A stretch of 64,000 bases of DNA, taken from the NCBI GenBank assembly GCA_944325195.1, contig CALUZB010000019.1:1-64000 (forward strand), read 5' to 3'. This document shows, one piece after another, positions 1 to 64,000 of this stretch (positions within the stretch are counted from its first letter, which is position 1; every line of letters starts with the position of its first letter). Origin of the DNA: an uncultured Desulfovibrionaceae bacterium (lineage in GTDB: Bacteria; Desulfobacterota; Desulfovibrionia; Desulfovibrionales; Desulfovibrionaceae). The notes beneath the pieces were generated by a model. It was not told the origin of the DNA. It did no database searches and saw only the letters and a list, made by a program, of their open reading frames with translations. Both the position numbers and the translations under genes were made by a program.

Positions 1-158
1 GGCTTGCATGCCAACCCCATGCTTTCGGCCTGTTTCTGGGTTTCACAGGCCGCCGGACAGGTAAAATAAACGGGAAATCCTTTTTTCTGGAGCCCTGCTG
101 CCAGGTAAAGCGCCTGTCTGGTTCCGCGTAACCTCGGGGGAATCGGTGTATGTACCAT
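1..158 (-). CDS. N-terminus of a probable glycosyltransferase (GT4-like), cut by the window edge
   Basis: Read on the minus strand, an ATG at 158 opens a frame that stays open to base 1, giving about 52 visible residues. They begin MVHTPIPPRLRGTRQALYLA and continue with a beta-strand rich in hydrophobics (GFPVYFTCP). This resembles the start of GT4 glycosyltransferases, in which a glycine-rich loop (RGGTRQALYLA-like) precedes an acceptor-side Rossmann strand. An AGG a few bases before the ATG can act as ribosome binding site. The gene lies downstream of, and in the same direction as, the envelope-modification genes to its right, so a role in LPS or another surface glycan is plausible. The nucleotide-sugar-binding half is outside the window, so the sugar cannot be guessed. 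Confidence 0.5.
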   Translation of the reverse strand, partial: MVHTPIPPRLRGTRQALYLAAGLQKKGFPVYFTCPAACETQKQAESMGLACK

Positions 159-352
159 TTAACCTGGAGTCTGTGCGGGCTGGTATTGCATTTTATATTT
201 GGGATTAGAGCATTAAGTTCACACTACCTGTTTTTTTACCAAGGCAATTTCAATTAAGAAATGCTCTGGTTGGGATTGTGTGCGATTTCAGATACGCCTG
301 TATGCGTCACAGACTTGCCATACCTCATCTTTAAAATGTCGATACCGGGCCT

Positions 353-2350
353 TTACGGCTCTTGCGCTGGCCGTAATTCCGGGGTGTAGGCAAGCACGAC
401 ATTTTCCTTGAGGCGTTTGCTTACAAATAAGTCATAAGCACACTGGTATGAGGCAATACTTCTGAAAATCACGGCTTCATCGTCTGAAGTCGGGCTGGTG
501 TCGGCGGCGAGCGAGCTGGAGGAATGGAGCGGCGGCGTGATTTTCGAAACTTCAACCTGACGGCCGGGTTTTAAAATAACCAGACGATCATTGGTTCTGA
601 AGCCGAGAAGTTGATATGTTGAAATCCATGCTCTGCCTTCAGATTCGGGCAAGATACGGGCGTCTGTTCCGAAAAATTGATAGGCATATCCCCAGCCTAA
701 ACCGGCAAGAAGAGTCGGCGCCACGTCAAGCTGACTGCAAAGCGTTTCAACTTTTTCCGGCTTGAAAAATTTCGGACCGTACATGATGCAGACTATGCCG
801 TAAGCATCGGCCGGAACCTCGGTTTTGCCGGCAATGGAAGAGGGATGATCGCCTACAAAGACAAAGACGGTATTGTCAAACCAGGGCTTTGTTTTGGCCT
901 GACGAATGAATTCTCCCACGGCGTAATCGGAATACTGAATTGCCCCTTTACGTCCGGAACCGGGTTTCAAGGGTACTTTGCCTTCAGGGTAGGTAAATGG
1001 ACGGTGGTTGGATGTGGTCAGAAGTACCTGTTGGAAAAGTCGTCCGTCCATATAAGCTTTATCCGCCTGCATCAGGCTTTGGGAATATAAATCCTCGTCG
1101 CACAGGCCCCAGGCATTGGAGAAAGTTTTGTTTTCAGGGGCGAAGTCCGGTTTGTCCGTAATCGTATATCCGTTATTCGCAAAAAAGGCGTTCATATTGT
1201 CAAAAAATCCGACTCCCCCATAAATGAAAGACAAGTCATATCCCTTTTCTCTGAAGACTGTTCCCAGGCTGAAAAGTGAGGCATTATCAGGGCGGCGCAC
1301 AATGGAGTTCCCCGGCGTGGGAGGAACACTCAGCATGACGGCCTCAATCCCTCTTACCGTTCTGGTTCCGGTGGACATCATGTTGGTGAAGCAGAGCCCA
1401 TCAGCGGCAAGCGCGTTCAGATTCGGTGTTAACTCGCCGAGCCATTTGTTGCCCATACTTTCCATGATCACTAAAATGACATTCGGTTTTTTTTCAGGAA
1501 GCTTGGGAGCAACAATGCGCAGGAGGTTTTGCCCATGCGGCGGCTCAAAAGCAGTGGCGGCATCTTTTATTTCCTTCTGCGCCAGCGAAAAGGCGGCAGT
1601 CTGATCCATGGTTTTATAAAAAGCGCGGTAATCGAGTTGATTATGCAGATAGGCGGAAAAAAGTTCGTACACACCGTTTTTGGCGTACTCATTCCAAAAT
1701 CTGTTCCGGTTCTCTTGCAGTGGAGAAAAGAAAACAAACAACAGGAACGCTGTCAGATAAATTCCGCCCAAGGTTACAAGACGCCCCGGACAACACTTAC
1801 TCCCCATATACATAGTTTGTTCTGATATCTTTCTCTGGATTTGCCGCAATAGTTTCCACATACAAAATGTGGCAGCAATGGATAGGATGAATACAGCCAA
1901 GAGCAGGTGGAACATGGGGTAGGACTCAAATATGTTCTGGACAAGTTCTGTGGTATAAATCAGGTAGTCCACTGCAATAAAGTTGAAACGGGAGCTGAAT
2001 TCGTCCCAGAAAAAGAACTCGGCAAAGGCCGTGAATATAAATACTGAAGAAAATAAAAAGAAAACAATGACAGTGAAGATTTTTCCCCTTCTTTTTTGCA
2101 TAAATGTTTCTTTTGGCAGCAAGAGGAGAGTAGCTGGAAGAAGCAGAACAAAAACGAGGGTTGCCAAGTCGTTAAAAAGCCCATTGAGAAGAGGAGGAAA
2201 CATCTGGCTGGAGAATGGCAGCACGTTGGTGAAAAACAATTGCAGAACAATCCGGGTAATGAAATTGCTGACCAGGAATAATGCGGCAAGAACTCCTAAG
2301 TAATGAATGCGGGCTGTTTCGATAAATCTGATAAAGCGGATATTCATCAT
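353..2350 (-). CDS. LTA synthase / sulfatase-family membrane transferase (phosphoglycerol- or phosphoethanolamine-transferase type)
   Basis: A polytopic N-terminus (about five hydrophobic segments in the first 230 residues) is followed by an alkaline-phosphatase-superfamily catalytic domain. The domain opens with NVILVIMESMGNKW, contains a Thr-rich nucleophile region (STGTRTVRGIEA), and later shows GDHPSS and NHRPF, matching metal-binding positions of LtaS-type enzymes. Such proteins move phosphoglycerol or phosphoethanolamine from a phospholipid to an extracytoplasmic acceptor; in Gram-negatives that is lipid A, core sugar or osmoregulated glucan. Which substrate applies here cannot be told. 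The start is set at ATG 2350 (a second ATG is at 2347) because GGAG lies just upstream; an upstream in-frame codon at 2413 has no such site. It follows the PAP2 gene in the same direction and has its own regulator-box candidate in the 110-bp gap. Confidence 0.8.
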   Translation of the reverse strand: MMNIRFIRFIETARIHYLGVLAALFLVSNFITRIVLQLFFTNVLPFSSQMFPPLLNGLFNDLATLVFVLLLPATLLLLPKETFMQKRRGKIFTVIVFFLFSSVFIFTAFAEFFFWDEFSSRFNFIAVDYLIYTTELVQNIFESYPMFHLLLAVFILSIAATFCMWKLLRQIQRKISEQTMYMGSKCCPGRLVTLGGIYLTAFLLFVFFSPLQENRNRFWNEYAKNGVYELFSAYLHNQLDYRAFYKTMDQTAAFSLAQKEIKDAATAFEPPHGQNLLRIVAPKLPEKKPNVILVIMESMGNKWLGELTPNLNALAADGLCFTNMMSTGTRTVRGIEAVMLSVPPTPGNSIVRRPDNASLFSLGTVFREKGYDLSFIYGGVGFFDNMNAFFANNGYTITDKPDFAPENKTFSNAWGLCDEDLYSQSLMQADKAYMDGRLFQQVLLTTSNHRPFTYPEGKVPLKPGSGRKGAIQYSDYAVGEFIRQAKTKPWFDNTVFVFVGDHPSSIAGKTEVPADAYGIVCIMYGPKFFKPEKVETLCSQLDVAPTLLAGLGWGYAYQFFGTDARILPESEGRAWISTYQLLGFRTNDRLVILKPGRQVEVSKITPPLHSSSSLAADTSPTSDDEAVIFRSIASYQCAYDLFVSKRLKENVVLAYTPELRPAQEP

Positions 2351-2441
2351 ATTCACTCCGAAGTTGGTATGCGCACGCATTGAGCAAATGCGTCGGCCTT
2401 GGAATGAATACAATATTCAGGGTAACAGTAGGTTGAAGGAG

Positions 2442-2457
2442 TGTAACCAAGTGTAAC
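2442..2457. promoter_or_regulatory. Tandem TGTAAC boxes upstream of the sulfatase-family gene
   Basis: The plus strand reads TGTAAC, 4 bases, TGTAAC, that is, two half-sites one helical turn (10 bp) apart. They lie 92-107 bp before the transferase start. OmpR/CpxR-type regulators bind direct repeats with this spacing. The same arrangement in opposite orientation relative to the gene occurs upstream of the response-regulator gene (5399-5414). Binding is inference. Confidence 0.5.
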
Positions 2458-2460
2458 TGA

Positions 2461-3153
2461 TTACGGCTTGTTGATAGGCTGGATCCGTATCAGCTTTGCG
2501 GCGCAGGTCATTATTGCCAGGGCTATAAACATGGATGTGAGGGTGTGGCTCAGGAAGTGCTCTCCCCGGCCCATTTGATAGAGCCCCATAAGCCACCCGG
2601 CAATAAGGCCGGTGAACAGCAATGCTTTTTTCTTTAAGCGGCTTAGGGGCAGATAATATAAGGCCATCAATGCAAAACCGCCGCTGGCGTGCCCGGCTGG
2701 GAAACTCCGTCCGCCTGAAACCTGTCCGGATAAGTAAAGCTGTTTCAGAAATCCTATGTGTGGAAATTCTCCTCCATAAGGCAGCAGGTCAACGGGACTG
2801 TAAACGCCGGTAACGGACTTCAGAGTTGCAACAACAAGAGGAGTCAGAGATATGCTTACAACTGCCAGCAAGGCGGGCTTTTGCCATGTGGTAAAAGTAC
2901 CGTTTTTCCGCTTTTGAAAGACGGTTGACAGAAATATCAATAAACAAACTCCGCAGATTATACCGATTACAATCTTGGGAGCTGTATAAAGGATGGATTT
3001 CCATTCGTTGTGAAAAGCCCTGGACAGGAACCATTCCCCATTACGGAAGAAAGGCGCTTGAAAAAAGCAGTCAAAAGCTGTGATACTTTCCAGAAAGAAC
3101 CCCAAGCTGACAGCAAATGCGTAAAGCAGGGGATTTTCCAGACACTTTTTCAT
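2461..3153 (-). CDS. PAP2-family membrane phosphatase
   Basis: A 230-residue protein with about five to six membrane segments and the three PAP2 motifs. These are K-x6-SP (LKSVTGVYSP, near residue 120), FPAGHASG (the PSGH-type motif, near 155) and RGEHFLSHTL with the catalytic His near 205. The Arg of the classical K-x6-RP motif is replaced by Ser. A known PAP2 subfamily carries the longer signature seen here (TGVxxPxDLLPYGG) and also lacks this Arg. PAP2 enzymes remove phosphate from lipid carriers, phosphatidic acid or lipid A outside the cytoplasm. With a phospho-group transferase downstream and a two-component system upstream, lipid A or lipid-carrier remodelling is the likely role. ATG 3153 is preferred (AAGGA upstream); the codon before it is TTG. 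Confidence 0.8.
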   Translation of the reverse strand: MKKCLENPLLYAFAVSLGFFLESITAFDCFFQAPFFRNGEWFLSRAFHNEWKSILYTAPKIVIGIICGVCLLIFLSTVFQKRKNGTFTTWQKPALLAVVSISLTPLVVATLKSVTGVYSPVDLLPYGGEFPHIGFLKQLYLSGQVSGGRSFPAGHASGGFALMALYYLPLSRLKKKALLFTGLIAGWLMGLYQMGRGEHFLSHTLTSMFIALAIMTCAAKLIRIQPINKP

Positions 3154-3350
3154 CAAGGGTTCCTTAATGATTTTGTTTCTCCCGCTTGGCGGCGGGAAGA
3201 CTGTTTAGCAATCGGCTTTGCGAAGCCACTTTATTCATAGCGCTCCTAAAAAGAGAGGGAACAATACCACAACTCCTGTTCGGCGACGCGGAGCCTGGAG
3301 CGGGCGGCTGGACTGTGGATTGAACCTTTGCCGGGCCGTTTGAAAGGAAA

Positions 3351-4451
3351 TCAGGCATGCGCTTGGACAGTTCCACAATTTGGCTTGGGTAAACAGTTAG
3401 TTAATGATAAGACCACAGTAACCAGCAGTCCGGGGTCTGCATTTTCCGCTTTCACCGATCCGTTATGGGCAATAACCGCTTCCCGCACCAGAGCCAACCC
3501 CAACCCAACTCCGCCGCTGGTGCGGGCGCGGGAGTTATCTACGCGGTAAAAAGCCCTGAAGATGTCTTCCAACTGTTCTTCCGGCACACCTGGGCCATAA
3601 TCGCGTATGCTCACGATAATCCGGGCGGTTAAAATTTCAGCGCGGATTTCAATTTTTCCGTTTGCCGGCGTGTAAAACAAAGCATTTGAAAGTAGATTGC
3701 TGAACATGCGCCGTAAAAGCAGCGGCTTGCCGTGAACAGTCATAGGTTCATGCATCATTATCTCTATCCGTTTTTTGTCTGCTTTGCCTTGCAAGGCAAA
3801 ATCATCGGTAAGTTCCTGCAAAAGCTCATTCAGATTCACAATGCGGTCTTCGTCGGCTGAAAGTACGCATTTGTCTCCAGCCTGAGACAGAAGCAGAGAA
3901 ACAAGTTCATTCATATGGGAGATTTCCTTATTTAACCGCTGAATAACGACAGCTCTTTCTTCCGCCTTTTCCCGGCGCGGCAGAAGTTCCGCGGCAATGG
4001 TCATATTGGTCAGGGGAGTACGCAATTCGTGTGAGATGTCCGCAAGCAGTCTGCGTTCATTGTTCATCTGTTTTTCAATGGCTTCAGCCATGGCATTGAA
4101 GCTTTGCGCAAGAACGTCAAACGCATCTTTGTCATTGCCCGCAACCGGGCAACGGACGTTGAGATTGCCTTGCGCAAGCGCTGTGGACACCCTTGCCAAC
4201 CGTCCCAGTTTTGTCGCGAGAAACTTTGTGAGAACGCAACTGCATAGTATGGAGGGGATGAGTATACTGACTCCCCACAGAATAACCTCATGCCAGGGTT
4301 GAAATCCGTTGTTTAAACCGGCAAGCAGTGCGCCGGCCAAAGGCTCCAGCAAACCTTCCACCAAGCCGACAATGAAAAGCAGCAGTGCTGTGATCGAGAT
4401 ATTCAATTTCCAGACAAGCGGCATTGAAGCTGCAAGTTTGCGTATATTCAT
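3351..4451 (-). CDS. Sensor histidine kinase (HAMP-HisKA-HATPase)
   Basis: Inner-membrane sensor kinase of 366 residues. There are two hydrophobic segments in the first 75 residues with only a short loop between them, a HAMP region (RLARVSTALAQGNLNVRCPV, about 80-130), and an H-box LLADISHELRTPLTNM near residue 145. It continues with an N-box MFSNLLSNALFYTP near 250, then DYGPGVPEEQL and GGVGLGLALV. All catalytic boxes look intact. The tiny periplasmic loop suggests sensing within the membrane or of envelope state rather than a large ligand domain. The response regulator lies 159 bp upstream on the same strand. The layout recalls CpxAR/PmrAB-type systems, but the sequence does not allow one to be chosen. 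Confidence 0.88.
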   Translation of the reverse strand: MNIRKLAASMPLVWKLNISITALLLFIVGLVEGLLEPLAGALLAGLNNGFQPWHEVILWGVSILIPSILCSCVLTKFLATKLGRLARVSTALAQGNLNVRCPVAGNDKDAFDVLAQSFNAMAEAIEKQMNNERRLLADISHELRTPLTNMTIAAELLPRREKAEERAVVIQRLNKEISHMNELVSLLLSQAGDKCVLSADEDRIVNLNELLQELTDDFALQGKADKKRIEIMMHEPMTVHGKPLLLRRMFSNLLSNALFYTPANGKIEIRAEILTARIIVSIRDYGPGVPEEQLEDIFRAFYRVDNSRARTSGGVGLGLALVREAVIAHNGSVKAENADPGLLVTVVLSLTNCLPKPNCGTVQAHA

Positions 4452-4610
4452 CAAACTCTCTTTATGGTCTGCCCCCTTCCTTTAATGGGGAAGGAGTAGT
4501 TGATAACCGGCTTTGCAGGCCTTTTCAAAAGGCAAGGGGCAATAATCCGCATGCCCTATTTGTGACAGCTTTTGTAGCGGGCGGATACCGTTGCGGATTG
4601 GAGCAGTAGC

Positions 4611-5327
4611 TTAACTTGACAGAAGAAGCATATAGCCCTCGCCGCGTACAGCTTTAATGCGTTCACCACCATCAGCGCGTGGTCCGAGTTTCTTTCTCAA
4701 ACGACTGACCAGCATATCCAGGCTGCGATCCATCGGGTAGGCCTGATGACCGAAAATGGATTTGTACAGAAAATCTCTGGTGACAATCTGCCCGCTGTTT
4801 TCCACCAGATGCAGCAGCAAACGGAGTTCGGACATGCTCAGTTCTATATGCTTGCCCTGAACGGTTACACATAGAGAAGCCGGGTTAATCGTAATATCTT
4901 CCACCTGCTGCAGGGCGGTGGTATTGTTGGCATCAACTCTGTTCGGGACGACCCGGCGCAAAACGGCCTTTATTCTGGCCGTCAGCTCTCTCGGGCTGAA
5001 AGGTTTCCCCAGGTAGTCGTCAGCTCCCAGCTCCAGCCCGATAACCCGATCAATTTCTTCTCCCCGGGCTGTGAGCATGATCACAGGCAATGCTGCGCTT
5101 CTTTCATCAGATCTGATACGACGCAGCACCTCAAACCCGTTCATACCCGGGAGCATCACATCCAAAATCAGTGCATCAAAGTCGGTTTCAATGATTTTTT
5201 GCAGACCGCCCGCCGGATCCGGAGCGTAATCGCAAGTAAATCCTTCGTCCTTCAGATAGTCTTCAAGCAGGCTGAAAAGGTCTTCGTTGTCGTCAATAAT
5301 GAGAATGTGTGGCATCGGAACATCCAT
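4611..5327 (-). CDS. OmpR-family response regulator
   Basis: A receiver domain (HILIIDDNEDL at the start; phospho-acceptor Asp in DALILDVMLPGMNG near residue 55; LGKPFSPRELTARI carrying the conserved Lys) is followed by a winged-helix DNA-binding domain (residues about 135-238, ending RLRKKLGP...IKAVRGEGYML). It should bind DNA as a dimer and control genes together with the kinase downstream. The start may equally be the internal ATG at 5315 (MPHIL), which is closer to the usual family N-terminus; neither has a strong ribosome binding site. A tandem TGTAAC box sits 72-87 bp upstream, suggesting autoregulation. Confidence 0.88.
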   Translation of the reverse strand: MDVPMPHILIIDDNEDLFSLLEDYLKDEGFTCDYAPDPAGGLQKIIETDFDALILDVMLPGMNGFEVLRRIRSDERSAALPVIMLTARGEEIDRVIGLELGADDYLGKPFSPRELTARIKAVLRRVVPNRVDANNTTALQQVEDITINPASLCVTVQGKHIELSMSELRLLLHLVENSGQIVTRDFLYKSIFGHQAYPMDRSLDMLVSRLRKKLGPRADGGERIKAVRGEGYMLLLSS

Positions 5328-5398
5328 TATTCATTCATTGAAGATCGTATACAAGTATAACGGATGTTGCTGTGATAGAAAACAGCTATCGGCAATTG

Positions 5399-5414
5399 GT
5401 TACAAATTGTTACA
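5399..5414. promoter_or_regulatory. Tandem GTTACA/TGTAAC boxes upstream of the response regulator
   Basis: The plus strand reads GTTACA, aatt, GTTACA; on the gene's strand this is TGTAAC-N4-TGTAAC with a 10-bp repeat. The spacing and GTAAC core resemble CpxR/OmpR-type half-sites. A second copy of the arrangement lies before the sulfatase-family gene, so this is a candidate operator for the two-component system. The binding claim is inference. Confidence 0.5.
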
Positions 5415-5446
5415 GTCCGCTTCCGGACTGCCCCGAAATGAATAAT

Positions 5447-5485
5447 CCCGCCTTGCGGAAAGGAATTATACTTCCGCAAGGCGGG
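5447..5485 (-). terminator. Hairpin downstream of lon
   Basis: A perfect 14-bp inverted repeat (CCCGCCTTGCGGAA with its complement, 11-base loop) lies 14 bases past the lon stop. On the minus strand it is followed by ATTATTCATTT rather than a clean U run, so it may terminate imperfectly or protect the 3' end. Confidence 0.6.
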
Positions 5486-5499
5486 AAAAGTGAACTCAT

Positions 5500-8232
5500 T
5501 TATCGCTTTTCATCGCCAAAAGCCAACTTAAGCAGTTCGTCCACATGGTAGATGGGAATGACCTTGATCTTACGCAACAGCTCTTTGGGCACATCTTCCA
5601 GGTCTTTTTCATTCTGCTTGGGAATTGCTACCCGTTTCAGGCCCCGGCCCACGGCGGCCAGAATTTTCTCCTTAATGCCGCCCACCGGCAGTACACGGCC
5701 GCGCAGGGTGATTTCACCGGTCATCGCTAAGTCTGAAGCCACCGGCCGTCCGGTGAGGGCTGATACCAGAGTCACCAGCATGGTCACACCGGCGGATGGG
5801 CCGTCTTTGGGTACGGCTCCGGCTGGCACGTGCACATGAATATCCATATTTTCAGCAAAATCAGGGTCGATGTCCAGTTCTTTGGCTTTGCTGCGAATAT
5901 AGCTTTTGGCCGCCTGCACGCTTTCCTTCATCACATCGCCCAACTGTCCGGTCAGAGTGAGATTGCCCTTGCCTTTGACCGTGCTGGCCTCAATAATCAG
6001 CACTTCACCGCCGAACGGAGTCCAGGCCAGACCTTGGGCCAGCCCCGGCGACTTCAGATGTTCCTTATCTTCATTCAGGTAGCGGGGCGCTCCCAGAAGT
6101 TTGTGAAGCATGGCTGCACTCAGTTTGTACGGGCCGGGTTCCCCTTCCGCCTTCCGGCGGGCCAGCTTACGGCACACCGATCCGATTTCGCGTTCCAGAT
6201 TGCGCAAGCCGGCCTCGCGGGTATAGTCATCGATGATGTGGGTGAGCACATTATCGTTGATTTGCGCTTCGCCTGCTGCCAATCCGTTTTGCTTTTCCTG
6301 GCGGGGCAGCAGGTAACGCCGGGCAATAGCCAGTTTCTCCTGCAACGTGTATCCCGGCAGAGTGATGATTTCCATACGGTCGCGCAACGGCGCCGGAATG
6401 TTGTCAATATAGTTGGCCGTACAGATGAACATGACCTTGGAAAGATCGAAGGGCAGGTTCAGATAGTGGTCGGTGAAGCTGAAGTTCTGTTCAGGGTCAA
6501 GCACTTCCAGCAGTGCGGAAGAAGGATCTCCCCGGAAATCGGCCCCCAGTTTGTCTATTTCATCCAGCATGATTACCGGGTTGCGGGTACCGGCCTGCTT
6601 CAGGGCATTGATAATTCGTCCCGGCATAGCTCCTACATAAGTGCGGCGGTGCCCGCGGATTTCCGCTTCATCGCGCATTCCACCCAGCGACAGACGCTGG
6701 AATTTGCGGTTAAGCGCCCGGGCAATGGAGCGGCCCAGCGAGGTTTTGCCCACGCCGGGCGGGCCCACGAAGCAGAGAATCGGGCCTTTTGAATCGGGGT
6801 TGAGCTTGCGCACAGAGAGATATTCCAGGATGCGGTCCTTGACCTTGTCCAGGCCATAGTGGTCTTCATTGAGAATTTTTTCAGCCAGAGGAATGTCCAG
6901 GCGATCCACAGACATTTTCTTCCAGGGCAGTTCAGCCAGCCATTCCAGATAGGTGCGTACCACTGACGCCTCTGAAGAATCATTGTGCATTCCATGCAGG
7001 CGTTTGAGCTGGCGCTCCGCTTCCTTTTTGGCCTCTTTGGGCAGACGGGCTTTTTTTAAAGCTTCCGCCAGCGCTTCCAGATCATCGTCATCAGACTCCG
7101 AGTCGCCCAGCTCTTTGCGAATGGCCTTGAGTTGTTCGCGCAGAAAGTAGTCCTTTTGGGCCTTGTCCATGCCCTCGCGGGCCATGTTCTGAATTTTGGC
7201 CTGCACGCTGGCTACTTCCGCCTCTTTATTCAGCTGCTCATTGACCAGGGCCAGACGCTTGACCGGGTCAAGGCACTCCAAAATGGTCTGGGCCTCATCC
7301 ACCTTCATGCGCAGGTTGGCCGCCACCAGATCGGCCATGCGGCCGGGGTCATCCACATTGTTCAGAACACTCATCACTTCAGCCGTGGCAAACCCGCGCA
7401 AAGAAAGAATTTTTTCACTTTGCTCACGGGCGGCCCGCATCATTGCTTCCTGCTCAACGGTCAGCTCTGCAGGCGCTTCATCGCCCAACGGCTCAATCAG
7501 GGCGGTAAGGTAGGGGCCGCTGTTATCCAGACTGCGAATGCGGCCACGGCCTACCCCCTGCACCAGCACTTTCAGTTTGCCGTCCGGCATTTTCAACATG
7601 CGCAGAATAATGACCACTGTACCGATGCTGTATAAATCCGCCTCTTGCGGGTCTTCTTTCTGTTCGTCCCGCTGGGCCACAATAAACATAAACCGGTTGC
7701 CGTTCAGGGCGGCATCAACCGCTTGCACCGATTTTTCACGGCCCACAAACAGAGGCAGAATCATGTAATTGAACACCACAATGTCGCGTACCGGCATAAC
7801 CGGCAATATGGGTGGAAATTCCGGCTCGTTTTCCGGCTTGTCGCCTGAAAATTCGTTAGGAGTGAAAATAATGCTGCCGGCCGACGAGCCGGGTACGGAA
7901 GGGATACCTGAATTTTCCGGGGCGTTCGAGCCTGCGGGAGCACCGGGACTCTGGTCTTCAGGGCCGCTGTTCCGGCCGTGCGGGTCTTCAGGTACAATAT
8001 CAGTCTCTTCCTGTTTTGCCGGAATGTCGGAGTCGCTTGGGCTCTCAGAGTCGTCTGCATTATCCGAAACATCGGTATGGTCCTGGTCATGCGTGTCGTC
8101 GGGGCTAAACATCAGAGCTGAATAGTAATCTTCAAAGTATGGAGCCAGTTCTTCCGGCACATCCAGAATTTGCATCTCATTTTTATTTAAAAAGGATTGT
8201 AAGGCGCGATCGAGTTTTTTACTTTGGGTCAT
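5500..8232 (-). CDS. lon: ATP-dependent protease Lon
   Basis: A 910-residue LonA protease that degrades misfolded and regulatory proteins in the cytosol as a hexamer. The LON substrate-binding domain begins near residue 141 (PILPVMPVRDIVVF). The AAA+ module has Walker A GPPGVGKTS and Walker B VIMLDEIDK. The C-terminal Ser-Lys protease domain has PKDGPSAGVTM with the catalytic Ser and a following GEITLRGRVLPVGGIKEK containing the catalytic Lys. The first 140 residues are unusual: a short conserved-looking start (to about residue 42), then some 90 residues rich in Asp, Ser, Pro and Glu that look disordered. Most Lon proteins enter the LON domain within 10-30 residues. radC lies upstream on the same strand with a 300-bp gap. 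Confidence 0.95.
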   Translation of the reverse strand: MTQSKKLDRALQSFLNKNEMQILDVPEELAPYFEDYYSALMFSPDDTHDQDHTDVSDNADDSESPSDSDIPAKQEETDIVPEDPHGRNSGPEDQSPGAPAGSNAPENSGIPSVPGSSAGSIIFTPNEFSGDKPENEPEFPPILPVMPVRDIVVFNYMILPLFVGREKSVQAVDAALNGNRFMFIVAQRDEQKEDPQEADLYSIGTVVIILRMLKMPDGKLKVLVQGVGRGRIRSLDNSGPYLTALIEPLGDEAPAELTVEQEAMMRAAREQSEKILSLRGFATAEVMSVLNNVDDPGRMADLVAANLRMKVDEAQTILECLDPVKRLALVNEQLNKEAEVASVQAKIQNMAREGMDKAQKDYFLREQLKAIRKELGDSESDDDDLEALAEALKKARLPKEAKKEAERQLKRLHGMHNDSSEASVVRTYLEWLAELPWKKMSVDRLDIPLAEKILNEDHYGLDKVKDRILEYLSVRKLNPDSKGPILCFVGPPGVGKTSLGRSIARALNRKFQRLSLGGMRDEAEIRGHRRTYVGAMPGRIINALKQAGTRNPVIMLDEIDKLGADFRGDPSSALLEVLDPEQNFSFTDHYLNLPFDLSKVMFICTANYIDNIPAPLRDRMEIITLPGYTLQEKLAIARRYLLPRQEKQNGLAAGEAQINDNVLTHIIDDYTREAGLRNLEREIGSVCRKLARRKAEGEPGPYKLSAAMLHKLLGAPRYLNEDKEHLKSPGLAQGLAWTPFGGEVLIIEASTVKGKGNLTLTGQLGDVMKESVQAAKSYIRSKAKELDIDPDFAENMDIHVHVPAGAVPKDGPSAGVTMLVTLVSALTGRPVASDLAMTGEITLRGRVLPVGGIKEKILAAVGRGLKRVAIPKQNEKDLEDVPKELLRKIKVIPIYHVDELLKLAFGDEKR

Positions 8233-8394
8233 AGCTTAATCCTCGTTTAGGTGTAATTTGCCTTGCTCCGGCCTGTTTCCAGACATAACGATAAAAGGAT
8301 TGCCGCCAACTTGAGCATCTGCGTGACGCCTGGAATAGAGCACAGTCGGGCACACCCCAACCGGAGTTGTAACTTAGGGCACAGCAACTTGAAT

Positions 8395-8422
8395 ATAATA
8401 AGGTTTATATCAGGTTGGGCAA
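8395..8422 (-). promoter_or_regulatory. Candidate promoter for lon
   Basis: On the minus strand TTGCCC and TATTAT are separated by 16 bases, about 165 bases before the lon start. I see no convincing heat-shock (sigma-32) consensus in the same gap. This is a pattern match only. Confidence 0.35.
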
Positions 8423-8531
8423 GGCCTGTCTGCTGAAAATGCTGCTGAAGTCGGAGTTTTTCGGATTTGCAGGCTGAAAACTCCCCAGACGTATGTGGGA
8501 ACAGGCTTAAAGTTGGAAAAACAGCGACTGT

Positions 8532-9233
8532 TCAGAGCTGGAGTATCTTTTTGTCATTCATGCTTAAATATTGGTCTTCGGTAACAATGATGTGGTCAAG
8601 TAGCCTGATTGAAAGGTGCTTGGCTCCTTTTGCCAGATTCAGAGTGATATCCAGATCCTGGGGCGAAGGCATTACATTACCACCCGGGTGATTATGCACC
8701 AGAATAATCCCGGTTGCCCGGTATTCCAAAGCCAGGCTCAGCACTTCCTGACAGGAAAGAAACACTTGGCTGCCCGTGCCTCTGGAGACGCACCGCCAGC
8801 TGATCAGACGGTTTTGGTTGTCTAAAAATGCGCTCCAGATTTCTTCATGTCGGTATCCGGCCAGACGCCTTCTGGCCATATGGACCACCTTTTCCGGCTT
8901 GTCCAGAAAGATTTTGGTTTGGGGCGATACTTCCGCCATTCGGGCTGAGCATTCTTTAAACACCAGCCAGAAAGCTTCCAGGGCAGGTCCAAATCCTTTG
9001 CTTTCCCTCAGTTCCACAGTTGGCGCTTCCAGTACATTTTTTAAAGATCCGAAGCGTCCTATCAGCTCTTTTGACAAAGGTTTTGTGTCTTTGCGCAACA
9101 GTACATAGCCAAGCAGTAATTCCAGAAGTTCGTAATCCGCCATGGCGGTTGGATTTTCCAGAAAACGTTTTCTTAAACGTTCACGGTGGCCTTGCACATG
9201 AGGATTGGGAATGGAGAGAGTGTTGTTTGCCAT
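8532..9233 (-). CDS. radC: RadC/JAB-domain family protein (DNA repair protein homologue)
   Basis: A helix-hairpin-helix-like N-terminus (HRERLRKRFLENPTAMADYELLELLLGYVL) precedes a JAB/MPN metalloprotease-like domain with the metal motif HNHPGGNVMPSPQD near residue 175 of this start. RadC homologues are common and widely annotated as DNA repair proteins, but their biochemical role is not firmly established. The length (233 residues from ATG 9233) is normal. A longer reading from TTG 9266 is possible but adds a polar stretch without clear support. Downstream on the same strand is lon. Confidence 0.88.
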   Translation of the reverse strand: MANNTLSIPNPHVQGHRERLRKRFLENPTAMADYELLELLLGYVLLRKDTKPLSKELIGRFGSLKNVLEAPTVELRESKGFGPALEAFWLVFKECSARMAEVSPQTKIFLDKPEKVVHMARRRLAGYRHEEIWSAFLDNQNRLISWRCVSRGTGSQVFLSCQEVLSLALEYRATGIILVHNHPGGNVMPSPQDLDITLNLAKGAKHLSIRLLDHIIVTEDQYLSMNDKKILQL

Positions 9234-9266
9234 ATCATTAGGTTCAGATTGTGCGTTACTAGGCAA

Positions 9267-9616
9267 TTATTTTTTATCCCTATTAACAGCATGGGGCAAG
9301 TTCGGCAACAGTGAAAATGGGCTTAATTTGAATATTACGACGGCTTGGGACGGAAGCGGGCAGCAGGGGGAAATGCTTGTTCCCTGTGAAAACAACGGAA
9401 TTTGCTTTCTCGGTTGGCAATGACATACGGGCTTCGGTTAATCAGACCGGAAAACGGCAATACTTTTTATGTAGTGGGGTATATTTTACATAATTAAATA
9501 AGCAAATCCTTGACTGGCTTGGCTGCTTGATGTAATCTTCCCCATTGCTTTGCATGCCGAGAGTATATAATTACTGAAATCTAGTCTGATTTCCATGCGG
9601 CAGGTTACTGGAAAGT
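9267..9616. other. Intergenic region between radC and tRNA-Val
   Basis: No gene is supported in these 350 bases. The right end holds the candidate tRNA promoter; a second weak -35-like TTGACT lies at 9510. Confidence 0.5.
9545..9571 (+). promoter_or_regulatory. Candidate promoter for tRNA-Val and possibly thrS
   Basis: A perfect TATAAT at 9566-9571 with TTGCTT 15 bases upstream, 46 bases before the mature tRNA. The -10 is strong and the -35 weak. Confidence 0.45.
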
Positions 9617-9691
9617 AGGCGCGTAGCTCAGAGGGAGAGCACTTCCCTGACACGGAAGGGGTCAGCAGTTCAATCCTGCTCGTGCCTACCA
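9617..9691 (+). tRNA. tRNA-Val (anticodon GAC)
   Basis: The complete cloverleaf can be drawn by eye. The acceptor stem AGGCGCG pairs with CGTGCCT (one G-U), the D-stem is GCTC/GAGC, the anticodon stem CTTCC/GGAAG encloses CTGACAC, the T-arm is AGCAG-TTCAATC-CTGCT, and the discriminator A is followed by an encoded CCA. Anticodon GAC reads GUC/GUU valine codons. Length 75 nt. It sits 47 bases before thrS in the same direction. Confidence 0.95.
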
Positions 9692-9738
9692 TAAATTTCA
9701 TTCTATCAGGCCTTTAACGACCGGTTAAGGTGTTTTAA

Positions 9739-11706
9739 GTGGATATATCAGTTGAGGGCAAAAGTATAAGCCTTGCCCAGGGCGCTAAATTTGAAGATGC
9801 TTTGCGGGCCGCTTTGAGCGGTAAGCGTTTGAAGTCTGTGGTTGCGGCTTCCTGTCAGACGGGTAATGTGTGTGGTGCAGCCGACAGCAAGTGTGTGAGG
9901 TACGATCTCTCCGCAGTCATTCCGGAAAATTGTGTAGAAATTGAGCCGGTGTATATAGACAGTCCGGAAGGGCGTGAAATGATTCGCCACTCCGCCTCGC
10001 ATATCATGGCAGATGCAGTTAAGCGTTTGTTCCCCTCTGCTCAGGTGACTATTGGTCCGGCTATTGAAAATGGTTTCTATTATGACTTTGACTATGAGCG
10101 CCCGTTTTCACAAGAGGATTTTGAGGCGATTGAAGCGGAGATGAAGAAGATAATCTCCGCTGATGTGCCGTTTGTGCGCAGCATGCTGCCCAAGGCTGAA
10201 GCTGTTGAATTGTTCAGGGCTATGGGTGAGCATTATAAAGTGGAGATAATTGAGGATCTTCAGGTTGATGAAGTTTCCTTGTACCGCCACGGCGAGTTTG
10301 TGGACTTGTGTCGTGGTCCGCACATTCCCAGTACCGGTTATGTGGGGGCATTCAAATTGATGAGTGTGGCTGGAGCGTATTGGCGCGGTAGTGAGAAAAA
10401 CCGGATGCTTTCGCGTATTTATGCCACAGCTTTTCCTACGGAAAAGGAGCTTAACGCTTATTTGGCTCAGATTGAGGAGGCTAAGAAACGTGACCACCGT
10501 AAGTTGGGCAAAGAGCTTGAGCTGTTTACTTTTCATGAAGATGTTGCTGCAGGTATGGTGTTTTGGTTGCCTCGGGGTATGTTGTTGCGCACCATTCTGG
10601 AAGATTTCTCGCGTAAAGAGCACCTGAAGCGCGGTTATGAAATAGTGCAGGGTCCCCAGGTAATGAAAGTGGATTTGTGGAAAATCTCCGGCCACTATGA
10701 TAACTATCGCGAAAATATGTATTTCACCGAAATCGAAAATGAAGAGTACGCGATAAAGCCTATGAACTGCCCGGCCCATATGCTGATGTTTAATCATCAT
10801 ATTCGCAGCTACCGCGACATGCCTGTTCGGATGTTTGAGCTTGGAGTGGTGCATCGCCACGAAATGAGCGGTGTGCTGCACGGCTTGTTGCGGGTTCGTC
10901 AGTTCACTCAGGATGACGCCCATATTTTCTGCCGCCCCGACCAGCTTGAAGATGAAATCATCGGGGTGATGGATTTTATTAAAGATGTACTTCAGTTGTT
11001 CGGTTTTGAGTTTAAGGTGCAGGTATCTACCCGTCCGGAAAAGTCAATCGGCAGTGATGAGGCATGGGAGCGTGCCACTTCTTCGCTGATTGGGGCGTTG
11101 GAGCGCATCGGTATGCCCTACACGATTAATGCCGGAGACGGTGCTTTTTATGGGCCTAAAATTGACGTTAAGCTGATGGATGCCCTGAATCGGGAATGGC
11201 AGTGTTCAACCATTCAGGTTGATTTTACTCTGCCTGAACGTTTTGATTGCGCCTATGTTGGAGAAGACGGCGAACGTCATCGTCCGGTAATGGTACACAG
11301 GGCTATGCTTGGTTCCATTGAGCGGTTTATCGGTGTGCTTACCGAGCATTATGCCGGGGCTTTCCCTCTGTGGTTGGCTCCCTGTCAGGCTCGCATTCTT
11401 ACTGTTACCGATAACCAGGCTGCTTATGCCCAAGAGGTGTGCGATCGCCTGAAAGCTTTGGGTGTAAGGGCTGAAGTCGATTTGCGCAACGAAAAGCTTG
11501 GTTATAAGGTGCGTGAGGCGCAGGTGGCTAAGATACCGTATATGCTTGTAATTGGCGATAAAGAACTGGAAGAAGGCAAAGTGAATATTCGCCCCCGTAA
11601 AGGTGAAAGTCTTGGGGCGATGCCTGTTGAAGAATTCGCTGCAATGGTGAAAGAAGAATGTATGGAACCTTTTAAGCGCGGAGGCATGAGTTATACTTTC
11701 TCCTAA
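9739..11706 (+). CDS. thrS: Threonyl-tRNA synthetase
   Basis: Class II synthetase charging tRNA-Thr, 655 residues. It has an N-terminal TGS-like domain (about 1-65), the second additional/editing domain ([16 protein letters not shown], ...[17 protein letters not shown] around 190, with His and Cys metal/editing positions), and a catalytic core with motif 2 [27 protein letters not shown]. It ends in an anticodon-binding domain. The start is GTG at 9739 (TTAAGG upstream); no ATG fits the family N-terminus. The last 14 bases of the gene overlap the inferred start of infC. First gene of the translation cluster. Confidence 0.97.
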
Positions 11707-12262
11707 CAATAACACACCACCCCCACAGAAGCCGCGCCGACCTGATCCAAATGACGGTGTAAGGCGCAATGAGCAGATTAGGGCCAGAGAAGTCAGGCTG
11801 ATTGGTCCGGAGGGAGAACAACTTGGCGTGGTAGAGCGTAACCTGGCCATTGAGATGGCTATGGAACGCGGTATGGATTTGGTAGAGGTGGCCGCTGCGG
11901 CTGAACCGCCCGTAGCCCGGATTATGGACTATGGCAAGTTTAAGTATGAGCAGCAGAAAAAGAAACAGGAAGCCAAAAAGCGCCAGGCGGTGGTGAATGT
12001 TAAAGAAATTAAGATGCGCCCCAAAACCGATGAGCACGACTTTCAAACCAAGCTTAATCACATCAGGCGTTTTTTAGGAGAAGGCGATCGGGTCAAGGTG
12101 ACTATCTTTTTCAGAGGGCGTGAGATAGTGCACAAAGACCGGGGGATTACTGTGCTTGATCGGGTGATTGAAGAGACAAAAGAAGTTGCAAAAGTAGAGC
12201 AGGAAGCCCGGGCGGAAGGACGTACTTTGCAGATTACTCTGATTCCACTGCCGAAGAAGTAA
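11693..12262 (+). CDS. infC: Translation initiation factor IF-3 (inferred ATA start)
   Basis: IF-3 keeps 30S subunits free and rejects non-canonical start codons. The family N-terminal domain is visible well before the first ordinary start codon (GTG 11828): [21 protein letters not shown] starts near 11750. Upstream the frame reaches a stop (TGA 11687) with no ATG, GTG or TTG. The only classical-type rare start in that stretch is ATA at 11693, 8 bases after GGAGG at 11680-11684, giving 189 residues, close to the usual size. E. coli infC starts at ATT and is autoregulated because IF-3 discriminates against it; ATA here would serve the same purpose. The start overlaps the end of thrS by 14 bases. 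The C-terminal domain ([18 protein letters not shown]) is complete. Confidence 0.93.
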
Positions 12263-12443
12263 TTTCTTGAGTTCCCAAGCCTGCTTATTTGAGTGCATTT
12301 TGTTCAGAGGTATACCCTGTGAGATGCTCCAGTTGCTTTGCCGGGAGTAGGGAACATAGGTTTTATTAAGATGTGTTTGCAGTCGTTATAGTATAAGAAT
12401 AGAGGTGTGTGCTTTTGTTCTTTGGCAATCTTCTATTTTTTAC

Positions 12444-12473
12444 TTGACTTCAGCCGGCATAAAGGTGCATTAT
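12444..12473 (+). promoter_or_regulatory. Candidate internal promoter before rpmI
   Basis: TTGACT followed after 18 bases by CATTAT, about 85 bases before the rpmI start, in a 295-bp gap after infC that otherwise shows no gene. This would let the two ribosomal protein genes be made independently of thrS-infC. Confidence 0.35.
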
Positions 12474-12557
12474 ACACCGTTCGCAGGCCGTATTAGGTCT
12501 GCATTTTGTCGGTATAATTAACCGTCCAGCGGTATGCAATTATTTAAGGAGCAGTTC

Positions 12558-12755
12558 ATGCCGAAGTTAAAAACAAGACGTTCCGCGGCTAAGCGCTTTC
12601 AGGCTACCGGCAGCGGCAAGATTTCCCGCCGTCGCCAGAACCTGCGGCATATTCTTACCAAGAAAAATGCCAAGCGTAAAACCCGCCTTGGTCAGTCTGC
12701 TTTGGTTGATCAAACCAACGCGAAGGCCGTGCGCCGCCTGCTTCCATATTTGTAG
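12558..12755 (+). CDS. rpmI: 50S ribosomal protein L35
   Basis: A 65-residue basic protein beginning MPKLKTRRSAAKRFQATGSG and ending with the AVRRLLPYL-type tail, which matches the L35 family along its full length. ATG 12558 is preceded by AAGGAG with good spacing; the in-frame ATG at 12534 would add eight residues foreign to the family. Confidence 0.96.
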   Translation: MPKLKTRRSAAKRFQATGSGKISRRRQNLRHILTKKNAKRKTRLGQSALVDQTNAKAVRRLLPYL

Positions 12756-12797
12756 GGTTGGCGTTTGGGCCGGGATGTCGGCCAATTGTTTAGGTCG

Positions 12798-12914
12798 CTT
12801 TGCTGGCCCGACTTCCGCCTCGCAAAGTGAAGATGTAGGTTCTTATTAATATGGAACCTGTGTGCGGTAAAAGCCGCACGGGAGTGTTTTGCGCTCCCGC
12901 CGGGAGTTTTCCCG
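12798..12914 (+). promoter_or_regulatory. Strongly folded leader before rplT (possible L20 autoregulatory element)
   Basis: Consecutive inverted repeats fill the rpmI-rplT spacer. They are CTTTGC 12798-12803 with GCAAAG 12822-12827; AGGTTC 12837-12842 with GAACCT 12854-12859; GTGCGG 12862-12867 with CCGCAC 12874-12879; GGGAG 12880-12884 with CTCCC 12894-12898; and CGGGA 12901-12905 with TCCCG 12910-12914. L20 is known to repress its own operon through folded leaders in E. coli and Bacillus; the position here makes the same role plausible, but that is inference. The rplT ribosome binding site (AGGAGAGG) follows. Confidence 0.5.
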
Positions 12915-12944
12915 GGCAATGTTTAACGAATCAGGAGAGGATTC

Positions 12945-13298
12945 ATGCGTGTAAAGAGAGGTCTAGCCGCCCATCGCAGGCACAAAAGGTATCTTGCCCA
13001 GGCCAAAGGCTATCGGGCTGGAAGGCATAAGCTTTATCGTACCGCGCGCGAGGCTGTAGAGCGTGCTCTTTGTTACGCTTACCGCGATCGTAAGGTGCGG
13101 AAGCGTGAATTTCGTAAACTTTGGATTTTGCGTATTAATGCGGCGGCACGTCTGGGCGGTCTTTCCTATAGCCGCTTTATGAACGGCCTTTCCAAAGCCG
13201 GTGTTGCCCTTGACCGCAAGGTGTTGGCCGACTTGGCTGTGCGACGGAAGGAAGACTTTGCCAAGCTCGTTGATTTGGCGAAAGCACAGCTTGCCTAA
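12945..13298 (+). CDS. rplT: 50S ribosomal protein L20
   Basis: A 117-residue protein: [24 protein letters not shown]..., then the globular C-terminal half ([24 protein letters not shown]). This is the full-length L20 pattern. L20 binds 23S rRNA early in 50S assembly and in several bacteria also binds its own mRNA. AGGAGAGG stands before the ATG. A good rho-independent terminator follows, so the pheST pair is a separate unit. Confidence 0.97.
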
Positions 13299-13308
13299 GC
13301 TGATGTGA

Positions 13309-13342
13309 ACGCCCTGTTTTTATGTAAAGCAGGGCGTTTTTA
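13309..13342 (+). terminator. Rho-independent terminator after rplT
   Basis: An 8-bp stem ACGCCCTG / CAGGGCGT followed directly by a U-rich run (TTTTTA). Confidence 0.85.
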
Positions 13343-13646
13343 CTTGGTTTGAATACCAGGTGTCGGGTAGTGGATTTGCAAACGGCTTCAGAGCTGAAAG
13401 TAATGATAGTTAGCTTTTGCCTGTAGATAATCCGTTGAAACAGCATTCTCAGGCGACATTATCCGGAAACAGTGGGAAGAAATGCCTGGAAATAGGCGGT
13501 ATAAATCCGGATGCCAGGAAAGGGATGATCAGCCGCAAAAATATATGGGCTATTCTAGGCGTTGTTAAAGTAGAAATGCGTATCTTAAACTTTTTGAGAT
13601 TGAAATTTTAAAGTTAAACGCTTTAAAACCAGTTCAGGGTCTGTAT
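13343..13646. other. Intergenic region before pheS
   Basis: No gene is seen. A weak promoter-like pair (TTGTTA, 17 bases, TTAAAC) lies near 13560-13590; no Phe-leader peptide or T-box could be recognised by eye. Confidence 0.4.
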
Positions 13647-14687
13647 ATGAGCCTTATTGAAAAATTGAACAGCCTGGCAAGGGAGCTTGAGGCCGGTCTT
13701 GACCGGGCTTTATCGTTAGATACCCTGGAAGAGCTGCGAGTGGAGTTCCTGGGGCGCAAGGGCAGGCTTGCGTCAATCATGTCTGAGTTGCCCGGTGTGG
13801 AGCCGCCTGAACGTCCGGCCATTGGTAAACTGGCCAACGAAGTGAAGTCCCGCCTCAACGCGCTGTTCGAGGGTAAAAAGCAGACCCTTGAGGCTGCGGC
13901 GCAGGCCGATGTTCTGAAAGGGTTTGACCCGACTTTGCCCGGACGAATGCCCTGGATCGGTTCATTGCACCCGGTTACCTTGGTTATGGATGATATTTGC
14001 GGGATTTTCCGTTCGCTTGGCTATGATGTCGTGCTTGGCCCTGAAATAGAAAGCGATTATTATAATTTTGAAGCTCTGAACATCGGCCCCAATCATCCGG
14101 CCCGTGACATGCACGACACTCTGTACATTTCCAACAACGTGTTGCTGCGCACCCATACTTCCCCTATGCAGATCCGCACCATGCAGAAAACCGAGCCGCC
14201 TCTGGCGGTAATCGCTCCAGGTAAGGTTTATCGCCGTGACTCAGACCTTACTCATACCCCCATGTTCCATCAGATAGAAGGGATTTTAGTGGACAGGAAA
14301 GTGAGTATGGGCGATTTGCGCGGTACCTTGCAGGCCTTTTCTCAGAGAATTTTCGGACCGGACACCCGCATTCGTTTCCGCCCCAGTTTCTTCCCTTTTA
14401 CAGAGCCCAGCGCTGAGGTAGATATTTCCTGTATGTTCTGCGCCGGTAAGGGCCAGATGGACGACGGGACGGTTTGCCGGGTGTGTAAAGGCACCGGCTG
14501 GCTGGAAGTGTTGGGCTGCGGTATGGTGGCCCCGGAAGTATTTCAGTCTGTAGGCTATGACCCGGCCGAGTGGAGCGGGTTCGCTTTCGGAATGGGCGTG
14601 GAGCGTATAGCCATGCTCAAATATGGAATTACCGATCTGAGAATGTTCTTTGAAAATGATTTGCGTTTCCTGAAGCAAATCGCCTAA
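13647..14687 (+). CDS. pheS: Phenylalanyl-tRNA synthetase alpha subunit
   Basis: Class II catalytic subunit of the alpha2-beta2 enzyme, 346 residues. It has an N-terminal coiled-coil arm (residues about 1-85), then the catalytic core with motif 2 region [23 protein letters not shown] and motif 3 [18 protein letters not shown]. The insertion CMFCAGKG...[18 protein letters not shown] holds a four-cysteine pattern seen in many PheS proteins. AGGG precedes the ATG. Followed after 19 bases by pheT. Confidence 0.97.
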
Positions 14688-14706
14688 TTGTCGCGGGGTT
14701 ATTGCA

Positions 14707-17115
14707 ATGCTTTTAAGTCTCAAGTGGCTGCGTGAGTTTGTGCCGTTCGAGGGAAGCTCCCAGGAACTGGGTGACCGTTTAACTATGCTTGGCCTGGAAA
14801 ATGAAGGACTCCTTCGCCCGTTTGAACAGATTGAAGATCTGGTGGTTGGCCATGTGCTCAGTTGCGAGCCTCACCCTGACGCAGATAAGCTTAAGGTATG
14901 CAAGGTTGCGGTGGATAATTCCGGTCTTGAACCGTTGAACATTGTTTGTGGTGCGCCCAATGTGCGGGCCGGGCTGAAAGTGGCGGTAGCCCCGGTGGGC
15001 TCGCGTCTGCCTGGAGACGTGAAAATTACTAAAGCTAAACTGCGGGGAGTGCTGTCTCTGGGGATGATCTGTTCCGAGCGCGAGCTTGGCCTGTCGGAAG
15101 ATCACAGCGGCATTATGGAACTGCCCGAACATTTTACCCCCGGCACCCGACTGGTGGACGCTCTGGATTTGGATCAGGAAGTGCTGGAAATCGGCATCAC
15201 CCCCAATCGGGGAGATTGTCTGTCGGTACTGGGCCTGGCCCGGGAAGTGGCTCTGGCTTATAATCTGCCCCTAACCATGCCGACGTTTGAATTACGGGAA
15301 GAGGGAGACGACGCTGCTGCGGAAATGGCTGTGGAAATCTCTTCGCCTGATGACTGCCCGGTGTATTTGGGACGGATTATTGATGAGGTGAAGATAGGAC
15401 CTTCTGCCGCTAAAGTGCGCTATCGTCTGGTGGCGGTTGGTTTGCGCCCTCTGTCCAACGTAGTGGATGTAACCAACTACATTATGTTTGAGTTGGGGCA
15501 GCCCCTGCACTCGTTCGATATGAATCATCTGGCGGGCGGCAAAATCCGGGTGCAGCGTGCCCTGGAAGGCATGGAGTTCGTTACCCTGGACAGCCAGACC
15601 CGCAAACTCACCGCCTCTGACCTGCTGATTTGCGACGGAGTGAAGCCGGTGGCTCTGGCCGGGGTTATGGGGGGACTGAATTCGGAAATCACCTCGTCTT
15701 CAAATCGAGTGTTCCTGGAGGGGGCGGTATTCGACCCGTCTCTGGTGCGTCGTACCGCACGCCGACTGGCTCTGCCCAGTGACGCGTCCTACCGTTTTGA
15801 ACGTGGAGTGGACCAGAACAATACCCTCTACGCCCTGAACCGCGCCGCCGCTATGATTGCCGAAAGCGCCGGCGGCAGACTGCGTCCAGGTGTGTGCGGA
15901 GCCATTGCCCGCCCCTGGAGCGAACGCCGTATTTCATTTGCAGTGGAACACTGCAACAGTCTGTTGGGAGTGAACCTCAGTGCCGATTTCTGCCGCGCCA
16001 CGCTGAAGGGGGTGGGATGCCGCCTGGAAAATGAAGCTGACGTTGCAACCGGGTGGACGGTATTTTCGCCCAGTCATCGTCCGGATATTACCCTGGAGGC
16101 AGATCTGATTGAAGAAGTTGGTCGGGTTTACGGCCTGGATCGTATTGAGCCCACTTTGCCCAAGGTTTCACGCTCTCTGCAAATTGGCGTGGAAGACGAC
16201 GCTTACGCCTTCCAACTGGCCCTGAAGCGTTGGGCAGCCGGAGTCGGCTTAAACGAAGCTATAAATTATAGCTTTACCGGTCAGAAAGACCTGGATAATT
16301 TGAATTTGCCCGTGCAAGGTCGACTGCCCATTGCCAACCCGCTTTCCGCGGAGCTGGACGTAATGCGCACGGAAATTGCTCCCGGATTGCTGGTTACCCT
16401 GCGCCAGAACCTGGCTCAGGGAATTGCCGGCGTGCGGGTATTCGAACTGGCCCGGGCCTTTACCGCTTGCCCTGAGGCGGAAACCGGCGCTGTTGAAGTG
16501 AACCGCCTTGGCATTCTGCTTTACGGTTCCCGTTATGACGAATTCTGGCCCCGCGAGCAAGCCGACGCCGATTATCAGGACGTCAAGGGGTTGGTTGAAC
16601 ATCTGGCGGCTTACTTCAAGCTGGGAATTTTGACGTTTGAAAATGCCGAAGAAAGTCACCCCTATCTGTTACCTTGTGTGAAAGTGAGGCTGAATGGTGA
16701 AGATGTGGGCGTAGTCGGGCGGGTAAAGCCGGAAATCGCTGATATTTACCATGCCCGCAAGGCAGTGTGGTATGCTGATTTGAATGTGGATGTTCTGGCA
16801 CGGCTGTTCACCGCCCGTCGGGTGAAGTTCAGGGAACTTCCCCAGTTCCCGCCGGTACGCCGCGATATTACCCTTATCTGCCCGGCAACTCTGAGCGTTC
16901 AGGAAATTCTGGACAAGGCCGGTAAGGTGAAAATGCCTCTGCTGGAGGCGGTGGAGTTGATAGATGTTTACGCTCCCAAGGGAGCGGATACCCGCAATCT
17001 GACCTTCCGTTTTACCTTCCGTCACGCTCAGCGCACGCTGAAGGACACGGAGGTAGACCGTGAACGGGAGAAAATGGCCGAATTTCTGGTCAAAAATCTG
17101 CCGGTGACCATTTAA
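14707..17115 (+). CDS. pheT: Phenylalanyl-tRNA synthetase beta subunit
   Basis: 802 residues covering the domains expected for PheT. These are an N-terminal tRNA-binding OB fold (VVGHVLSCEPHPDADKLKVCKV, about 45-150), the B3/B4 editing region (RYRLVAVGLRPLSNVVDVTNYIMFELGQPLHSFD, about 235-275), B5, the degenerate class II core, and a C-terminal ferredoxin-like anticodon-binding domain (FPPVRRDITLICPATLSVQEIL to the end). It forms the tetramer with PheS. No terminator is obvious downstream. Confidence 0.97.
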   Translation: MLLSLKWLREFVPFEGSSQELGDRLTMLGLENEGLLRPFEQIEDLVVGHVLSCEPHPDADKLKVCKVAVDNSGLEPLNIVCGAPNVRAGLKVAVAPVGSRLPGDVKITKAKLRGVLSLGMICSERELGLSEDHSGIMELPEHFTPGTRLVDALDLDQEVLEIGITPNRGDCLSVLGLAREVALAYNLPLTMPTFELREEGDDAAAEMAVEISSPDDCPVYLGRIIDEVKIGPSAAKVRYRLVAVGLRPLSNVVDVTNYIMFELGQPLHSFDMNHLAGGKIRVQRALEGMEFVTLDSQTRKLTASDLLICDGVKPVALAGVMGGLNSEITSSSNRVFLEGAVFDPSLVRRTARRLALPSDASYRFERGVDQNNTLYALNRAAAMIAESAGGRLRPGVCGAIARPWSERRISFAVEHCNSLLGVNLSADFCRATLKGVGCRLENEADVATGWTVFSPSHRPDITLEADLIEEVGRVYGLDRIEPTLPKVSRSLQIGVEDDAYAFQLALKRWAAGVGLNEAINYSFTGQKDLDNLNLPVQGRLPIANPLSAELDVMRTEIAPGLLVTLRQNLAQGIAGVRVFELARAFTACPEAETGAVEVNRLGILLYGSRYDEFWPREQADADYQDVKGLVEHLAAYFKLGILTFENAEESHPYLLPCVKVRLNGEDVGVVGRVKPEIADIYHARKAVWYADLNVDVLARLFTARRVKFRELPQFPPVRRDITLICPATLSVQEILDKAGKVKMPLLEAVELIDVYAPKGADTRNLTFRFTFRHAQRTLKDTEVDREREKMAEFLVKNLPVTI

Positions 17116-17487
17116 GGTATGGACTACTGTACTGCGCGGGCTGGATTGACAACAAAAGTTTGAGACAGATCGACTTTAAAAAGTTGTAGCTGTTCGGTGA
17201 AGATTGCCTTAAATCCTTGTAGTGAGATGCTTGCAGGAAAGGTGTTTTCCGCAGTCAGCAAGCAAGCAGGATTATTTTGATGCGTTTATTCGTCTCCGGC
17301 AACGGGGAAGTGAATTTCATTTACGTCTTTTGGTGCTGAATCTTTCGTAAGGCGTGCACCACCAATGGTGACGTTTGGGGCGGACGGCGTTTTGCGCTTC
17401 GAGTATTAAATATTTTCGACGTTAAAAGGGTTTAAACAGGGGAACTGCAATCAGGCCGCAATGGCAAGCTTGTAGTTCCCCTGAAGT
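17116..17487. other. Intergenic region between pheT and the amidohydrolase
   Basis: The convergent gap of 372 bases has no gene; its right end carries the amidohydrolase terminator. Confidence 0.5.
17437..17483 (-). terminator. Terminator of the amidohydrolase unit
   Basis: A 10-bp stem CAGGGGAACT / AGTTCCCCTG with a long loop; on the minus strand T-rich sequence follows (TTTAAACCCTTTT). Confidence 0.6.
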
Positions 17488-18879
17488 CTAAGCAGGCAGT
17501 TTGTCGAACAGCCAGGTGCCGTCCCAGAAAGCCTTGGGATTAAGGGCCAGATCTTTTACCGGAGCATATTCCGGTGCCCCGATTTTTTCAGTTTTTGTCT
17601 GTTCAGCCAATTCGCGTTTAGCCTCGGATGCAATATCCGGATTGAGCAGGATTTCCGCACCGGTCAGGTAAATCGCTTTAGAACAAGCCAGGGCGCCCTT
17701 GCGGCTGAACTCCATGCCGGCCAGGGCGGTGGTGCACCAGTTATGCAGAGGCACTTGAGCGGGAATTTCCCAGTTGACCCGGCCAAGGGGAATGCGCCAA
17801 CTTGCTTCGCCGTCGTCCTGTCCATAGGGGTCCACTCCCTCGGAAAGGTAGATGATTTCAGGGCTTGAAACTACTTTGTCTGTGCCTGTGGCGTTTCGGA
17901 GCAGTTGGGAAATCGCTTCCAGGTCTCCCGGGGTATAGGGGGGTACGCCCACTTGCTTCAGATTTTTAAGCAGCAACCGGCCCAAGGTGTGATTGGGCAG
18001 ATAGCCGCGGGTGGCTGAGATAAAACCTTCAACTACCTCCACCCCGGCAATTCTGGCGCTGTCTCTGACTATGCCGGCCACATAGTCGTAGGTGCGGCGC
18101 ATGGTCTGGTAGTTCGGGTGGCGCACATACAGCCACAAGCTGGTGCGGTCGGGGGTGATGTTCGGCATTACTCCGCCGTGGCGGATAACATGTTCGACCG
18201 ATACACCCGGGAATTGATGCGCGCGCATGCGCTCTATGGAGGCCACAGCCAGCTCAACTGCGTCCAGGGCGTTGCGGTTGCGGGCAGCTCCGGAATGGCT
18301 TGAAACGCCGCCGAAGGCGAATTCGCCCGTGCCGCAGGACAGGGTGGGTCTGGCCACGCTGGCGTTCTGGTAGTCAACATGGCAGGTCAGAATCACGTCC
18401 AGCCCTGCAAATCCACCCTCACCCAGCAGAGCAATTTTGCCCCAGAGGATTTCCTCTGCCGGGCAACCCAGCACGATTATGCGGCCGGGCAGTTTTTCTG
18501 CCCTCAGAAAATCTTTAAGCGCTATGGCTGCGCCGGTATTGCCGCCGCCTATGTGCGAGTGCAGGCAGGCGTGTCCGGCGGCCTGACCGGGTAAGGGGCA
18601 ACGGTGAGAAACCGCAGCGTTGGACAGACCGGCCAATCCGTCATATTCAGCCAGAATGCCGATTGCAGGACCGCCTTGCCCATAAACCGCCCGGAAGGCG
18701 GTGGGAATGCCGCAGTATTGCCGCTCCACCGTAAAGCCCTCTTGCTCCAGCCACTGGCACAGCAACTCACAGGAGCGGTATTCCATGAGGGGCGGCTCGG
18801 GGGTTTCCCAAAGCTTGCCGATGCAGCCGGAAATTTCCGCTTGTTTATTATCCCAATGTTGTGCGTTGATTTCAGTCAT
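17488..18879 (-). CDS. M20D-family amidohydrolase (AbgB / aminobenzoyl-glutamate hydrolase-like)
   Basis: A 463-residue metallopeptidase-fold amidohydrolase. N-terminal landmarks are GILAEYDGLAGL and the metal region GHACLHSHIGGGNTGAA; then CPAEEILWGK with the Glu pair near residue 150, a dimerisation insert (SSHSGAARNRNALDAVELA), and GGVMPNITPDRTSLWLYVRHPN. AbgB cleaves p-aminobenzoyl-glutamate, a folate breakdown product; related enzymes hydrolyse N-acyl amino acids. The true substrate is unknown. The metal motif reads C-L-H instead of the usual C-G-H, with both ligands kept. ATG 18879 is chosen for its AAGGAG site; a TTG at 18900 lies in the stop region of the upstream gene. Only 21 bases separate it from the YjiH-like gene, so the two are co-transcribed. 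Confidence 0.82.
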   Translation of the reverse strand: MTEINAQHWDNKQAEISGCIGKLWETPEPPLMEYRSCELLCQWLEQEGFTVERQYCGIPTAFRAVYGQGGPAIGILAEYDGLAGLSNAAVSHRCPLPGQAAGHACLHSHIGGGNTGAAIALKDFLRAEKLPGRIIVLGCPAEEILWGKIALLGEGGFAGLDVILTCHVDYQNASVARPTLSCGTGEFAFGGVSSHSGAARNRNALDAVELAVASIERMRAHQFPGVSVEHVIRHGGVMPNITPDRTSLWLYVRHPNYQTMRRTYDYVAGIVRDSARIAGVEVVEGFISATRGYLPNHTLGRLLLKNLKQVGVPPYTPGDLEAISQLLRNATGTDKVVSSPEIIYLSEGVDPYGQDDGEASWRIPLGRVNWEIPAQVPLHNWCTTALAGMEFSRKGALACSKAIYLTGAEILLNPDIASEAKRELAEQTKTEKIGAPEYAPVKDLALNPKAFWDGTWLFDKLPA

Positions 18880-18900
18880 ATAAACTCCTTGGAGCGTCAA

Positions 18901-20244
18901 CTACCCAAAAAAGAAAAAGGCCAGCGGCGTGGCCATGAGCAGGGCCAGCAGGGTTCTGATCAGGAAAAGCGCCACCAGATGCCACAACTTAATGCCCATG
19001 TCCAGTTTAAGCAGCAATGGTCCGGTTTCGGTGAGGAAAATGATCTGACATATGCAGGTAATGGTCAGGGCAAATTTTGTGACCATGCTTTCCAGGCCCA
19101 TGCCCACTACGAAGGGCAGGAACAGGTCAACGCCGCCCAGTAGAATGCATTGCCCGGCCAGGGTTGCCTCGGGCAGCCCCAGCAGCCCTACCACCCATTC
19201 AAAGGGCAGGGCCAGGTAGCCGATAATCGGCGTATATTCAACCAGTATAGTGCCTACTGTGCCTATGGCCAGCACAATCGGCTCCAGAGTGAACCAGATG
19301 TCACCGGTGATTTTCAGGCCGCTCTTGATCAGGTTTTCCTTTTCCTCGCTGGCCCGTGCTGTGGCGGAGTATAAGGCATAGCTCAGACGGCTGTGCCCGG
19401 CGGGAATTTCTTCGGAAACATTCCGTTTGGGTGCATTCTCATAGAAGGTTTCACTAAAGCGGCTGAGCGGCGGAATGCGGCAGATGATGATATTGATGAG
19501 CACCCCCACTCCGATTACCGTGATGTAAATCAGCGGGAAGTAGTTGGCCAGCTTCAGAAAACTGGACAGCAGGTAAACAATGGCTACGGAAGCCACGCAC
19601 CAGCTGGCTGAAATTGTAGCGGCCTCGCGCCTGGTGTAGAAGCCGTCCTCAAACTCTTTGTTGGTAAGCACAATGCCCATGGTTCCGCTGCCCACCCAGG
19701 CAACGGAACAGTTCACTGCCGAGCGTCCGGGAATGCGGAAAATGGGGCGCATTACCGGACGCAGCAGATTGCCCACAAATTCCATAAGCCCGAATTCAGT
19801 GAGCAGGGGAATGAACATGCCTGCCCATAGGAAGAAAGGAATGAGGTTGGCTACTACATCAACCATCATCATGCCGCCGGTGTTCTTTGACCAGATGAAC
19901 TCCGGACCCAGCTTGAAATAGACCATAATTCCGATAAGGAATGCGAAAATACGGATGAACAGGTTGAAAATTTTTACATTAAACAGTCGCGCCCAATATC
20001 CTTTGAACAGCTTGGGGTTGCAGAATCCCAGAGCTGAGCACACGGCCGAAACCCCAAGCACCAGCAGTACAAAGGGCAGAAGGAAATTGCCCATAGCGCT
20101 TTTAGTGGCGTTGATGATCAGATTGACCAGCAGGGTGAATTCGCCGTCAATGCGAATGGGCACCAGAAACAGCGCCACCCCGGCCAGCGAGGGCAGCAGA
20201 AATTTCAGTATATGCTTGGTGTTGATGTCCTTTTGTTGTTCCAT
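18901..20244 (-). CDS. YjiH-family / nucleoside-recognition (Gate) domain membrane protein
   Basis: A 447-residue polytopic protein with about ten hydrophobic segments, beginning MEQQKDINTKHILKFLLPSLAGVALFLVPI. It contains Gate-like stretches (FLWAGMFIPLLTEFGLMEFVGNLLRPVMRPIF; CSVAWVGSGTMGIVLTNKEFEDG), as in E. coli YjiH. Proteins of this type are often beside M20 peptidases and are thought to move the peptidase's substrate or product across the inner membrane; no substrate is firmly known. AGGAAGGAC precedes the start. First gene of a two-gene unit with the amidohydrolase. Confidence 0.78.
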   Translation of the reverse strand: MEQQKDINTKHILKFLLPSLAGVALFLVPIRIDGEFTLLVNLIINATKSAMGNFLLPFVLLVLGVSAVCSALGFCNPKLFKGYWARLFNVKIFNLFIRIFAFLIGIMVYFKLGPEFIWSKNTGGMMMVDVVANLIPFFLWAGMFIPLLTEFGLMEFVGNLLRPVMRPIFRIPGRSAVNCSVAWVGSGTMGIVLTNKEFEDGFYTRREAATISASWCVASVAIVYLLSSFLKLANYFPLIYITVIGVGVLINIIICRIPPLSRFSETFYENAPKRNVSEEIPAGHSRLSYALYSATARASEEKENLIKSGLKITGDIWFTLEPIVLAIGTVGTILVEYTPIIGYLALPFEWVVGLLGLPEATLAGQCILLGGVDLFLPFVVGMGLESMVTKFALTITCICQIIFLTETGPLLLKLDMGIKLWHLVALFLIRTLLALLMATPLAFFFFG

Positions 20245-21105
20245 GTCCTTCCTCCTCAGGCCTCCCCGCCTGAATGCTGATTAATTTCAATCCGGATTGC
20301 CTGTAATCCGGATATACAAGTCAGTGCCTGCTCTTGTAGGCTGCGGCTGATTATACCTGCTTGTAAAGGGGTATCTCTGTGTTTCATAAGTTGATATTTC
20401 GACACTTGAGAATCGTTTGGGCCGGACGTGGGGGATCCGGCTGCATTGAATGGCAACGGTTTCACGAGGCATAACTCCCGGTAGCGGGCAGCCCTAATGC
20501 GGCCGAAGCAAACAGCCTGGAGCAGCCCGGCCGGCATAGCTGAGCATGTCGCTGCTTAAGTTCAGCCCGAAGCGTCTCCCCCGGCGTGTTTTCCTGTAGG
20601 ATGTCACTCCCCCTGTAGATGAAACTTTTAACGGCCTGTTTCGGTTGATTTTCCGGCAGGGTCCTGTGGTTTTTATTGAAATAAGCATTCGGGGCGCGTT
20701 TTTCAGTGGGTCATAACCCGACATTTGTATTTAATATTGTCTGAAGAAAACGTCCGACAACTAATCTTATCAAAAATCATTTATAAGGGCTTACCTCTCC
20801 GAACAAGAGCTCGGTACAAGGCTTTGCAGCCGTGAATCGGACACCTTTTCGGTAAAATGAGCCGCATAAATTGTCTAGCAGGCAATTTATTGAATGAGTT
20901 TTAGCTGTATCCCGCCGATTTGGCAAGATTCAAATTTGTCGGATCTCGCAGTCGGTTTTTTCCCAACTGTTAGTTGATTGAAAACGTTGGGTGGTTCATC
21001 TGCAATAAATTATAGCGGACAGCCTGAATGAGTATAACTGCTTTATTTGTGAAATTCTAAAACGACTTTAAATTCCAGGAAAACACAGGGTTTTACGGGG
21101 GCGGC
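20245..21105. other. Long divergent intergenic region
   Basis: About 860 bases between the YjiH-like gene (-) and the HD-GYP promoter (+). Short minus-strand frames here (20256-20724) show no family features or ribosome binding site. No insertion sequence ends or structured RNA were recognised. Confidence 0.45.
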
Positions 21106-21133
21106 TTGACTTCACGCTGTGCTTGAGTATAGT
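21106..21133 (+). promoter_or_regulatory. Candidate sigma-70 promoter for the HD-GYP gene
   Basis: TTGACT, 16 bases, TATAGT, close to consensus at both boxes. Predicted start near 21140, leaving a leader of about 125 bases before the ATG at 21265. Confidence 0.6.
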
Positions 21134-21264
21134 TCAAATAATTCCAAGCTTACAGGTAGCGTATTATCGTTACGAATTTTCTGCGTTTTGGGTAACAGGA
21201 AATAGATGAGTGTTTCCCGGGATTGAAGATGTCTGCCGCCGTAATTTATTGAGGCAATTCATTC

Positions 21265-22320
21265 ATGAAGTCTAAGCCGAATATAGCAATCATAGATGAC
21301 AGTCGTCTGAAACGGAAGTTTTTGACCGAAATTCTCAAAGGGCATTTTACTGTGCATGCTTTCAGCAGCAGTGCTGAAGCACTGCCGCGTTTGGCGGGAA
21401 TCAAGCCGCAGTGCATCCTGTTGGATATGGAACGGCCCGGTGAGGACGGACTTGAGGATATCAGGCGAATCAAAGCCTCTCCCGATATTGCGGAAGTACC
21501 GGTTATTTTCATTACCTCGTTCAGCGACGGCAGTTTTGAGAAACGCGCTCTGGAAAGTGGTGCTGTAGATTTTGTGGGGAATAAATTCTCCCAGGAAATT
21601 ATCCTTGCCCGGGTTAAGTCCCACACTGAATTGTATGCTTACCGGCATCATCTTGAAGATAGGGTGCGCAAGAATACCCAGACCATTTTCGACTTGCAGG
21701 ACGCCATTATGATGGCCCTGTCCGAATTGGTGGAATGCCGCGACAGCAACACAGCGGGCCATGCTCAGCGTACCCGCGACTACGTTGAGCGTCTGGTCAG
21801 GCAGCTTATCTCCGATGGAAGTTATGTGGATGTGCTTACCGACGGTTATGTGCGCGACATCGTACGGGCCGCCCCTCTGCACGATATCGGCAAGGTTGGA
21901 GTTCGCGACGCAGTGCTTAATAAGCCCGGACGTCTTTCAGATGAAGAGTTTGAGGAAATGAAGCGGCACACTATCTTTGGGGCCATGTCCATTAATAAGG
22001 CTATGAAGGTTGTGCATGACAGCAGTTTTTTAAGTGTGCTGCGCGATATTTCCCTGAGCCACCATGAGCGTTGGGATGGCAGCGGCTATCCGTTGGGCCT
22101 GAGCGGCGAGCGTATCCCTCTGAGCGGGCGGATAATGGCTATTGCTGATGTGTACGACGCTCTGGTGAGTAAAAGACCTTACAAAGATCCACTGTCGCAC
22201 GAGCAGGCTGTGGACATTATTCGTCAGGGGGTGGGCAGCCATTTTGACCCGCTGGTTGGAGCGGCGTTTCTGGCTTGTGCCGATGATTTTCAGGAAATTT
22301 CGCGGCGTCATCGCGGCTGA
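21265..22320 (+). CDS. Response regulator with HD-GYP output domain (probable c-di-GMP phosphodiesterase)
   Basis: 351 residues. An N-terminal receiver domain (AIIDDSRLKRKFL; phospho-acceptor Asp54 in CILLDME; Lys in VGNKFSQEI) is joined by a helical linker to an HD-GYP domain. That domain has the HD pair in PLHDIGKVGV (near residue 210), KRHTIFGA, SHHERWDGSGYP with an intact GYP near 270, and ADVYDALVSKRPY. Proteins with all these residues hydrolyse c-di-GMP, linking a phosphorelay to motility or attachment. No cognate kinase is adjacent; the shattered hybrid kinase at 27.9-29.5 kb could once have been a partner, but that is speculation. Confidence 0.9.
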   Translation: MKSKPNIAIIDDSRLKRKFLTEILKGHFTVHAFSSSAEALPRLAGIKPQCILLDMERPGEDGLEDIRRIKASPDIAEVPVIFITSFSDGSFEKRALESGAVDFVGNKFSQEIILARVKSHTELYAYRHHLEDRVRKNTQTIFDLQDAIMMALSELVECRDSNTAGHAQRTRDYVERLVRQLISDGSYVDVLTDGYVRDIVRAAPLHDIGKVGVRDAVLNKPGRLSDEEFEEMKRHTIFGAMSINKAMKVVHDSSFLSVLRDISLSHHERWDGSGYPLGLSGERIPLSGRIMAIADVYDALVSKRPYKDPLSHEQAVDIIRQGVGSHFDPLVGAAFLACADDFQEISRRHRG

Positions 22321-23413
22321 AAAGGTTGGGACGGCTCGTCTGAAATGATAGAGCTGTTTGTGTCCTAAGGCAGCGCTTTCAGTTTAATGTCGCCCGGCAG
22401 ACCTGAGCTTTTGAGGGTTGAGCATACTGCCCGTGCGGGAGGGCACGCATAATTTCCCGGCATAACCGTTGCTCGGAAGTCGTGTCCGCCAAGACCTTCT
22501 TCTGTTTCAGCTGTACAACCTACATGAGTCTGTTTTTATACCTTGATAATTCGGTTTCCAGGTTTTCATTTGACAATACATTGGAGTTGACCGGGGCGGT
22601 TTGCAAGGCGTGCAAATCTGTCCGGTCTGTTTGATTTGTTTCTCAAAAACCTTTCCCCGCGTTCCCGCCATCTTTTCCATTATTAAAACGTTTCTGGCCA
22701 ATCCAGGAGCTTTCAGACTGTCAAACTCAATAGGATTGATGTTTGAGAATACGGTTTTGAAGTTACAGATATGTCTGTTATGTCGCGGATTGGATGCGTA
22801 GAAATTGTTCACGGCATGGCCGACCGATTTTTTTATAACCGGCGGATATTTTAAATAAACGTGTTTAAGCCAAACCTGCTTTAAGCACATTCGCCTTTGC
22901 CAAACCGGATTGGCGAGGTTCTTTTCCTCTGCCTTACATTCCCCAAAAGCCCATTCATTCCAGCCCTCTTTCCTTCAGTAAATGTTTCATTTTCTTTTAA
23001 CAAGACTGGGTAACATTATTTAACACCGGAGTTCTGTCCCTTGTGGACAATAAATTCCCGTTAACCTGGTTTAACCTGGAATTACTGTTTTAAACAGAAA
23101 ACTTTTTATAAAAATGAACTAAAAAAGAAAGAGGAAAGGAAATAAAGGAGGGAATAAAAGTCAGAAATTGTGAATTTATGGAATGAAAGGGCGATTTGAG
23201 ACTAGTAGTGAATGTACTGTTTATTTTAAATGTATCGGCTCACATTTACCCCCTTAAGCGGCAATTCTGAAAAACGGAGCGCAAAGAAGCGCAAACGGAC
23301 GTAAGGGCCCGGCAGCGGATACCCTGGACACTTAACCAAATCTGTTTTGAAAAATTATGCAACTTGTGCATCGGCTGTTGTTTAACTCTATAACTCCTAA
23401 GGAAGGTATTAAC
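22321..23413. other. Long intergenic region upstream of the porin
   Basis: About 1.1 kb with no credible gene. The right third is A/T-rich and holds the tandem 10-bp repeat at 23061-23080 and a CTGTTT-T-AAACAG palindrome at 23084-23096. A minus-strand frame (22507-22890) has no recognisable features. Confidence 0.5.
23061..23096. promoter_or_regulatory. Tandem TTAACCTGG repeat and palindrome upstream of the porin
   Basis: TTAACCTGGT then TTAACCTGGA in direct contact (10-bp period), followed by CTGTTT-T-AAACAG. Regulators that bind direct repeats one helical turn apart could use this; it lies about 320-350 bases before the porin start. Confidence 0.3.
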
Positions 23414-24919
23414 ATGAGGAAACTGTTGTCATTAATTATAGCCGGGGGCTTATGTGCGGCTACTGCTTCAGCGGCTTCGGCTGCGGATATCAAAGTCAAA
23501 GGACGTTTCGATTTCGGATTCGGCCTTTACGACGGCACCAACTTCACCAAACATTCCAGTGAAGAAAAGTTTGAAGCCAGGCAGCGTTTGCGCACCCAAG
23601 TTGACTATATCGCTTCGGAATCTCTGAAGGGTGTGTTCCAGATAGAAATCGGCACCACTGACTGGGGCGGCAATGGCGGCGCCACCTGGGGTAGTCCGGC
23701 AGTGGGGCGCGGCGCGGGCGGCGCCATGGGCGCCGACGGCGTGGCCATTGAAGTGAAGCATATGTATATTGACTGGCTGGTTCCCCAAACCGACTTGCAG
23801 GTGCGCATGGGTATTCAACCCTTTGCCTTACCCACGGCTGTCAACCGGGGAGATTACGGAAGCGGCAGCCCTGTTGTTGACGACGATATGGCCGGTATTC
23901 TGCTTTCTTACAACTTCAATGAAAATGTGGGCATGAACCTGGGTTGGTTCCGGCCTTGGGATGGCGATGTGGGTGAGCAAACCGGTTCCAGCCGTTACGA
24001 CAGCCCTCGTTTCGGTGAGAAGGACGAGATTGATATCTTTACCCTGACTCTGCCCATTGAAGTGCCTGACACTTTCAGTTTTACCCCTTACGGCGTGTTC
24101 GCCAATGTGGGCAGCAACCTGGGAAATAACCTCTGGTATGAAAATATAATTGGCTATTACGGTGCTTCCAACAGTTGGCTGAGCGGCAACGGAGCATTCG
24201 GCGACAACGGCACTGCCTGGTGGGCCGGTTTCGCGTTTGACCTGTCTTACCTTGATCCTTTTATTGCCGCCGTGGACTTCACTTACGGCAGTTATTCCGC
24301 GGATAACGTAGCTCCTTACACCGGTTTCGCCGATTACCTGGGAGCGCTGGCTCCCAACGATCCCGACCGGGCCGGTTGGGCGGTTGTGGCCAAGTTGGGC
24401 TACAAACTGGACTACTTTACTCCGAATATTATCGGCTGGTACGGCTCAGGCGCCGATCTGGACGGCGGCGACGGCTTGGATGGTCTTATGCCCTCCCTGT
24501 CTCCCTTCTGGGGAATGACCTCGTTCGGGTACATGGCTTCCGGCGCCCTTTCCCGTGATGCGCAAATCGGCGCTTCTCCGGCAGGCACCTGGGGGATTGC
24601 GGCCGGTCTGGACGATATCCGCTTTATCGATAACCTGACCACTTACTTCCGTCTGGCTTATTACAGCGGGACCAACGATGTTGAGAACTACAATCGGGCC
24701 GCCAAGGCTTCCGGTTCTCTGGACGCTTTCCGCCAGTTTGAAATGCTCGACAAGTCCGATTGGGCCTTTGAAGTGAACCTGGACAACGTAATTAACATTT
24801 ATGATAATCTGGATATGTATGTGGAAGTAGCCTATCTGCATGTTGACGTCGATCAGGCCGGATCCGACTTTGATGAAGATGCCTGGAAAGGATTTGTCGG
24901 ATTTAAATATACATTCTAG
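23414..24919 (+). CDS. Outer membrane homotrimeric porin (Desulfovibrio type)
   Basis: A 501-residue beta-barrel protein. The signal peptide MRKLLSLIIAGGLCAATASAASA is cleaved near residue 23, leaving ADIKVKGRFDFGFGLYDG. The body is rich in Gly, Asp and aromatic residues in alternating strands, and the protein ends FVGFKYTF with the terminal Phe needed for BAM-mediated insertion. Long Asp/Gly-rich stretches suggest surface loops that bind cations. This pattern is the abundant porin of Desulfovibrio relatives, the general channel for small polar solutes. ATG 23414 follows AAGGAAGG and gives a proper signal peptide; the longer frame from 23357 does not. A hairpin follows the stop. Confidence 0.88.
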   Translation: MRKLLSLIIAGGLCAATASAASAADIKVKGRFDFGFGLYDGTNFTKHSSEEKFEARQRLRTQVDYIASESLKGVFQIEIGTTDWGGNGGATWGSPAVGRGAGGAMGADGVAIEVKHMYIDWLVPQTDLQVRMGIQPFALPTAVNRGDYGSGSPVVDDDMAGILLSYNFNENVGMNLGWFRPWDGDVGEQTGSSRYDSPRFGEKDEIDIFTLTLPIEVPDTFSFTPYGVFANVGSNLGNNLWYENIIGYYGASNSWLSGNGAFGDNGTAWWAGFAFDLSYLDPFIAAVDFTYGSYSADNVAPYTGFADYLGALAPNDPDRAGWAVVAKLGYKLDYFTPNIIGWYGSGADLDGGDGLDGLMPSLSPFWGMTSFGYMASGALSRDAQIGASPAGTWGIAAGLDDIRFIDNLTTYFRLAYYSGTNDVENYNRAAKASGSLDAFRQFEMLDKSDWAFEVNLDNVINIYDNLDMYVEVAYLHVDVDQAGSDFDEDAWKGFVGFKYTF

Positions 24920-24956
24920 AACTTACTGATCGAGGATAGAGCTGATGCGCTGAAAC

Positions 24957-24987
24957 GGCCGGATCTCCGTAAGGGGGTCCGGCCTTT
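24957..24987 (+). terminator. Terminator after the porin
   Basis: A 7-bp GC stem GGCCGGA / TCCGGCC followed by a short T run (TTT). Confidence 0.6.
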
Positions 24988-25508
24988 GGGGTAGAAGGTT
25001 GAAACTGCAGCCTGTTTCAAAGCCGGTACAGACTCAACCTTCTCGACTGTTCGACAAAATTCCGGAATATTCTGCCTCTGCACCAAAGCTCTCCGGTTGG
25101 TAAGACGGTTAATTTGCCTGCAGGTTCTCTGCAATAATTTGAACACTTGCAAATGCTCAAATTCAGGGATATTGAAATGAAAAACGGAAGACGCAGCGAG
25201 CTGCCGTTTGAAAGGTTAATTAAAATTCTCCGGCGTCGCTCGTGCTGTCGCCCGCCGCGAAGGCGTAAGTGCATTTATTGACCTTGTTTTGCAACAGGGC
25301 AACTGATCCAACTTTGAGAACCATGACTTAAAGGTTCTGTTCCGGAAGCCGATTACCTTTGAAAGGCATTTTCAAAGGTAGGTGCGCTGACGGGAGCGGT
25401 ATTGTTTGTGGAAACGCTTTGCCTGGCGGAAGTTGCGAGTTTGAATATGGTGTGGCAGTCAGCCATTAAGGGAGTTTTGGTTTAAATCGGTTATCAAAGG
25501 CAGATGTT
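24988..25508. other. Intergenic region between porin and GGDEF gene
   Basis: No gene is seen in these 520 bases. Short minus-strand frames (24916-25274) lack start sites or domain features. Confidence 0.45.
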
Positions 25509-27635
25509 GTGAAAAGAAATACACTGCTTACCTGCATATTGGATGCTATAGACGATATTTGTTACGTTTCCGACCCTGAAACTTATGAGCTGCTTTACAT
25601 CAATCGAGCAGGGCGTGCGCTTTTCCCGGGTAAAGACGGGGGTATAGGCGGCAAATGCTATGAAGTATTGCAGCAACTCGATAAACCTTGTGATTTCTGC
25701 ACCAACAGCCTTATCTCCCCAGGTACAAAATATTGTTGGGAACGGTATCACCCCCACTTGAAAAAGCATTTTGCCTTAACCGACACCATGATCAGTGTGA
25801 ACGGAAAAATGTTGAGGCTGGAGGTGACCAGGAATATTACCGAATACAAGACTATTCAACAAGAGCTCCAACACCGCTTGTTTCTTGAAAAGAGTCTGGT
25901 TGATTGTGTTGAGTGTCTGGTTTCCGGTGAAAGCATAGCCGAAAGCATGCACGGTCTGTTGTCGATAGTGGGCAAATATTATGGGGCTGACCGGGCCTAT
26001 ATTTTTGAAATTCATTACGATAAGGAAATTGTGCAGAACACATATGAATGGTGTCGGCCGGGAGTGTCCGCTGAAATCAGCAATCTGCAGAACGTGCCGC
26101 TCAATGCCATCTGGCTGTGGCTGAAACGCTTTAAGGAGCAGGGGGCATTCATAATTTCATCGTTGAAAACTCTTTCTCCTGACTCTATGGATTACCGGAT
26201 TTTAAAGGCCCAGGGCATAAATTCTTTAATGGTCGCTCCCCTGATGTCAAAGAACAAAATTATCGGATTTCTGGGGGTAGACGACCCCAGCCTGCATACA
26301 GATGAACTGCGGCTTTTAAAAGCCATCCCTTTGTTTGTGCAGGATGAGCTGATGAAGCGACGTATGCTGGAAAAAATGGAATGGTTAAGTTTCCGCGACG
26401 CCCTGACCGGACTGTACAACCGCAACAAGTACACGGTAGCTGTGAATGAAATTATGGAGTGCCCGCCTCAGAAACTGGGCATTATTTATGTTGACATTAA
26501 TGGTCTTAAGGCGGCAAATGATACCTACGGACACGAGTACGGCGATCGGATCATCAGCAAAGTTGCTGCACATATAAAGGCTTCTGTGCAGGGCGATATT
26601 TACCGCGTTGGGGGCGACGAGTTTGTGGTGCTCTGCCCCAACGTGGATGAGTCGTCATTGGAGGAAATGATCATAATTTTGAGGGAGAGAATGGCGGACG
26701 AAGATGCCAGTATTTCCATCGGCACCAGTTGGAACGACCATGTTCCCGATGCGGCTGATCTTATCAGGTTTGCCGATCACAGAATGTACGTTGAGAAGCA
26801 GAATTATTACAAGTCGCAGTTGGGCGGCCGGAAAATCAGAATGGACGACGCGGCCAGGCAACTTTGCGCCGCCATTGAGGCTGGCGACTTCCAGGTGTTT
26901 TTTCAGCTTCAGGTTGATTTGCAAACCGGAGCTGTTGCCGGGGCGGAAGCTATGGTGGGCAAGGTGGATGAAAGCAACTCTCTGGTCAGTCCCGACAAGT
27001 TCATTCCTATTTACGAGTTGGAAGGGATAATCAGGCATTTGGATTTTTATGTGCTGGACATAACCTGCGCGTCCCTGAATGCGCTGGCTAAAGCAGGATT
27101 GAATTTTCCTATTATGCTCAACCTGTCTCCGTTTACCTTGCAAGAAAGAGGTGTGGTATCGGATATTTCAAAGCTTTGCCGTTCTTTTGGGGTCAACCCG
27201 TCTGGGCTTTGCTTTAAGATGCCTGGAACTGCTGGCGGCACAGACCATACTTTTCTGAGGGGGCTGGTAACGGAATTCCAGCGCAACGGATTTCAGGCGG
27301 CTTTGAGCGGGGTGTGTTACGGCTCTTCTAACCTGGCTGTTTTGACGTCGGTTCATTTCAACACGGTTATTCTTGATAAAAGCTTTGTATGCACAATAGG
27401 GAACAACCCCAGGGCAGAGGCATTTCTAGTCCACGCTCTCTCTTTGTGCCGGTCGCTCGGCTCAATCTGCTCACTGGCCGAGGGCGTGGAAACCAATGTC
27501 CAGGCGGCATTTCTAAAAAAGGCGGGTTGCTGTTTGGGGCAGGGCGGCTTGTTCTCAAAACCGGTAGAGGCTGAAAAACTTCAGGAGTTTGTGCCGGAAT
27601 TGGAACGTCGGCTTGTAGCGGTAGTGAGGGACTAA
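25509..27635 (+). CDS. PAS-GAF-GGDEF protein with degenerate EAL domain (probable diguanylate cyclase)
   Basis: A 708-residue cytosolic signalling protein with no membrane segment. Residues 1-118 form a PAS-like domain with a Cys-rich loop (KPCDFCTN). About 135-285 is a GAF domain (YYGADRAYIFEIHY... IIGFLGVDDP). About 295-445 is a GGDEF domain with an intact GGDEF motif near 367 and DINGLKAANDTYGHEYGD before it, so c-di-GMP synthesis is likely. The last 250 residues follow the EAL fold, but the motif reads EAM (near 477), the metal Glu region reads FKMPGTAG and the DDFG-type site reads CYGSSN, while NLSP and AEGVE remain. Hydrolysis is therefore unlikely; the domain may bind c-di-GMP. GTG start with a weak AAAGG site. 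Confidence 0.88.
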   Translation: MKRNTLLTCILDAIDDICYVSDPETYELLYINRAGRALFPGKDGGIGGKCYEVLQQLDKPCDFCTNSLISPGTKYCWERYHPHLKKHFALTDTMISVNGKMLRLEVTRNITEYKTIQQELQHRLFLEKSLVDCVECLVSGESIAESMHGLLSIVGKYYGADRAYIFEIHYDKEIVQNTYEWCRPGVSAEISNLQNVPLNAIWLWLKRFKEQGAFIISSLKTLSPDSMDYRILKAQGINSLMVAPLMSKNKIIGFLGVDDPSLHTDELRLLKAIPLFVQDELMKRRMLEKMEWLSFRDALTGLYNRNKYTVAVNEIMECPPQKLGIIYVDINGLKAANDTYGHEYGDRIISKVAAHIKASVQGDIYRVGGDEFVVLCPNVDESSLEEMIIILRERMADEDASISIGTSWNDHVPDAADLIRFADHRMYVEKQNYYKSQLGGRKIRMDDAARQLCAAIEAGDFQVFFQLQVDLQTGAVAGAEAMVGKVDESNSLVSPDKFIPIYELEGIIRHLDFYVLDITCASLNALAKAGLNFPIMLNLSPFTLQERGVVSDISKLCRSFGVNPSGLCFKMPGTAGGTDHTFLRGLVTEFQRNGFQAALSGVCYGSSNLAVLTSVHFNTVILDKSFVCTIGNNPRAEAFLVHALSLCRSLGSICSLAEGVETNVQAAFLKKAGCCLGQGGLFSKPVEAEKLQEFVPELERRLVAVVRD

Positions 27636-27850
27636 GGAATTGGAATGTCGCCGGCGGTTTATCCGGATGTGGTTGCCGGCCGGCTATTGAGTTTGTGCTC
27701 TTACGGGGGAGCCTGAATTGTTGTTTTTAGATCCGGCTCAGAAGTTTAGGGGGCAGGCAATTCCTGAACGAAAATCTGATTGCGGACTTCGCCTGGAACA
27801 GCAAAGACATATAATGATGCATAACCTAATCCTTTTAAATTTGAAAATAT

Positions 27851-29469
27851 ATGAAAAAAACAATAAAGACAAACCTTTTAGGCATTATTCTTGTTTGTTT
27901 GGCCAACCTGGTTTTTTGCATTCTGGAGTTTTATAACGCCAGGTTGATGAACAATGTCGCTCTGGACGCTCTGCAGTTCCCTTATAAGATTTCAGGCAAT
28001 GTCAGCCGCATGATGATTATAGTTACGGAAATGCGGGTTGATTTTGATCATCTGGTCAATAATCTTTCCCCTGATGAGATTGACCGGATGGAATCCGGGC
28101 TGGAGGAGAAGCATGCCGCAATCAAAGCCGAATATCCCGGCCCGGTGGAATATCCGCAAAACTTAATTCAAAGTATAGATCATGCGAAAAAGGTGCAGTT
28201 TTATATTTTGCGGCAAGCCCGTTTGAATCATCAGGAAGAAGTACACCGGTTGATTGATAATCTTCTGCTCCCGTCGCGCCGCTCTGGCTGAAATCTACAG
28301 TTTATCAGGTGGGCGATGAGGACGGTACGGAGTATTATTACATTACTGAAGAGCGGCTGGTGGGGGATATCCTGCGTCTGAAGCAAATTCTGATCAACCT
28401 GCTCAACAACGCGATAAAGTTCACGCCCGAGGAGGGACGGGTCACTCTGGAAATGCACCGGCTTGTAACCAGGAATACGTCTGTTCGTATGCGTTTTACG
28501 GTTATAGATATCGGTATAGGTATAGATTCTGAGTTCACGCCGCATCTTTTCGACCAGTTTGAACAGTCCGGAAAAAGCCCCAAGATTTATCTGAAGAAAT
28601 TGCCGGAGTTGAGAGTACTGGTTGCCGACGACGACCGTGATTGTTGCGAGCATGCCCTTTGATCCTGCATAATATCGGAGTACGCAGCTCCTGGGTGCTT
28701 GGCGGTGATGAGGCTGTGAAAATGGTGGCCGAGGCCCATACCGCAGGAGATGACTTTGATGTTTGTTTCATGGACTGGAGAATGCCCGGCATGGACGGGA
28801 TTGAAACTACCCGGCGCATTCGTGTACTGGTGGCACGGAAACGCTGATTATAATCATCTCCGCCTATGATTGGTCCCAGATTGATCAAGCGGCCAGGGCG
28901 GCTGGGGTAGATGGTTTATTTCCAAACCACTTTTCCAGTCGAACATTCACGATATGCTTTTAAGCGTTACCGGGAACCGGACAACAAGCGGAGATAATTC
29001 TGATGAAGCTCCCGCCGAACTCCATTCCGATAACAGTATCCCTGATTTCTCCGGGCATAGGGTGCTGTTGGTTGAAGATAATCTCATTAACAGTGAAATC
29101 GCTCAGGAAATGCTCCGGCAAACCGGGATTGAAGTGGAAACGGCAGAAGACGGCGAGATGGCTTTGAAAAAATTCATGCAGGCAGGTCCGGGATACTATG
29201 ATCTTATTCTTATGGATGTGCAGATGCCCCGAATGGATGGCTACACTTGTGCCAAAGCCATTCGCAGCTCGTCGCAGGCGGATGCCGCAGTGATTTCGAT
29301 TGTGGCCATGACGGCCAATGCTTTCAGTGAGGATATTTCGAAAGCGCTTGCCGGCGGCATGAATGATCATTTGGCCAAGCCCATTGTTCTGCAGGTCTTC
29401 TATGCAACCTTGCGTAATTTCTTGAAGGGCGGAGAGGAGGTCGCTGAAAAGCAGAACGGAGCAGATTGA
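27851..29469 (+). pseudogene. Shattered hybrid sensor kinase (sensor - HATPase - REC1 - REC2)
   Basis: Pieces of one hybrid kinase lie in order but in changing frames. (1) 27851-28260: a membrane segment and four-helix-type sensor region. (2) The dimerisation/His domain is missing. (3) About 28300-28560: an ATPase domain (GDILRLKQILINLLNNAIKFTP), ending at FDQFEQS with the glycine-rich G-box lost. (4) 28600-28950: a receiver, LRVLVADDDRDCCEHAL, then in another frame DFDVCFMDWRMPGMDGIETTRRIR, then in a third TLIIIISAYDWSQIDQAARAAGVDG, then FISKPLFQSNIHDML. (5) The second receiver (RVLLVEDN, LILMDVQMPRMDG, DHLAKPI) is intact to the stop at 29469. At least four frame changes and two deletions rule out a working kinase. 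The intact last 171 codons (28954-29469) could still be translated if a start exists. Confidence 0.88.
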
Positions 29470-29490
29470 TTTTGAAATAAGCTTTCAGCG

Positions 29491-29518
29491 ACGCCGCCCC
29501 GAAACGGTGGGGCGGCGT
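29491..29518. terminator. GC-rich hairpin between convergent units
   Basis: A 10-bp stem ACGCCGCCCC / GGGGCGGCGT with an 8-base loop, without a U run on either side. It lies between the kinase wreck (+) and the cysteine hydrolase (-). Confidence 0.55.
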
Positions 29519-29579
29519 TCTGCATGTAAGTTCGTTACCGTGTTCGTCAGAGAACGGTGTATCTGTCAAAGTGAATGTT

Positions 29580-30158
29580 CTAGCCGTTAATCAGTTGAAG
29601 GGCCTCTTCCAGTTTAATCCGGGCGCCGTGTTGCAGGTAGTTGACCTGACGCATGGCTGCTTCATGTTCTTCAATGCTGCTGCCGGCGCAACAGTCTTCC
29701 ACCACCTTAATCCGGTAGTCACGCTGGTGGGCGCCCGCGCTGGTGTAGTGCACGCATACGTTTGAAGCCACACCGCAGATAATCAGAGTGTCGCCCGGCA
29801 TCACCCCCACGCCGTTCAGCAAAAAGGGGAGGTCAGTTCCTAAAAAGGCGTCGTAGCGTACTTTGTCAAGCTGGTAATCGCCGGGTTGAGGGGTAAGATC
29901 CTGGTGAATTTCCACCCCGCGTGTGCCCACCAGACAATGGTCCGGTTCATTACCGTCCAGCTCGCGGCCCATGTCTTTGCCGTTTTTCCGATGTACTTCG
30001 CGGGTGAAAATCACCGGTATGTCTTTGTCGCGGCAGGCTTGAGCAAGCCGTTGCACGCGGGGGATCATCTCCAGGCCGCCTACGCAGTGTACCGGTGCGT
30101 CGTGGTCAAGGAAGTCATATTGCATATCTATTATCAGCAAGGCCATTTTCTTATTCAT
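29580..30158 (-). CDS. Isochorismatase-family cysteine hydrolase
   Basis: 192 residues. The family triad is visible: Asp in ALLIIDMQYDF (near 11), Lys in QLDKVRYDAF (near 105) and Cys in ICGVASNVCVHYTSAGA (near 139), with the typical cis-peptide VAS before the Cys. Members hydrolyse amide or ester bonds in nicotinamide, N-carbamoyl compounds, biuret or ureidoacrylate; this sequence alone does not pick one. ATG 30158 has GGAGGA six bases upstream (inside a longer frame that starts at 30170). It is 61 bases after a short NCS2-like permease in the same direction, which suggests a nucleobase-derived or related amide substrate taken up by that permease. Confidence 0.85.
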   Translation of the reverse strand: MNKKMALLIIDMQYDFLDHDAPVHCVGGLEMIPRVQRLAQACRDKDIPVIFTREVHRKNGKDMGRELDGNEPDHCLVGTRGVEIHQDLTPQPGDYQLDKVRYDAFLGTDLPFLLNGVGVMPGDTLIICGVASNVCVHYTSAGAHQRDYRIKVVEDCCAGSSIEEHEAAMRQVNYLQHGARIKLEEALQLING

Positions 30159-30219
30159 AGTATCCTCCATTTATGCAGTCAGCACTGCAACGATTTTTTA
30201 ATGGATCTGTTTCGAATCT

Positions 30220-31302
30220 TTAAACAACTCCGGCCAGGAAGCGCACCAGAATGCCGCACACCATGCCCAGGAAGGGGTCAACTGTTGCTGCTGTTACCAC
30301 CAAGGTTACCGGCCCGCTCAACGCATCAGTTTCGCTTATCAAGCCACCCACATTTTCGGGAATGGCTATCACGGCTCCAAGCAAGAACAGAAAACCGGCA
30401 ATTGAGGCCATGGGCACGAATTTGGCGAGCCGGGGCAAAAATCCGAAGAGCAGAAGAATACCCACAATCACCATCATCAATGCCCCGGAATAGTGGGGGT
30501 TAGGAGCAGCGGCGGTTACCGAGATAATCGGCTCCACAGGTGCGCCGCCGAACAGCGAGGAAGCTACCCCGGCCACCCCGGCAATAATGTTGGTGTGGTC
30601 AACGTTAACGGCCTGACCGGCGAGTTGGGCGTCGATGCCGGAATAGGCGATGCTGGTACCGGTGCGCAAGGCCAGCAAGGCCAGTACCCCGCGGATGACG
30701 GCCGGGCGACGGATGAAGCTGAAAAATCCGTCTAACGGGATGAGCTTAATGCTGCTCTTTTCATACTCGCTGATAAGGGGAGTGAAGGTTACAAAGCGGG
30801 AAACAATCACGCTGGCGACGATACTGACAACCAGCGCATAAATCAGGTTGTTTTCATTGTTTCCGAGCAGTAGGAAGGTAACCAGGGCTACAACTACAGA
30901 GACAATCCCGATTATTTTGCTGTCTTTGCAGGTATCAATGGCTACAAAGGTCAGGATAACCCCAACCCCGGTCATCATGCCGGCGAGTATCGGCCCTTCA
31001 ATGAAGTTCACAATTTTGCCGAACAGACCCAGGCCACCCAGAACCGCCCCGATAATGCCGGCCAGCAGAACTATATAACACATGGTTCGCCAGTCGCGGT
31101 TGCCTTGGCGTGACACCACGGTAAGCGACTCCACCTCAAAGCTTACCGGCACTACCGATTTAAATGCCACCACTAAGATGGCCCCAACCAGAAAGCCGAT
31201 GCCGGTGGGGGCTGATGAAAAGCCCAGCGCAAGGGCGACCAAGCCTTCCCCTACTGCATCGAACAAGGTTACCAATGCACTGATAATGTCCTCTAACGCC
31301 AT
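30220..31302 (-). CDS. Short NCS2-like permease (xanthine/uracil/AzgA-type membrane protein)
   Basis: A 360-residue hydrophobic protein with about ten membrane segments and NCS2-like features: ALLALRTGTSIAYSGID, then SSLFGGAPVEPIISVTAAAPNPHYSGALMM, which corresponds to the substrate-site region of AzgA-like nucleobase carriers. Typical NCS2 carriers have 430-470 residues, so this one is about 80 shorter and seems to lack part of the N-terminal helices. GGAGG stands five bases before ATG 31302, and no similar coding sequence precedes it, so the short form looks genuine. It is probably co-transcribed with the cysteine hydrolase. Confidence 0.7.
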   Translation of the reverse strand: MALEDIISALVTLFDAVGEGLVALALGFSSAPTGIGFLVGAILVVAFKSVVPVSFEVESLTVVSRQGNRDWRTMCYIVLLAGIIGAVLGGLGLFGKIVNFIEGPILAGMMTGVGVILTFVAIDTCKDSKIIGIVSVVVALVTFLLLGNNENNLIYALVVSIVASVIVSRFVTFTPLISEYEKSSIKLIPLDGFFSFIRRPAVIRGVLALLALRTGTSIAYSGIDAQLAGQAVNVDHTNIIAGVAGVASSLFGGAPVEPIISVTAAAPNPHYSGALMMVIVGILLLFGFLPRLAKFVPMASIAGFLFLLGAVIAIPENVGGLISETDALSGPVTLVVTAATVDPFLGMVCGILVRFLAGVV

Positions 31303-32577
31303 ATTTGCCTCCTATTTTCCTTATGACAGGTTTTGGTTTGTGTCCCTTATATAACCCCGCTGTCCAAAGTATATGCTCAGCGCTTGAGAGCGACTTGCCT
31401 GCTGTCTGTCATGCAGGTATTTGAAGCGCGATGCCGTATGAGCGAAGCTCGGTGTGGTTTGCTGTTATTTGCTTTTGCCTGCAGCAGCAGCGGCGTGGGG
31501 CATGGTGGATAAGGGGGGGAGACCATGCCCCGCACCTGGAGTCGGCTTTGCGCGACCGGTTGTGAGGCGCGCAAGCCGAAAGACTTATTCGGCAGAATTA
31601 CCTGTGCGTTCAGAACAAAGCTGTGTGAATCTGATTGGATCTGGCGAATGCCATTCCGCCTGAGCTGTTTCAGGGTAAATTTGAAATTTGGTGTACGGCG
31701 GAGAATGGAGGCGTATGGATAATTAGACTTGAAAGTAATGAGAGTGAAGGCTTTGAAGCCGGACAGAGCTGCAAAGTTAATTTCTTCTGTAGCGGGTTTA
31801 CTTAGTTTAAAACTCGAAACCATATGTTTGCCGGACGTGTTTGTTATGCGATATTGCCTTACATGTTGTCTAACAATCTTGCCTTACGACTATCTATACC
31901 AATTTAGTCTCTGCTGTCAATTAAATACTTACCTCACTATCCACTTCCATTTATTTTTGTTCGTTTGCCGAGCAATTTTTGGAAAGAAGCACCTCATTCA
32001 GGCTGGTTATCATTAAAGCTCCTTCTCAGCTCAGGGATTTGAGCATTGCACCAACAGCACAGAAGACACACAAGCGGGAGGCATCGCTGCCGGGCGACAA
32101 TTTCAGGTATTTGTTGCTGTGTTTCAATGTGACAACTAACCTCGAAAGGCGCTTGTAGTTTTCTCTTGGGCGGAATTCATTTCCATTGTTAAGCTTAAGC
32201 CCTGCATTGTTCTCTTGCCTTTGGGGGTGGTCTGTCAGACTTTTTGGCCAGGCTATGAAATCATAAAGGATTTTTGGCTGTGCGCTTTAGGCTTCCTGTC
32301 AGACTCGTCAGCATAGGGGCACAATGTCCGTAATTGTTAAAGTGGTGACTTTGGTGTCGGCAAGGGGGACGGATAGTTCTTGCGAGCCCTTCAGGCAGAC
32401 CTGGAGCAGTGTTTTGGTCAAGGTGTCTAATAGTTGAAAGATCGCCGGGACGACAAAAAGCGGCGGAGCTTCAAAACCGGCGTTACCTGGAAATAGACAA
32501 GAGCAGTCGTAAATATGCCGGCTGGATACGCGCCGTACTCAAGCTAACGCCGCCGCAAATTGAAACTCGTGGTCTAT
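31303..32577. other. Long intergenic region, possible gene debris near its right end
   Basis: No intact gene is seen in about 1.27 kb. Between about 32430 and 32570 the plus strand reads a short basic, protein-like stretch (KAAELQNRRYLEIDKSSRKY then AGWIRAVLKLTPPQIETR) without a credible start or ending. It may be a remnant of a lost gene; I do not recognise the family. Confidence 0.35.
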
Positions 32578-33294
32578 TTATTGCGTACGAATCAGACCGA
32601 TCTGCATGTCCGGAGAGTTGTTGATGAAAATTTTCGAAAACAGCATATAAGAATTCAGCATATTGTAATGTTGTTCAGTAGCTAGAAGAATTGGGTTTTT
32701 TCTGCTGATGCCGAAAATTTCCGCCACTTCCGCGTTGGGGAGCACCGGGTGCAGACGGGAAACCGTATATTTGATGCGCTGCCCGGTGAGATGATGAACT
32801 AAGTCATAAACGGAGTAGGGCAGTTCATCGAAGCTTTCCTTTCTTACATCGTTACAGGACAGGTGTTCCTGGATATAGATGCGGGGCTGGTTATTGCTGG
32901 AAAGCAGCCGACTGATGGTTAACACAGGGCTGGTATAGAAAGCTGCCGGCAATTGAAATTCACATCTGAACGAGTCTGTTTTGCTGATCCCCATCTCTCG
33001 CAGGTTGACTTCTTGCCCTGTTTCCTCAAGCAACTGGTAAAATCCTTTCAGTTTGTCTATGCGCAGAGGAATATCGTGCATCTGGTTGGTGATGTACGAT
33101 CCTTTCCCATGCAGGGTTTTGATAATATTATCATTGTTCAGCTTTTGCAGGGCACTACGAATGGTGGCGCGGCTTACATCATAAAGTAAAGCCAGTTCGT
33201 GCTCGGTGGGCAGGATTTCTTGAAACTGGCCAGCTCTTATGCCTTGCAGAATTTTGGCGCTGATGACTTCGTATAAAAGGCGCTTTTCTTTCAT
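32578..33294 (-). CDS. GntR-family transcriptional regulator (HutC/UTRA subfamily)
   Basis: 238 residues. The N-terminal winged helix-turn-helix (residues about 5-72: AGQFQEILPTEHELALLYDVSRATIRSALQKL, then HGKGSYI) is a textbook GntR domain. The C-terminal two thirds form a UTRA ligand domain (TISRLLSSNNQPRIYIQEHLS ... LLATEQHYN). UTRA regulators usually bind a small metabolite that releases them from the operator. It is divergent from the MBL-fold gene, with 293 bp between starts and a candidate operator at 33498-33526, so it probably controls that gene. No strong ribosome binding site is seen before the ATG. Confidence 0.88.
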   Translation of the reverse strand: MKEKRLLYEVISAKILQGIRAGQFQEILPTEHELALLYDVSRATIRSALQKLNNDNIIKTLHGKGSYITNQMHDIPLRIDKLKGFYQLLEETGQEVNLREMGISKTDSFRCEFQLPAAFYTSPVLTISRLLSSNNQPRIYIQEHLSCNDVRKESFDELPYSVYDLVHHLTGQRIKYTVSRLHPVLPNAEVAEIFGISRKNPILLATEQHYNMLNSYMLFSKIFINNSPDMQIGLIRTQ

Positions 33295-33497
33295 AAAGTA
33301 TTTTTGATTTTACCGGTTGTTTAAGAGTTGTTCGTTAATCAACGTATGTTTCTTATTTAAATGATGCAAGAGGTTAAGGCAATGTTTTTCCTTCCCTTAT
33401 TTTAAACATTCCGGTAACTGGTTGATTTTACTGCATACCAGAGACGGAATTTCCTGTTACAAGGGGTTGAAAAAAAAGGTTTTTGCGGCATACATCA

Positions 33498-33526
33498 AGA
33501 CATATGTCTAACAACATTGTAAGACA
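33498..33526. promoter_or_regulatory. Candidate GntR operator
   Basis: A perfect 12-bp palindrome AGACATATGTCT (33498-33509) with another AGACA half-site 12 bases further (33522-33526), followed by ATGT. It lies 60-90 bases upstream of the MBL-fold gene. GntR/UTRA regulators bind palindromes of this size; the assignment is inference. Confidence 0.45.
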
Positions 33527-33587
33527 TCAGTATGTTTAAGTTCTGTCCGTCAAATTTCTTAACTTCATTAAAAAGTAGGGTGAAAGA

Positions 33588-34499
33588 ATGAAGGTTATCC
33601 AAATCAATCCGAATATAACAGCATTTTACTATGGGGCAGACAGTGTCGGCAAGCAGAACCCGTCTTCCGGATCCGAGAACGACTGGGTGTACGGCGCATG
33701 CATCAGCTTGGGCGTGGCTTCCTATGCCATACATAACGGCGATTCCTGTCTGGTGTTCGACACGCTGTGTTCACCCGAACAGGCCGGTGAAATTAAAATT
33801 TACCTGGAGCAACTGGGAATGGTGAAATTCAGCGTAGTTAACAGTCATTGGCATCTACACCATATTGGCGGGAACGCATTGTATAAGGGCTGTAACATTA
33901 TCGGTACCCGCAAAACCCGCCGTGAGCTGGTGGAGCAAAAAGATCTGATCGAAGCGGGTATTTCTTCCTGGGGCCCGCCGGCTATAGAAGCCGTGTATCC
34001 GCCGGATATAGTGTTTGATTCAGAATTGTCGGTATTTTTGGGAGATCTGGAGGTATGTCTCAAGGCTGTAGACATTCACAGCGCCGACAGCCTGTGCGCC
34101 TACATCCCCCGCTATAAAGTTCTGCTGGCCGGTGATATGGTAGAGGATACTATTCCGTACATCACTAACCCCGAAGCCTTAGACACACATTTGCGCAATT
34201 ACGCTTTGTTGAAAGAAATGGATATTGCGGCCATTCTGCCAAACCACTGTCGTCTGGCCCCATTGGAAAAGGGCGGATATTCCAAGGAAATAATTGCGAG
34301 TTCAGCCTATTATTTGGGTGAGTTGCTCAGGCTGCTTGAAGCGGATCCGGATGCAGAACCACTGGAATTACGCAGTTTCATGGCCGAATATCTGGACCGG
34401 GGAGTTGTTGCCTACTGGCCGCCATACGAGCGGGTGCACAGAAACAATGCCGAGAAGTTGAGAGCTTATTTGAAAAGCGGTAAAGAGGCAGATGCGTAA
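33588..34499 (+). CDS. Metallo-beta-lactamase-fold hydrolase with altered metal motif
   Basis: 303 residues. The MBL signature appears at residues 87-92 as H-W-H-L-H-H, followed by IGGN. The family motif is HxHxDH, so the second-metal Asp is replaced by His. Other ligand positions are seen: His in VDIHSADS, Asp in LLAGDMVED and His in ILPNHCRL. The frame is clean and the C-terminal helices are complete, so this is a natural variant rather than decay. It may bind one metal, or two with different geometry. The substrate is unknown; the divergent GntR regulator suggests an inducible metabolic or detoxification role. GTAGGG lies before the ATG. Confidence 0.75.
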   Translation: MKVIQINPNITAFYYGADSVGKQNPSSGSENDWVYGACISLGVASYAIHNGDSCLVFDTLCSPEQAGEIKIYLEQLGMVKFSVVNSHWHLHHIGGNALYKGCNIIGTRKTRRELVEQKDLIEAGISSWGPPAIEAVYPPDIVFDSELSVFLGDLEVCLKAVDIHSADSLCAYIPRYKVLLAGDMVEDTIPYITNPEALDTHLRNYALLKEMDIAAILPNHCRLAPLEKGGYSKEIIASSAYYLGELLRLLEADPDAEPLELRSFMAEYLDRGVVAYWPPYERVHRNNAEKLRAYLKSGKEADA

Positions 34500-34802
34500 A
34501 CGAAATCGTGTACAAGCTACTTGAGTAAATGAATTATTGAAAGTTAATTTGTTTTAGCATCTGCGTAAGCGGGCTCCCCCGCCGGAAGTGAGCGGAAAAC
34601 GTGATTCTTTCGCTAAACACAGGCAGTGTAATGCTTGAAATGTGCATCATCTCAAAATACAAGCCTGCTTCATACGGACAAAGTGCACCTGGAGCAGGCT
34701 TGCCTGTTGCTTTGCAGATAATTTGCGTAAACTCCTGACATTCAGAACGGTTGATTTAACCAGTCGTATTAAGTAAATATAAGGCTGAGAGCAGGAGGCA
34801 AT
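34500..34802. other. Intergenic region before the thioesterase
   Basis: 303 bases with no gene seen; a minus-strand frame across it (34647-35270) is antisense to the thioesterase and unsupported. Confidence 0.4.
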
Positions 34803-35264
34803 ATGGCTGATTACAGAAAAGGTTGGGAACTTTTGCCCGGCTCGCACGGCTGTTTTGTATGTGATGCCAGCGGTGTGAACCCACGCGCCTTGGGCCTGAA
34901 AATCTATTGGAATCAGGCGGATAAAAGCGTGCATATTCCCTATTCTCCCGATAATGCTTGGTGTGGCTACAGTGCGGTGGTGCACGGCGGCCTTACCGCA
35001 GCTGTGCTGGACGAGGCCATGGCTTGGGCTGTGCGTCAAGTTGCGGGGGAATGGGCATTTACAGTGGATTTTCATCTGCGGTATAAAAAGGCGGTGGAGC
35101 CGGGGCAGCTTTACGAGGCTGTGGCTGTGGTTGGCGTAGTGGGGCGTAAAATCACTGCGGAGGCCCGGCTTATGACTGAAACCGGGCAGATTGTCGCGCT
35201 GGCTGAAGCTGTTTTTCTGCCCGGTAGAGGGCTGGCCCGGCCGCAGCGGGGTGAAGCCGAATAG
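34803..35264 (+). CDS. Hotdog-fold thioesterase (PaaI / 4HBT superfamily)
   Basis: A 153-residue cytosolic acyl-CoA-thioesterase-like protein. An N-terminal CFVCDASGVNPRALGLKI segment (the GC-x-CG-like opening common in PaaI relatives) is followed by VVHGGLTAAVLDEAMAWA, the hotdog helix with the HGG and the catalytic Asp/Glu, then the beta-sheet (FTVDFHLRYKKAVEPGQ). AGGAGG with good spacing precedes the ATG. The substrate cannot be read from the sequence, and no fatty-acid or phenylacetate genes are nearby. Confidence 0.82.
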   Translation: MADYRKGWELLPGSHGCFVCDASGVNPRALGLKIYWNQADKSVHIPYSPDNAWCGYSAVVHGGLTAAVLDEAMAWAVRQVAGEWAFTVDFHLRYKKAVEPGQLYEAVAVVGVVGRKITAEARLMTETGQIVALAEAVFLPGRGLARPQRGEAE

Positions 35265-35437
35265 CGGCATTGCGCGTTTTCCTGAAATCCGGCCGGGATA
35301 AGACTTCGGTCAGTCGGAAACAATCGTGGTTACATTTAAAAGTCTGAAGATGCCGGGTCCGGCAGTTAACATGCAATTAATGGTTTATGCTTGCGTTGAC
35401 TGTATTATTGCGCAGTTGGCATTTCCGGTGTGAAGCG

Positions 35438-35971
35438 CTAAATCTGTGTAGCCGGGGTCAGTTTTAACTCGAAGACCAGAGCGTTTTCATTGTTGTTGGT
35501 GTAATAGCCTTTGCGCACTCCGATTTGACTGAAGCCGCATTTCCGGTAAAGGGCAATGGCCGGAATATTACTCTGGCGCACTTCCAGCAGGCTGCGGGCG
35601 GCGCCGCTGTATGTCCCTTCCCGAATGGCGGCCAGCAGCAGGGCCTGCCCCAGGCCGCGGCGGCGCCACTGACTGCGGACGGCTATGTTTACAATTTCCT
35701 GTTCATCCAGTACCTGAAAAAAGGAAATATAGGCCAGCAGTTGCCCGTTTGCATTCTTAACCCCCAGGATCCGGAAATGCCGGAGCCCCAGAGCCCGACG
35801 AATTTGATTTTCAGACCAGGACGGTTGAAAGTATTCCCGTTCCAGTGCTGCCACAGCAGTGGCGTCCGACTCATGTAAAGCCGTCACCGAAACGACGTTT
35901 CCCACGGGCTCAGAGATGCCCATGGAAGCAGCCGCGGCGGTAGTTTGAGTGGGTTGACCGGTCTTTTTCAT
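35438..35971 (-). CDS. rimI: GNAT acetyltransferase, RimI-like
   Basis: 177 residues. A GNAT fold with the acetyl-CoA loop RSQWRRRGLGQALLLAAI (Q/RxxGxG/A-type), a preceding VNIAV strand, and the RimI-like ending LEVRQSNIPAIALYRKCGFSQIGVRKGYYTNNNENALVFEL. RimI acetylates the N-terminus of ribosomal protein S18; that specific role is inferred from family resemblance. About 30 extra polar residues precede the domain. ATG 35971 is chosen because AAAGGAG stands before it; the ATG at 35998 has none. Confidence 0.82.
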   Translation of the reverse strand: MKKTGQPTQTTAAAASMGISEPVGNVVSVTALHESDATAVAALEREYFQPSWSENQIRRALGLRHFRILGVKNANGQLLAYISFFQVLDEQEIVNIAVRSQWRRRGLGQALLLAAIREGTYSGAARSLLEVRQSNIPAIALYRKCGFSQIGVRKGYYTNNNENALVFELKLTPATQI

Positions 35972-36141
35972 CAAAAACTCCTTTACGGTGAGCTCCATTA
36001 AAGGGTGTAAAGAAAAAGTTGACTAACGGCTTTGCCGGTGAAATCATTTTCCTTAAACTCCTCTCTTAATGGAGGGGGAAATCCGCATGGCCCCCGTTCA
36101 CCGACTGTGGATTGAAACAGTTAAGGGCAGCGGCCCGGTTG

Positions 36142-36684
36142 ATGACTATGCGCGAATTATATGAACCGTTCATCTTTTCTCAGGCGGACTGCCTGGTGGA
36201 AGTTTTAGATGACTTCGGCAGTCCGTTCATGGTAATGTCGTTGGGGCAGGCCTTCAGGCAGGGCCTGCGCTATCAGTTGGCCTTGTGCCTTCTATATGAC
36301 CGGCACGGTTCGTTATATCTGTTTCAGCGCTCAAAACAAAGTCCATTTTTCCCCGATTTATGGGATGTGCCTCTGGCGGTGGTTCGGGCTGGCGAGTCGC
36401 CATTTGACACGGTGATAGATGGTCTTTATTCCAGCTTGCGTGTGCGTCCGAGCAGTTGCGTAGAAATTTGCCGGGAAGCTGGTGCTTCCTTCCAGGGCTC
36501 CCCTGATTTTCTGACTTTTCAAGCTTTGGCTCCTTCCCAAACTCCGGCGCCGGACAGTCTGGATATTGATCAATTGGTTTGTTTGGACGAAAAGGATTTT
36601 CAGGTGTTACTGAAAGACTTTCCGGATCAAATCAGTCCGCCTCTGCGGTATGTGGGAGAAAGGGCGTTGGCTTTTCGGGTTTAA
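36142..36684 (+). CDS. Nudix-like protein with degenerate Nudix box
   Basis: About 180 residues. The region LCLLYDRHGSLYLFQRSKQSPFFPDLWDVPLAVVRAGESPFD matches the beta-strands and loop that lead into a Nudix helix, but the box reads GESPFDTVIDGLYSSLRVRP. The REUxEE catalytic core is absent, so pyrophosphohydrolase activity is unlikely. In other bacteria a NUDIX gene sits near rimI or inositol monophosphatase, as here. The start is uncertain: ATG 36142 or 36148 have weak ribosome binding sites, and a TTG at 36112 is also in frame. Identity is moderate; another reading is a Nudix-fold regulator or binding protein. Confidence 0.6.
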   Translation: MTMRELYEPFIFSQADCLVEVLDDFGSPFMVMSLGQAFRQGLRYQLALCLLYDRHGSLYLFQRSKQSPFFPDLWDVPLAVVRAGESPFDTVIDGLYSSLRVRPSSCVEICREAGASFQGSPDFLTFQALAPSQTPAPDSLDIDQLVCLDEKDFQVLLKDFPDQISPPLRYVGERALAFRV

Positions 36685-36933
36685 ATCCGGACATCATAGC
36701 ATTTTGCGCTTGAGCTTACGGTTGATATACATTCCCGACGTTTGGAAATGTCGGGCAACGCTTCTGCTTTATGTTATGTGTAAAAACAAGGCGAACCGCA
36801 TTGGTGCCGGATGATTGCAGGGCGGTTTTCCCAGTATCACCAAGTGTACAGTTCAGCGGCCACGGAGTTTGATGATGCCAAGCTGTAGCATGCCCCTCTG
36901 CCAGCCGGGCAATCATTTGAAGCGCGGAATGCC

Positions 36934-37812
36934 TTATAGATTAAGCAGTGCGGCCAATTCAGAGAAGATTTTAGGATTGGCCGCAATAATTCCTGGAGCT
37001 TCCAGATGATAGGGAGCGCCACGCAAATCGCCCACCTGTCCCCCGGCTTCTTCCACCAACAACCAACCGGCGGCCACATCCCATGGTTTCAGCCATTCCT
37101 CATAATATGCATCAAAGCGTCCGGCCGCTACATAGGCCAGATCAATCGCGGCCGCCCCACAGCGGCGTAAGCCTTGAGTAGCCGGCAGAACTTGTTTAAG
37201 GCGCTTGAGTATAACAGGCAGGTTTGGTTCGGCTTCATAGGGAAAGCCGGTAGCCAGCAACGAATTCTGCAAAGATAACGTCGTGGAAACGCGCAACTGC
37301 CTTGTTGCAGCAAAAAGCTCCGTCCCTGTTTGGTTGCATGCCGGATCCGGTTTCAATATTTGACGAGTCTGCGTTTGATAACTGCCCAGCCAAGCCCCCA
37401 GACCACGGGCGGCATAAAAGCATTCGCCCAACAGCGGGCAATTGACCACACCCAGCGCCATACGGCTTCCTGACCACAGTCCCACGGAAGTGGCCACAAA
37501 CGGCAGGCCGTGGGCATAGTTAGTGGTCCCGTCCACCGGGTCAACAATCCAGACGGGCGAGTTAAGGCACACCTTATTACCGGCGGCTGCGCCCTCCTCG
37601 CCTAAGAAGCCAATGGAGCTTTCCAGTTTGTTGAGTGCATGAAACAGAAAATCTTCAACCGCCAAGTCTGTTTGAGTGACCAGATCGGTGGGGCCTTTAT
37701 GTCTGACCGCCAGAGGGCCGCGGCTTTGCTCGCGGATGATTTCTCCGGCCTGCAGAACAATTTGAATAGTTCGGGCCAGCAGAGTCTGTAAATTTTCAGC
37801 TTCAAACGGCAT
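36934..37812 (-). CDS. Inositol monophosphatase family protein (SuhB-like)
   Basis: 292 residues, full length for the family. Visible metal sites: GEEG (Glu near residue 75), WIVDPVDGTTNYAHGLPF (about 92-110), and WDVAAGWLLVEEAGG near 230. The family dephosphorylates inositol phosphates or related sugar phosphates with Mg2+, and SuhB also assists rRNA transcription antitermination. ATG 37812 has AAGGG upstream; the longer frame from 37830 has no better site. It stands alone on the minus strand. Confidence 0.88.
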   Translation of the reverse strand: MPFEAENLQTLLARTIQIVLQAGEIIREQSRGPLAVRHKGPTDLVTQTDLAVEDFLFHALNKLESSIGFLGEEGAAAGNKVCLNSPVWIVDPVDGTTNYAHGLPFVATSVGLWSGSRMALGVVNCPLLGECFYAARGLGAWLGSYQTQTRQILKPDPACNQTGTELFAATRQLRVSTTLSLQNSLLATGFPYEAEPNLPVILKRLKQVLPATQGLRRCGAAAIDLAYVAAGRFDAYYEEWLKPWDVAAGWLLVEEAGGQVGDLRGAPYHLEAPGIIAANPKIFSELAALLNL

Positions 37813-38215
37813 GGAGTTTCCCTTTGTCATTGTTAAAAATTCGGGCTATCTGCATCTTACCGCATCAGGGACGGCAGCCCGCGCGGCGGTCTGGCATATT
37901 TTAGAGCATTTTCAGTTTAAAGTTACACCTTAACAGCTTGCCGGTTGTGCCGGATTTGCCTTGCGGTACAGCCGGAGGAGAACACAATTATTTGCGGGAA
38001 ATGAGATGCGTCTTGCATAAACCGGAATGGGGCCACTTTTCGGCAGGGTTTACCTGCAAATCGATATTTAAGTCCAACTCCACAACTACCATAAAAGTCA
38101 TTCAATAGGGTTATTAAGAGCACTTTGGTTGAAAAGCGTGGTTTTGACTTGTTCATGGCGGCTTTGTCGCGCCTCGGCTCCTAACGGCACTGGAAACTAT
38201 CTTAATAAATGACTT
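37813..38215. other. Intergenic region between mreB and the inositol monophosphatase
   Basis: About 400 bases with no supported gene; a 77-codon minus-strand frame (37923-38156) has no start signal or family match. Confidence 0.4.
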
Positions 38216-39238
38216 CTAGTTGATGAAAACATCTTCATAGAATTTGAGGTCGTCCAGAGTTTTGCCTGTGCCACGCACTACTGTGGTCAGAGGGTCGTCG
38301 TCCACCACTATTTTCAGGCGGGTTTCATTGAACAGCACTGTATCCAGGCCTTTCAGCAAACTGCCCCCACCGGCCATAAGCACACCGTTATTCAGAATAT
38401 CGCCGGCCAGCTCGGGCGGAGTTTTATCCAGGGCCTTGCGCACAGCCTGCACGATTACCCGTACCGGTTCAGCCAGAGCTTCCCGGATGTGGCCGTCGGT
38501 AACGCGTATGGCCTTGGGCGTTCCGCTTACCAGGTCTTTGCCCGGCACGTCCATGCTCAGCGGCTCTGCCGGCGGGTAGGCGGAGCCAAGAGCTATTTTT
38601 ACCCGTTCGGCCATGTTTTCCCCGATCATCAGTTGAAATTCATCCTGGAAATAGCGCTGAACAGCGATGTTCATGGCATCGCCGGCCACCCGCACCGACT
38701 CGGAGTAGGCAATGGCTGAAAGTGAAATGACTGCCACCTCGGTGGTGCCACCCCCGATATCCACTACCAGATTGCCGATAGGCTCGTGAATGGGCAGATT
38801 GGCCCCGATGGCCGCTGCCATTGGTTCTTCAACCAGGCGTACATTACGGGTACCGGCCTGGTGGGCCGCCTCAATTACCGCACGTTTTTCCACCTGAGTT
38901 ATACCGGTGGGTACGCAGATAACGATGTTGGGCTTGAAAAATTTCGGTCCTGTAAGGGTTTTTTCAATGAAAAACGAGATCATGCGCTTGGTGACTTCAA
39001 AATCGGCAATCACACCGTCTTTCATGGGGCGCACTGCCATGATTTTGTGCGGGGTGCGTCCCAGAAATTCCTTGGCTTCCGTGCCTACGGCGAGGATATT
39101 GTGCCGTTCCATGTCCAGGGCTACCACAGAAGGCTCGTTCAGCACTATGCCGTCTTCCTTGGTGTATAAAAGCGTGTTGGCCGTGCCCAAGTCCATAGCC
39201 AGATTACGGCCGAACATTGAAAACAGCTTGTGCAACAT
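38216..39238 (-). CDS. mreB: Rod-shape determining protein MreB
   Basis: 340 residues, actin-fold ATPase that forms membrane-bound filaments and directs lateral wall synthesis. Phosphate-1 loop AMDLGTANTLLY, phosphate-2 VVDIGGGTTEVAVISL, and adenosine motif GVLMAGGGSLLKGL are intact. The N-terminus has the short amphipathic start expected for membrane binding (MLHKLFSMFGRNL). No mreC or mreD follows in this window, since the next gene on this strand is an inositol monophosphatase almost 400 bases away. A double-GAF gene precedes it by 211 bases. Confidence 0.95.
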   Translation of the reverse strand: MLHKLFSMFGRNLAMDLGTANTLLYTKEDGIVLNEPSVVALDMERHNILAVGTEAKEFLGRTPHKIMAVRPMKDGVIADFEVTKRMISFFIEKTLTGPKFFKPNIVICVPTGITQVEKRAVIEAAHQAGTRNVRLVEEPMAAAIGANLPIHEPIGNLVVDIGGGTTEVAVISLSAIAYSESVRVAGDAMNIAVQRYFQDEFQLMIGENMAERVKIALGSAYPPAEPLSMDVPGKDLVSGTPKAIRVTDGHIREALAEPVRVIVQAVRKALDKTPPELAGDILNNGVLMAGGGSLLKGLDTVLFNETRLKIVVDDDPLTTVVRGTGKTLDDLKFYEDVFIN

Positions 39239-39449
39239 CTGTTACCCCTTAATTGGCTTGTTAAAACAGTGGTTCATCTGCCGGATGATCCACCGTTCAG
39301 GCGTGGCAGCCTTCTTACGCAGTGATTCCCGCACTGGCTCTCCAGGAGCACTTCTCCAGTTAACTTCTCCGACCGGCAGTTGTTTTTATCTGCTGTTAAT
39401 CTCAACGACGTTTATACCCTGCCGTTAAGCATCGGGATTTTTATGCGTT

Positions 39450-40451
39450 TCAACCTTCCGGCATCTGGTTTTTAACCTGATGCAGCTTGCTTTTTAAATA
39501 CAGATTTTCCAGAAACAGGGCAAGATGGTCAGAGGCCATGACCAGGAAGTCTTTCATTTCCTGACTTACCGCCACGGGCTTGTCGTGGGCCAGACACAAT
39601 ACACCTCTAGTAATTTTATTGATGTTCAAAGGAAGACAACACACGGCCTGAAGGTTCCTCACCTGGGCTCCTTTGCCTAAAAGGGGAACTCCTAAGGCCG
39701 CTTCACTACCGCCGGCGAACAGGGGTTTGCCGTCTTTGAAAATCCAGCCGATCAGCCCGCTTCCCATAGGAAAACTGTTTTCTTTGATTTTCAAGGTAAG
39801 GTTGGGTTCGCTCTCTCCTTCCAGGAAATATTTGTCGCCTGTTTCATCACGGGCCACGAAAAAACAGTAGGAAAAGCCGGTGGCGTCGGCCAGTATTTTC
39901 AGAAAATGCTGCAGGAAAACATTCCAGCGACTGAATCTATTGCGCAGGGCGTGAATCTGGTTCATGCGGGCGTAGAAACTGACTACTTCTCCGTAAGCAA
40001 CGCTGTCGGTATGGGCATCGATGACGTGGGCCGTGATTTTGGCAAACAGATGTAGAATTTTCTGGTCTTTGTCGGAAAAGTAGTATTGCCGCTTGCTGTC
40101 CAGAGCCAGAGCGCCTTTGCGGCCATCGGGGTTGCGCAGTGTGGCCGGCAGAGGACAGGCCATGAACGCTTTGATTGAGGGGTCGTTGTTATTTTTATAG
40201 TAGCCCAGGCTGGCTTGAGTCTGCGACACGTTGTTCACCAGCAGAGGCTCCTGATCGCGCAGCACCCACCCGGCCAACGAAGCGCCGGGGGCGATTAACG
40301 CTTCCGTATCCACTTCATCGCCGAGGGAAAAACTGGCCTCAATCCGATAGCTGTCGCCGCCCGGCTCCGGCATGAGCAGCACCACCGAATACGATTCGAA
40401 AACACTGCAAATCAGGCCGAGCAGCTCGTTATATTGTCTGTGTTCAGTCAT
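39450..40451 (-). CDS. Protein with two GAF-like domains
   Basis: 333 residues without membrane segment or output domain. The first GAF-like module (about 10-160) contains SYSVVLLMPEPGGDSYRIEA, SLAGWVLRDQEPLLVNNVSQ and FMACPLP. The second (about 185-325) contains SYCFFVARDETGDKYFLEGE, SGLIGWIFKDGKPLFAGG and AVCCLPL. GAF pairs usually bind small ligands or mediate dimer signalling, and with no catalytic part this protein must act through a partner. Its place upstream of mreB on the same strand hints at a link to growth state, but that is inference. ATG 40451 is used. Confidence 0.75.
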   Translation of the reverse strand: MTEHRQYNELLGLICSVFESYSVVLLMPEPGGDSYRIEASFSLGDEVDTEALIAPGASLAGWVLRDQEPLLVNNVSQTQASLGYYKNNNDPSIKAFMACPLPATLRNPDGRKGALALDSKRQYYFSDKDQKILHLFAKITAHVIDAHTDSVAYGEVVSFYARMNQIHALRNRFSRWNVFLQHFLKILADATGFSYCFFVARDETGDKYFLEGESEPNLTLKIKENSFPMGSGLIGWIFKDGKPLFAGGSEAALGVPLLGKGAQVRNLQAVCCLPLNINKITRGVLCLAHDKPVAVSQEMKDFLVMASDHLALFLENLYLKSKLHQVKNQMPEG

Positions 40452-40478
40452 CCGCGTTTTATCCAGCCTTGCGAGCAA

Positions 40479-41108
40479 CTCTACGATTTTCCATTAAGCA
40501 ATCCTTAAGATATTTACAGGACTATTTACATAGTGGCAATAGTCCCGCAGGAGTTTTTAACATAAAAGCGAACGCTTTGCTACTGTTGGAGGCGTACTGG
40601 GGCGCTTGAGTCTGCAGCAGCTGTTCGTGGGCTGAAAAAGGGCGGAAATAGCAGGTAGGCAGGGCTTTGTGGCACCCGGGGCTATAACGCTGAATGGTGG
40701 AAATAAATGAAGCGGGTGGCAGTCAGAGTGCAAGAATGATAGTCGTACGCCGTCCTAGCGTACGGCTTCTGTTTCAACTTTTATTCTTCAGTGCGTCCAG
40801 TGAGAAATGACAGGACATCAGTTCTCAATGAAGCTGAGCCGGAGGGCCAAGCCGGGAGTTACTTGTGATAGCCGGTGATTACTGGCCTACGGTTTGCGGT
40901 CTTCAGATTATGCGGCCGGGGGATTTCCAAAGCTGAACTTTCCCCCGGCCGGTTATCATATACGCCTGCTTGCCTTACAGGTTGCCATAGGTCCGGTTGC
41001 AATATAAAGAATTGCACCGTGCCCGACGGGCACTGCCGCTGTCGCGCGGTACTACCCGTTTTATCTGTATTGTCGAGTTGTTTCTTTCTTTTGTTTCCTT
41101 AACGGGTT
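40479..41108. other. Intergenic region with GC hairpins
   Basis: 630 bases without a gene. Inverted repeats: CGTACGC 40744-40750 with GCGTACG 40758-40764; a 10-bp stem at 40914-40950; and GTGCCC-gac-GGGCAC at 41019-41033. Confidence 0.45.
40914..40950. terminator. Hairpin downstream of the AIR-synthase-like gene
   Basis: A 10-bp stem GGCCGGGGGA / TCCCCCGGCC with a 17-base loop, without U run, about 160 bases past the stop of the minus-strand gene. Confidence 0.4.
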
Positions 41109-42149
41109 TTACAGGGCCGCGAAAAACTTATTCCAGAAAGGGTCTTCGCCCGGCTCTTCCAGCACAAATGTTTTGCCGTTCAGACGTGCCTGACTCCGGC
41201 TCAGTGCGGGATTGAATTCGCCCAGGCGGTAACCGGTAATGCCCCGTTCGCGCCACACCGTCAGTACCGGCTCTACTGCGTCTGGAGCCACGGCGGCGAG
41301 CAGAGTGCCCTCACTGATGCCCCGCCAGATGTCAAAATCCAGGGCGTCGGCCAAAGCCGCGATGTCGTGCGGCACCGGAACGGCGTCCAAATCAACGTTT
41401 ACCGGGATTTTGCAGGCGTCGCTCATTTCCCAGATGCCGCCCAGCACTCCGCCTTCAGTGGGATCGTGCATGGCGTGCACTCCAGCCGGGCCCACCGCTT
41501 CAAAGGCTGAAAGGGCATCTTCCACCACGGTGATTTCCGCGCAGCGTCCAATCAGGCTTTGCAGGCACTTGGGGTCAAGTCGGTCGCGCAGGCGCTCTTG
41601 CCAGACTACAGCCAGCAGGGCGGCGGCCTCAATGCCCGGGCCTTTGCTCATCAGCAGCACATCGCCGGGGCGAGCTCCGCCCGGGGAAACCCATCTATCG
41701 GCATCGGCGTAACCCCACACCGTAACCCCGCCCACAATGGGCAGATTAACCGCCCCATACCAGCCGGTATGGCCGCCCACAATGCTGATGCCGAGACTGT
41801 CGGCAGTTTGGGAAATGGAGTTGATGATTGTTTCAACGTCTGCTTCCGGGCAGGCCGGCGGCAGCAACAGGGTGTAGGTCATGTGCGAGGGGGTTACCCC
41901 GGATACAGCCACATCGCTGGCCCCGATATGTACGGTGAACTCGCCCATCAGGGACAGAGGCAGTTTTGCCGCCGGAAAAATGGGGTCCTCGGCCACAGCC
42001 ATGATTCTGCCGGGAGCGACTTCAAGAACGGCGCAGTCAAGACCAGCCCCGGGTCCCACAATCAAGTCGCGGGCCGGACGGCCAAGTTTGTTCTGCAGCA
42101 GCCCCTGCAGGCGGGAAGGCGGCATTTTACCCACATGTGTATTACTCAT
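41109..42149 (-). CDS. AIR-synthase-family protein (PurM/HypE/ThiL-like)
   Basis: 346 residues with the two-domain AIR synthase fold. The N-terminal half shows the phosphate-loop-like VGPGAGLDCAVLEV and a GASDVAVSGVTPSHMTYTLLLPP dimer region; then SLGISIVGGHTGW, GDVLLMSKGPGIEAAALL, and MHDPTEGGVLGGIWEMSDACKIPVNVDL. The superfamily includes PurM, HypE, SelD and ThiL, all ATP users that form phosphorylated or dehydrated intermediates. No HypE C-terminal Cys is present, so a hydrogenase role is unlikely. Its start (ATG 42149) overlaps the end of the thiamine-binding-type gene by 8 bases, so the two are translationally coupled and a thiamine-linked role is plausible. Confidence 0.75.
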   Translation of the reverse strand: MSNTHVGKMPPSRLQGLLQNKLGRPARDLIVGPGAGLDCAVLEVAPGRIMAVAEDPIFPAAKLPLSLMGEFTVHIGASDVAVSGVTPSHMTYTLLLPPACPEADVETIINSISQTADSLGISIVGGHTGWYGAVNLPIVGGVTVWGYADADRWVSPGGARPGDVLLMSKGPGIEAAALLAVVWQERLRDRLDPKCLQSLIGRCAEITVVEDALSAFEAVGPAGVHAMHDPTEGGVLGGIWEMSDACKIPVNVDLDAVPVPHDIAALADALDFDIWRGISEGTLLAAVAPDAVEPVLTVWRERGITGYRLGEFNPALSRSQARLNGKTFVLEEPGEDPFWNKFFAAL

Positions 42150-42450
42150 AGGAAAGCCCCCGTCCCAATACCTGTTCCACGTCACGCACTTTCCCGGTAA
42201 GCCGCTCCTGTGCACCTTCCCGGTCGTCAATGGCGATGTGGGTAAGCACCCGGGCGGCGCGCTCACGCATTCTATTGTGGCAGGCCATAATCAGCCCCAT
42301 TACTTCGGCCTGTCCGCCCTCCACAGTGGTCTGCATCGCCCCCAGCTTATATGGCAAGCCAGACTGCTCTATCAGCTCCATAATCGCGGCGATATCTTCC
42401 TTCAGCTCTTCGCCGTTGCCTACAGGCACAATTGAAAACGAAACTACCAT
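42142..42450 (-). CDS. MTH1187-family protein (YqgV-like, thiamine-binding type)
   Basis: A 102-residue small alpha/beta protein: MVVSFSIVPVGNGEELKEDIAAIMELIEQSGLPYKLGAMQTTVEGG continues to HNRMRERAARVLTHIAIDDREG. The family has a ferredoxin-like fold, and members have been reported to bind thiamine or related compounds. GAGGTGA stands before the ATG. Its stop lies inside the first codons of the AIR-synthase-like gene. thiE lies 393 bases upstream on the same strand. No TPP riboswitch could be recognised before it. Confidence 0.82.
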   Translation of the reverse strand: MVVSFSIVPVGNGEELKEDIAAIMELIEQSGLPYKLGAMQTTVEGGQAEVMGLIMACHNRMRERAARVLTHIAIDDREGAQERLTGKVRDVEQVLGRGLSYE

Positions 42451-42843
42451 AATGCTGTCACCTCAATTGGCTATTTGTTTGATTGCTGTCCGTGGGGGTA
42501 ATTCCGCCGGTTTGTAGGCCGGAGCAGCTTTACGGGGTGAACATGTGCTGTTGCTGCAGCCGTCTGCTTACCTGCAAACCCAATTGGAGGAACACCCGCT
42601 GTAGAAATCAGAGCATTTGTATGGAATTATATCTTTCACTGCAATGCTGTGACATCAACCGGACTGTCCGCGGCTGAAGTAAGGTGAAATCCCGTTTGCA
42701 GCCGCCGGCGGTATCCATTCATCTCAGACTGGATTTGCCGAAACTCACTTGTACGTCGCTGAAGAGTCCACAGTGCTGTGGGTCCAATCCGTTGTACTGG
42801 AAGATAACTGCTAAATCCGTAATTGTGAAGTAAAATTTGGTTA
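42451..42843. other. Intergenic region between thiE and the MTH1187 gene
   Basis: 393 bases with no gene or clear structured element. A CTGAGA occurs on the minus strand near 42725, but the rest of a TPP riboswitch core is missing. Confidence 0.4.
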
Positions 42844-43467
42844 CTACAGCTTCAGTATGGCTGCAAACTTTTTGGTTTCAGCTGTGATGTCGGGCTTACT
42901 TACGATAGCCGAAATCAGGGAAACACCGCTCACCCCGGTGTCCATTACCTGCCTGAGGTTATCCAGGCTTACTCCGCCAATGGCCACACAAGGCAGATCG
43001 GCGGCGGCGGCCACTCGGCTTACCCCGGCATAGCCCAGGGCGTCCGCAGCCTTGGTGCTGGTGGGCATAACCGCCCCAATGCCCAGATAATCCGCTCCGT
43101 CCCGCTTGGCAGCGCGGGCGGCCTGTTCAGTCTGCACTGACACCCCGATGATAAAATCCTTGGGGGCTAGGCGGCGGGCTTCGGTTAAAGGAATGTCTGT
43201 CTGGCCTATGTGCAGGCCGTGCGCTCCAGCCAGAAGGGCGATGTCGAGCCGGTCGTTTACAAAAAACAAGGCTCCGGATGCCCGACACAAGGCAGCCATT
43301 TCCCGGGCCGTTTGCAGCAGTTCTGCTCCGTCCATTTCTTTGTCGCGCAATTGAATAGCCGTGGCCCCGCCAGCCAGACAGGCTCTGGTTTGTTCGATCA
43401 GACTTCTGGGCGCCCCGATTTCCCGGTCGGGAATTACATAGAGGCGCATGGCGTGAAAGATATCCAT
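42844..43467 (-). CDS. thiE: Thiamine-phosphate synthase
   Basis: 207 residues. ThiE joins HMP-PP and thiazole phosphate to thiamine phosphate. TIM-barrel landmarks: RLYVIPDRE, ATAIQLRDKEMDGAELL, FFVNDRLDIALLAGAHGLHIGQTD, IGVSVQTEQAARAAKRDGADYLGIGAVMPTSTK, and CVAIGGVSLDNL. All substrate- and Mg-binding motifs (QLRDK, NDR, the PTxTK-like loop PTSTK) are present. ATG 43467 follows GAGG with nine bases; an ATG at 43482 is also in frame. The first gene of a possible thiamine-related minus-strand unit. Confidence 0.93.
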   Translation of the reverse strand: MDIFHAMRLYVIPDREIGAPRSLIEQTRACLAGGATAIQLRDKEMDGAELLQTAREMAALCRASGALFFVNDRLDIALLAGAHGLHIGQTDIPLTEARRLAPKDFIIGVSVQTEQAARAAKRDGADYLGIGAVMPTSTKAADALGYAGVSRVAAAADLPCVAIGGVSLDNLRQVMDTGVSGVSLISAIVSKPDITAETKKFAAILKL

Positions 43468-43482
43468 GCAGCTCAACCTCAT

Positions 43483-43828
43483 TATTTAAAGAATCCGAAC
43501 CCGGCCTGCAATGAAGCACCGCACTGGGAACGCTCTGTAATTGACTTCAAATGTCTTCCGCCAAATGACGCTGGCAGACTTTACCTACAGCCAAAAGTCA
43601 TTTTTAAGCGTTGCATATTCCAGAGAGGTTCTGATCTCTGTGCAACTTAAAAGCCCTCTTTTACGCCTTCAGGCTGTTTCATCTCCATGTTTTGAATCGG
43701 AAATTTAAAACACTCCGAACGACAAAGCGACTTGGCCGAATTGTTGAGCGGCCGACCTTATTTCGGCTGTACCGCCCGACACATTTCAAACCGCCCGTCG
43801 TTCCGGCTGCACGTTCCCCTCCGACGGG
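43483..43828. other. Intergenic region between thiE and the CorC-like gene
   Basis: 346 bases with no gene and no recognisable TPP riboswitch. Confidence 0.4.
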
Positions 43829-44671
43829 TTATTCTCCAGCCGCAGCTTGGGGCTGAACCGGGCTTACGTCAATGCTTTTAATCTGTTTGGCGTCGGAGTC
43901 CCTTACCCGGAAAATCCGCCCGGCCAGGTAAAATTCTTCGCCGGGCAACGGCACTTTTCCGGCCAGCATGCACAGGTAGCCGCCGATAGTATCGACCTCG
44001 TCCGATTCGAGTTCAACCCCGAATTCTTCCAACTCCTCCAGCTCTGCCCGTCCTGAAACCCGCAGTGCCCCATCGTTCAGCTCCTCAATGTCAAGAGTTT
44101 TCGGAGCATCGTATTCATCTTCAATATCGCCGATAATCACCTCAATCACATCTTCGATAGTGACCAGACCGGCTGTGCCGCCGTATTCGTCAATTACTAT
44201 TGCCAGATGGATTTGCCGGGTCAGAAATTCCTGCAGCAGTTCTTTCACCTTTTTGGTCTCTGGTACCAGATACGGCTCGCGGACATAATTTTCAATGGGG
44301 CGGGAAACGTCCGGATCGGTTTTAAGCTGGGCCAGCAGGTCTTTGGCGTAGGCCACGCCCACAATGTTGTCGCGGGTTTCTTTAAAAACGGGAATGCGTG
44401 AATGCCCGTGCTGGGTAATCAGGTCCACTACGTCGGATATGGCGGTGGAAGCCTCCGCGCACACAATGTCAGTGCGGGGAATCATGATGTCCTGCACCTG
44501 CAATTCGTCCAGGCGCAAAACCGAAAGCAGCATGCTGCCCTCCTGCGGGTCAAGCTCACCGTCTTCGTTAGCTTCTTTAATCGCCTTTTCCAGTAGTTCT
44601 TCATGGTTTTTGTGAAAAAATCCAACAATACGGCTCCATATGGAACCGGTACTGTCCGAGTTGCCGTCCAA
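43829..44671 (-). CDS. CorC/HlyC-family CBS-pair protein
   Basis: 280 residues without membrane segments. A short helical start is followed by the CBS pair (VQDIMIPRTDIVCAEASTAISDVVDLITQHGHSRIPVFKE ... FLTRQIHLAIVIDEYGGTAGLVTIEDVIEVIIGDIEDEYD) and a C-terminal CorC/HlyC transporter-associated domain (GALRVSGRAELEELEEFGVEL ... EEFYLAGRIFRVRDSD). This is the soluble half of the family, linked in E. coli to Mg/Co efflux. The start is set at TTG 44671 because GGAGG precedes it with suitable spacing; the ATG at 44710 has no such site. No lnt gene, its usual neighbour, is seen here. Confidence 0.85.
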   Translation of the reverse strand: MDGNSDSTGSIWSRIVGFFHKNHEELLEKAIKEANEDGELDPQEGSMLLSVLRLDELQVQDIMIPRTDIVCAEASTAISDVVDLITQHGHSRIPVFKETRDNIVGVAYAKDLLAQLKTDPDVSRPIENYVREPYLVPETKKVKELLQEFLTRQIHLAIVIDEYGGTAGLVTIEDVIEVIIGDIEDEYDAPKTLDIEELNDGALRVSGRAELEELEEFGVELESDEVDTIGGYLCMLAGKVPLPGEEFYLAGRIFRVRDSDAKQIKSIDVSPVQPQAAAGE

Positions 44672-44710
44672 GATGCTCCCTCCGGTTGAAGTTGCTAGAC
44701 AGGGTTTCAA

Positions 44711-45109
44711 CAGCCGGTAGAAATGCGAAAACCCCTTTCATGCCTGTTTTGCGTCGTCCCACCTATTTATGAGATGCGTTGTGCGACAGCTTTGCCCGCC
44801 GGCGTACAGCCAAAGTCCAAGTATGTCTGAAGTCCAGGGCGGGCTCAGACAATATGGAAGACGACGCCGTCACATCTATAATAACGATTAATCTGCACCG
44901 ACACAAGAGGGTTGCCTCTGAAAGTTCAGAAAATCGTCCGATTCGTCAAGGGCTCGCTTTCCGTGCTCTAAACCGGTTGGACTACAGCGGCCGGTTCAGG
45001 TATAAGGGAGGACAGCGGCCGTCTGTGCAGCGGAAGCGAACGCTACCGGCAGTCGCGTCGTTTGTCGGGCAGAGCACGTCGCTTCAGAATATCAACAGGA
45101 AGAGAAACA
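44711..45109. other. Divergent intergenic region between the CorC-like gene and trmFO
   Basis: About 400 bases; no gene is supported and no consensus promoter could be singled out. Confidence 0.4.
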
Positions 45110-46423
45110 ATGGTTCATATCATCGGGGCCGGGCTGGCCGGCTGCGAATGCGCCTATTATCTGGCACAGCAGGGGGTTGAGGTTACTTTGTATGAGATGC
45201 GCCCCGGCAAAACCACTCCGGCCCATACCGGAGCCGGTCTGGCTGAGCTGGTTTGTTCCAACTCCTTTCGGTCGGACGAGCCCGCTACCGGCCCTGGTCT
45301 GTTAAAACGCGAGCTGCTTCAACTGGGCAGTCTGGTCATGCAGGCTGCTCAAGCCACCCGCGTTCCGGCTGGCAAGGCCCTGGCGGTAAACCGTACCCTG
45401 TTTTCCCGGTTTGTTACCGCAAAAATAGAGGCGCAACCGCGCATCAGGTTGGTCAGGGAAGAAATTGTCAGTCTAGAGGACTCTCGTCTGATTGGAGCGG
45501 AGGCGGTGGTGCTGGCTTGCGGCCCGCTGGCTTCGGCAGGACTAAGCCGGGAAATTGCCCGCATTCTGGGTGAGGAGCATTTGTATTTTTACGACGCCAT
45601 TGCCCCGGTGGTGACGGCCGAGTCTGTGAATATGGAGCGGGCTTTCTGGGGCGCCCGCTATCTGCCTGACAGCCCCGATTATCTGAACTGTCCGTTCACT
45701 GAAGAGGAATACCACTGCTTTTGCGCCGCTTTGCTGGCTGGTGAGAAAACTCCGGCCCGCGACTTTGAGAAGGAAATCCATTTTGAGGGCTGTATGCCGG
45801 TGGAAGTCATGGCTGAACGCGGCCCGATGACTCTGGCCTTCGGGCCGTTCAAGCCGGTGGGCTTTACCGACCCGCGTACCGGCAAGCGGCCGTTTGCTGT
45901 TTTACAATTGCGTGCGGAAGATCTGAACAAAACCATGTTCAATTTAGTGGGCTGTCAGACTAAACTTACCTATCCCGAGCAGGCCCGTATATTCCGGCTG
46001 GTTCCCGGTTTGGAAAATGCCGAATTTGTGCGTTTCGGCAGTATGCATCGCAACACCTACGTCAACGCGCCCCGTGCACTTGCCCCCGATCTGTCTCTGC
46101 TGGCCCGCCCCGGTGTGTACATGGCCGGACAGATTACCGGGGTGGAAGGCTATATTGAATCGGCCGCCTGCGGACTGTGGGTAGGGATGCTCCTGGCCGC
46201 CGGCATCAAAGGTGCAACCCTGACTCCGCCCCCGCCGGATACGGCTCTGGGCGGGCTGTTGGCTCACTTGCGCACCCCAGCTAAAAATTTTCAGCCGTCC
46301 AATATCCATTTCGGGCTGCTGCCGGAATTGGGCCGGAAAATGCGCAAGGCAGACCGTAAGCAGGCCTACGCTATGCGGGCCGCCGCCAGTTTCGGCAATT
46401 GGCTGGCCGGATTGGAGAAATAG
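45110..46423 (+). CDS. trmFO: Folate-dependent tRNA m5U54 methyltransferase TrmFO
   Basis: 437 residues. The enzyme methylates U54 of tRNA using methylenetetrahydrofolate and FAD. The FAD-binding start VHIIGAGLAGCECAYYLAQQGVEVTLYEMRP is followed by the family signature ELVCSNSFRSD, then CPFTEEEYHCFCAAL with the catalytic Cys region, EGCMPVEVMAERG, TLAFGPFKPVGFTDPRTG, GQITGVEGYIESAACGL, and NIHFGLLPEL. The length is normal. ATG 45110 follows AGGAAGAG; the longer frame from 45062 has no family support. The tpiA gene follows after 150 bases. Confidence 0.96.
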   Translation: MVHIIGAGLAGCECAYYLAQQGVEVTLYEMRPGKTTPAHTGAGLAELVCSNSFRSDEPATGPGLLKRELLQLGSLVMQAAQATRVPAGKALAVNRTLFSRFVTAKIEAQPRIRLVREEIVSLEDSRLIGAEAVVLACGPLASAGLSREIARILGEEHLYFYDAIAPVVTAESVNMERAFWGARYLPDSPDYLNCPFTEEEYHCFCAALLAGEKTPARDFEKEIHFEGCMPVEVMAERGPMTLAFGPFKPVGFTDPRTGKRPFAVLQLRAEDLNKTMFNLVGCQTKLTYPEQARIFRLVPGLENAEFVRFGSMHRNTYVNAPRALAPDLSLLARPGVYMAGQITGVEGYIESAACGLWVGMLLAAGIKGATLTPPPPDTALGGLLAHLRTPAKNFQPSNIHFGLLPELGRKMRKADRKQAYAMRAAASFGNWLAGLEK

Positions 46424-46573
46424 TTTTTTAGCTTGCCATAATCCGGAAAATATGGTTCTATTCCCCGTTCAGGCTTGTAAAAGTTTGTTTTTCTTCGCCT
46501 GTCCTTGCTCGAACGTTTTGGATATCCGGCCGGCAAACAGTTTTGCCAGGTTATTTATAATTTAGCCTAGAGT

Positions 46574-47332
46574 ATGGATATGAAACAATTGATAGCAGCC
46601 AACTGGAAGATGTATAAAACTGTTGCTGAGGCAAAGTCTGTGGCCTGTGAGCTGACGGATCTGGTTCCGGATTTGCCGGAAAATGCGGAAGTTGCCGTGT
46701 TTCCCCCGTTTACCGCCTTAGCCGCGGTGGCAGAGGCGTTTAAGGGGCGGGCCGGGTTTACCCTTGGGGCTCAGGATGTTTATCCAGCCGGGGAGGGGGC
46801 GTTCACCGGCGAAATATCCCCGCTTATGCTCTTGGATGCCGGGTGCGCCTATGTGCTGTGCGGGCACTCTGAACGCAGGCATGTTTTGGGTGAATCTGAC
46901 GAATTTGTCGGCAAAAAAGTTGCTTTTTCTCTGGAACAGGGGCTGGCAGTAGTACTGTGTGTGGGTGAAACTCTGCCCCAGCGCGAAGCCGGAGACTTGT
47001 CTGGGGTGTTGCGCCGCCAGTTGGAGTCGGGTCTGGCTGGAGTTCCAGCCGGTCTGGAGGCAAACCGCATTGTGATTGCTTATGAACCGGTTTGGGCCAT
47101 TGGAACCGGAAAAGTAGCCGGAGTTGCTGAAATTGAGCAGGCGCATGCCATTATTCGCAGTTATCTGGAAGAATTCTGCCCCGCCATTGGCCGGGATGTG
47201 CGCATTCTTTACGGCGGCAGCGTTAAGGAAAATAATGCCGGGGAAATCAAACGACTGGTTAATGTAAACGGTTTGCTGGTGGGTGGAGCCTCTCTTCAGG
47301 CAGGCTCCTTTGCGCAGATAATTGAAGCTTAA
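46574..47332 (+). CDS. tpiA: Triosephosphate isomerase
   Basis: 252 residues, a TIM barrel interconverting dihydroxyacetone phosphate and glyceraldehyde 3-phosphate. Catalytic positions: Lys in AANWKMYKT, His in LCGHSERRHVLGE, Glu in IAYEPVWAIGTGKVA with the phosphate loop 6 intact, and LYGGSVKENNAGE. The start is ATG 46574, with an alternative two codons later. Followed after 36 bases by secG, a frequent pairing. Confidence 0.97.
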   Translation: MDMKQLIAANWKMYKTVAEAKSVACELTDLVPDLPENAEVAVFPPFTALAAVAEAFKGRAGFTLGAQDVYPAGEGAFTGEISPLMLLDAGCAYVLCGHSERRHVLGESDEFVGKKVAFSLEQGLAVVLCVGETLPQREAGDLSGVLRRQLESGLAGVPAGLEANRIVIAYEPVWAIGTGKVAGVAEIEQAHAIIRSYLEEFCPAIGRDVRILYGGSVKENNAGEIKRLVNVNGLLVGGASLQAGSFAQIIEA

Positions 47333-47368
47333 CGGAATCCGGCGCATGGGCCGGTTCAGGAGTATGCT

Positions 47369-47929
47369 TTGGAAAGTATGGTTCTTGCTCTACACGTTAT
47401 TGTGTGCGTAATTCTGGTTATTCTTGTCCTGCTGCAGGCCGGTAAGGAAGGCATGGGCGTAATTTTCGGCGGCGGCGGCTCTTCTGTTTTCGGAAGTTCC
47501 GGCGCAGGCGGCATTTTGGCCAAACTCACTGCTTTTCTTGCGGTGATGTTCATTGTTACATCAGTCAGTTATACCATGATGACCAAGCCGGCAACTTCTG
47601 CTGACAATAGTGTGATGCAAAGCCTTGAGCTGGAAAAAGCCACGCCGCCCGGGCCGTTGGCTCCCAGTGGGCCTGCTGCGCCGGTTGCTCCGGGCGGTCC
47701 TGTGGCACCGGAAGCTCCGGTGGTTAATGCTCCTGAAGCGCCTGTGGCGCCTGTTCCCGAGGCGCCTAAGCCGCCGGTTGTAACAGAGGAGGCAGATAAA
47801 GCAGGGCAGGGAGACAAGGCCGATGAGCCTGACAAACCTTCTGATACTGCAGGTAACGCCGCGGCTGGGGCGGGCGAGGGCGCAGCCGGGAATTCTGATG
47901 CCGGGCCGGGTAGTAATCAGGTTGATTAA
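47369..47929 (+). CDS. secG: Preprotein translocase subunit SecG with long Pro/Ala tail
   Basis: 186 residues. Residues 1-75 are ordinary SecG: two membrane helices (VLALHVIVCVILVILVLLQ and AFLAVMFIVTSVSYTMMT) around the loop GKEGMGVIFGGGGSSVFGSSGAGGIL. The remaining 110 residues are low complexity, first Pro/Ala/Val repeats (APxAPV-like), then Glu/Asp/Lys and Gly/Ala. Such tails are known in some proteobacterial SecG proteins, though this one is long. The start is TTG 47369, with AGGAG upstream, giving the usual MES/MET-VLxxHV opening. A hairpin terminator follows. Confidence 0.93.
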   Translation: MESMVLALHVIVCVILVILVLLQAGKEGMGVIFGGGGSSVFGSSGAGGILAKLTAFLAVMFIVTSVSYTMMTKPATSADNSVMQSLELEKATPPGPLAPSGPAAPVAPGGPVAPEAPVVNAPEAPVAPVPEAPKPPVVTEEADKAGQGDKADEPDKPSDTAGNAAAGAGEGAAGNSDAGPGSNQVD

Positions 47930-48909
47930 CCGCGGCCAGGCATAGTCCTGTATAGTTTCGGTTTAATTGTGGCTATGTATAAAGCGCGGGCGGTTTGTCC
48001 GCGCTTTTATATGCAGGTCTTTCTCCTTTTTGTCGGAGCCTTTTTCAGACAAACATCATTGAAGCCTGTGATTATAAAATATTCAGGCGCGCGAGCCGTT
48101 TCTGTCTATTCTCCACGGTCCCTTGTTGTTAAACGTTAATTTCAAGTGTAAGGCTCTGAAGTTAAATGCACTTGTAATGTTGTGGGCTGTTATCTTTGCA
48201 ACTCCCACTCCTATACGTTGGGATATCCATTGCCAGACAGGCTGTTCTGCCAGGTCTGGAAGTAAGAGATCCCTTCCCTTATTTCGTTAACAGTTTTAGG
48301 CCCGCACCAGATTCAAACTGTGTAATTCAATACTGCGGTTGTAATGAACAGCAAGCAAGACGTTTCAGGTTGAATTTTCCAAAAATAAGCCTTGCGATAA
48401 CCTCATCCGATGTAATCCGGAATAATTTTCCTGTGAATGGCTGTGAGGGACTGTGATTAGTTAGACATGACCTCGCTGTCCAGACAAAGCAGCTCTGCTG
48501 CTGGTTGCGGTTTGCGTAGTCTTTGCAAGGTGCTCAATTGCCCGCAAATTACTATTGAGAGCGGATCTGTTTTTTTCTGGCCTGATGGAAGCAACGGCGC
48601 TTTGAGCGCAAAGCAATTTGTTTCCCCTCTGTGCCCGTTACTTTGCGTTTAGAACAGTTAGAAATGCTTTAGCTGTTTGGGCATGGGGTATTTATTGCAT
48701 AGGCTTTGGCTTTAATAATGAAGAAGACCGATTGAGGTTTATGCAAAAATGTATTCCGTTGGGGGGGGTGAGTGTCGGCCACACTGTCTGGTTTTATTCC
48801 TTCCCTGTAGTTTGCCTGCTTTTATAGGGATTAGTTTTTCTCCTACTCACTCCAGCTCAAGCCCAATCTGCAATACTGTTATCGTAAAGACCCGACCTTC
48901 TTCTGTTGT
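47930..48909. other. Long intergenic region
   Basis: Nearly 1 kb without a gene after the secG terminator. Short frames (48196-48946) show no start sites or family features. Confidence 0.45.
47983..48009 (+). terminator. Rho-independent terminator after secG
   Basis: A 7-bp stem AGCGCGG / CCGCGCT followed by TTTTAT, 54 bases after the stop. Confidence 0.8.
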
Positions 48910-48925
48910 TGGCACGAATTATGCT
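48910..48925 (+). promoter_or_regulatory. Sigma-54 promoter match before the orphan gene
   Basis: TGGCACGAATTATGCT against the consensus TGGCACG-N4-TTGC(A/T): all fixed positions match except one T to A. The GG and GC dinucleotides stand at the required spacing. Predicted start near 48936, about 33 bases before the ATG. Sigma-54 promoters need an enhancer-binding activator; none is encoded in the window. Confidence 0.65.
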
Positions 48926-48968
48926 TGTATCCGCTTGAGAGACTAAAATTTCCGATAAGGCGGTAGTT

Positions 48969-49598
48969 ATGAGTATTAGTTCGATTGTTGGTAATAAGGG
49001 ATATTCAGCGCTTCTTGATAATAGTAATAACGAGCAGAACTTGCTGGATAAACTGGCTGAGGAGAAGGCTAAAAGCAAAACCGGGTCAAATGAGAGCATT
49101 GTGTCGCCTGGTCGCAAACAGTTGCGGGCCTATACAAGTACCGGCGATGCTTTGGCCTCTTTGAAGGAAAATGGAATTCCCATTACCCGTGAGAGTGTGG
49201 CAACAGAGATAGAGCGTAGGGAATTACAGTTTCAACTGTTGGTTTCCAGCTCATTAAAGGCGTTGGGCATTGATGAGGATATCGAATTTAAAATCACTTT
49301 GGATGACAATGGAAAGATTATTGTAAACTCATCTCATGAAGATAAAGACAAGGTTCAGAATTTCTTTGATAGTACCCCGGAACTTGCGGAAAAGTTTAAA
49401 AATCTTGAGTCACTTAAGAACCTGAGCAAAAGTATGGAAAGGACCCCCGTAAGCATGACCAGCTTGCGCAAGAGCATTCAACTGGAAAATATGGATTCCT
49501 TTTTCAGAGGGATGGAGCAGGCGAGCTACAGCAGTTTAATTCTTTCATACTCTAAGAGCTCAATTCTCTCACTTGCTGGAATTGACATGAGCGTATAG
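48969..49598 (+). CDS. Orphan protein of unknown function, probable sigma-54-regulated
   Basis: 209 residues, not recognised with confidence. It begins MSISSIVGNKGYSALLDNSN, a polar, Ser/Asn-rich start without a signal peptide. It has a central stretch (TRESVATEIERRELQFQLLVSS then LGIDEDIEFKITLDDNGKIIVNSSHEDKDKVQNFF) that looks like a folded beta/alpha unit, a Lys/Glu/Leu-rich helix, and a Ser-rich end (SSLILSYSKSSILSLAG). The base composition is more A/T-rich than the neighbouring genes. The polar disordered start, lack of Sec signal and sigma-54 promoter are typical of flagellar or type III export substrates and accessory proteins; that is an inference. It stands alone between two gaps of about 1 kb. 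Confidence 0.75.
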   Translation: MSISSIVGNKGYSALLDNSNNEQNLLDKLAEEKAKSKTGSNESIVSPGRKQLRAYTSTGDALASLKENGIPITRESVATEIERRELQFQLLVSSSLKALGIDEDIEFKITLDDNGKIIVNSSHEDKDKVQNFFDSTPELAEKFKNLESLKNLSKSMERTPVSMTSLRKSIQLENMDSFFRGMEQASYSSLILSYSKSSILSLAGIDMSV

Positions 49599-50583
49599 TT
49601 CGCATTCCGTTTGCGGGCCGTTATATCGAATTCAAAACTGACCCCGCAGATTTCCGGAGAGATGATGTGGTCTGTTGACCGTTGAAAACTTTGTGGAGCA
49701 GTGCCGGTCCGTATGAATAAGTTGAGACAGAAATGGCATCAGTCTCGGCAGATTGTTTGAAGTGGAAATATCCTTGCAGATTATGGGATTGAAAACAAGA
49801 GGGACTATTTAACTGTTTGAAACGGCTGCAACTTGCTCTTGGTTTTTCTTCTGTTTAAGACAGTGGGAAGGAAGACTGTTTGCACTTGCTTGCGGTTTAA
49901 CGATTTAAGTATGAGGCTTGTTACATCCGTATCATATTCATATTTGGTGTCTATCTGTCTGGAAAGTGAGGCGTATAAAGTTTAAGCTGTAGTGTGTGTT
50001 CCCGAGGCTTGCTCAGTGCAGTCATTGGAATATCCGGGATATAGAGGGCTGAGGGTTTGAATTAGACTGGACTGTAAAGTACTGCAGCCATAGTTTTCGG
50101 TGGTCAATTACTCGGCTGTAAATGTCTTTACTCAAGATTGAGCTCAATCTTACACATAAAGTCGCGCTGTGGCGCTACGCAACTTGAGGGGCCTTTGTTT
50201 TGTGCAGCAGGCCTGAATGTATGGTCAGTTTGTCCGCCGTACCGGAGCCCCGTGCGGTGAAATATCCTGTGTTCCTGTCCGGAAGGGGCGGCAATATCCC
50301 CGGAAAACCGAGCATTCTGACCTAGCCGTCTTGCTGTGTCTGTCAGGGAGTGCAGTAACGCTTTCCATAGTATTGTTTCAGGCGTGGTCGGGAGCGTGGC
50401 CGGCTGGGCTTGTATGGCATATTGTTATTGTCTGTTGCGGTTGCCCGCTTAGTCTCACGTCTGTTTGTCATCATTGTCGATTATTTATCGTTGCCTCCTC
50501 CAGTTATCCCCTTGTGTTGCATCGCTATTACTGAGAAACTGCCCCCCTACTCCCTTGCCGTTACCCATATCATGCAACCGCGG
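49599..50583. other. Long intergenic region
   Basis: About 985 bases with no supported gene. Frames at 50217-50733 lack signals and partly overlap the radical SAM gene in antisense. Confidence 0.45.
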
Positions 50584-51906
50584 TCAGGTGCTGGTCAGAT
50601 TTGCCGAAACCGGGGTTCCGTCAGTCCCCAGATATGGGTTGAAATAGCCGAATCCCACCCAGGGGCAGGCACGTTTCACTCGTTTGCGGAAGTTGTTCAG
50701 ACCCATATTTGGTCCGAATTCCAGGCCTTGTAATAGAGTTAAATACATTTCCGGGTCAATGTTCAGATTGCGCAGTTGAATGAAATCCACTTTAAGGCGG
50801 GAGAGATTTTCTATCAGAGCGGCAACTTCCAACTCGCAGTCGGACACACCCGGGAAGTAAAGCAGATTCAGGGATACAAACACGCCGTTTTGCTTGGCGA
50901 TGGCAATGCTTTCCAGCACATGCTCAAAACTGTAGCCTTGAGGCCGGTAGTAACGATTGTAAACTTCCGGACGCAGGCTGTTCAGGCTTACCCGCATGGA
51001 GGAAAGGCCGGCCCGGGCCAGTCGTTCCATCACTTCAGGGCGGGAAGCGTTGCTGTTCAGATTTACAGTGCCGGGAGTAAGGCCCGCGGCTTTTTCCTGT
51101 TCGCGGAACAGGGTGATTGCCTGGATGATTGTTTCCGCTTCGGTAAGCGGCTCGCCTTCACAACCTTGCCCGAAAGAGTAAACCGGGGTACGTCGTTCCC
51201 GCTGGCCGTGCTGTAACATTACTTCTGCGATTTCCTCCGGACTTGGGGTAAAGGTCAGACGGCATTGCGGGGTGGTTTGAATGGGCGAGTCGGGATCTTG
51301 GGCGGATATACAGCCGATACAGCGGGCATTGCACACCCTGGAAACAGGCAGAGGTGCTTCGTAACGTCCCAGGGCCAGGTTACGGGCGGCCGGGCAGGCG
51401 TAGGTAAGAGCGCATTTTCCCATGAGGTGCTGCATCAATCGGTTTTGGGAATATTGCTTCATCAGGGTGCGGGCTTCCCGCCGGATTACCGTCGGGGGAA
51501 TATTGCAGAATACCTGACGGTTGTCCTGGTCAACCCGGCGGGCGCATACATAAAAACGGCCGTTGGCAAAACCCACCGCGCCATAAGCGAACAGGGGCAG
51601 CACCGGGGCATCGGAATCAGTGATGTAAGCGGCGTTTCCGCTCAGTGTGTGAGCCGGAGAAACAAAAGCGGACACAGCGGTTTCTTCCGACACTACCAGT
51701 TCGCCGCTTTCCTCATCAAGCCCTACTGCTCTACGCCCCGGCAGGAGGAACAGCTCGCTTTCCTTGGGCAGGGGCATTAATTCGTCTGGCCGGGGCAGGC
51801 TGAAGCTGTTGCCTTGCCTGCATACCATTAAAAGACTAGGGTGTTCAAAAATATTGCCGTTATCGTCCGCCATAAGCATCAGCGGTTTAATTGTTGGTGC
51901 TGCCAT
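50584..51906 (-). CDS. Orphan radical SAM protein
   Basis: 440 residues. A non-SAM N-terminal part (about 1-185) with cysteines (KCALTYACP near 165) precedes the 4Fe-4S motif CNARCIGC (CxxxCxxC, near 192). After it come FGQGCEGEPLTE (GGEP-like, SAM-binding), TVNLNSNASRPEVMERLARAG and SMRVSLNSLRPEVYNRYYRP, as in the AdoMet radical barrel. The short C-terminal end shows no SPASM cysteines. The reaction is unknown. The long N-terminal domain and lack of peptide-precursor or cofactor genes nearby argue against a simple RiPP enzyme. It is divergent from a small membrane protein. Confidence 0.82.
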   Translation of the reverse strand: MAAPTIKPLMLMADDNGNIFEHPSLLMVCRQGNSFSLPRPDELMPLPKESELFLLPGRRAVGLDEESGELVVSEETAVSAFVSPAHTLSGNAAYITDSDAPVLPLFAYGAVGFANGRFYVCARRVDQDNRQVFCNIPPTVIRREARTLMKQYSQNRLMQHLMGKCALTYACPAARNLALGRYEAPLPVSRVCNARCIGCISAQDPDSPIQTTPQCRLTFTPSPEEIAEVMLQHGQRERRTPVYSFGQGCEGEPLTEAETIIQAITLFREQEKAAGLTPGTVNLNSNASRPEVMERLARAGLSSMRVSLNSLRPEVYNRYYRPQGYSFEHVLESIAIAKQNGVFVSLNLLYFPGVSDCELEVAALIENLSRLKVDFIQLRNLNIDPEMYLTLLQGLEFGPNMGLNNFRKRVKRACPWVGFGYFNPYLGTDGTPVSANLTST

Positions 51907-52054
51907 AAATTAAATCTTACGAATTTGGGTTGAAGGGTATTTGCGCCTGTGCTATTGCTTGCCATTGGTCCTTGTATCAATTTAAATGCCGGAGGGCGAG
52001 CGTGTCTTACCGGAGAAGATAAATCAATTTTCCTTTTTACTAAAGAGGATTTTC

Positions 52055-52462
52055 ATGTTTGACCAAATAACTCTCTTCATGATTTTTATGATGCTGTGTT
52101 TTGCGGGCATGGCGGCCATGTTCTATTTTATTTTGCGCGGGCTTGACGAATTGACCCGCGAGTTGCGGGGTGAGCGCACACAATTAATCGGAATTATGCA
52201 GTCCATTGAATCCAGTGTGGAGTTGCTGGTGAAAGCCGCCCAACTTTCCCTGAAGCATCAGGCCGGACGTGCGACCGCCGCGGCGGGCTCAGAAGCCGTT
52301 CAGACCAAACCGTTAAGTTATGCGGCAAATATTGAAGAGCAACCGCAAAAGGCGGCTGAGCTTAAAATTGACGATGGGCTCAATCATTTGAGCATGAACG
52401 GGGCGGTTGCCGTAAACTCCCGGCATAACGATCAGTTTCTTGAGCTTGGTAAAATCCGATAA
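52055..52462 (+). CDS. Small single-span membrane protein
   Basis: 135 residues, unrecognised. One membrane helix (MFDQITLFMIFMMLCFAGMA then AMFYFIL, residues about 5-28) is followed by a charged helix (RGLDELTRELRGERTQLIGIMQSIESSVELL) with heptad-like spacing and a polar, probably disordered tail. GAGG lies before ATG 52055; the longer frame from 51986 is unsupported. It could form a membrane-anchored coiled coil, but no function can be assigned. Confidence 0.6.
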   Translation: MFDQITLFMIFMMLCFAGMAAMFYFILRGLDELTRELRGERTQLIGIMQSIESSVELLVKAAQLSLKHQAGRATAAAGSEAVQTKPLSYAANIEEQPQKAAELKIDDGLNHLSMNGAVAVNSRHNDQFLELGKIR

Positions 52463-52812
52463 AATCAGTCGGCCGCAAGGCATGTTCAGCGAGGTAACCC
52501 GGACTGGTGTGCAAAGCACGATTCCAGGCGCTTATAAGAGCGGAGTGTTTATAAGCGGGTTATTCAGTAGTATGATTTAGCGGCTGCGGCAAACAGAGCT
52601 GTCTGATACCGTTGGTATGAAGTTTTGCACCTTTCCTGGTTGCAGACAGACGATAAACAAATCCTGTATAGTTAATGTCGGAAAAGCCCTGTCATGCTCA
52701 GGCAGAGGAGCGGAGTTGGAGTGCCGTACAGCGGAAAAGAGAAAATGGTGGACGAGCAAATGCTTGCTTGAGTCGCGATTGCTTAGGATAATGTAATGGA
52801 TCTGGAGGTCTT
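52463..52812. other. Intergenic region before ald
   Basis: 350 bases; nothing beyond the ald ribosome binding site (GGAGG) at the right end is seen. Confidence 0.4.
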
Positions 52813-53931
52813 ATGCGGGTAGGTATTCCGAAGGAAATTAAGGAAAGCGAAGAGCGGGTTGCAATTACTCCGGCTGGAGTAAAAGACCTGATAAATGCAG
52901 GGCATGTGGTGCTGATTGAGAAAGATGCCGGTCTGGGCAGTTTGATCAGCAATGAGGAATACGAGGCGGCCGGCGCGACTATTGTGCCCACTGCGGCTGA
53001 GGCCTGGAATGGGGCTGAACTGGTATTGAAAATTAAGGAGCCCATAGCCGCCGAGTTTCGCTATCTTCGCTCGAATTTGGTATTGTTTACCTACCTGCAT
53101 TTGGCGGCAGCCCGTGATTTGGCTGATGCTTTAATCAAAACTGGCACGACTGCATTCGCCTACGAGACCGTGCAACTGACGGATCGTTCTCTGCCTCTGC
53201 TCGCTCCCATGAGTGAAGTGGCCGGCAGAATGGCTGTGCTTATGGGTGCGTCGTATCTGGCAAAAAACCGGGGCGGCAAGGGAATGTTGCTGTGCGGAGT
53301 TCCGGGTGTGGCGCCGGGACGTTGTGTGATTGTGGGCGGCGGAATTGTGGGAACCAATGCTGCAAAAATGGCTGTAGGACTTGGCGCGGAGGTGACCGTG
53401 CTGGACAACAATATCGAGCGGTTGCGCTATCTTAACGATATTTTCGGTTCAAGAATTCGTACAGTGGCCTCCAACTCACACAATCTGGCCACTGAGACAG
53501 CGTCGGCCGATTTGCTCATCGGAGCAGTGCTGATTCCCGGGGCTGCCACGCCTAAACTGGTAAGCGAAGATATGGTGAAAAGCATGGGGCCGGGATCTGT
53601 GATTGTTGACGTTGCTGTGGACCAGGGCGGCTCAGTGGCCACTATAGATCGGGCCACCACTCACAGTGATCCGGTGTATGTAAAGCACGGGGTTGTCCAC
53701 TATGCTGTGTCGAATATGCCGGGCGCGTTTCCGCGCACCTCAACCTACGCCTTAACTAATGTTACCTTACCCTATGCGTTGCAATTGGCGAATAAGGGCT
53801 GGAAAAAGGCGGCTCGGGAAAACCGCGCCTTGGCCTTGGGCCTGAATACAACCGGCGGCTATTTTGTGCATAAGGCTGTTGCCCAGTCTTTGCAAGGGGT
53901 AAGCCTTGAGCTTGATGAGGCCATTCTCTGA
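52813..53931 (+). CDS. ald: Alanine dehydrogenase
   Basis: 372 residues, full length. NAD-dependent, reversible deamination of L-alanine to pyruvate and ammonia. N-terminal MRVGIPKEIKESEERVAITP carries the substrate Arg and the Lys-containing signature; KIKEPIAAEF, then the Rossmann motif VGGGIVGTNAAKMAVGLGAEVTVLDNN (near 175-200), VIVDVAVDQGGSVATID, and NMPGAFPRTSTYALTN. The enzyme lets the cell use or make alanine and links to fermentation or osmotic balance. GGAGG precedes the ATG. Downstream lies gene debris. Confidence 0.96.
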   Translation: MRVGIPKEIKESEERVAITPAGVKDLINAGHVVLIEKDAGLGSLISNEEYEAAGATIVPTAAEAWNGAELVLKIKEPIAAEFRYLRSNLVLFTYLHLAAARDLADALIKTGTTAFAYETVQLTDRSLPLLAPMSEVAGRMAVLMGASYLAKNRGGKGMLLCGVPGVAPGRCVIVGGGIVGTNAAKMAVGLGAEVTVLDNNIERLRYLNDIFGSRIRTVASNSHNLATETASADLLIGAVLIPGAATPKLVSEDMVKSMGPGSVIVDVAVDQGGSVATIDRATTHSDPVYVKHGVVHYAVSNMPGAFPRTSTYALTNVTLPYALQLANKGWKKAARENRALALGLNTTGGYFVHKAVAQSLQGVSLELDEAIL

Positions 53932-53940
53932 TTCGAGACG

Positions 53941-54450
53941 ATTGGGGGCCCTAACCTGGCTCAACGACCGCGACCAGTTTCTCTATCCAAAGGATGCAGG
54001 CGCTATGACCAGGAGTTCAAGTCGAACTGATTTATCTACGCCATCTTCAGCGGGCAAAAGCACATCTCATCGGAGCAGGGAGTGAACTGCCGGATAGCTT
54101 TCAGCGAAGAACAGGTCGGGCAGAAGAACGTTTTCAAGTCGCACTTCATGAGCGACTTTTTTGAGGGACTGGTCAAACCCGGAAGCTGCGGGGGACTGTT
54201 TGACCTGTTGACAAGGCTGAGGCGAAAATATCCTGTGGTGCGCTGTATATCGTTGGGCTTGAGCTTTAGCTTTAGTATTCCCACACAACGCCCAATGCAA
54301 ATCCAGATACCCCATTCTACAACATCAGAAAGCATTTTCAGGGTGTTGACGAGCGAGACCGCATAAACAACGATTCGAACGACGAGCGCTACACGGAGAT
54401 GACCGCCGCGCTGTGCGGGCGTATGAAAGAGCTCGCCGCTTCTCTGTAGT
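53941..54450 (+). pseudogene. Remnant of a large restriction/methylase-like protein (C-terminal part)
   Basis: Several reading-frame pieces carry protein-like text in order: LTWLNDRDQFLYPKDA; then, in another frame, RYDQEFKSN, an in-frame TGA, and FIYAIFSGQKHISSEQGVNC then RIAFSEEQVGQKNVFKSHFM; then after decayed DNA NANPDTPFYNIRKHFQGVDE then RDRINNDSNDERYTEMTAAL, ending at a stop near 54448. From memory, such C-termini occur in large uncharacterised proteins related to Eco57I-type restriction-modification methylases; this is resemblance, not proof. One internal stop, at least one frameshift and the missing N-terminus show that it is dead. It lies directly after ald. Confidence 0.6.
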
Positions 54451-54561
54451 TGAATTTGGCATGGTTGCTTTCAGTCACGCCAGCATAATCAGAAACCTTG
54501 GCGGTAACTGCTAAAAATTATCTGCTTGACAGGTTCGCACTTCTGATTGGGTATCAGGCCG

Positions 54562-54587
54562 AAAAAAGCCCCGGAAGAAGCCGGGGC
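54562..54587 (-). terminator. Rho-independent terminator of the TolA-like gene
   Basis: A 7-bp stem GCCCCGG / CCGGGGC with a 6-base loop; on the minus strand a run of six T residues follows. It lies 36 bases past the stop. Confidence 0.85.
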
Positions 54588-54622
54588 CTGCAAATTTTTG
54601 AAGGATCAGGTTAACAGATAGG

Positions 54623-55819
54623 CTATTCCAGCCACTTGTTGTTTTTGTATTGAATCAGTTCGCACATATTTCGTTGCTTAACAACTTTGCCTTCACCTTT
54701 CATCGCTTCGTCGCGACTGGCTGCACGAATTTCATACAGGCGTTCCTGATAGCGCACTTTGCCAACATATTTAAATGGAGAGCCTTGCCCGGCTGGCGTT
54801 GCCTCTACACTTAATGAACCCGGCTCGACGAAATAGTAGCGCGCTACATATTGATCTCCTTCCCTCACAACTTCTCGGGAGTGTTTATTGGGATGAATAG
54901 TCTTGTTAATCAGATTGACCCGTTTGTTTCCGAATGCAACCAGTTTGCTCATTACGTCAGAGGGTGCTCCCCCGGCACTGGCGGGCGGGGTGGGAGTTGT
55001 TGGGGCTACTGCCACAGCAGAGGATTGACTTGACTCAGCCTTAGGTTTGGCTTGCTCCTTTAGTTGGGCTTGGCGTTGTTTTTCTTTTTCAGCTTTTTCG
55101 CGGGCTAGTTTTTCCCGTTCGGCCTTTTCTTTTTCTGCTTTCTTTTTGGCTGCCAATTCCGCTTGTTCGCGTTTTTCGCGCTCTGCTTTTTCTCGGGCAG
55201 CTTTTTCTGCTTCCTTGGCTAGAGCAAGCTGAGTTAGTCTTTCTTTTTCTGCTTCAATTGCCTTGAGCACAGCTTCTGCTTTTTCCTTTAAAATTGATTT
55301 GATAGCCGCAAGACTGTAAAAACCGCCTTGGACAACCGGACTGTCCGGGAGCAGTACAATATTTTCATCCTCCAGATCTGGACTAGTGGCATTACCGCCC
55401 GCTCCCGGTTGGATAGCATCCTCTTGTTCAGATGCTTCGGGAACAGTCTGAATTTGGTTTTCAAGTTTTGGTAAAGCAGGCAAAGTAGAGTTCCCTGCAG
55501 GCATGGAGTGGGAAGCTGTTGCCACTTCCGGACTTTGTGCCTTAACAACGCCACTGATTTCTGTTTTCTGTGAGGAATCCGCTTCCATCAGGGCTGTAGC
55601 ATTGGCTAAAAGCACATCAGTGATGGGATTGGAGTCAACGAGATCATCATTGTTTTCAGTGATGATTATATCGGATACATTGCCGCTATAGGATGGATTA
55701 TCTGCACTGGCATTGTTTATCTGTGGAGTATCAGGGTTTTGAGAATGCATTGCAAATACGGCAATCAGGATCAAAGCGATCGCAATTACGATAATTATGG
55801 CACTACGGCTGATTTTCAT
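54623..55819 (-). CDS. Membrane-anchored protein with TolA-like coiled coil
   Basis: 398 residues, unrecognised as a whole. An uncleaved N-terminal anchor (SAIIIVIAIALILIAVFAM, about 5-25) is followed by an Asn/Asp/Pro-rich disordered stretch to about 170. Then comes a long charged helix of Ala/Lys/Glu repeats (AEKEKAEREK-like, about 180-265), a Pro/Ala linker, and a folded C-terminal domain (about 285-398: VMSKLVAFGNKRVNLINKTI, ...YVGKVRYQERLYEIRAA). The layout equals TolA: inner-membrane anchor, periplasm-spanning helix and terminal domain. It lies next to the VWA-OmpA gene, but no tolQ or tolR is present. Function unknown; a link between inner membrane and envelope is likely. Confidence 0.65.
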   Translation of the reverse strand: MKISRSAIIIVIAIALILIAVFAMHSQNPDTPQINNASADNPSYSGNVSDIIITENNDDLVDSNPITDVLLANATALMEADSSQKTEISGVVKAQSPEVATASHSMPAGNSTLPALPKLENQIQTVPEASEQEDAIQPGAGGNATSPDLEDENIVLLPDSPVVQGGFYSLAAIKSILKEKAEAVLKAIEAEKERLTQLALAKEAEKAAREKAEREKREQAELAAKKKAEKEKAEREKLAREKAEKEKQRQAQLKEQAKPKAESSQSSAVAVAPTTPTPPASAGGAPSDVMSKLVAFGNKRVNLINKTIHPNKHSREVVREGDQYVARYYFVEPGSLSVEATPAGQGSPFKYVGKVRYQERLYEIRAASRDEAMKGEGKVVKQRNMCELIQYKNNKWLE

Positions 55820-55897
55820 GACTTTTAAGGACTAAGGGTTATAAATTTAAAATTAGTTTAAAGAAGAAGGCGCGAATAATCAGGGCAGGAGAGCGAA

Positions 55898-55925
55898 TGT
55901 GGCCCGGACTTCAGCCCGGGCCACA
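55898..55925 (-). terminator. Strong hairpin after the VWA-OmpA gene
   Basis: A 10-bp stem TGTGGCCCGG / CCGGGCCACA with an 8-base loop, 16 bases past the stop. There is no U run, so it may instead protect the abundant mRNA and separate it from the gene downstream. Confidence 0.55.
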
Positions 55926-55940
55926 TGCAGTTGGAATATG

Positions 55941-56954
55941 TTATTCGAAGCTGAGTTCAACGCGACGGTTGAGACGTCTGCCTTCTTCAGTAGAGTTGCT
56001 GTACTTGGGATGAGTTTCACCAAAGCCGCGAGCAATCAGGCGATTAGCGGGAATGCCCTGTTCAATCAGGAAGTTGCGAACGGAGTTGGCACGGCGTTCA
56101 GACAGGCGCTGGTTGTACTGTTCGGAACCGATATCGCAGGTATGACCGTCAACATAAATGGTACCGCTCTGATTTCTCAACATAGAGGCGGCTTCACGCA
56201 GAATGCCCTGGGCAGTTGCATCAAGAGCAGCGGAGTCGAAAGCGAATTGTACACTGCGCAGAACAATTACTTCACCACAGCTGTAGAATACATCGCTGAT
56301 GAATTTGTCCATAGCCTGTTCGTTGTTCAGGATTTCAAAGCCGCTCACATACACGGTGTTGGGGTTCAAAGCGGCGATTTGATCCAGATAGGCCTTACCT
56401 TCAGCGCTGTCAGCCAGAGAAACGATGTGCATTACAGCCGAAGGATTGGCGGCGTACAGAGCGCGAGCCTGTTCTACCGGATTGGTACCACGGTTGGACA
56501 TGCCGTCTGATACCAAAATAATAGCGGAGCGGCCGGGCATGCTTTGAGCAAGGGGAGAGAACTCATAAATGCCGTCGCCCATGGCAGTCATGCGGTAAAA
56601 GGTATCCCAGTCAGAGCGCAGGGTGCTTACAGCCGCTGCAAACAGGTCTTTGTTGTAGGGGCCGAAGGGCAAAACTTCCTCAAACGGGGAGAAAGTGTGG
56701 ATGCCGGCGGTGTAGCTAATAGGAGCAAGTTTGCTGTTCACTGTCAGCATTATGTTTTTGGCCATCTCCATCTTTTCAGGACCAACGATGTTACCGTCTC
56801 TATAATGCATCATCATAGATCCGGAATAGTCCACCAGGAAGTCAAAGCTGTCAACTTTTGCGGTAGGATTGGCGCAAAGTTGCTGTGCCTGAGCAGTTGT
56901 GGAGATAGCGAGCATCATAGCCGCTGCCAGTACGAAAGATTTAAGCAGTCTCAT
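55941..56954 (-). CDS. VWA-OmpA fusion outer membrane/periplasmic protein
   Basis: 337 residues. A signal peptide (MRLLKSFVLAAAMMLAISTT, cut after AQA) leads into a von Willebrand A domain with an intact MIDAS start DYSGSM (Asp-x-Ser-x-Ser) and LVSDGMSNRG. A C-terminal OmpA peptidoglycan-binding domain follows (VQFAFDSAALDATAQGILRE, TIYVDGHTCDIGSEQYNQRLSERRANSV, GFGETHPKYSNSTEEGRRLNRRVEL). The VWA part replaces the usual beta barrel, so it probably binds a protein partner in a metal-dependent way while holding the cell wall. ATG 56954 follows GGAGG. The long leader and strong folding suggest high, regulated expression. Confidence 0.88.
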   Translation of the reverse strand: MRLLKSFVLAAAMMLAISTTAQAQQLCANPTAKVDSFDFLVDYSGSMMMHYRDGNIVGPEKMEMAKNIMLTVNSKLAPISYTAGIHTFSPFEEVLPFGPYNKDLFAAAVSTLRSDWDTFYRMTAMGDGIYEFSPLAQSMPGRSAIILVSDGMSNRGTNPVEQARALYAANPSAVMHIVSLADSAEGKAYLDQIAALNPNTVYVSGFEILNNEQAMDKFISDVFYSCGEVIVLRSVQFAFDSAALDATAQGILREAASMLRNQSGTIYVDGHTCDIGSEQYNQRLSERRANSVRNFLIEQGIPANRLIARGFGETHPKYSNSTEEGRRLNRRVELSFE

Positions 56955-57018
56955 CAGGTTCCTCCAGTTTCTTGTGAAGGTGTTGTGCCAGAAAATCCAT
57001 GGCGAACACAATTTTTAT

Positions 57019-57075
57019 GCGTCAAACCTCTTGACGCTTTCCAGTTGGTGAATTTCGGCTTTTCCCAGAAAAGCC
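57019..57075 (-). promoter_or_regulatory. Two hairpins in the VWA-OmpA mRNA leader
   Basis: GCGTCAA 57019-57025 pairs with TTGACGC 57031-57037 (5-base loop, GAGGT on the mRNA), and GGCTTTTC 57057-57064 pairs with GAAAAGCC 57068-57075 (3-base loop). They lie 65-121 bases before the start codon. E. coli ompA has stabilising 5' stem-loops; a similar role is inferred. Confidence 0.55.
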
Positions 57076-57103
57076 CAGCCTAACTTATTCATATATATTT
57101 CAT

Positions 57104-57132
57104 ATTTAAGATATTTTCATGCAATACGTCAA
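57104..57132 (-). promoter_or_regulatory. Candidate promoter of the VWA-OmpA gene
   Basis: On the minus strand TTGACG, 17 bases, TTAAAT in A/T-rich DNA; predicted start near 57097, placing both leader hairpins in the transcript. Confidence 0.5.
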
Positions 57133-57552
57133 GTGTAAATACGCTTAACGAAAAATTTATATCGAGCTTGTCCTGCTGTAATAACATCTTTACCAGTCAG
57201 CTTTATTTCATATCAGTTGCGGCTGTTTCAAGATATTTTATAGCATATGTTATAAAATATGTATAAACTGAATTGATGCAGTCTCCGTGCAATCAAATTT
57301 CCCGATTAACTAACCAAATAATTATACTTCAGGTTTTATTTCGGGGCAAGGAAAACTTGCAGAAGTTGTTAATTTTAACCTTTAATTTGTATTTTCATGA
57401 ATTGAAAGGGGGGGGAAGGTTTAGGCGTGGCTCTACAGAGGTGTTCCCTTATTCATGATGTAAGGGATATATACCTGAAAAAACAAAAGAATACCATTGC
57501 TTTTGCGGCGTGGTGCTATCCGCTTTTAAGCGACTACTCCAAGTTATCTGCT
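57133..57552. other. Intergenic region between the VWA-OmpA promoter and pbpC
   Basis: 420 A/T-rich bases with no supported gene and no clear pbpC terminator. Confidence 0.4.
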
Positions 57553-60258
57553 TTAGTTAGTGATGAATTCCAGTTGCAGCTCGCGCGAGGCAGAGCGTCC
57601 ATAGTCGTCCACAACCCGCAGAGAGTAAATGCCCGGAGCGTCGGGAGTCCATTCGAGATTACCGCCGGGATTGGATGTGCCAATGAACGCGTCATTCACA
57701 AACCAGAACAGGGTGTGCACTTCTGCTTCGGCATGTGCAGAAAGGGTGATACTTTGAAGCGGGGCTGGGGTTGAACGCAGACTGTAAATTTTTCCGCGTA
57801 AAGGAACGATTATGCCTGGGGCTGGTCCGGTTGTGTCGGGAAGCGTTTCTTGACTGCATGGGGGAGCGGGGGGTGGTGTTTGTCGGGGAAGGCCGGCCAT
57901 AGCAAAATTTTTGCGCAGGTCTGAGGGCCAGAATTCGAACACCCGTGCTTCCATGCTTGCTGGGTTGTATGGCGGACAAACCGGCTCACCGCTTTCCCTA
58001 TCAAAATACAGGGGGCGGTGCACCGTATCCACCCGAATAGGTGACTTGCCTGGAATGAACAATGTTTTCCCCAACCGGGGGCACCACACAGTGGGGAGAT
58101 TGCCGCTGGCCAGGCACACTTCTGTTTCGCGTACGTTTTGTGGGCGGGGACGTGGCGGTTCGGTCAGGTCGGGATATTCAGCCGCCAGGGCGTCGATCAG
58201 TGAGAAAAACAGAGGCGCGGCGCTTTCCACCCCCACAAAAGCCCGATTACCGGTGTTGTCGAAATTGCCCAGCCACACCGCCAGTACATATGGTCCGATC
58301 ACTCCCACGCTCCAGGCATCGCGATAACCCCATGAGGTGCCGGTTTTCCAATATACCGGCAAAGCGTCGTTTCCTTGGCGCAGGGTGTCCCCGGGACGCG
58401 GGGTCTGTTTCAGCATCTCCAGGGTGATGTAGCAGGCTTCCGGACTGAGCAGACGCAGCCCGTGGCTGTTTTGCCGGGTGCTGTTTGCGTTTACTTCTTC
58501 TGTTTCCATTTTCAGGGGGTGCAGCACCCCCTGATTGGGCAGAACGGCATAAAGTTTGACTAACTCCTGCATGCTCAGCTCGCCACCGCCCAGAACCAGG
58601 GCCAGCCCGTAATGTTCTTCCCCGGCCATGCGGCTTATACCGGCGGATTTCAGGAAACGGTACAGGTTTGGCTCGTGCAACTGGGCCGCCAGATGTACTG
58701 CCGGGACGTTCCGGCTGCGGATCAGGGCGTTGGTGGCGGTCAGAGGGCCCAGGAAGCGGCTGTCGAAATTTTCGGGACGATAGGCGCTGAAAGCAGTGGG
58801 CACGTCTTTAAGCATGGTTTTGGGGTGGATAAGCCCCTGATCCAGGGCAAGAGCATACACAAATGGCTTAAGAGTGGAGCCGGGAGAGCGTTTGATGCGT
58901 GTGCCGTTGATCTGCCCGGAAATACCCGGTTTGAAAAAGCCGCCTGAGCCGATCAGAGCTTTGACTTCCATATTGCGCCAATCGAGCAGCAGGACCGCCG
59001 CGTTATTGATTCCCCTGGTTTCCCCGGCCTGCAGATAAGCTTTCATGCGTCGTTCCAGCAGGGTTTGCAGGGGGAGGTTCAGGGTAGTGGTGATTTCCGG
59101 CACATTGTCCGTCCGATAGCGGTAGCGTTCCAATACCTGACTGACCAGATGCGGCGCTCGGAAGGGTAGGTTTTCCGGGGGGCGCAGGTTCAGGGGAAGT
59201 TTGAACAGATAGCTTTGAGCTGCATCTTGGGGATGAGTTTCCAGCCATTCGGCAAACAGGCGGGCACGGGCCCGGACTAAGGGCGAACTGATGACCTGGG
59301 CATTGGGGCCGTAACCGGCGTTTACCCGCTGGTTGGGGGCCTGGGGCAGCGCCGCCAGGGCCAGACTTTCAGGCAGGGTCAGATCGTGCGGGCGTTTGCT
59401 GAAATAAATCAGGGCGGCTGTACCCGCGCCCTCGATGTTGCGGCCGTATGGAGCGAGGTTGAGGTAGGCCTCAAGGATTTCATCTTTAGAGTAGAAAAGC
59501 TCCAGTTGCACGGCCCGAACGATTTGAACCAGTTTGCCTTGCAGGGTACGGGTGTTCAAACGCCAGTGGAGCCGGGCCAGTTGCATGGTGAGGGTGGAAC
59601 CGCCCTGGGGTGCATTTCCCAGCACGTAAGTGCGCCAGCCGCCCCGGGCCAGGCTGAGGGGATTGAAGCCGGGGTGAAAGTAGAACCATCTGTCTTCATA
59701 TAGCAGGGTGGCCTCAATCAACTCGGGCGACATTGCAGACAGCGGCAGCCAGAGGCGGTAGCGCTCATCTTTAGCCAGAGTGAGGCGCAACAGATTGCCG
59801 CTGTCGTCATATACGGCGGTGGACAGGGGTTGTCCGGCCCACAGCGGGGGGTGGGGCCAGAAGCGCAGCCCGACCAGAATAGCAGCCACAAGCCCGACCA
59901 GAACCAACAGATTGAGCAGTTTGCGTTTGCTTGGCTTAAGGGCGCCCGCCAGTCTGGTTGCTGATTTGCAACCCTTTCGGGTGAACCGGATCGTCGTCCG
60001 GCGTTGCCGGGCCGCTGATCGCCGATTTGCCGAACAGGTTGCTGCATCGTCCGCCTGTGAGCCCATCGCTCCAATGCCGACAGTGCCGGTCGAGCTCCAA
60101 CCGCTGTCTGCCCGGATGTCCGGTTGCTGAGAGATGCGCTTGCTATCCGGCATGTCATTGTCGCCCGCATTATTGCCATGCCAAGCATCAACACGCCCCG
60201 TGCAGCCGGTTGTTGCGCTTCCGGTTGCTGTTTTGCCGTCACCCGTCTGCCTGTTCAT
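57553..60258 (-). CDS. pbpC: Penicillin-binding protein 1C
   Basis: About 901 residues. A polar, Arg/Ser/Gly-rich cytoplasmic stretch of some 110 residues precedes one membrane helix (LLNLLVLVGLVAAILVGL). Then come the glycosyltransferase-51 domain (EDRWFYFHPGFNPLSLARG, with catalytic Glu; GGSTLTMQLARL) and the transpeptidase domain (SPGSTLKPFVYAL with the active Ser, SRNVPA as SxN, YWKTGTSWGYRDAW as KTG). A C-terminal BiPBP-type beta domain follows (last 90 residues). It polymerises and cross-links peptidoglycan. E. coli PbpC has about 770 residues; the excess is mainly the cytoplasmic tail. The start is placed at ATG 60258, 10 bases after the stop of the alpha-2-macroglobulin gene, so the two are coupled. 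Confidence 0.94.
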   Translation of the reverse strand: MNRQTGDGKTATGSATTGCTGRVDAWHGNNAGDNDMPDSKRISQQPDIRADSGWSSTGTVGIGAMGSQADDAATCSANRRSAARQRRTTIRFTRKGCKSATRLAGALKPSKRKLLNLLVLVGLVAAILVGLRFWPHPPLWAGQPLSTAVYDDSGNLLRLTLAKDERYRLWLPLSAMSPELIEATLLYEDRWFYFHPGFNPLSLARGGWRTYVLGNAPQGGSTLTMQLARLHWRLNTRTLQGKLVQIVRAVQLELFYSKDEILEAYLNLAPYGRNIEGAGTAALIYFSKRPHDLTLPESLALAALPQAPNQRVNAGYGPNAQVISSPLVRARARLFAEWLETHPQDAAQSYLFKLPLNLRPPENLPFRAPHLVSQVLERYRYRTDNVPEITTTLNLPLQTLLERRMKAYLQAGETRGINNAAVLLLDWRNMEVKALIGSGGFFKPGISGQINGTRIKRSPGSTLKPFVYALALDQGLIHPKTMLKDVPTAFSAYRPENFDSRFLGPLTATNALIRSRNVPAVHLAAQLHEPNLYRFLKSAGISRMAGEEHYGLALVLGGGELSMQELVKLYAVLPNQGVLHPLKMETEEVNANSTRQNSHGLRLLSPEACYITLEMLKQTPRPGDTLRQGNDALPVYWKTGTSWGYRDAWSVGVIGPYVLAVWLGNFDNTGNRAFVGVESAAPLFFSLIDALAAEYPDLTEPPRPRPQNVRETEVCLASGNLPTVWCPRLGKTLFIPGKSPIRVDTVHRPLYFDRESGEPVCPPYNPASMEARVFEFWPSDLRKNFAMAGLPRQTPPPAPPCSQETLPDTTGPAPGIIVPLRGKIYSLRSTPAPLQSITLSAHAEAEVHTLFWFVNDAFIGTSNPGGNLEWTPDAPGIYSLRVVDDYGRSASRELQLEFITN

Positions 60259-60268
60259 CAATCCTCAG

Positions 60269-63200
60269 CTATTCCGTCACCTTAATGTGGCGGTCACCCG
60301 GAGAGCTGGCTTGAACGGAACGGTCGTACATAGCCTCGCCGTACAGGGGCGGCGCGGTGAACTCTCCTGCACTCACCGCTCTGATTACATAATAAGCGGT
60401 GCGCACTTCCGGCCCTGCAGAGCAGTAAATCAGCACTCGATCTTCTCTTTCTTCAATGTGGCTGTCGGCCGGAACCGGAACCGTCAGTTTTTCCGAAATG
60501 GCCAGGTTTTCCTGATCGTCATAGGGAACCAACTCGAAGCCGCCCGGCAGCAGGTCCACCAGAGCCACATCGTTGATATAGCGTCCGTTTGTGGAACGCG
60601 CCCGCAGAAATACCACTACTTCCTGACCCATCTTTACCTCACTGACGGGTTCACCGGACAGGGTGTAATATTCCTTGCTCACTTCCAACCCGTTTTTCAC
60701 CGCTTCAGGGGCTGGGGCCAGGTCAAATCCGGATTGGCGCAGACTGTACCAGGCGGGCCGGGGCAGAGATTTGCTGAGCAGCAGGGCCTGGGTATCCGGA
60801 CCGAAGGCGGCTTTGAACAGCAGGCCATGTGCCTGGGAAATGAGATTGGTGCGGGTTGAATCGGGCGGAGTCTGGGTTCCGGCCGTGGGCATGTTGTCGG
60901 GGGCAGACGTCGGCCCATTGCCGGCCTCATTTCCGCTGTTCGTACTGTCAGGGGCGCCGGTTGCTCCATCGGGCGCAGCAAGCGCGGCAATGCGGATTTC
61001 GCCCTGCTCCAGCAGGGGGCGGCGGGCATATTGATCCAGGGCCAGCAGACACATGGCGGCGGAGAAGGTGGTATGCCGGTTTATGGATAAAGTCGGAATA
61101 ATCTGGTCCAGAACAGGTTGCGCCGCTTCCAGGGCCAACTCAGGGAAGTGCCTTTCCAGCAGATACAGCAGGGTTGCGTTGCTGCTCAGGCGGTCATAAT
61201 GGCTCACCCAGGCGGGGGCAAGAGCGTTGGAGCTGTTCCGGACGGCCACAGGCTCAAGGGCGGCGTCATCGTCAGCCTGGTCACGCTGATTGGCCGCAGC
61301 TTCCATATTTTTCGCGGTGAAACGGGCAAGCACCCGTTTCATCAGGGCATCGGCCTGCTCGTCCTGTTTAAGTAGTTTATATGTGGCGGCCAGGTAGGCG
61401 GCGCTGATATCCCCTTCCATCTGTTCGGGATAAAACCGTTTCAGATCGCGTTCCAGCGCGGCCAGCAGGTTGGTGGGAATCTGCTCTTGCCGGACAGTGA
61501 GATATGCCGTCCATGCCTTGACCCTCAACTGGTCCAGGCGGTTGTAGGCAGGGTTGTCCGAATAGTTCAGCAGATAGGCAGTAGCGTTTTCCAACAGAGG
61601 CGTGGGCGCAACAAGGCCTGAATCGCGCAACTCCAGCAGATAATGTACGGCATAGGCGGTGACTTCCGGGTTGGGATTGAGGCTGCCTTGCCAGTCGCCG
61701 ATGCCTCCTTCCGTATTCTGTCGAGCTGCCAGCAGAGGCAGCACCTGGTCAACGCCCCCGGCCGATCCTGTATGGTCAGGAAGCTTTTCCAGCAATTCGA
61801 ATTCCGGATGACGCATCTGAATGAGTTGGGGCAGGGCTCCGCTGATCAACTGCTCGGAACACAGGTGAGGGTATTCAATTAAATAGCCGGAAAGTCCGCG
61901 CACCAATACCAGAGGTGAATATGAGGCGGCCGCGTCCCGCTGGGAGAATTCCGGGTACATGGCCCGCAAATTGCTCAGGCGCACAGTCTGATCGCCCAAT
62001 TCGCCCAGTTGCAGGTCTGTACGGTAGGGCTGGGCCGGACGCACCGACACTGCTGCTTCGCGCCGGAACTGTTTGCCCTGATGCTCTGTTTGAAAGACCA
62101 GCCTGGCCGCTCCCAACTTCCTACCCGCCTGCAGTTGGAAGCTGACAAAGCCTTCCTGTCCCGGGGTCAGACTGAGGGCGGCGGTACTGTCTCCCAGCAC
62201 GCTCAATCCGTCTTCGGCGCTTAAATGAATGGTCAGCGGAGTTTGATCGGCTACCGGGACTTCTGCGGAGCTCTGTGCATTTGTTGCGCCCGCTCCATTT
62301 TCCAGCAGATTGGTCACACCCAGGCTGACCGTAAAACTGTCGCCGGGTGCAACTGTAGCGGGCAGGTTGGGGGTGAGAATAAAATCGTCGCGTACCAGGC
62401 TGCTGGTCTGGAATATTCCGATCTGTCCGTCAGTCACGCTCACAGCCATGATCCGGATTTTGCCGTTGAAGTAATCGGGCACCGGATAAACCAGCTCTGT
62501 TTCTCCGTCCACTTCAATCAAGCCGGACCAATAGGTCACGGGCGCATCGGTTTTGCGGGCAAAGGGATTGAGCTGGCGGGCCAGCAGATCGGCATCGGCC
62601 CCGCCGCCAGGGGCGGACGCTGCAGCCGATATCCTGAACATGGGCAGCACCAGGTCGAGAATCTGGGCGGTTTTCACTTCCAGGGCGCGTTTGGGTAACA
62701 GAGAGTGCAGCGGGTCCTGCAAACTGTAGTCCGCCACCTGCAAAATGCCCTCGTCCACGGCGAACACCACCATTTTGGCTGGTTTGGGGCTGGAAACGCG
62801 CATAGTCAGATCCTGCCCCGGTCTGACTGTCTCCGGCGCGACGATTTCAAGCTCTGCCCGTCTGGCCTTGAGCGACGTGCTGAAAGGCAGCACTCCGTAT
62901 GAAAGCGGACTGCTGAAAATCTCCGTGGATTCAGGTGAGCGGCTGAACTGCACGTTCACATATCCGTTGCCCTGGAAATCTTCCGGAATGCGGATACGCT
63001 GCACTGAGGCAGTGGTGGGGCTGCTGAACCAGGTTTTAGCGTAAACCCGGTCACGCTCAATGGTAATCAGCCCATTGCCCGGGTAGGGGGCATTGATGGC
63101 TATTTCAATTTCTTCGCCCGGCTCGAACTCCCGCTTGTTTAGGGCAAGTTGCAGTTCGGCATTGCGCTCGAGCGAGCGGGTGAGGTTGGCGTTGCCGGCT

Positions 63201-64000
63201 ACCCGGTATTCCACCCAGTTCAGGGCCTCGCCCTGTTCATTCTGAATTTGCAGAATGAAATTGCCGGGACGGTCGCTGGGCAGGGGCAGGCTGCGCCCGG
63301 CGGTCGGAATGTCCAGGCTCCGTCTGTCCAGTTCATCCACTCGCAGTTTTGATTCGTAGGAGTAGAGCCCGGAGTATTGATCGCGAGTGAGAACCGATAA
63401 GTATTTCTTTTCCTTGAGCACCAGTTTCAGGCGGTTTGCCGCTACCGGGCGTAAGTCGGGATCAACGGCCACCAGCTCGATGCTGCGGTTTGAGCCGCGC
63501 TCAACATAACCTAAATCACCGTCGCTCTTGATGCCTACCAGAAATTCTTCGGGCGACACCAGTATGCCGGCCCGGGCTGCAACATTGCGGCCGCTGCCCT
63601 GCTCGTAGGCTTTGGCCAGAAAGTCCAGCCGGTAGGTACCGTTGATCCGGGCGGCCAGATCCAGGGTGAAGACTGCATTGCCTGCGGCGTTGCTGATCTG
63701 ATCGGGCAATTGCTCGCTTAAGCCTTCCCTGTCGCTGTGTTTGCTGCGGAAGGCGTAATCGGTGTAGCCGGGGAAGGCGGGCAGGCTGGGGATCAGGCTG
63801 ATTTCCCCCTCAATGCGTCGTCCCTGAGCTGGAGAACCGAACAGGTTCTGCACGTTTACTTGGGCGTTCAGGTTTTCCGGTTTCACCCAACCTTTAGAGG
63901 GCGGAGCGCTGAAGCCGGCGTCCACTTTCAGGCGGTCGGGCAGAAACTCCTTTACCTCTACACTTACACTGCCGATATAATCTTTGAGCTGGCGCTCGTT
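60269..64000 (-). CDS. yfhM: Bacterial alpha-2-macroglobulin (YfhM-like), start beyond the window edge
   Basis: At least 1,243 residues are visible; the frame is open to base 64000, and the N-terminus with signal peptide lies outside. Seen are MG-type beta domains (SLPSDRPGNFILQIQNEQGE; NKREFEPGEEIEIAINAPYPG), the bait/MG7 region (VRPGQDLTMRVSSPKPAKMVVFAVDEGIL), and the thioester motif C-S-E-Q in PHLCSEQLISGALPQLI. The alpha-toroid TED domain then follows and a C-terminal receptor-like domain. These proteins trap attacking proteases in the periplasm by the reactive Cys-Gln thioester, and the adjacent PBP1C is believed to repair wall damage. The gene pair is the classical arrangement. E. coli YfhM has about 1,650 residues, so roughly 400 are missing here. 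Confidence 0.92.
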   Translation of the reverse strand, partial: NERQLKDYIGSVSVEVKEFLPDRLKVDAGFSAPPSKGWVKPENLNAQVNVQNLFGSPAQGRRIEGEISLIPSLPAFPGYTDYAFRSKHSDREGLSEQLPDQISNAAGNAVFTLDLAARINGTYRLDFLAKAYEQGSGRNVAARAGILVSPEEFLVGIKSDGDLGYVERGSNRSIELVAVDPDLRPVAANRLKLVLKEKKYLSVLTRDQYSGLYSYESKLRVDELDRRSLDIPTAGRSLPLPSDRPGNFILQIQNEQGEALNWVEYRVAGNANLTRSLERNAELQLALNKREFEPGEEIEIAINAPYPGNGLITIERDRVYAKTWFSSPTTASVQRIRIPEDFQGNGYVNVQFSRSPESTEIFSSPLSYGVLPFSTSLKARRAELEIVAPETVRPGQDLTMRVSSPKPAKMVVFAVDEGILQVADYSLQDPLHSLLPKRALEVKTAQILDLVLPMFRISAAASAPGGGADADLLARQLNPFARKTDAPVTYWSGLIEVDGETELVYPVPDYFNGKIRIMAVSVTDGQIGIFQTSSLVRDDFILTPNLPATVAPGDSFTVSLGVTNLLENGAGATNAQSSAEVPVADQTPLTIHLSAEDGLSVLGDSTAALSLTPGQEGFVSFQLQAGRKLGAARLVFQTEHQGKQFRREAAVSVRPAQPYRTDLQLGELGDQTVRLSNLRAMYPEFSQRDAAASYSPLVLVRGLSGYLIEYPHLCSEQLISGALPQLIQMRHPEFELLEKLPDHTGSAGGVDQVLPLLAARQNTEGGIGDWQGSLNPNPEVTAYAVHYLLELRDSGLVAPTPLLENATAYLLNYSDNPAYNRLDQLRVKAWTAYLTVRQEQIPTNLLAALERDLKRFYPEQMEGDISAAYLAATYKLLKQDEQADALMKRVLARFTAKNMEAAANQRDQADDDAALEPVAVRNSSNALAPAWVSHYDRLSSNATLLYLLERHFPELALEAAQPVLDQIIPTLSINRHTTFSAAMCLLALDQYARRPLLEQGEIRIAALAAPDGATGAPDSTNSGNEAGNGPTSAPDNMPTAGTQTPPDSTRTNLISQAHGLLFKAAFGPDTQALLLSKSLPRPAWYSLRQSGFDLAPAPEAVKNGLEVSKEYYTLSGEPVSEVKMGQEVVVFLRARSTNGRYINDVALVDLLPGGFELVPYDDQENLAISEKLTVPVPADSHIEEREDRVLIYCSAGPEVRTAYYVIRAVSAGEFTAPPLYGEAMYDRSVQASSPGDRHIKVTE

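Follow-up and report, generated by a model that had tools for sequence, protein, structure and literature searches.

A gene family with a conserved sigma-54 promoter that probably belongs to the late flagellar regulon of Desulfovibrionaceae

The flagellar co-expressed secreted proteins of Campylobacter are non-axial substrates of the flagellar type III apparatus; they are controlled by sigma-28, and their export has been shown. By description, the 209-aa protein analysed here is like them in its predicted late flagellar co-expression, in having no Sec signal, and in standing outside the rod, hook, and filament families, but it is unlike them in its sigma factor and in that its export is something we infer. 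For DVU1063, the FlbD-like flagellar regulator of Desulfovibrio vulgaris Hildenborough, the main descriptions (PMC3333781, PMC4641369) give a regulon with sigma-54 promoters, a GGCA...TGCC palindrome, and sites downstream of the promoter, all of which recur in the family described below, and its targets comprise flagellar genes together with several nameless ones. The motif is printed there as GGCAxxxxTGCC (PMC3333781), and the downstream location of the flagellar sites is an unusual one (PMC4641369). The sites of FlrC likewise lie downstream of the promoter (PMC6504787), although the FlrC class III flagellar genes of Vibrio cholerae belong to other bacteria and encode other products. The family of the 209-aa protein is not named in the main descriptions of the DVU1063 regulon (PMC3333781, PMC4641369), and one of the nameless DVU targets may be a member of it. 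A further parallel is DVU4010, which as described (PMC4641369) is also a lone sigma-54-controlled hypothetical gene proposed to encode a type III substrate, but which is set apart by its description as regulated by DVUA0100 with the injectisome, whereas the present family follows the flagellum.

The gene lies in a window of 64,000 nucleotides, the whole stretch of DNA that was analysed, from an uncultured Desulfovibrionaceae bacterium (Table 1). It begins 1039 bases after the end of secG (at 47929) and is followed, after 985 bases, by an opposite-strand neighbor ending at 50584, in agreement with the gaps of about 1 kb that had been described on each side. Because the next gene in a second species of the genus stands only ∼220 bases downstream of the ortholog, we do not regard these gaps as part of the feature. 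The protein of that second species is 66% identical, and the two genes differ at 62, 35, and 114 nucleotides in codon positions 1, 2, and 3, respectively, from which we conclude that the reading frame is coding and the protein is under purifying selection. The GC content of the gene is low (42% versus 52% in the window), and horizontal acquisition was considered on this account and rejected; since orthologs are spread through the taxonomic family, a recent single acquisition is not needed.

Table 1. Positions of the promoter, gene, and protein features in the window (position 1 is its first nucleotide).
Feature	Coordinates	Strand	Basis
Sigma-54 -24/-12 promoter TGGCACGAATTATGCT, 11/12	48910..48925	+	Sequence; conserved in family
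Candidate enhancer half-palindrome GACTAAAATTTCC	48941..48953	+	Position fits phased family palindrome
Shine-Dalgarno-like AAGGCGG	48957..48963	+	Sequence; kept in same-genus ortholog
Gene of new family, 209 aa, ATG start	48969..49598	+	ORF, profile match, orthologs, codon-position bias
Residues 1-45, mostly disordered N-terminus from MSISSI, Ser/Thr/Asn-rich, candidate export signal	48969..49103	+	pLDDT, composition
Folded core, residues 56-160	49134..49448	+	AlphaFold
C-terminal tail GIDMSV	49578..49595	+	Family consensus G-L-N/D-x-x-V at end

Homologues were present in 13 of 39 relatives by whole-genome protein search, and with a profile built from 14 homologues, members turned up in 96 of 199 genomes from the order, nearly all of them in the window's own taxonomic family; the genomes are a sample, and absence means the lack of a profile match and so rests on the sensitivity of the profile. 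Few genomes outside the order have a member (4 in the phylum sample). Pseudodesulfovibrio pelocollis is among the organisms with a family relative. With this spread, and with a paralogue in its own genome, the gene is not an orphan, and the separate acquisition of the original prediction is not supported. A genome may hold up to 3-4 family matches. The paralogue (L003:5807-6748, contig C9) has its own sigma-54 site; the frame of its conserved domain differs from that of its family-like N-terminus, which starts at GTG, and this points to a frameshift or an assembly error. In one genus (g35) most homologues are longer (316-412 aa), and the central unit occurs in them at least twice; at loci such as L094, L096, and L100, tandem helix/beta-hairpin units lie inside the usual N- and C-terminal ends. 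Searches of Pfam, NCBIfam, and PHROGs gave no match, or only sub-threshold, mutually inconsistent ones; a single-sequence scan of genome contigs gave none, whereas profile searches of whole genomes did; the plasmid search returned no homologue, and the PDB sequence search no convincing relative.

Sigma-54 sites were scored over the 12 positions of the consensus TGGCACG-N4-TTGCW. The site before the gene departs from it at a single position, retains both the GG and the GC, and is separated from the ATG by 43 bases, so that the near-perfect sigma-54 element originally predicted before the 209-residue ORF is indeed there. On both strands of the 64-kb window only two sites scored at least 10/12, and no substantial ORF follows the second, at 61960. 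Using a family criterion of a GG/GC sigma-54 site of at least 8/12 located between -120 and -24, we found the site to be kept in 86 of 91 unique family members, whereas dinucleotide shuffles averaged 10 and 8% of random stretches had such a site; the promoter is therefore not a chance occurrence. The distance from promoter to ATG in family members is typically 40-75 bases, and distant relatives in two further genomes (G372 and G357) also keep the site. This family-wide conservation supports the assignment of the gene to sigma-54 control, as had been suggested from the single site.

Between the promoter and the ATG, most family members carry a palindrome of the form GG(C/A)A-N5-T(G/T)CC. Matches of at least 7/8 to GGMA-N5-TKCC were found in 68 of 86 5' leaders versus 7.7 in shuffles, and their centers lie ∼24, 34, 45, and 56 bases from the G of the -12 element, that is, one helical turn apart. 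The helical phase gave a Rayleigh R of 0.76 at a period of 10.5-11, with a significance that is inflated by the relatedness of the sequences. The motif agrees with the one published for DVU1063 and Caulobacter FlbD (PMC3333781), and its downstream position agrees with that described for DVU1063 (PMC4641369). The N5 spacing, as in Caulobacter FlbD, is enriched in the family leaders; the exact GGCA-N4-TGCC, as printed for DVU1063, is not, nor is a FlrA/DVU2894-type site (GTCA-N6-TGAC). When the pattern is loosened and one mismatch is allowed, gaps of 4 and 6 score too because the A/T-rich core slides, and the exact form picks gap 5. The paralogue has two perfect palindromes, GGCAAACCATGCC and GGCAAAATTTGCC. 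In the leader of the 209-aa gene itself, the candidate GACTAAAATTTCC matches at 6/8, with an intact right half-site, a degenerate left one, and the right phase. About half of shuffled leaders reach 6/8, and activation by an FlbD-type regulator is thus not readable from the gene's own leader, the match being at chance level.

A strict composite pattern that joins the sigma-54 site to the palindrome had 6 matches in the 2.48-Mb genome and 0 in the reversed control. Five of the six precede fliD, flgD-flgE, a hook-type gene, a TPR gene beside flgBC-fliEF, and the paralogue, so the single-gene regulon that had been offered for this locus is not upheld. Composite sites occur in 16 of 17 flagellated relatives, and in six of these such a site stands immediately before a flagellin gene; among the 13 non-flagellated relatives, eight lack composite sites, and five have a few matches that look like chance. 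Members of the 209-aa family stood beside flagellar genes in 0 of the 15 neighborhoods examined, with no conserved flagellar synteny.

Flagellin is present in 174 of the 199 genomes of the order and in all 96 of the family-positive ones, a joint presence with a chance probability of 1.4e-8 if the genomes were independent. In genus g35, the family was found in 27 of 27 flagellated versus 0 of 10 non-flagellated species, and in genera g7 and g41 the flagellated species (one each) have it and the non-flagellated species (one each) do not. In an rpoB tree built for 30 genomes, the family and flagellin change jointly and independently seven times without exception; five of these changes are on well supported branches, and with five such pairs a sign test cannot attain 0.05. 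The family went undetected in 78 flagellated genomes of the order, which indicates an accessory rather than a core or essential flagellar part. Together with the phased palindrome and the composite promoter at flagellar genes, the joint distribution supports the flagellar link of the original prediction.

The AlphaFold model of the protein has an N-terminus (residues 1-45) with pLDDT mostly below 50 and a core made of a helix, a long helix (74-98), a beta-hairpin (108-120), and further helices (126-158). In the g35 homologues, the duplication affects the region that surrounds the hairpin. The model, which drew on 61 sequences, is confident in the core, with block means of 92-96 pLDDT over residues 81-150, and has mostly disordered ends. 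Family N-termini have few charges and abound in Ser, Thr, Asn, and Tyr. Compared with control ORFs, they contain 26% versus 12% Ser+Thr, 16% versus 8% Asn+Gln, and 6% versus 12% Lys+Arg, a composition that may be taken as a weak sign of export. Fold comparison gave no convincing match to any solved structure: the lowest Foldseek E value was 0.37, and the VIA-align Z scores, which were to coiled-coil hairpins, did not exceed 6.3. Among the 61 members, no credible Pfam match to flagellar axial or flagellin domains (rod, hook, HAP) was seen, the best score being that of FlgK_D1 in one member (E 0.0094).

On the basis of promoter conservation, the phased palindrome, the composite promoter at flagellar genes, and the joint loss with flagellin, all features of sequence, we consider it probable that the gene belongs to the late part of the flagellar regulon and that its product is a non-axial protein exported by the flagellar type III apparatus. 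Sigma-54 RNA polymerase would start the gene from the -24/-12 promoter with the help of an FlbD/FlrC-type enhancer-binding protein (in Desulfovibrio, the DVU1063 orthologs) bound to a palindrome that lies shortly after the start site, and the gene would be switched on together with fliD, flgD, and the hook genes. The product, with its unstructured Ser/Thr/Asn-rich N-terminus, predicted helix/beta-hairpin/helix core, and conserved short C-terminal tail, would then pass through the flagellar type III apparatus to become a non-axial accessory or secreted flagellar protein. What we infer is that a DVU1063 ortholog activates the gene, that the product is exported, and where it finally acts. As flagellar control coincides with a type III neighborhood elsewhere in the family and with a signal-like N-terminus, type III export is the most economical reading. 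More generally, because the family is co-regulated with flagellum genes and lost with the flagellum, this widespread, uncharacterized family without any domain model is probably a new, still unnamed flagellar component or export product of sulfate reducers and their relatives. A tentative extension, which we think possible but would not favor, is that throughout the Desulfovibrionaceae, and in a genome that is likely Lawsonia, the family is exported via the flagellum as a non-axial protein with a repeatable helix/beta-hairpin/helix unit and acts extracellularly or at the flagellar tip.

The same regulon and co-loss evidence would also fit a flagellar-regulon protein that stays in the cell as a chaperone, an assembly checkpoint, or a protein that regulates flagellar export or the enhancer-binding protein, and a helical core with a hairpin is found in many chaperones and adaptors. 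We regard this as unlikely, though deserving of attention: a conserved polar, disordered N-terminus and tail, up to 3-4 matches per genome and internal domain duplication in some genomes, and absence from many flagellated species would all be unusual for an assembly factor, and none of the Pfam or NCBIfam models of flagellar chaperones and regulators matched.

The type III neighborhood just mentioned raises the matter of whether it is the injectisome (the non-flagellar type III system) and not the flagellum that has this protein as its substrate. A distant relative in G357 (L140:9638-10390), which has its own sigma-54 site, is directly downstream of the injectisome genes sctN to sctU (sctRSTU), although this frame has a TAA after MSIASIAA and so may be broken or start later; in D. 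vulgaris, moreover, DVU4010 is described as a predicted injectisome effector (PMC4641369). Against this, the genome of the window has no match to the injectisome secretin (SctC), the protein is missing from seven injectisome-positive, flagellin-negative genomes of the taxonomic family, and on the rpoB tree the injectisome secretin does not track the family. Distribution thus largely refutes an injectisome substrate for this order, and we hold that explanation to be very improbable. Scarcely any likelihood attaches to a sigma-54 gene without flagellar function whose joint distribution with flagellin reflects a free-living life style or genome reduction. In favor of such an account, the distribution data are correlative in nature and the gene lies apart from flagellar loci; but g35 genomes without a flagellum lack the gene even at 2.8-3.1 Mb, a size that equals that of the flagellated ones, and independent evidence comes from the flagellar-type enhancer palindrome and from its phase.

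The analysis offers a testable function for a widespread gene family that lacks any domain model, and it would add one gene to the flagellar program of sulfate reducers and of their gut and animal-associated relatives. A sigma-54 site followed by a phased palindrome also provides a simple signature for finding flagellar genes outside flagellar clusters. Two loci of contig C15 in the same genome were observed in passing. The TPR gene with the composite flagellar promoter (L144:5888-6451) encodes a 187-aa protein, is divergent from flgBC-fliEF, and is probably another unannotated gene of the flagellar regulon. Near flgBC, a 220-aa ORF (L144:1984-2646) that starts with MLNSISPYNPD has a similar polar N-terminus and could be another candidate export substrate.
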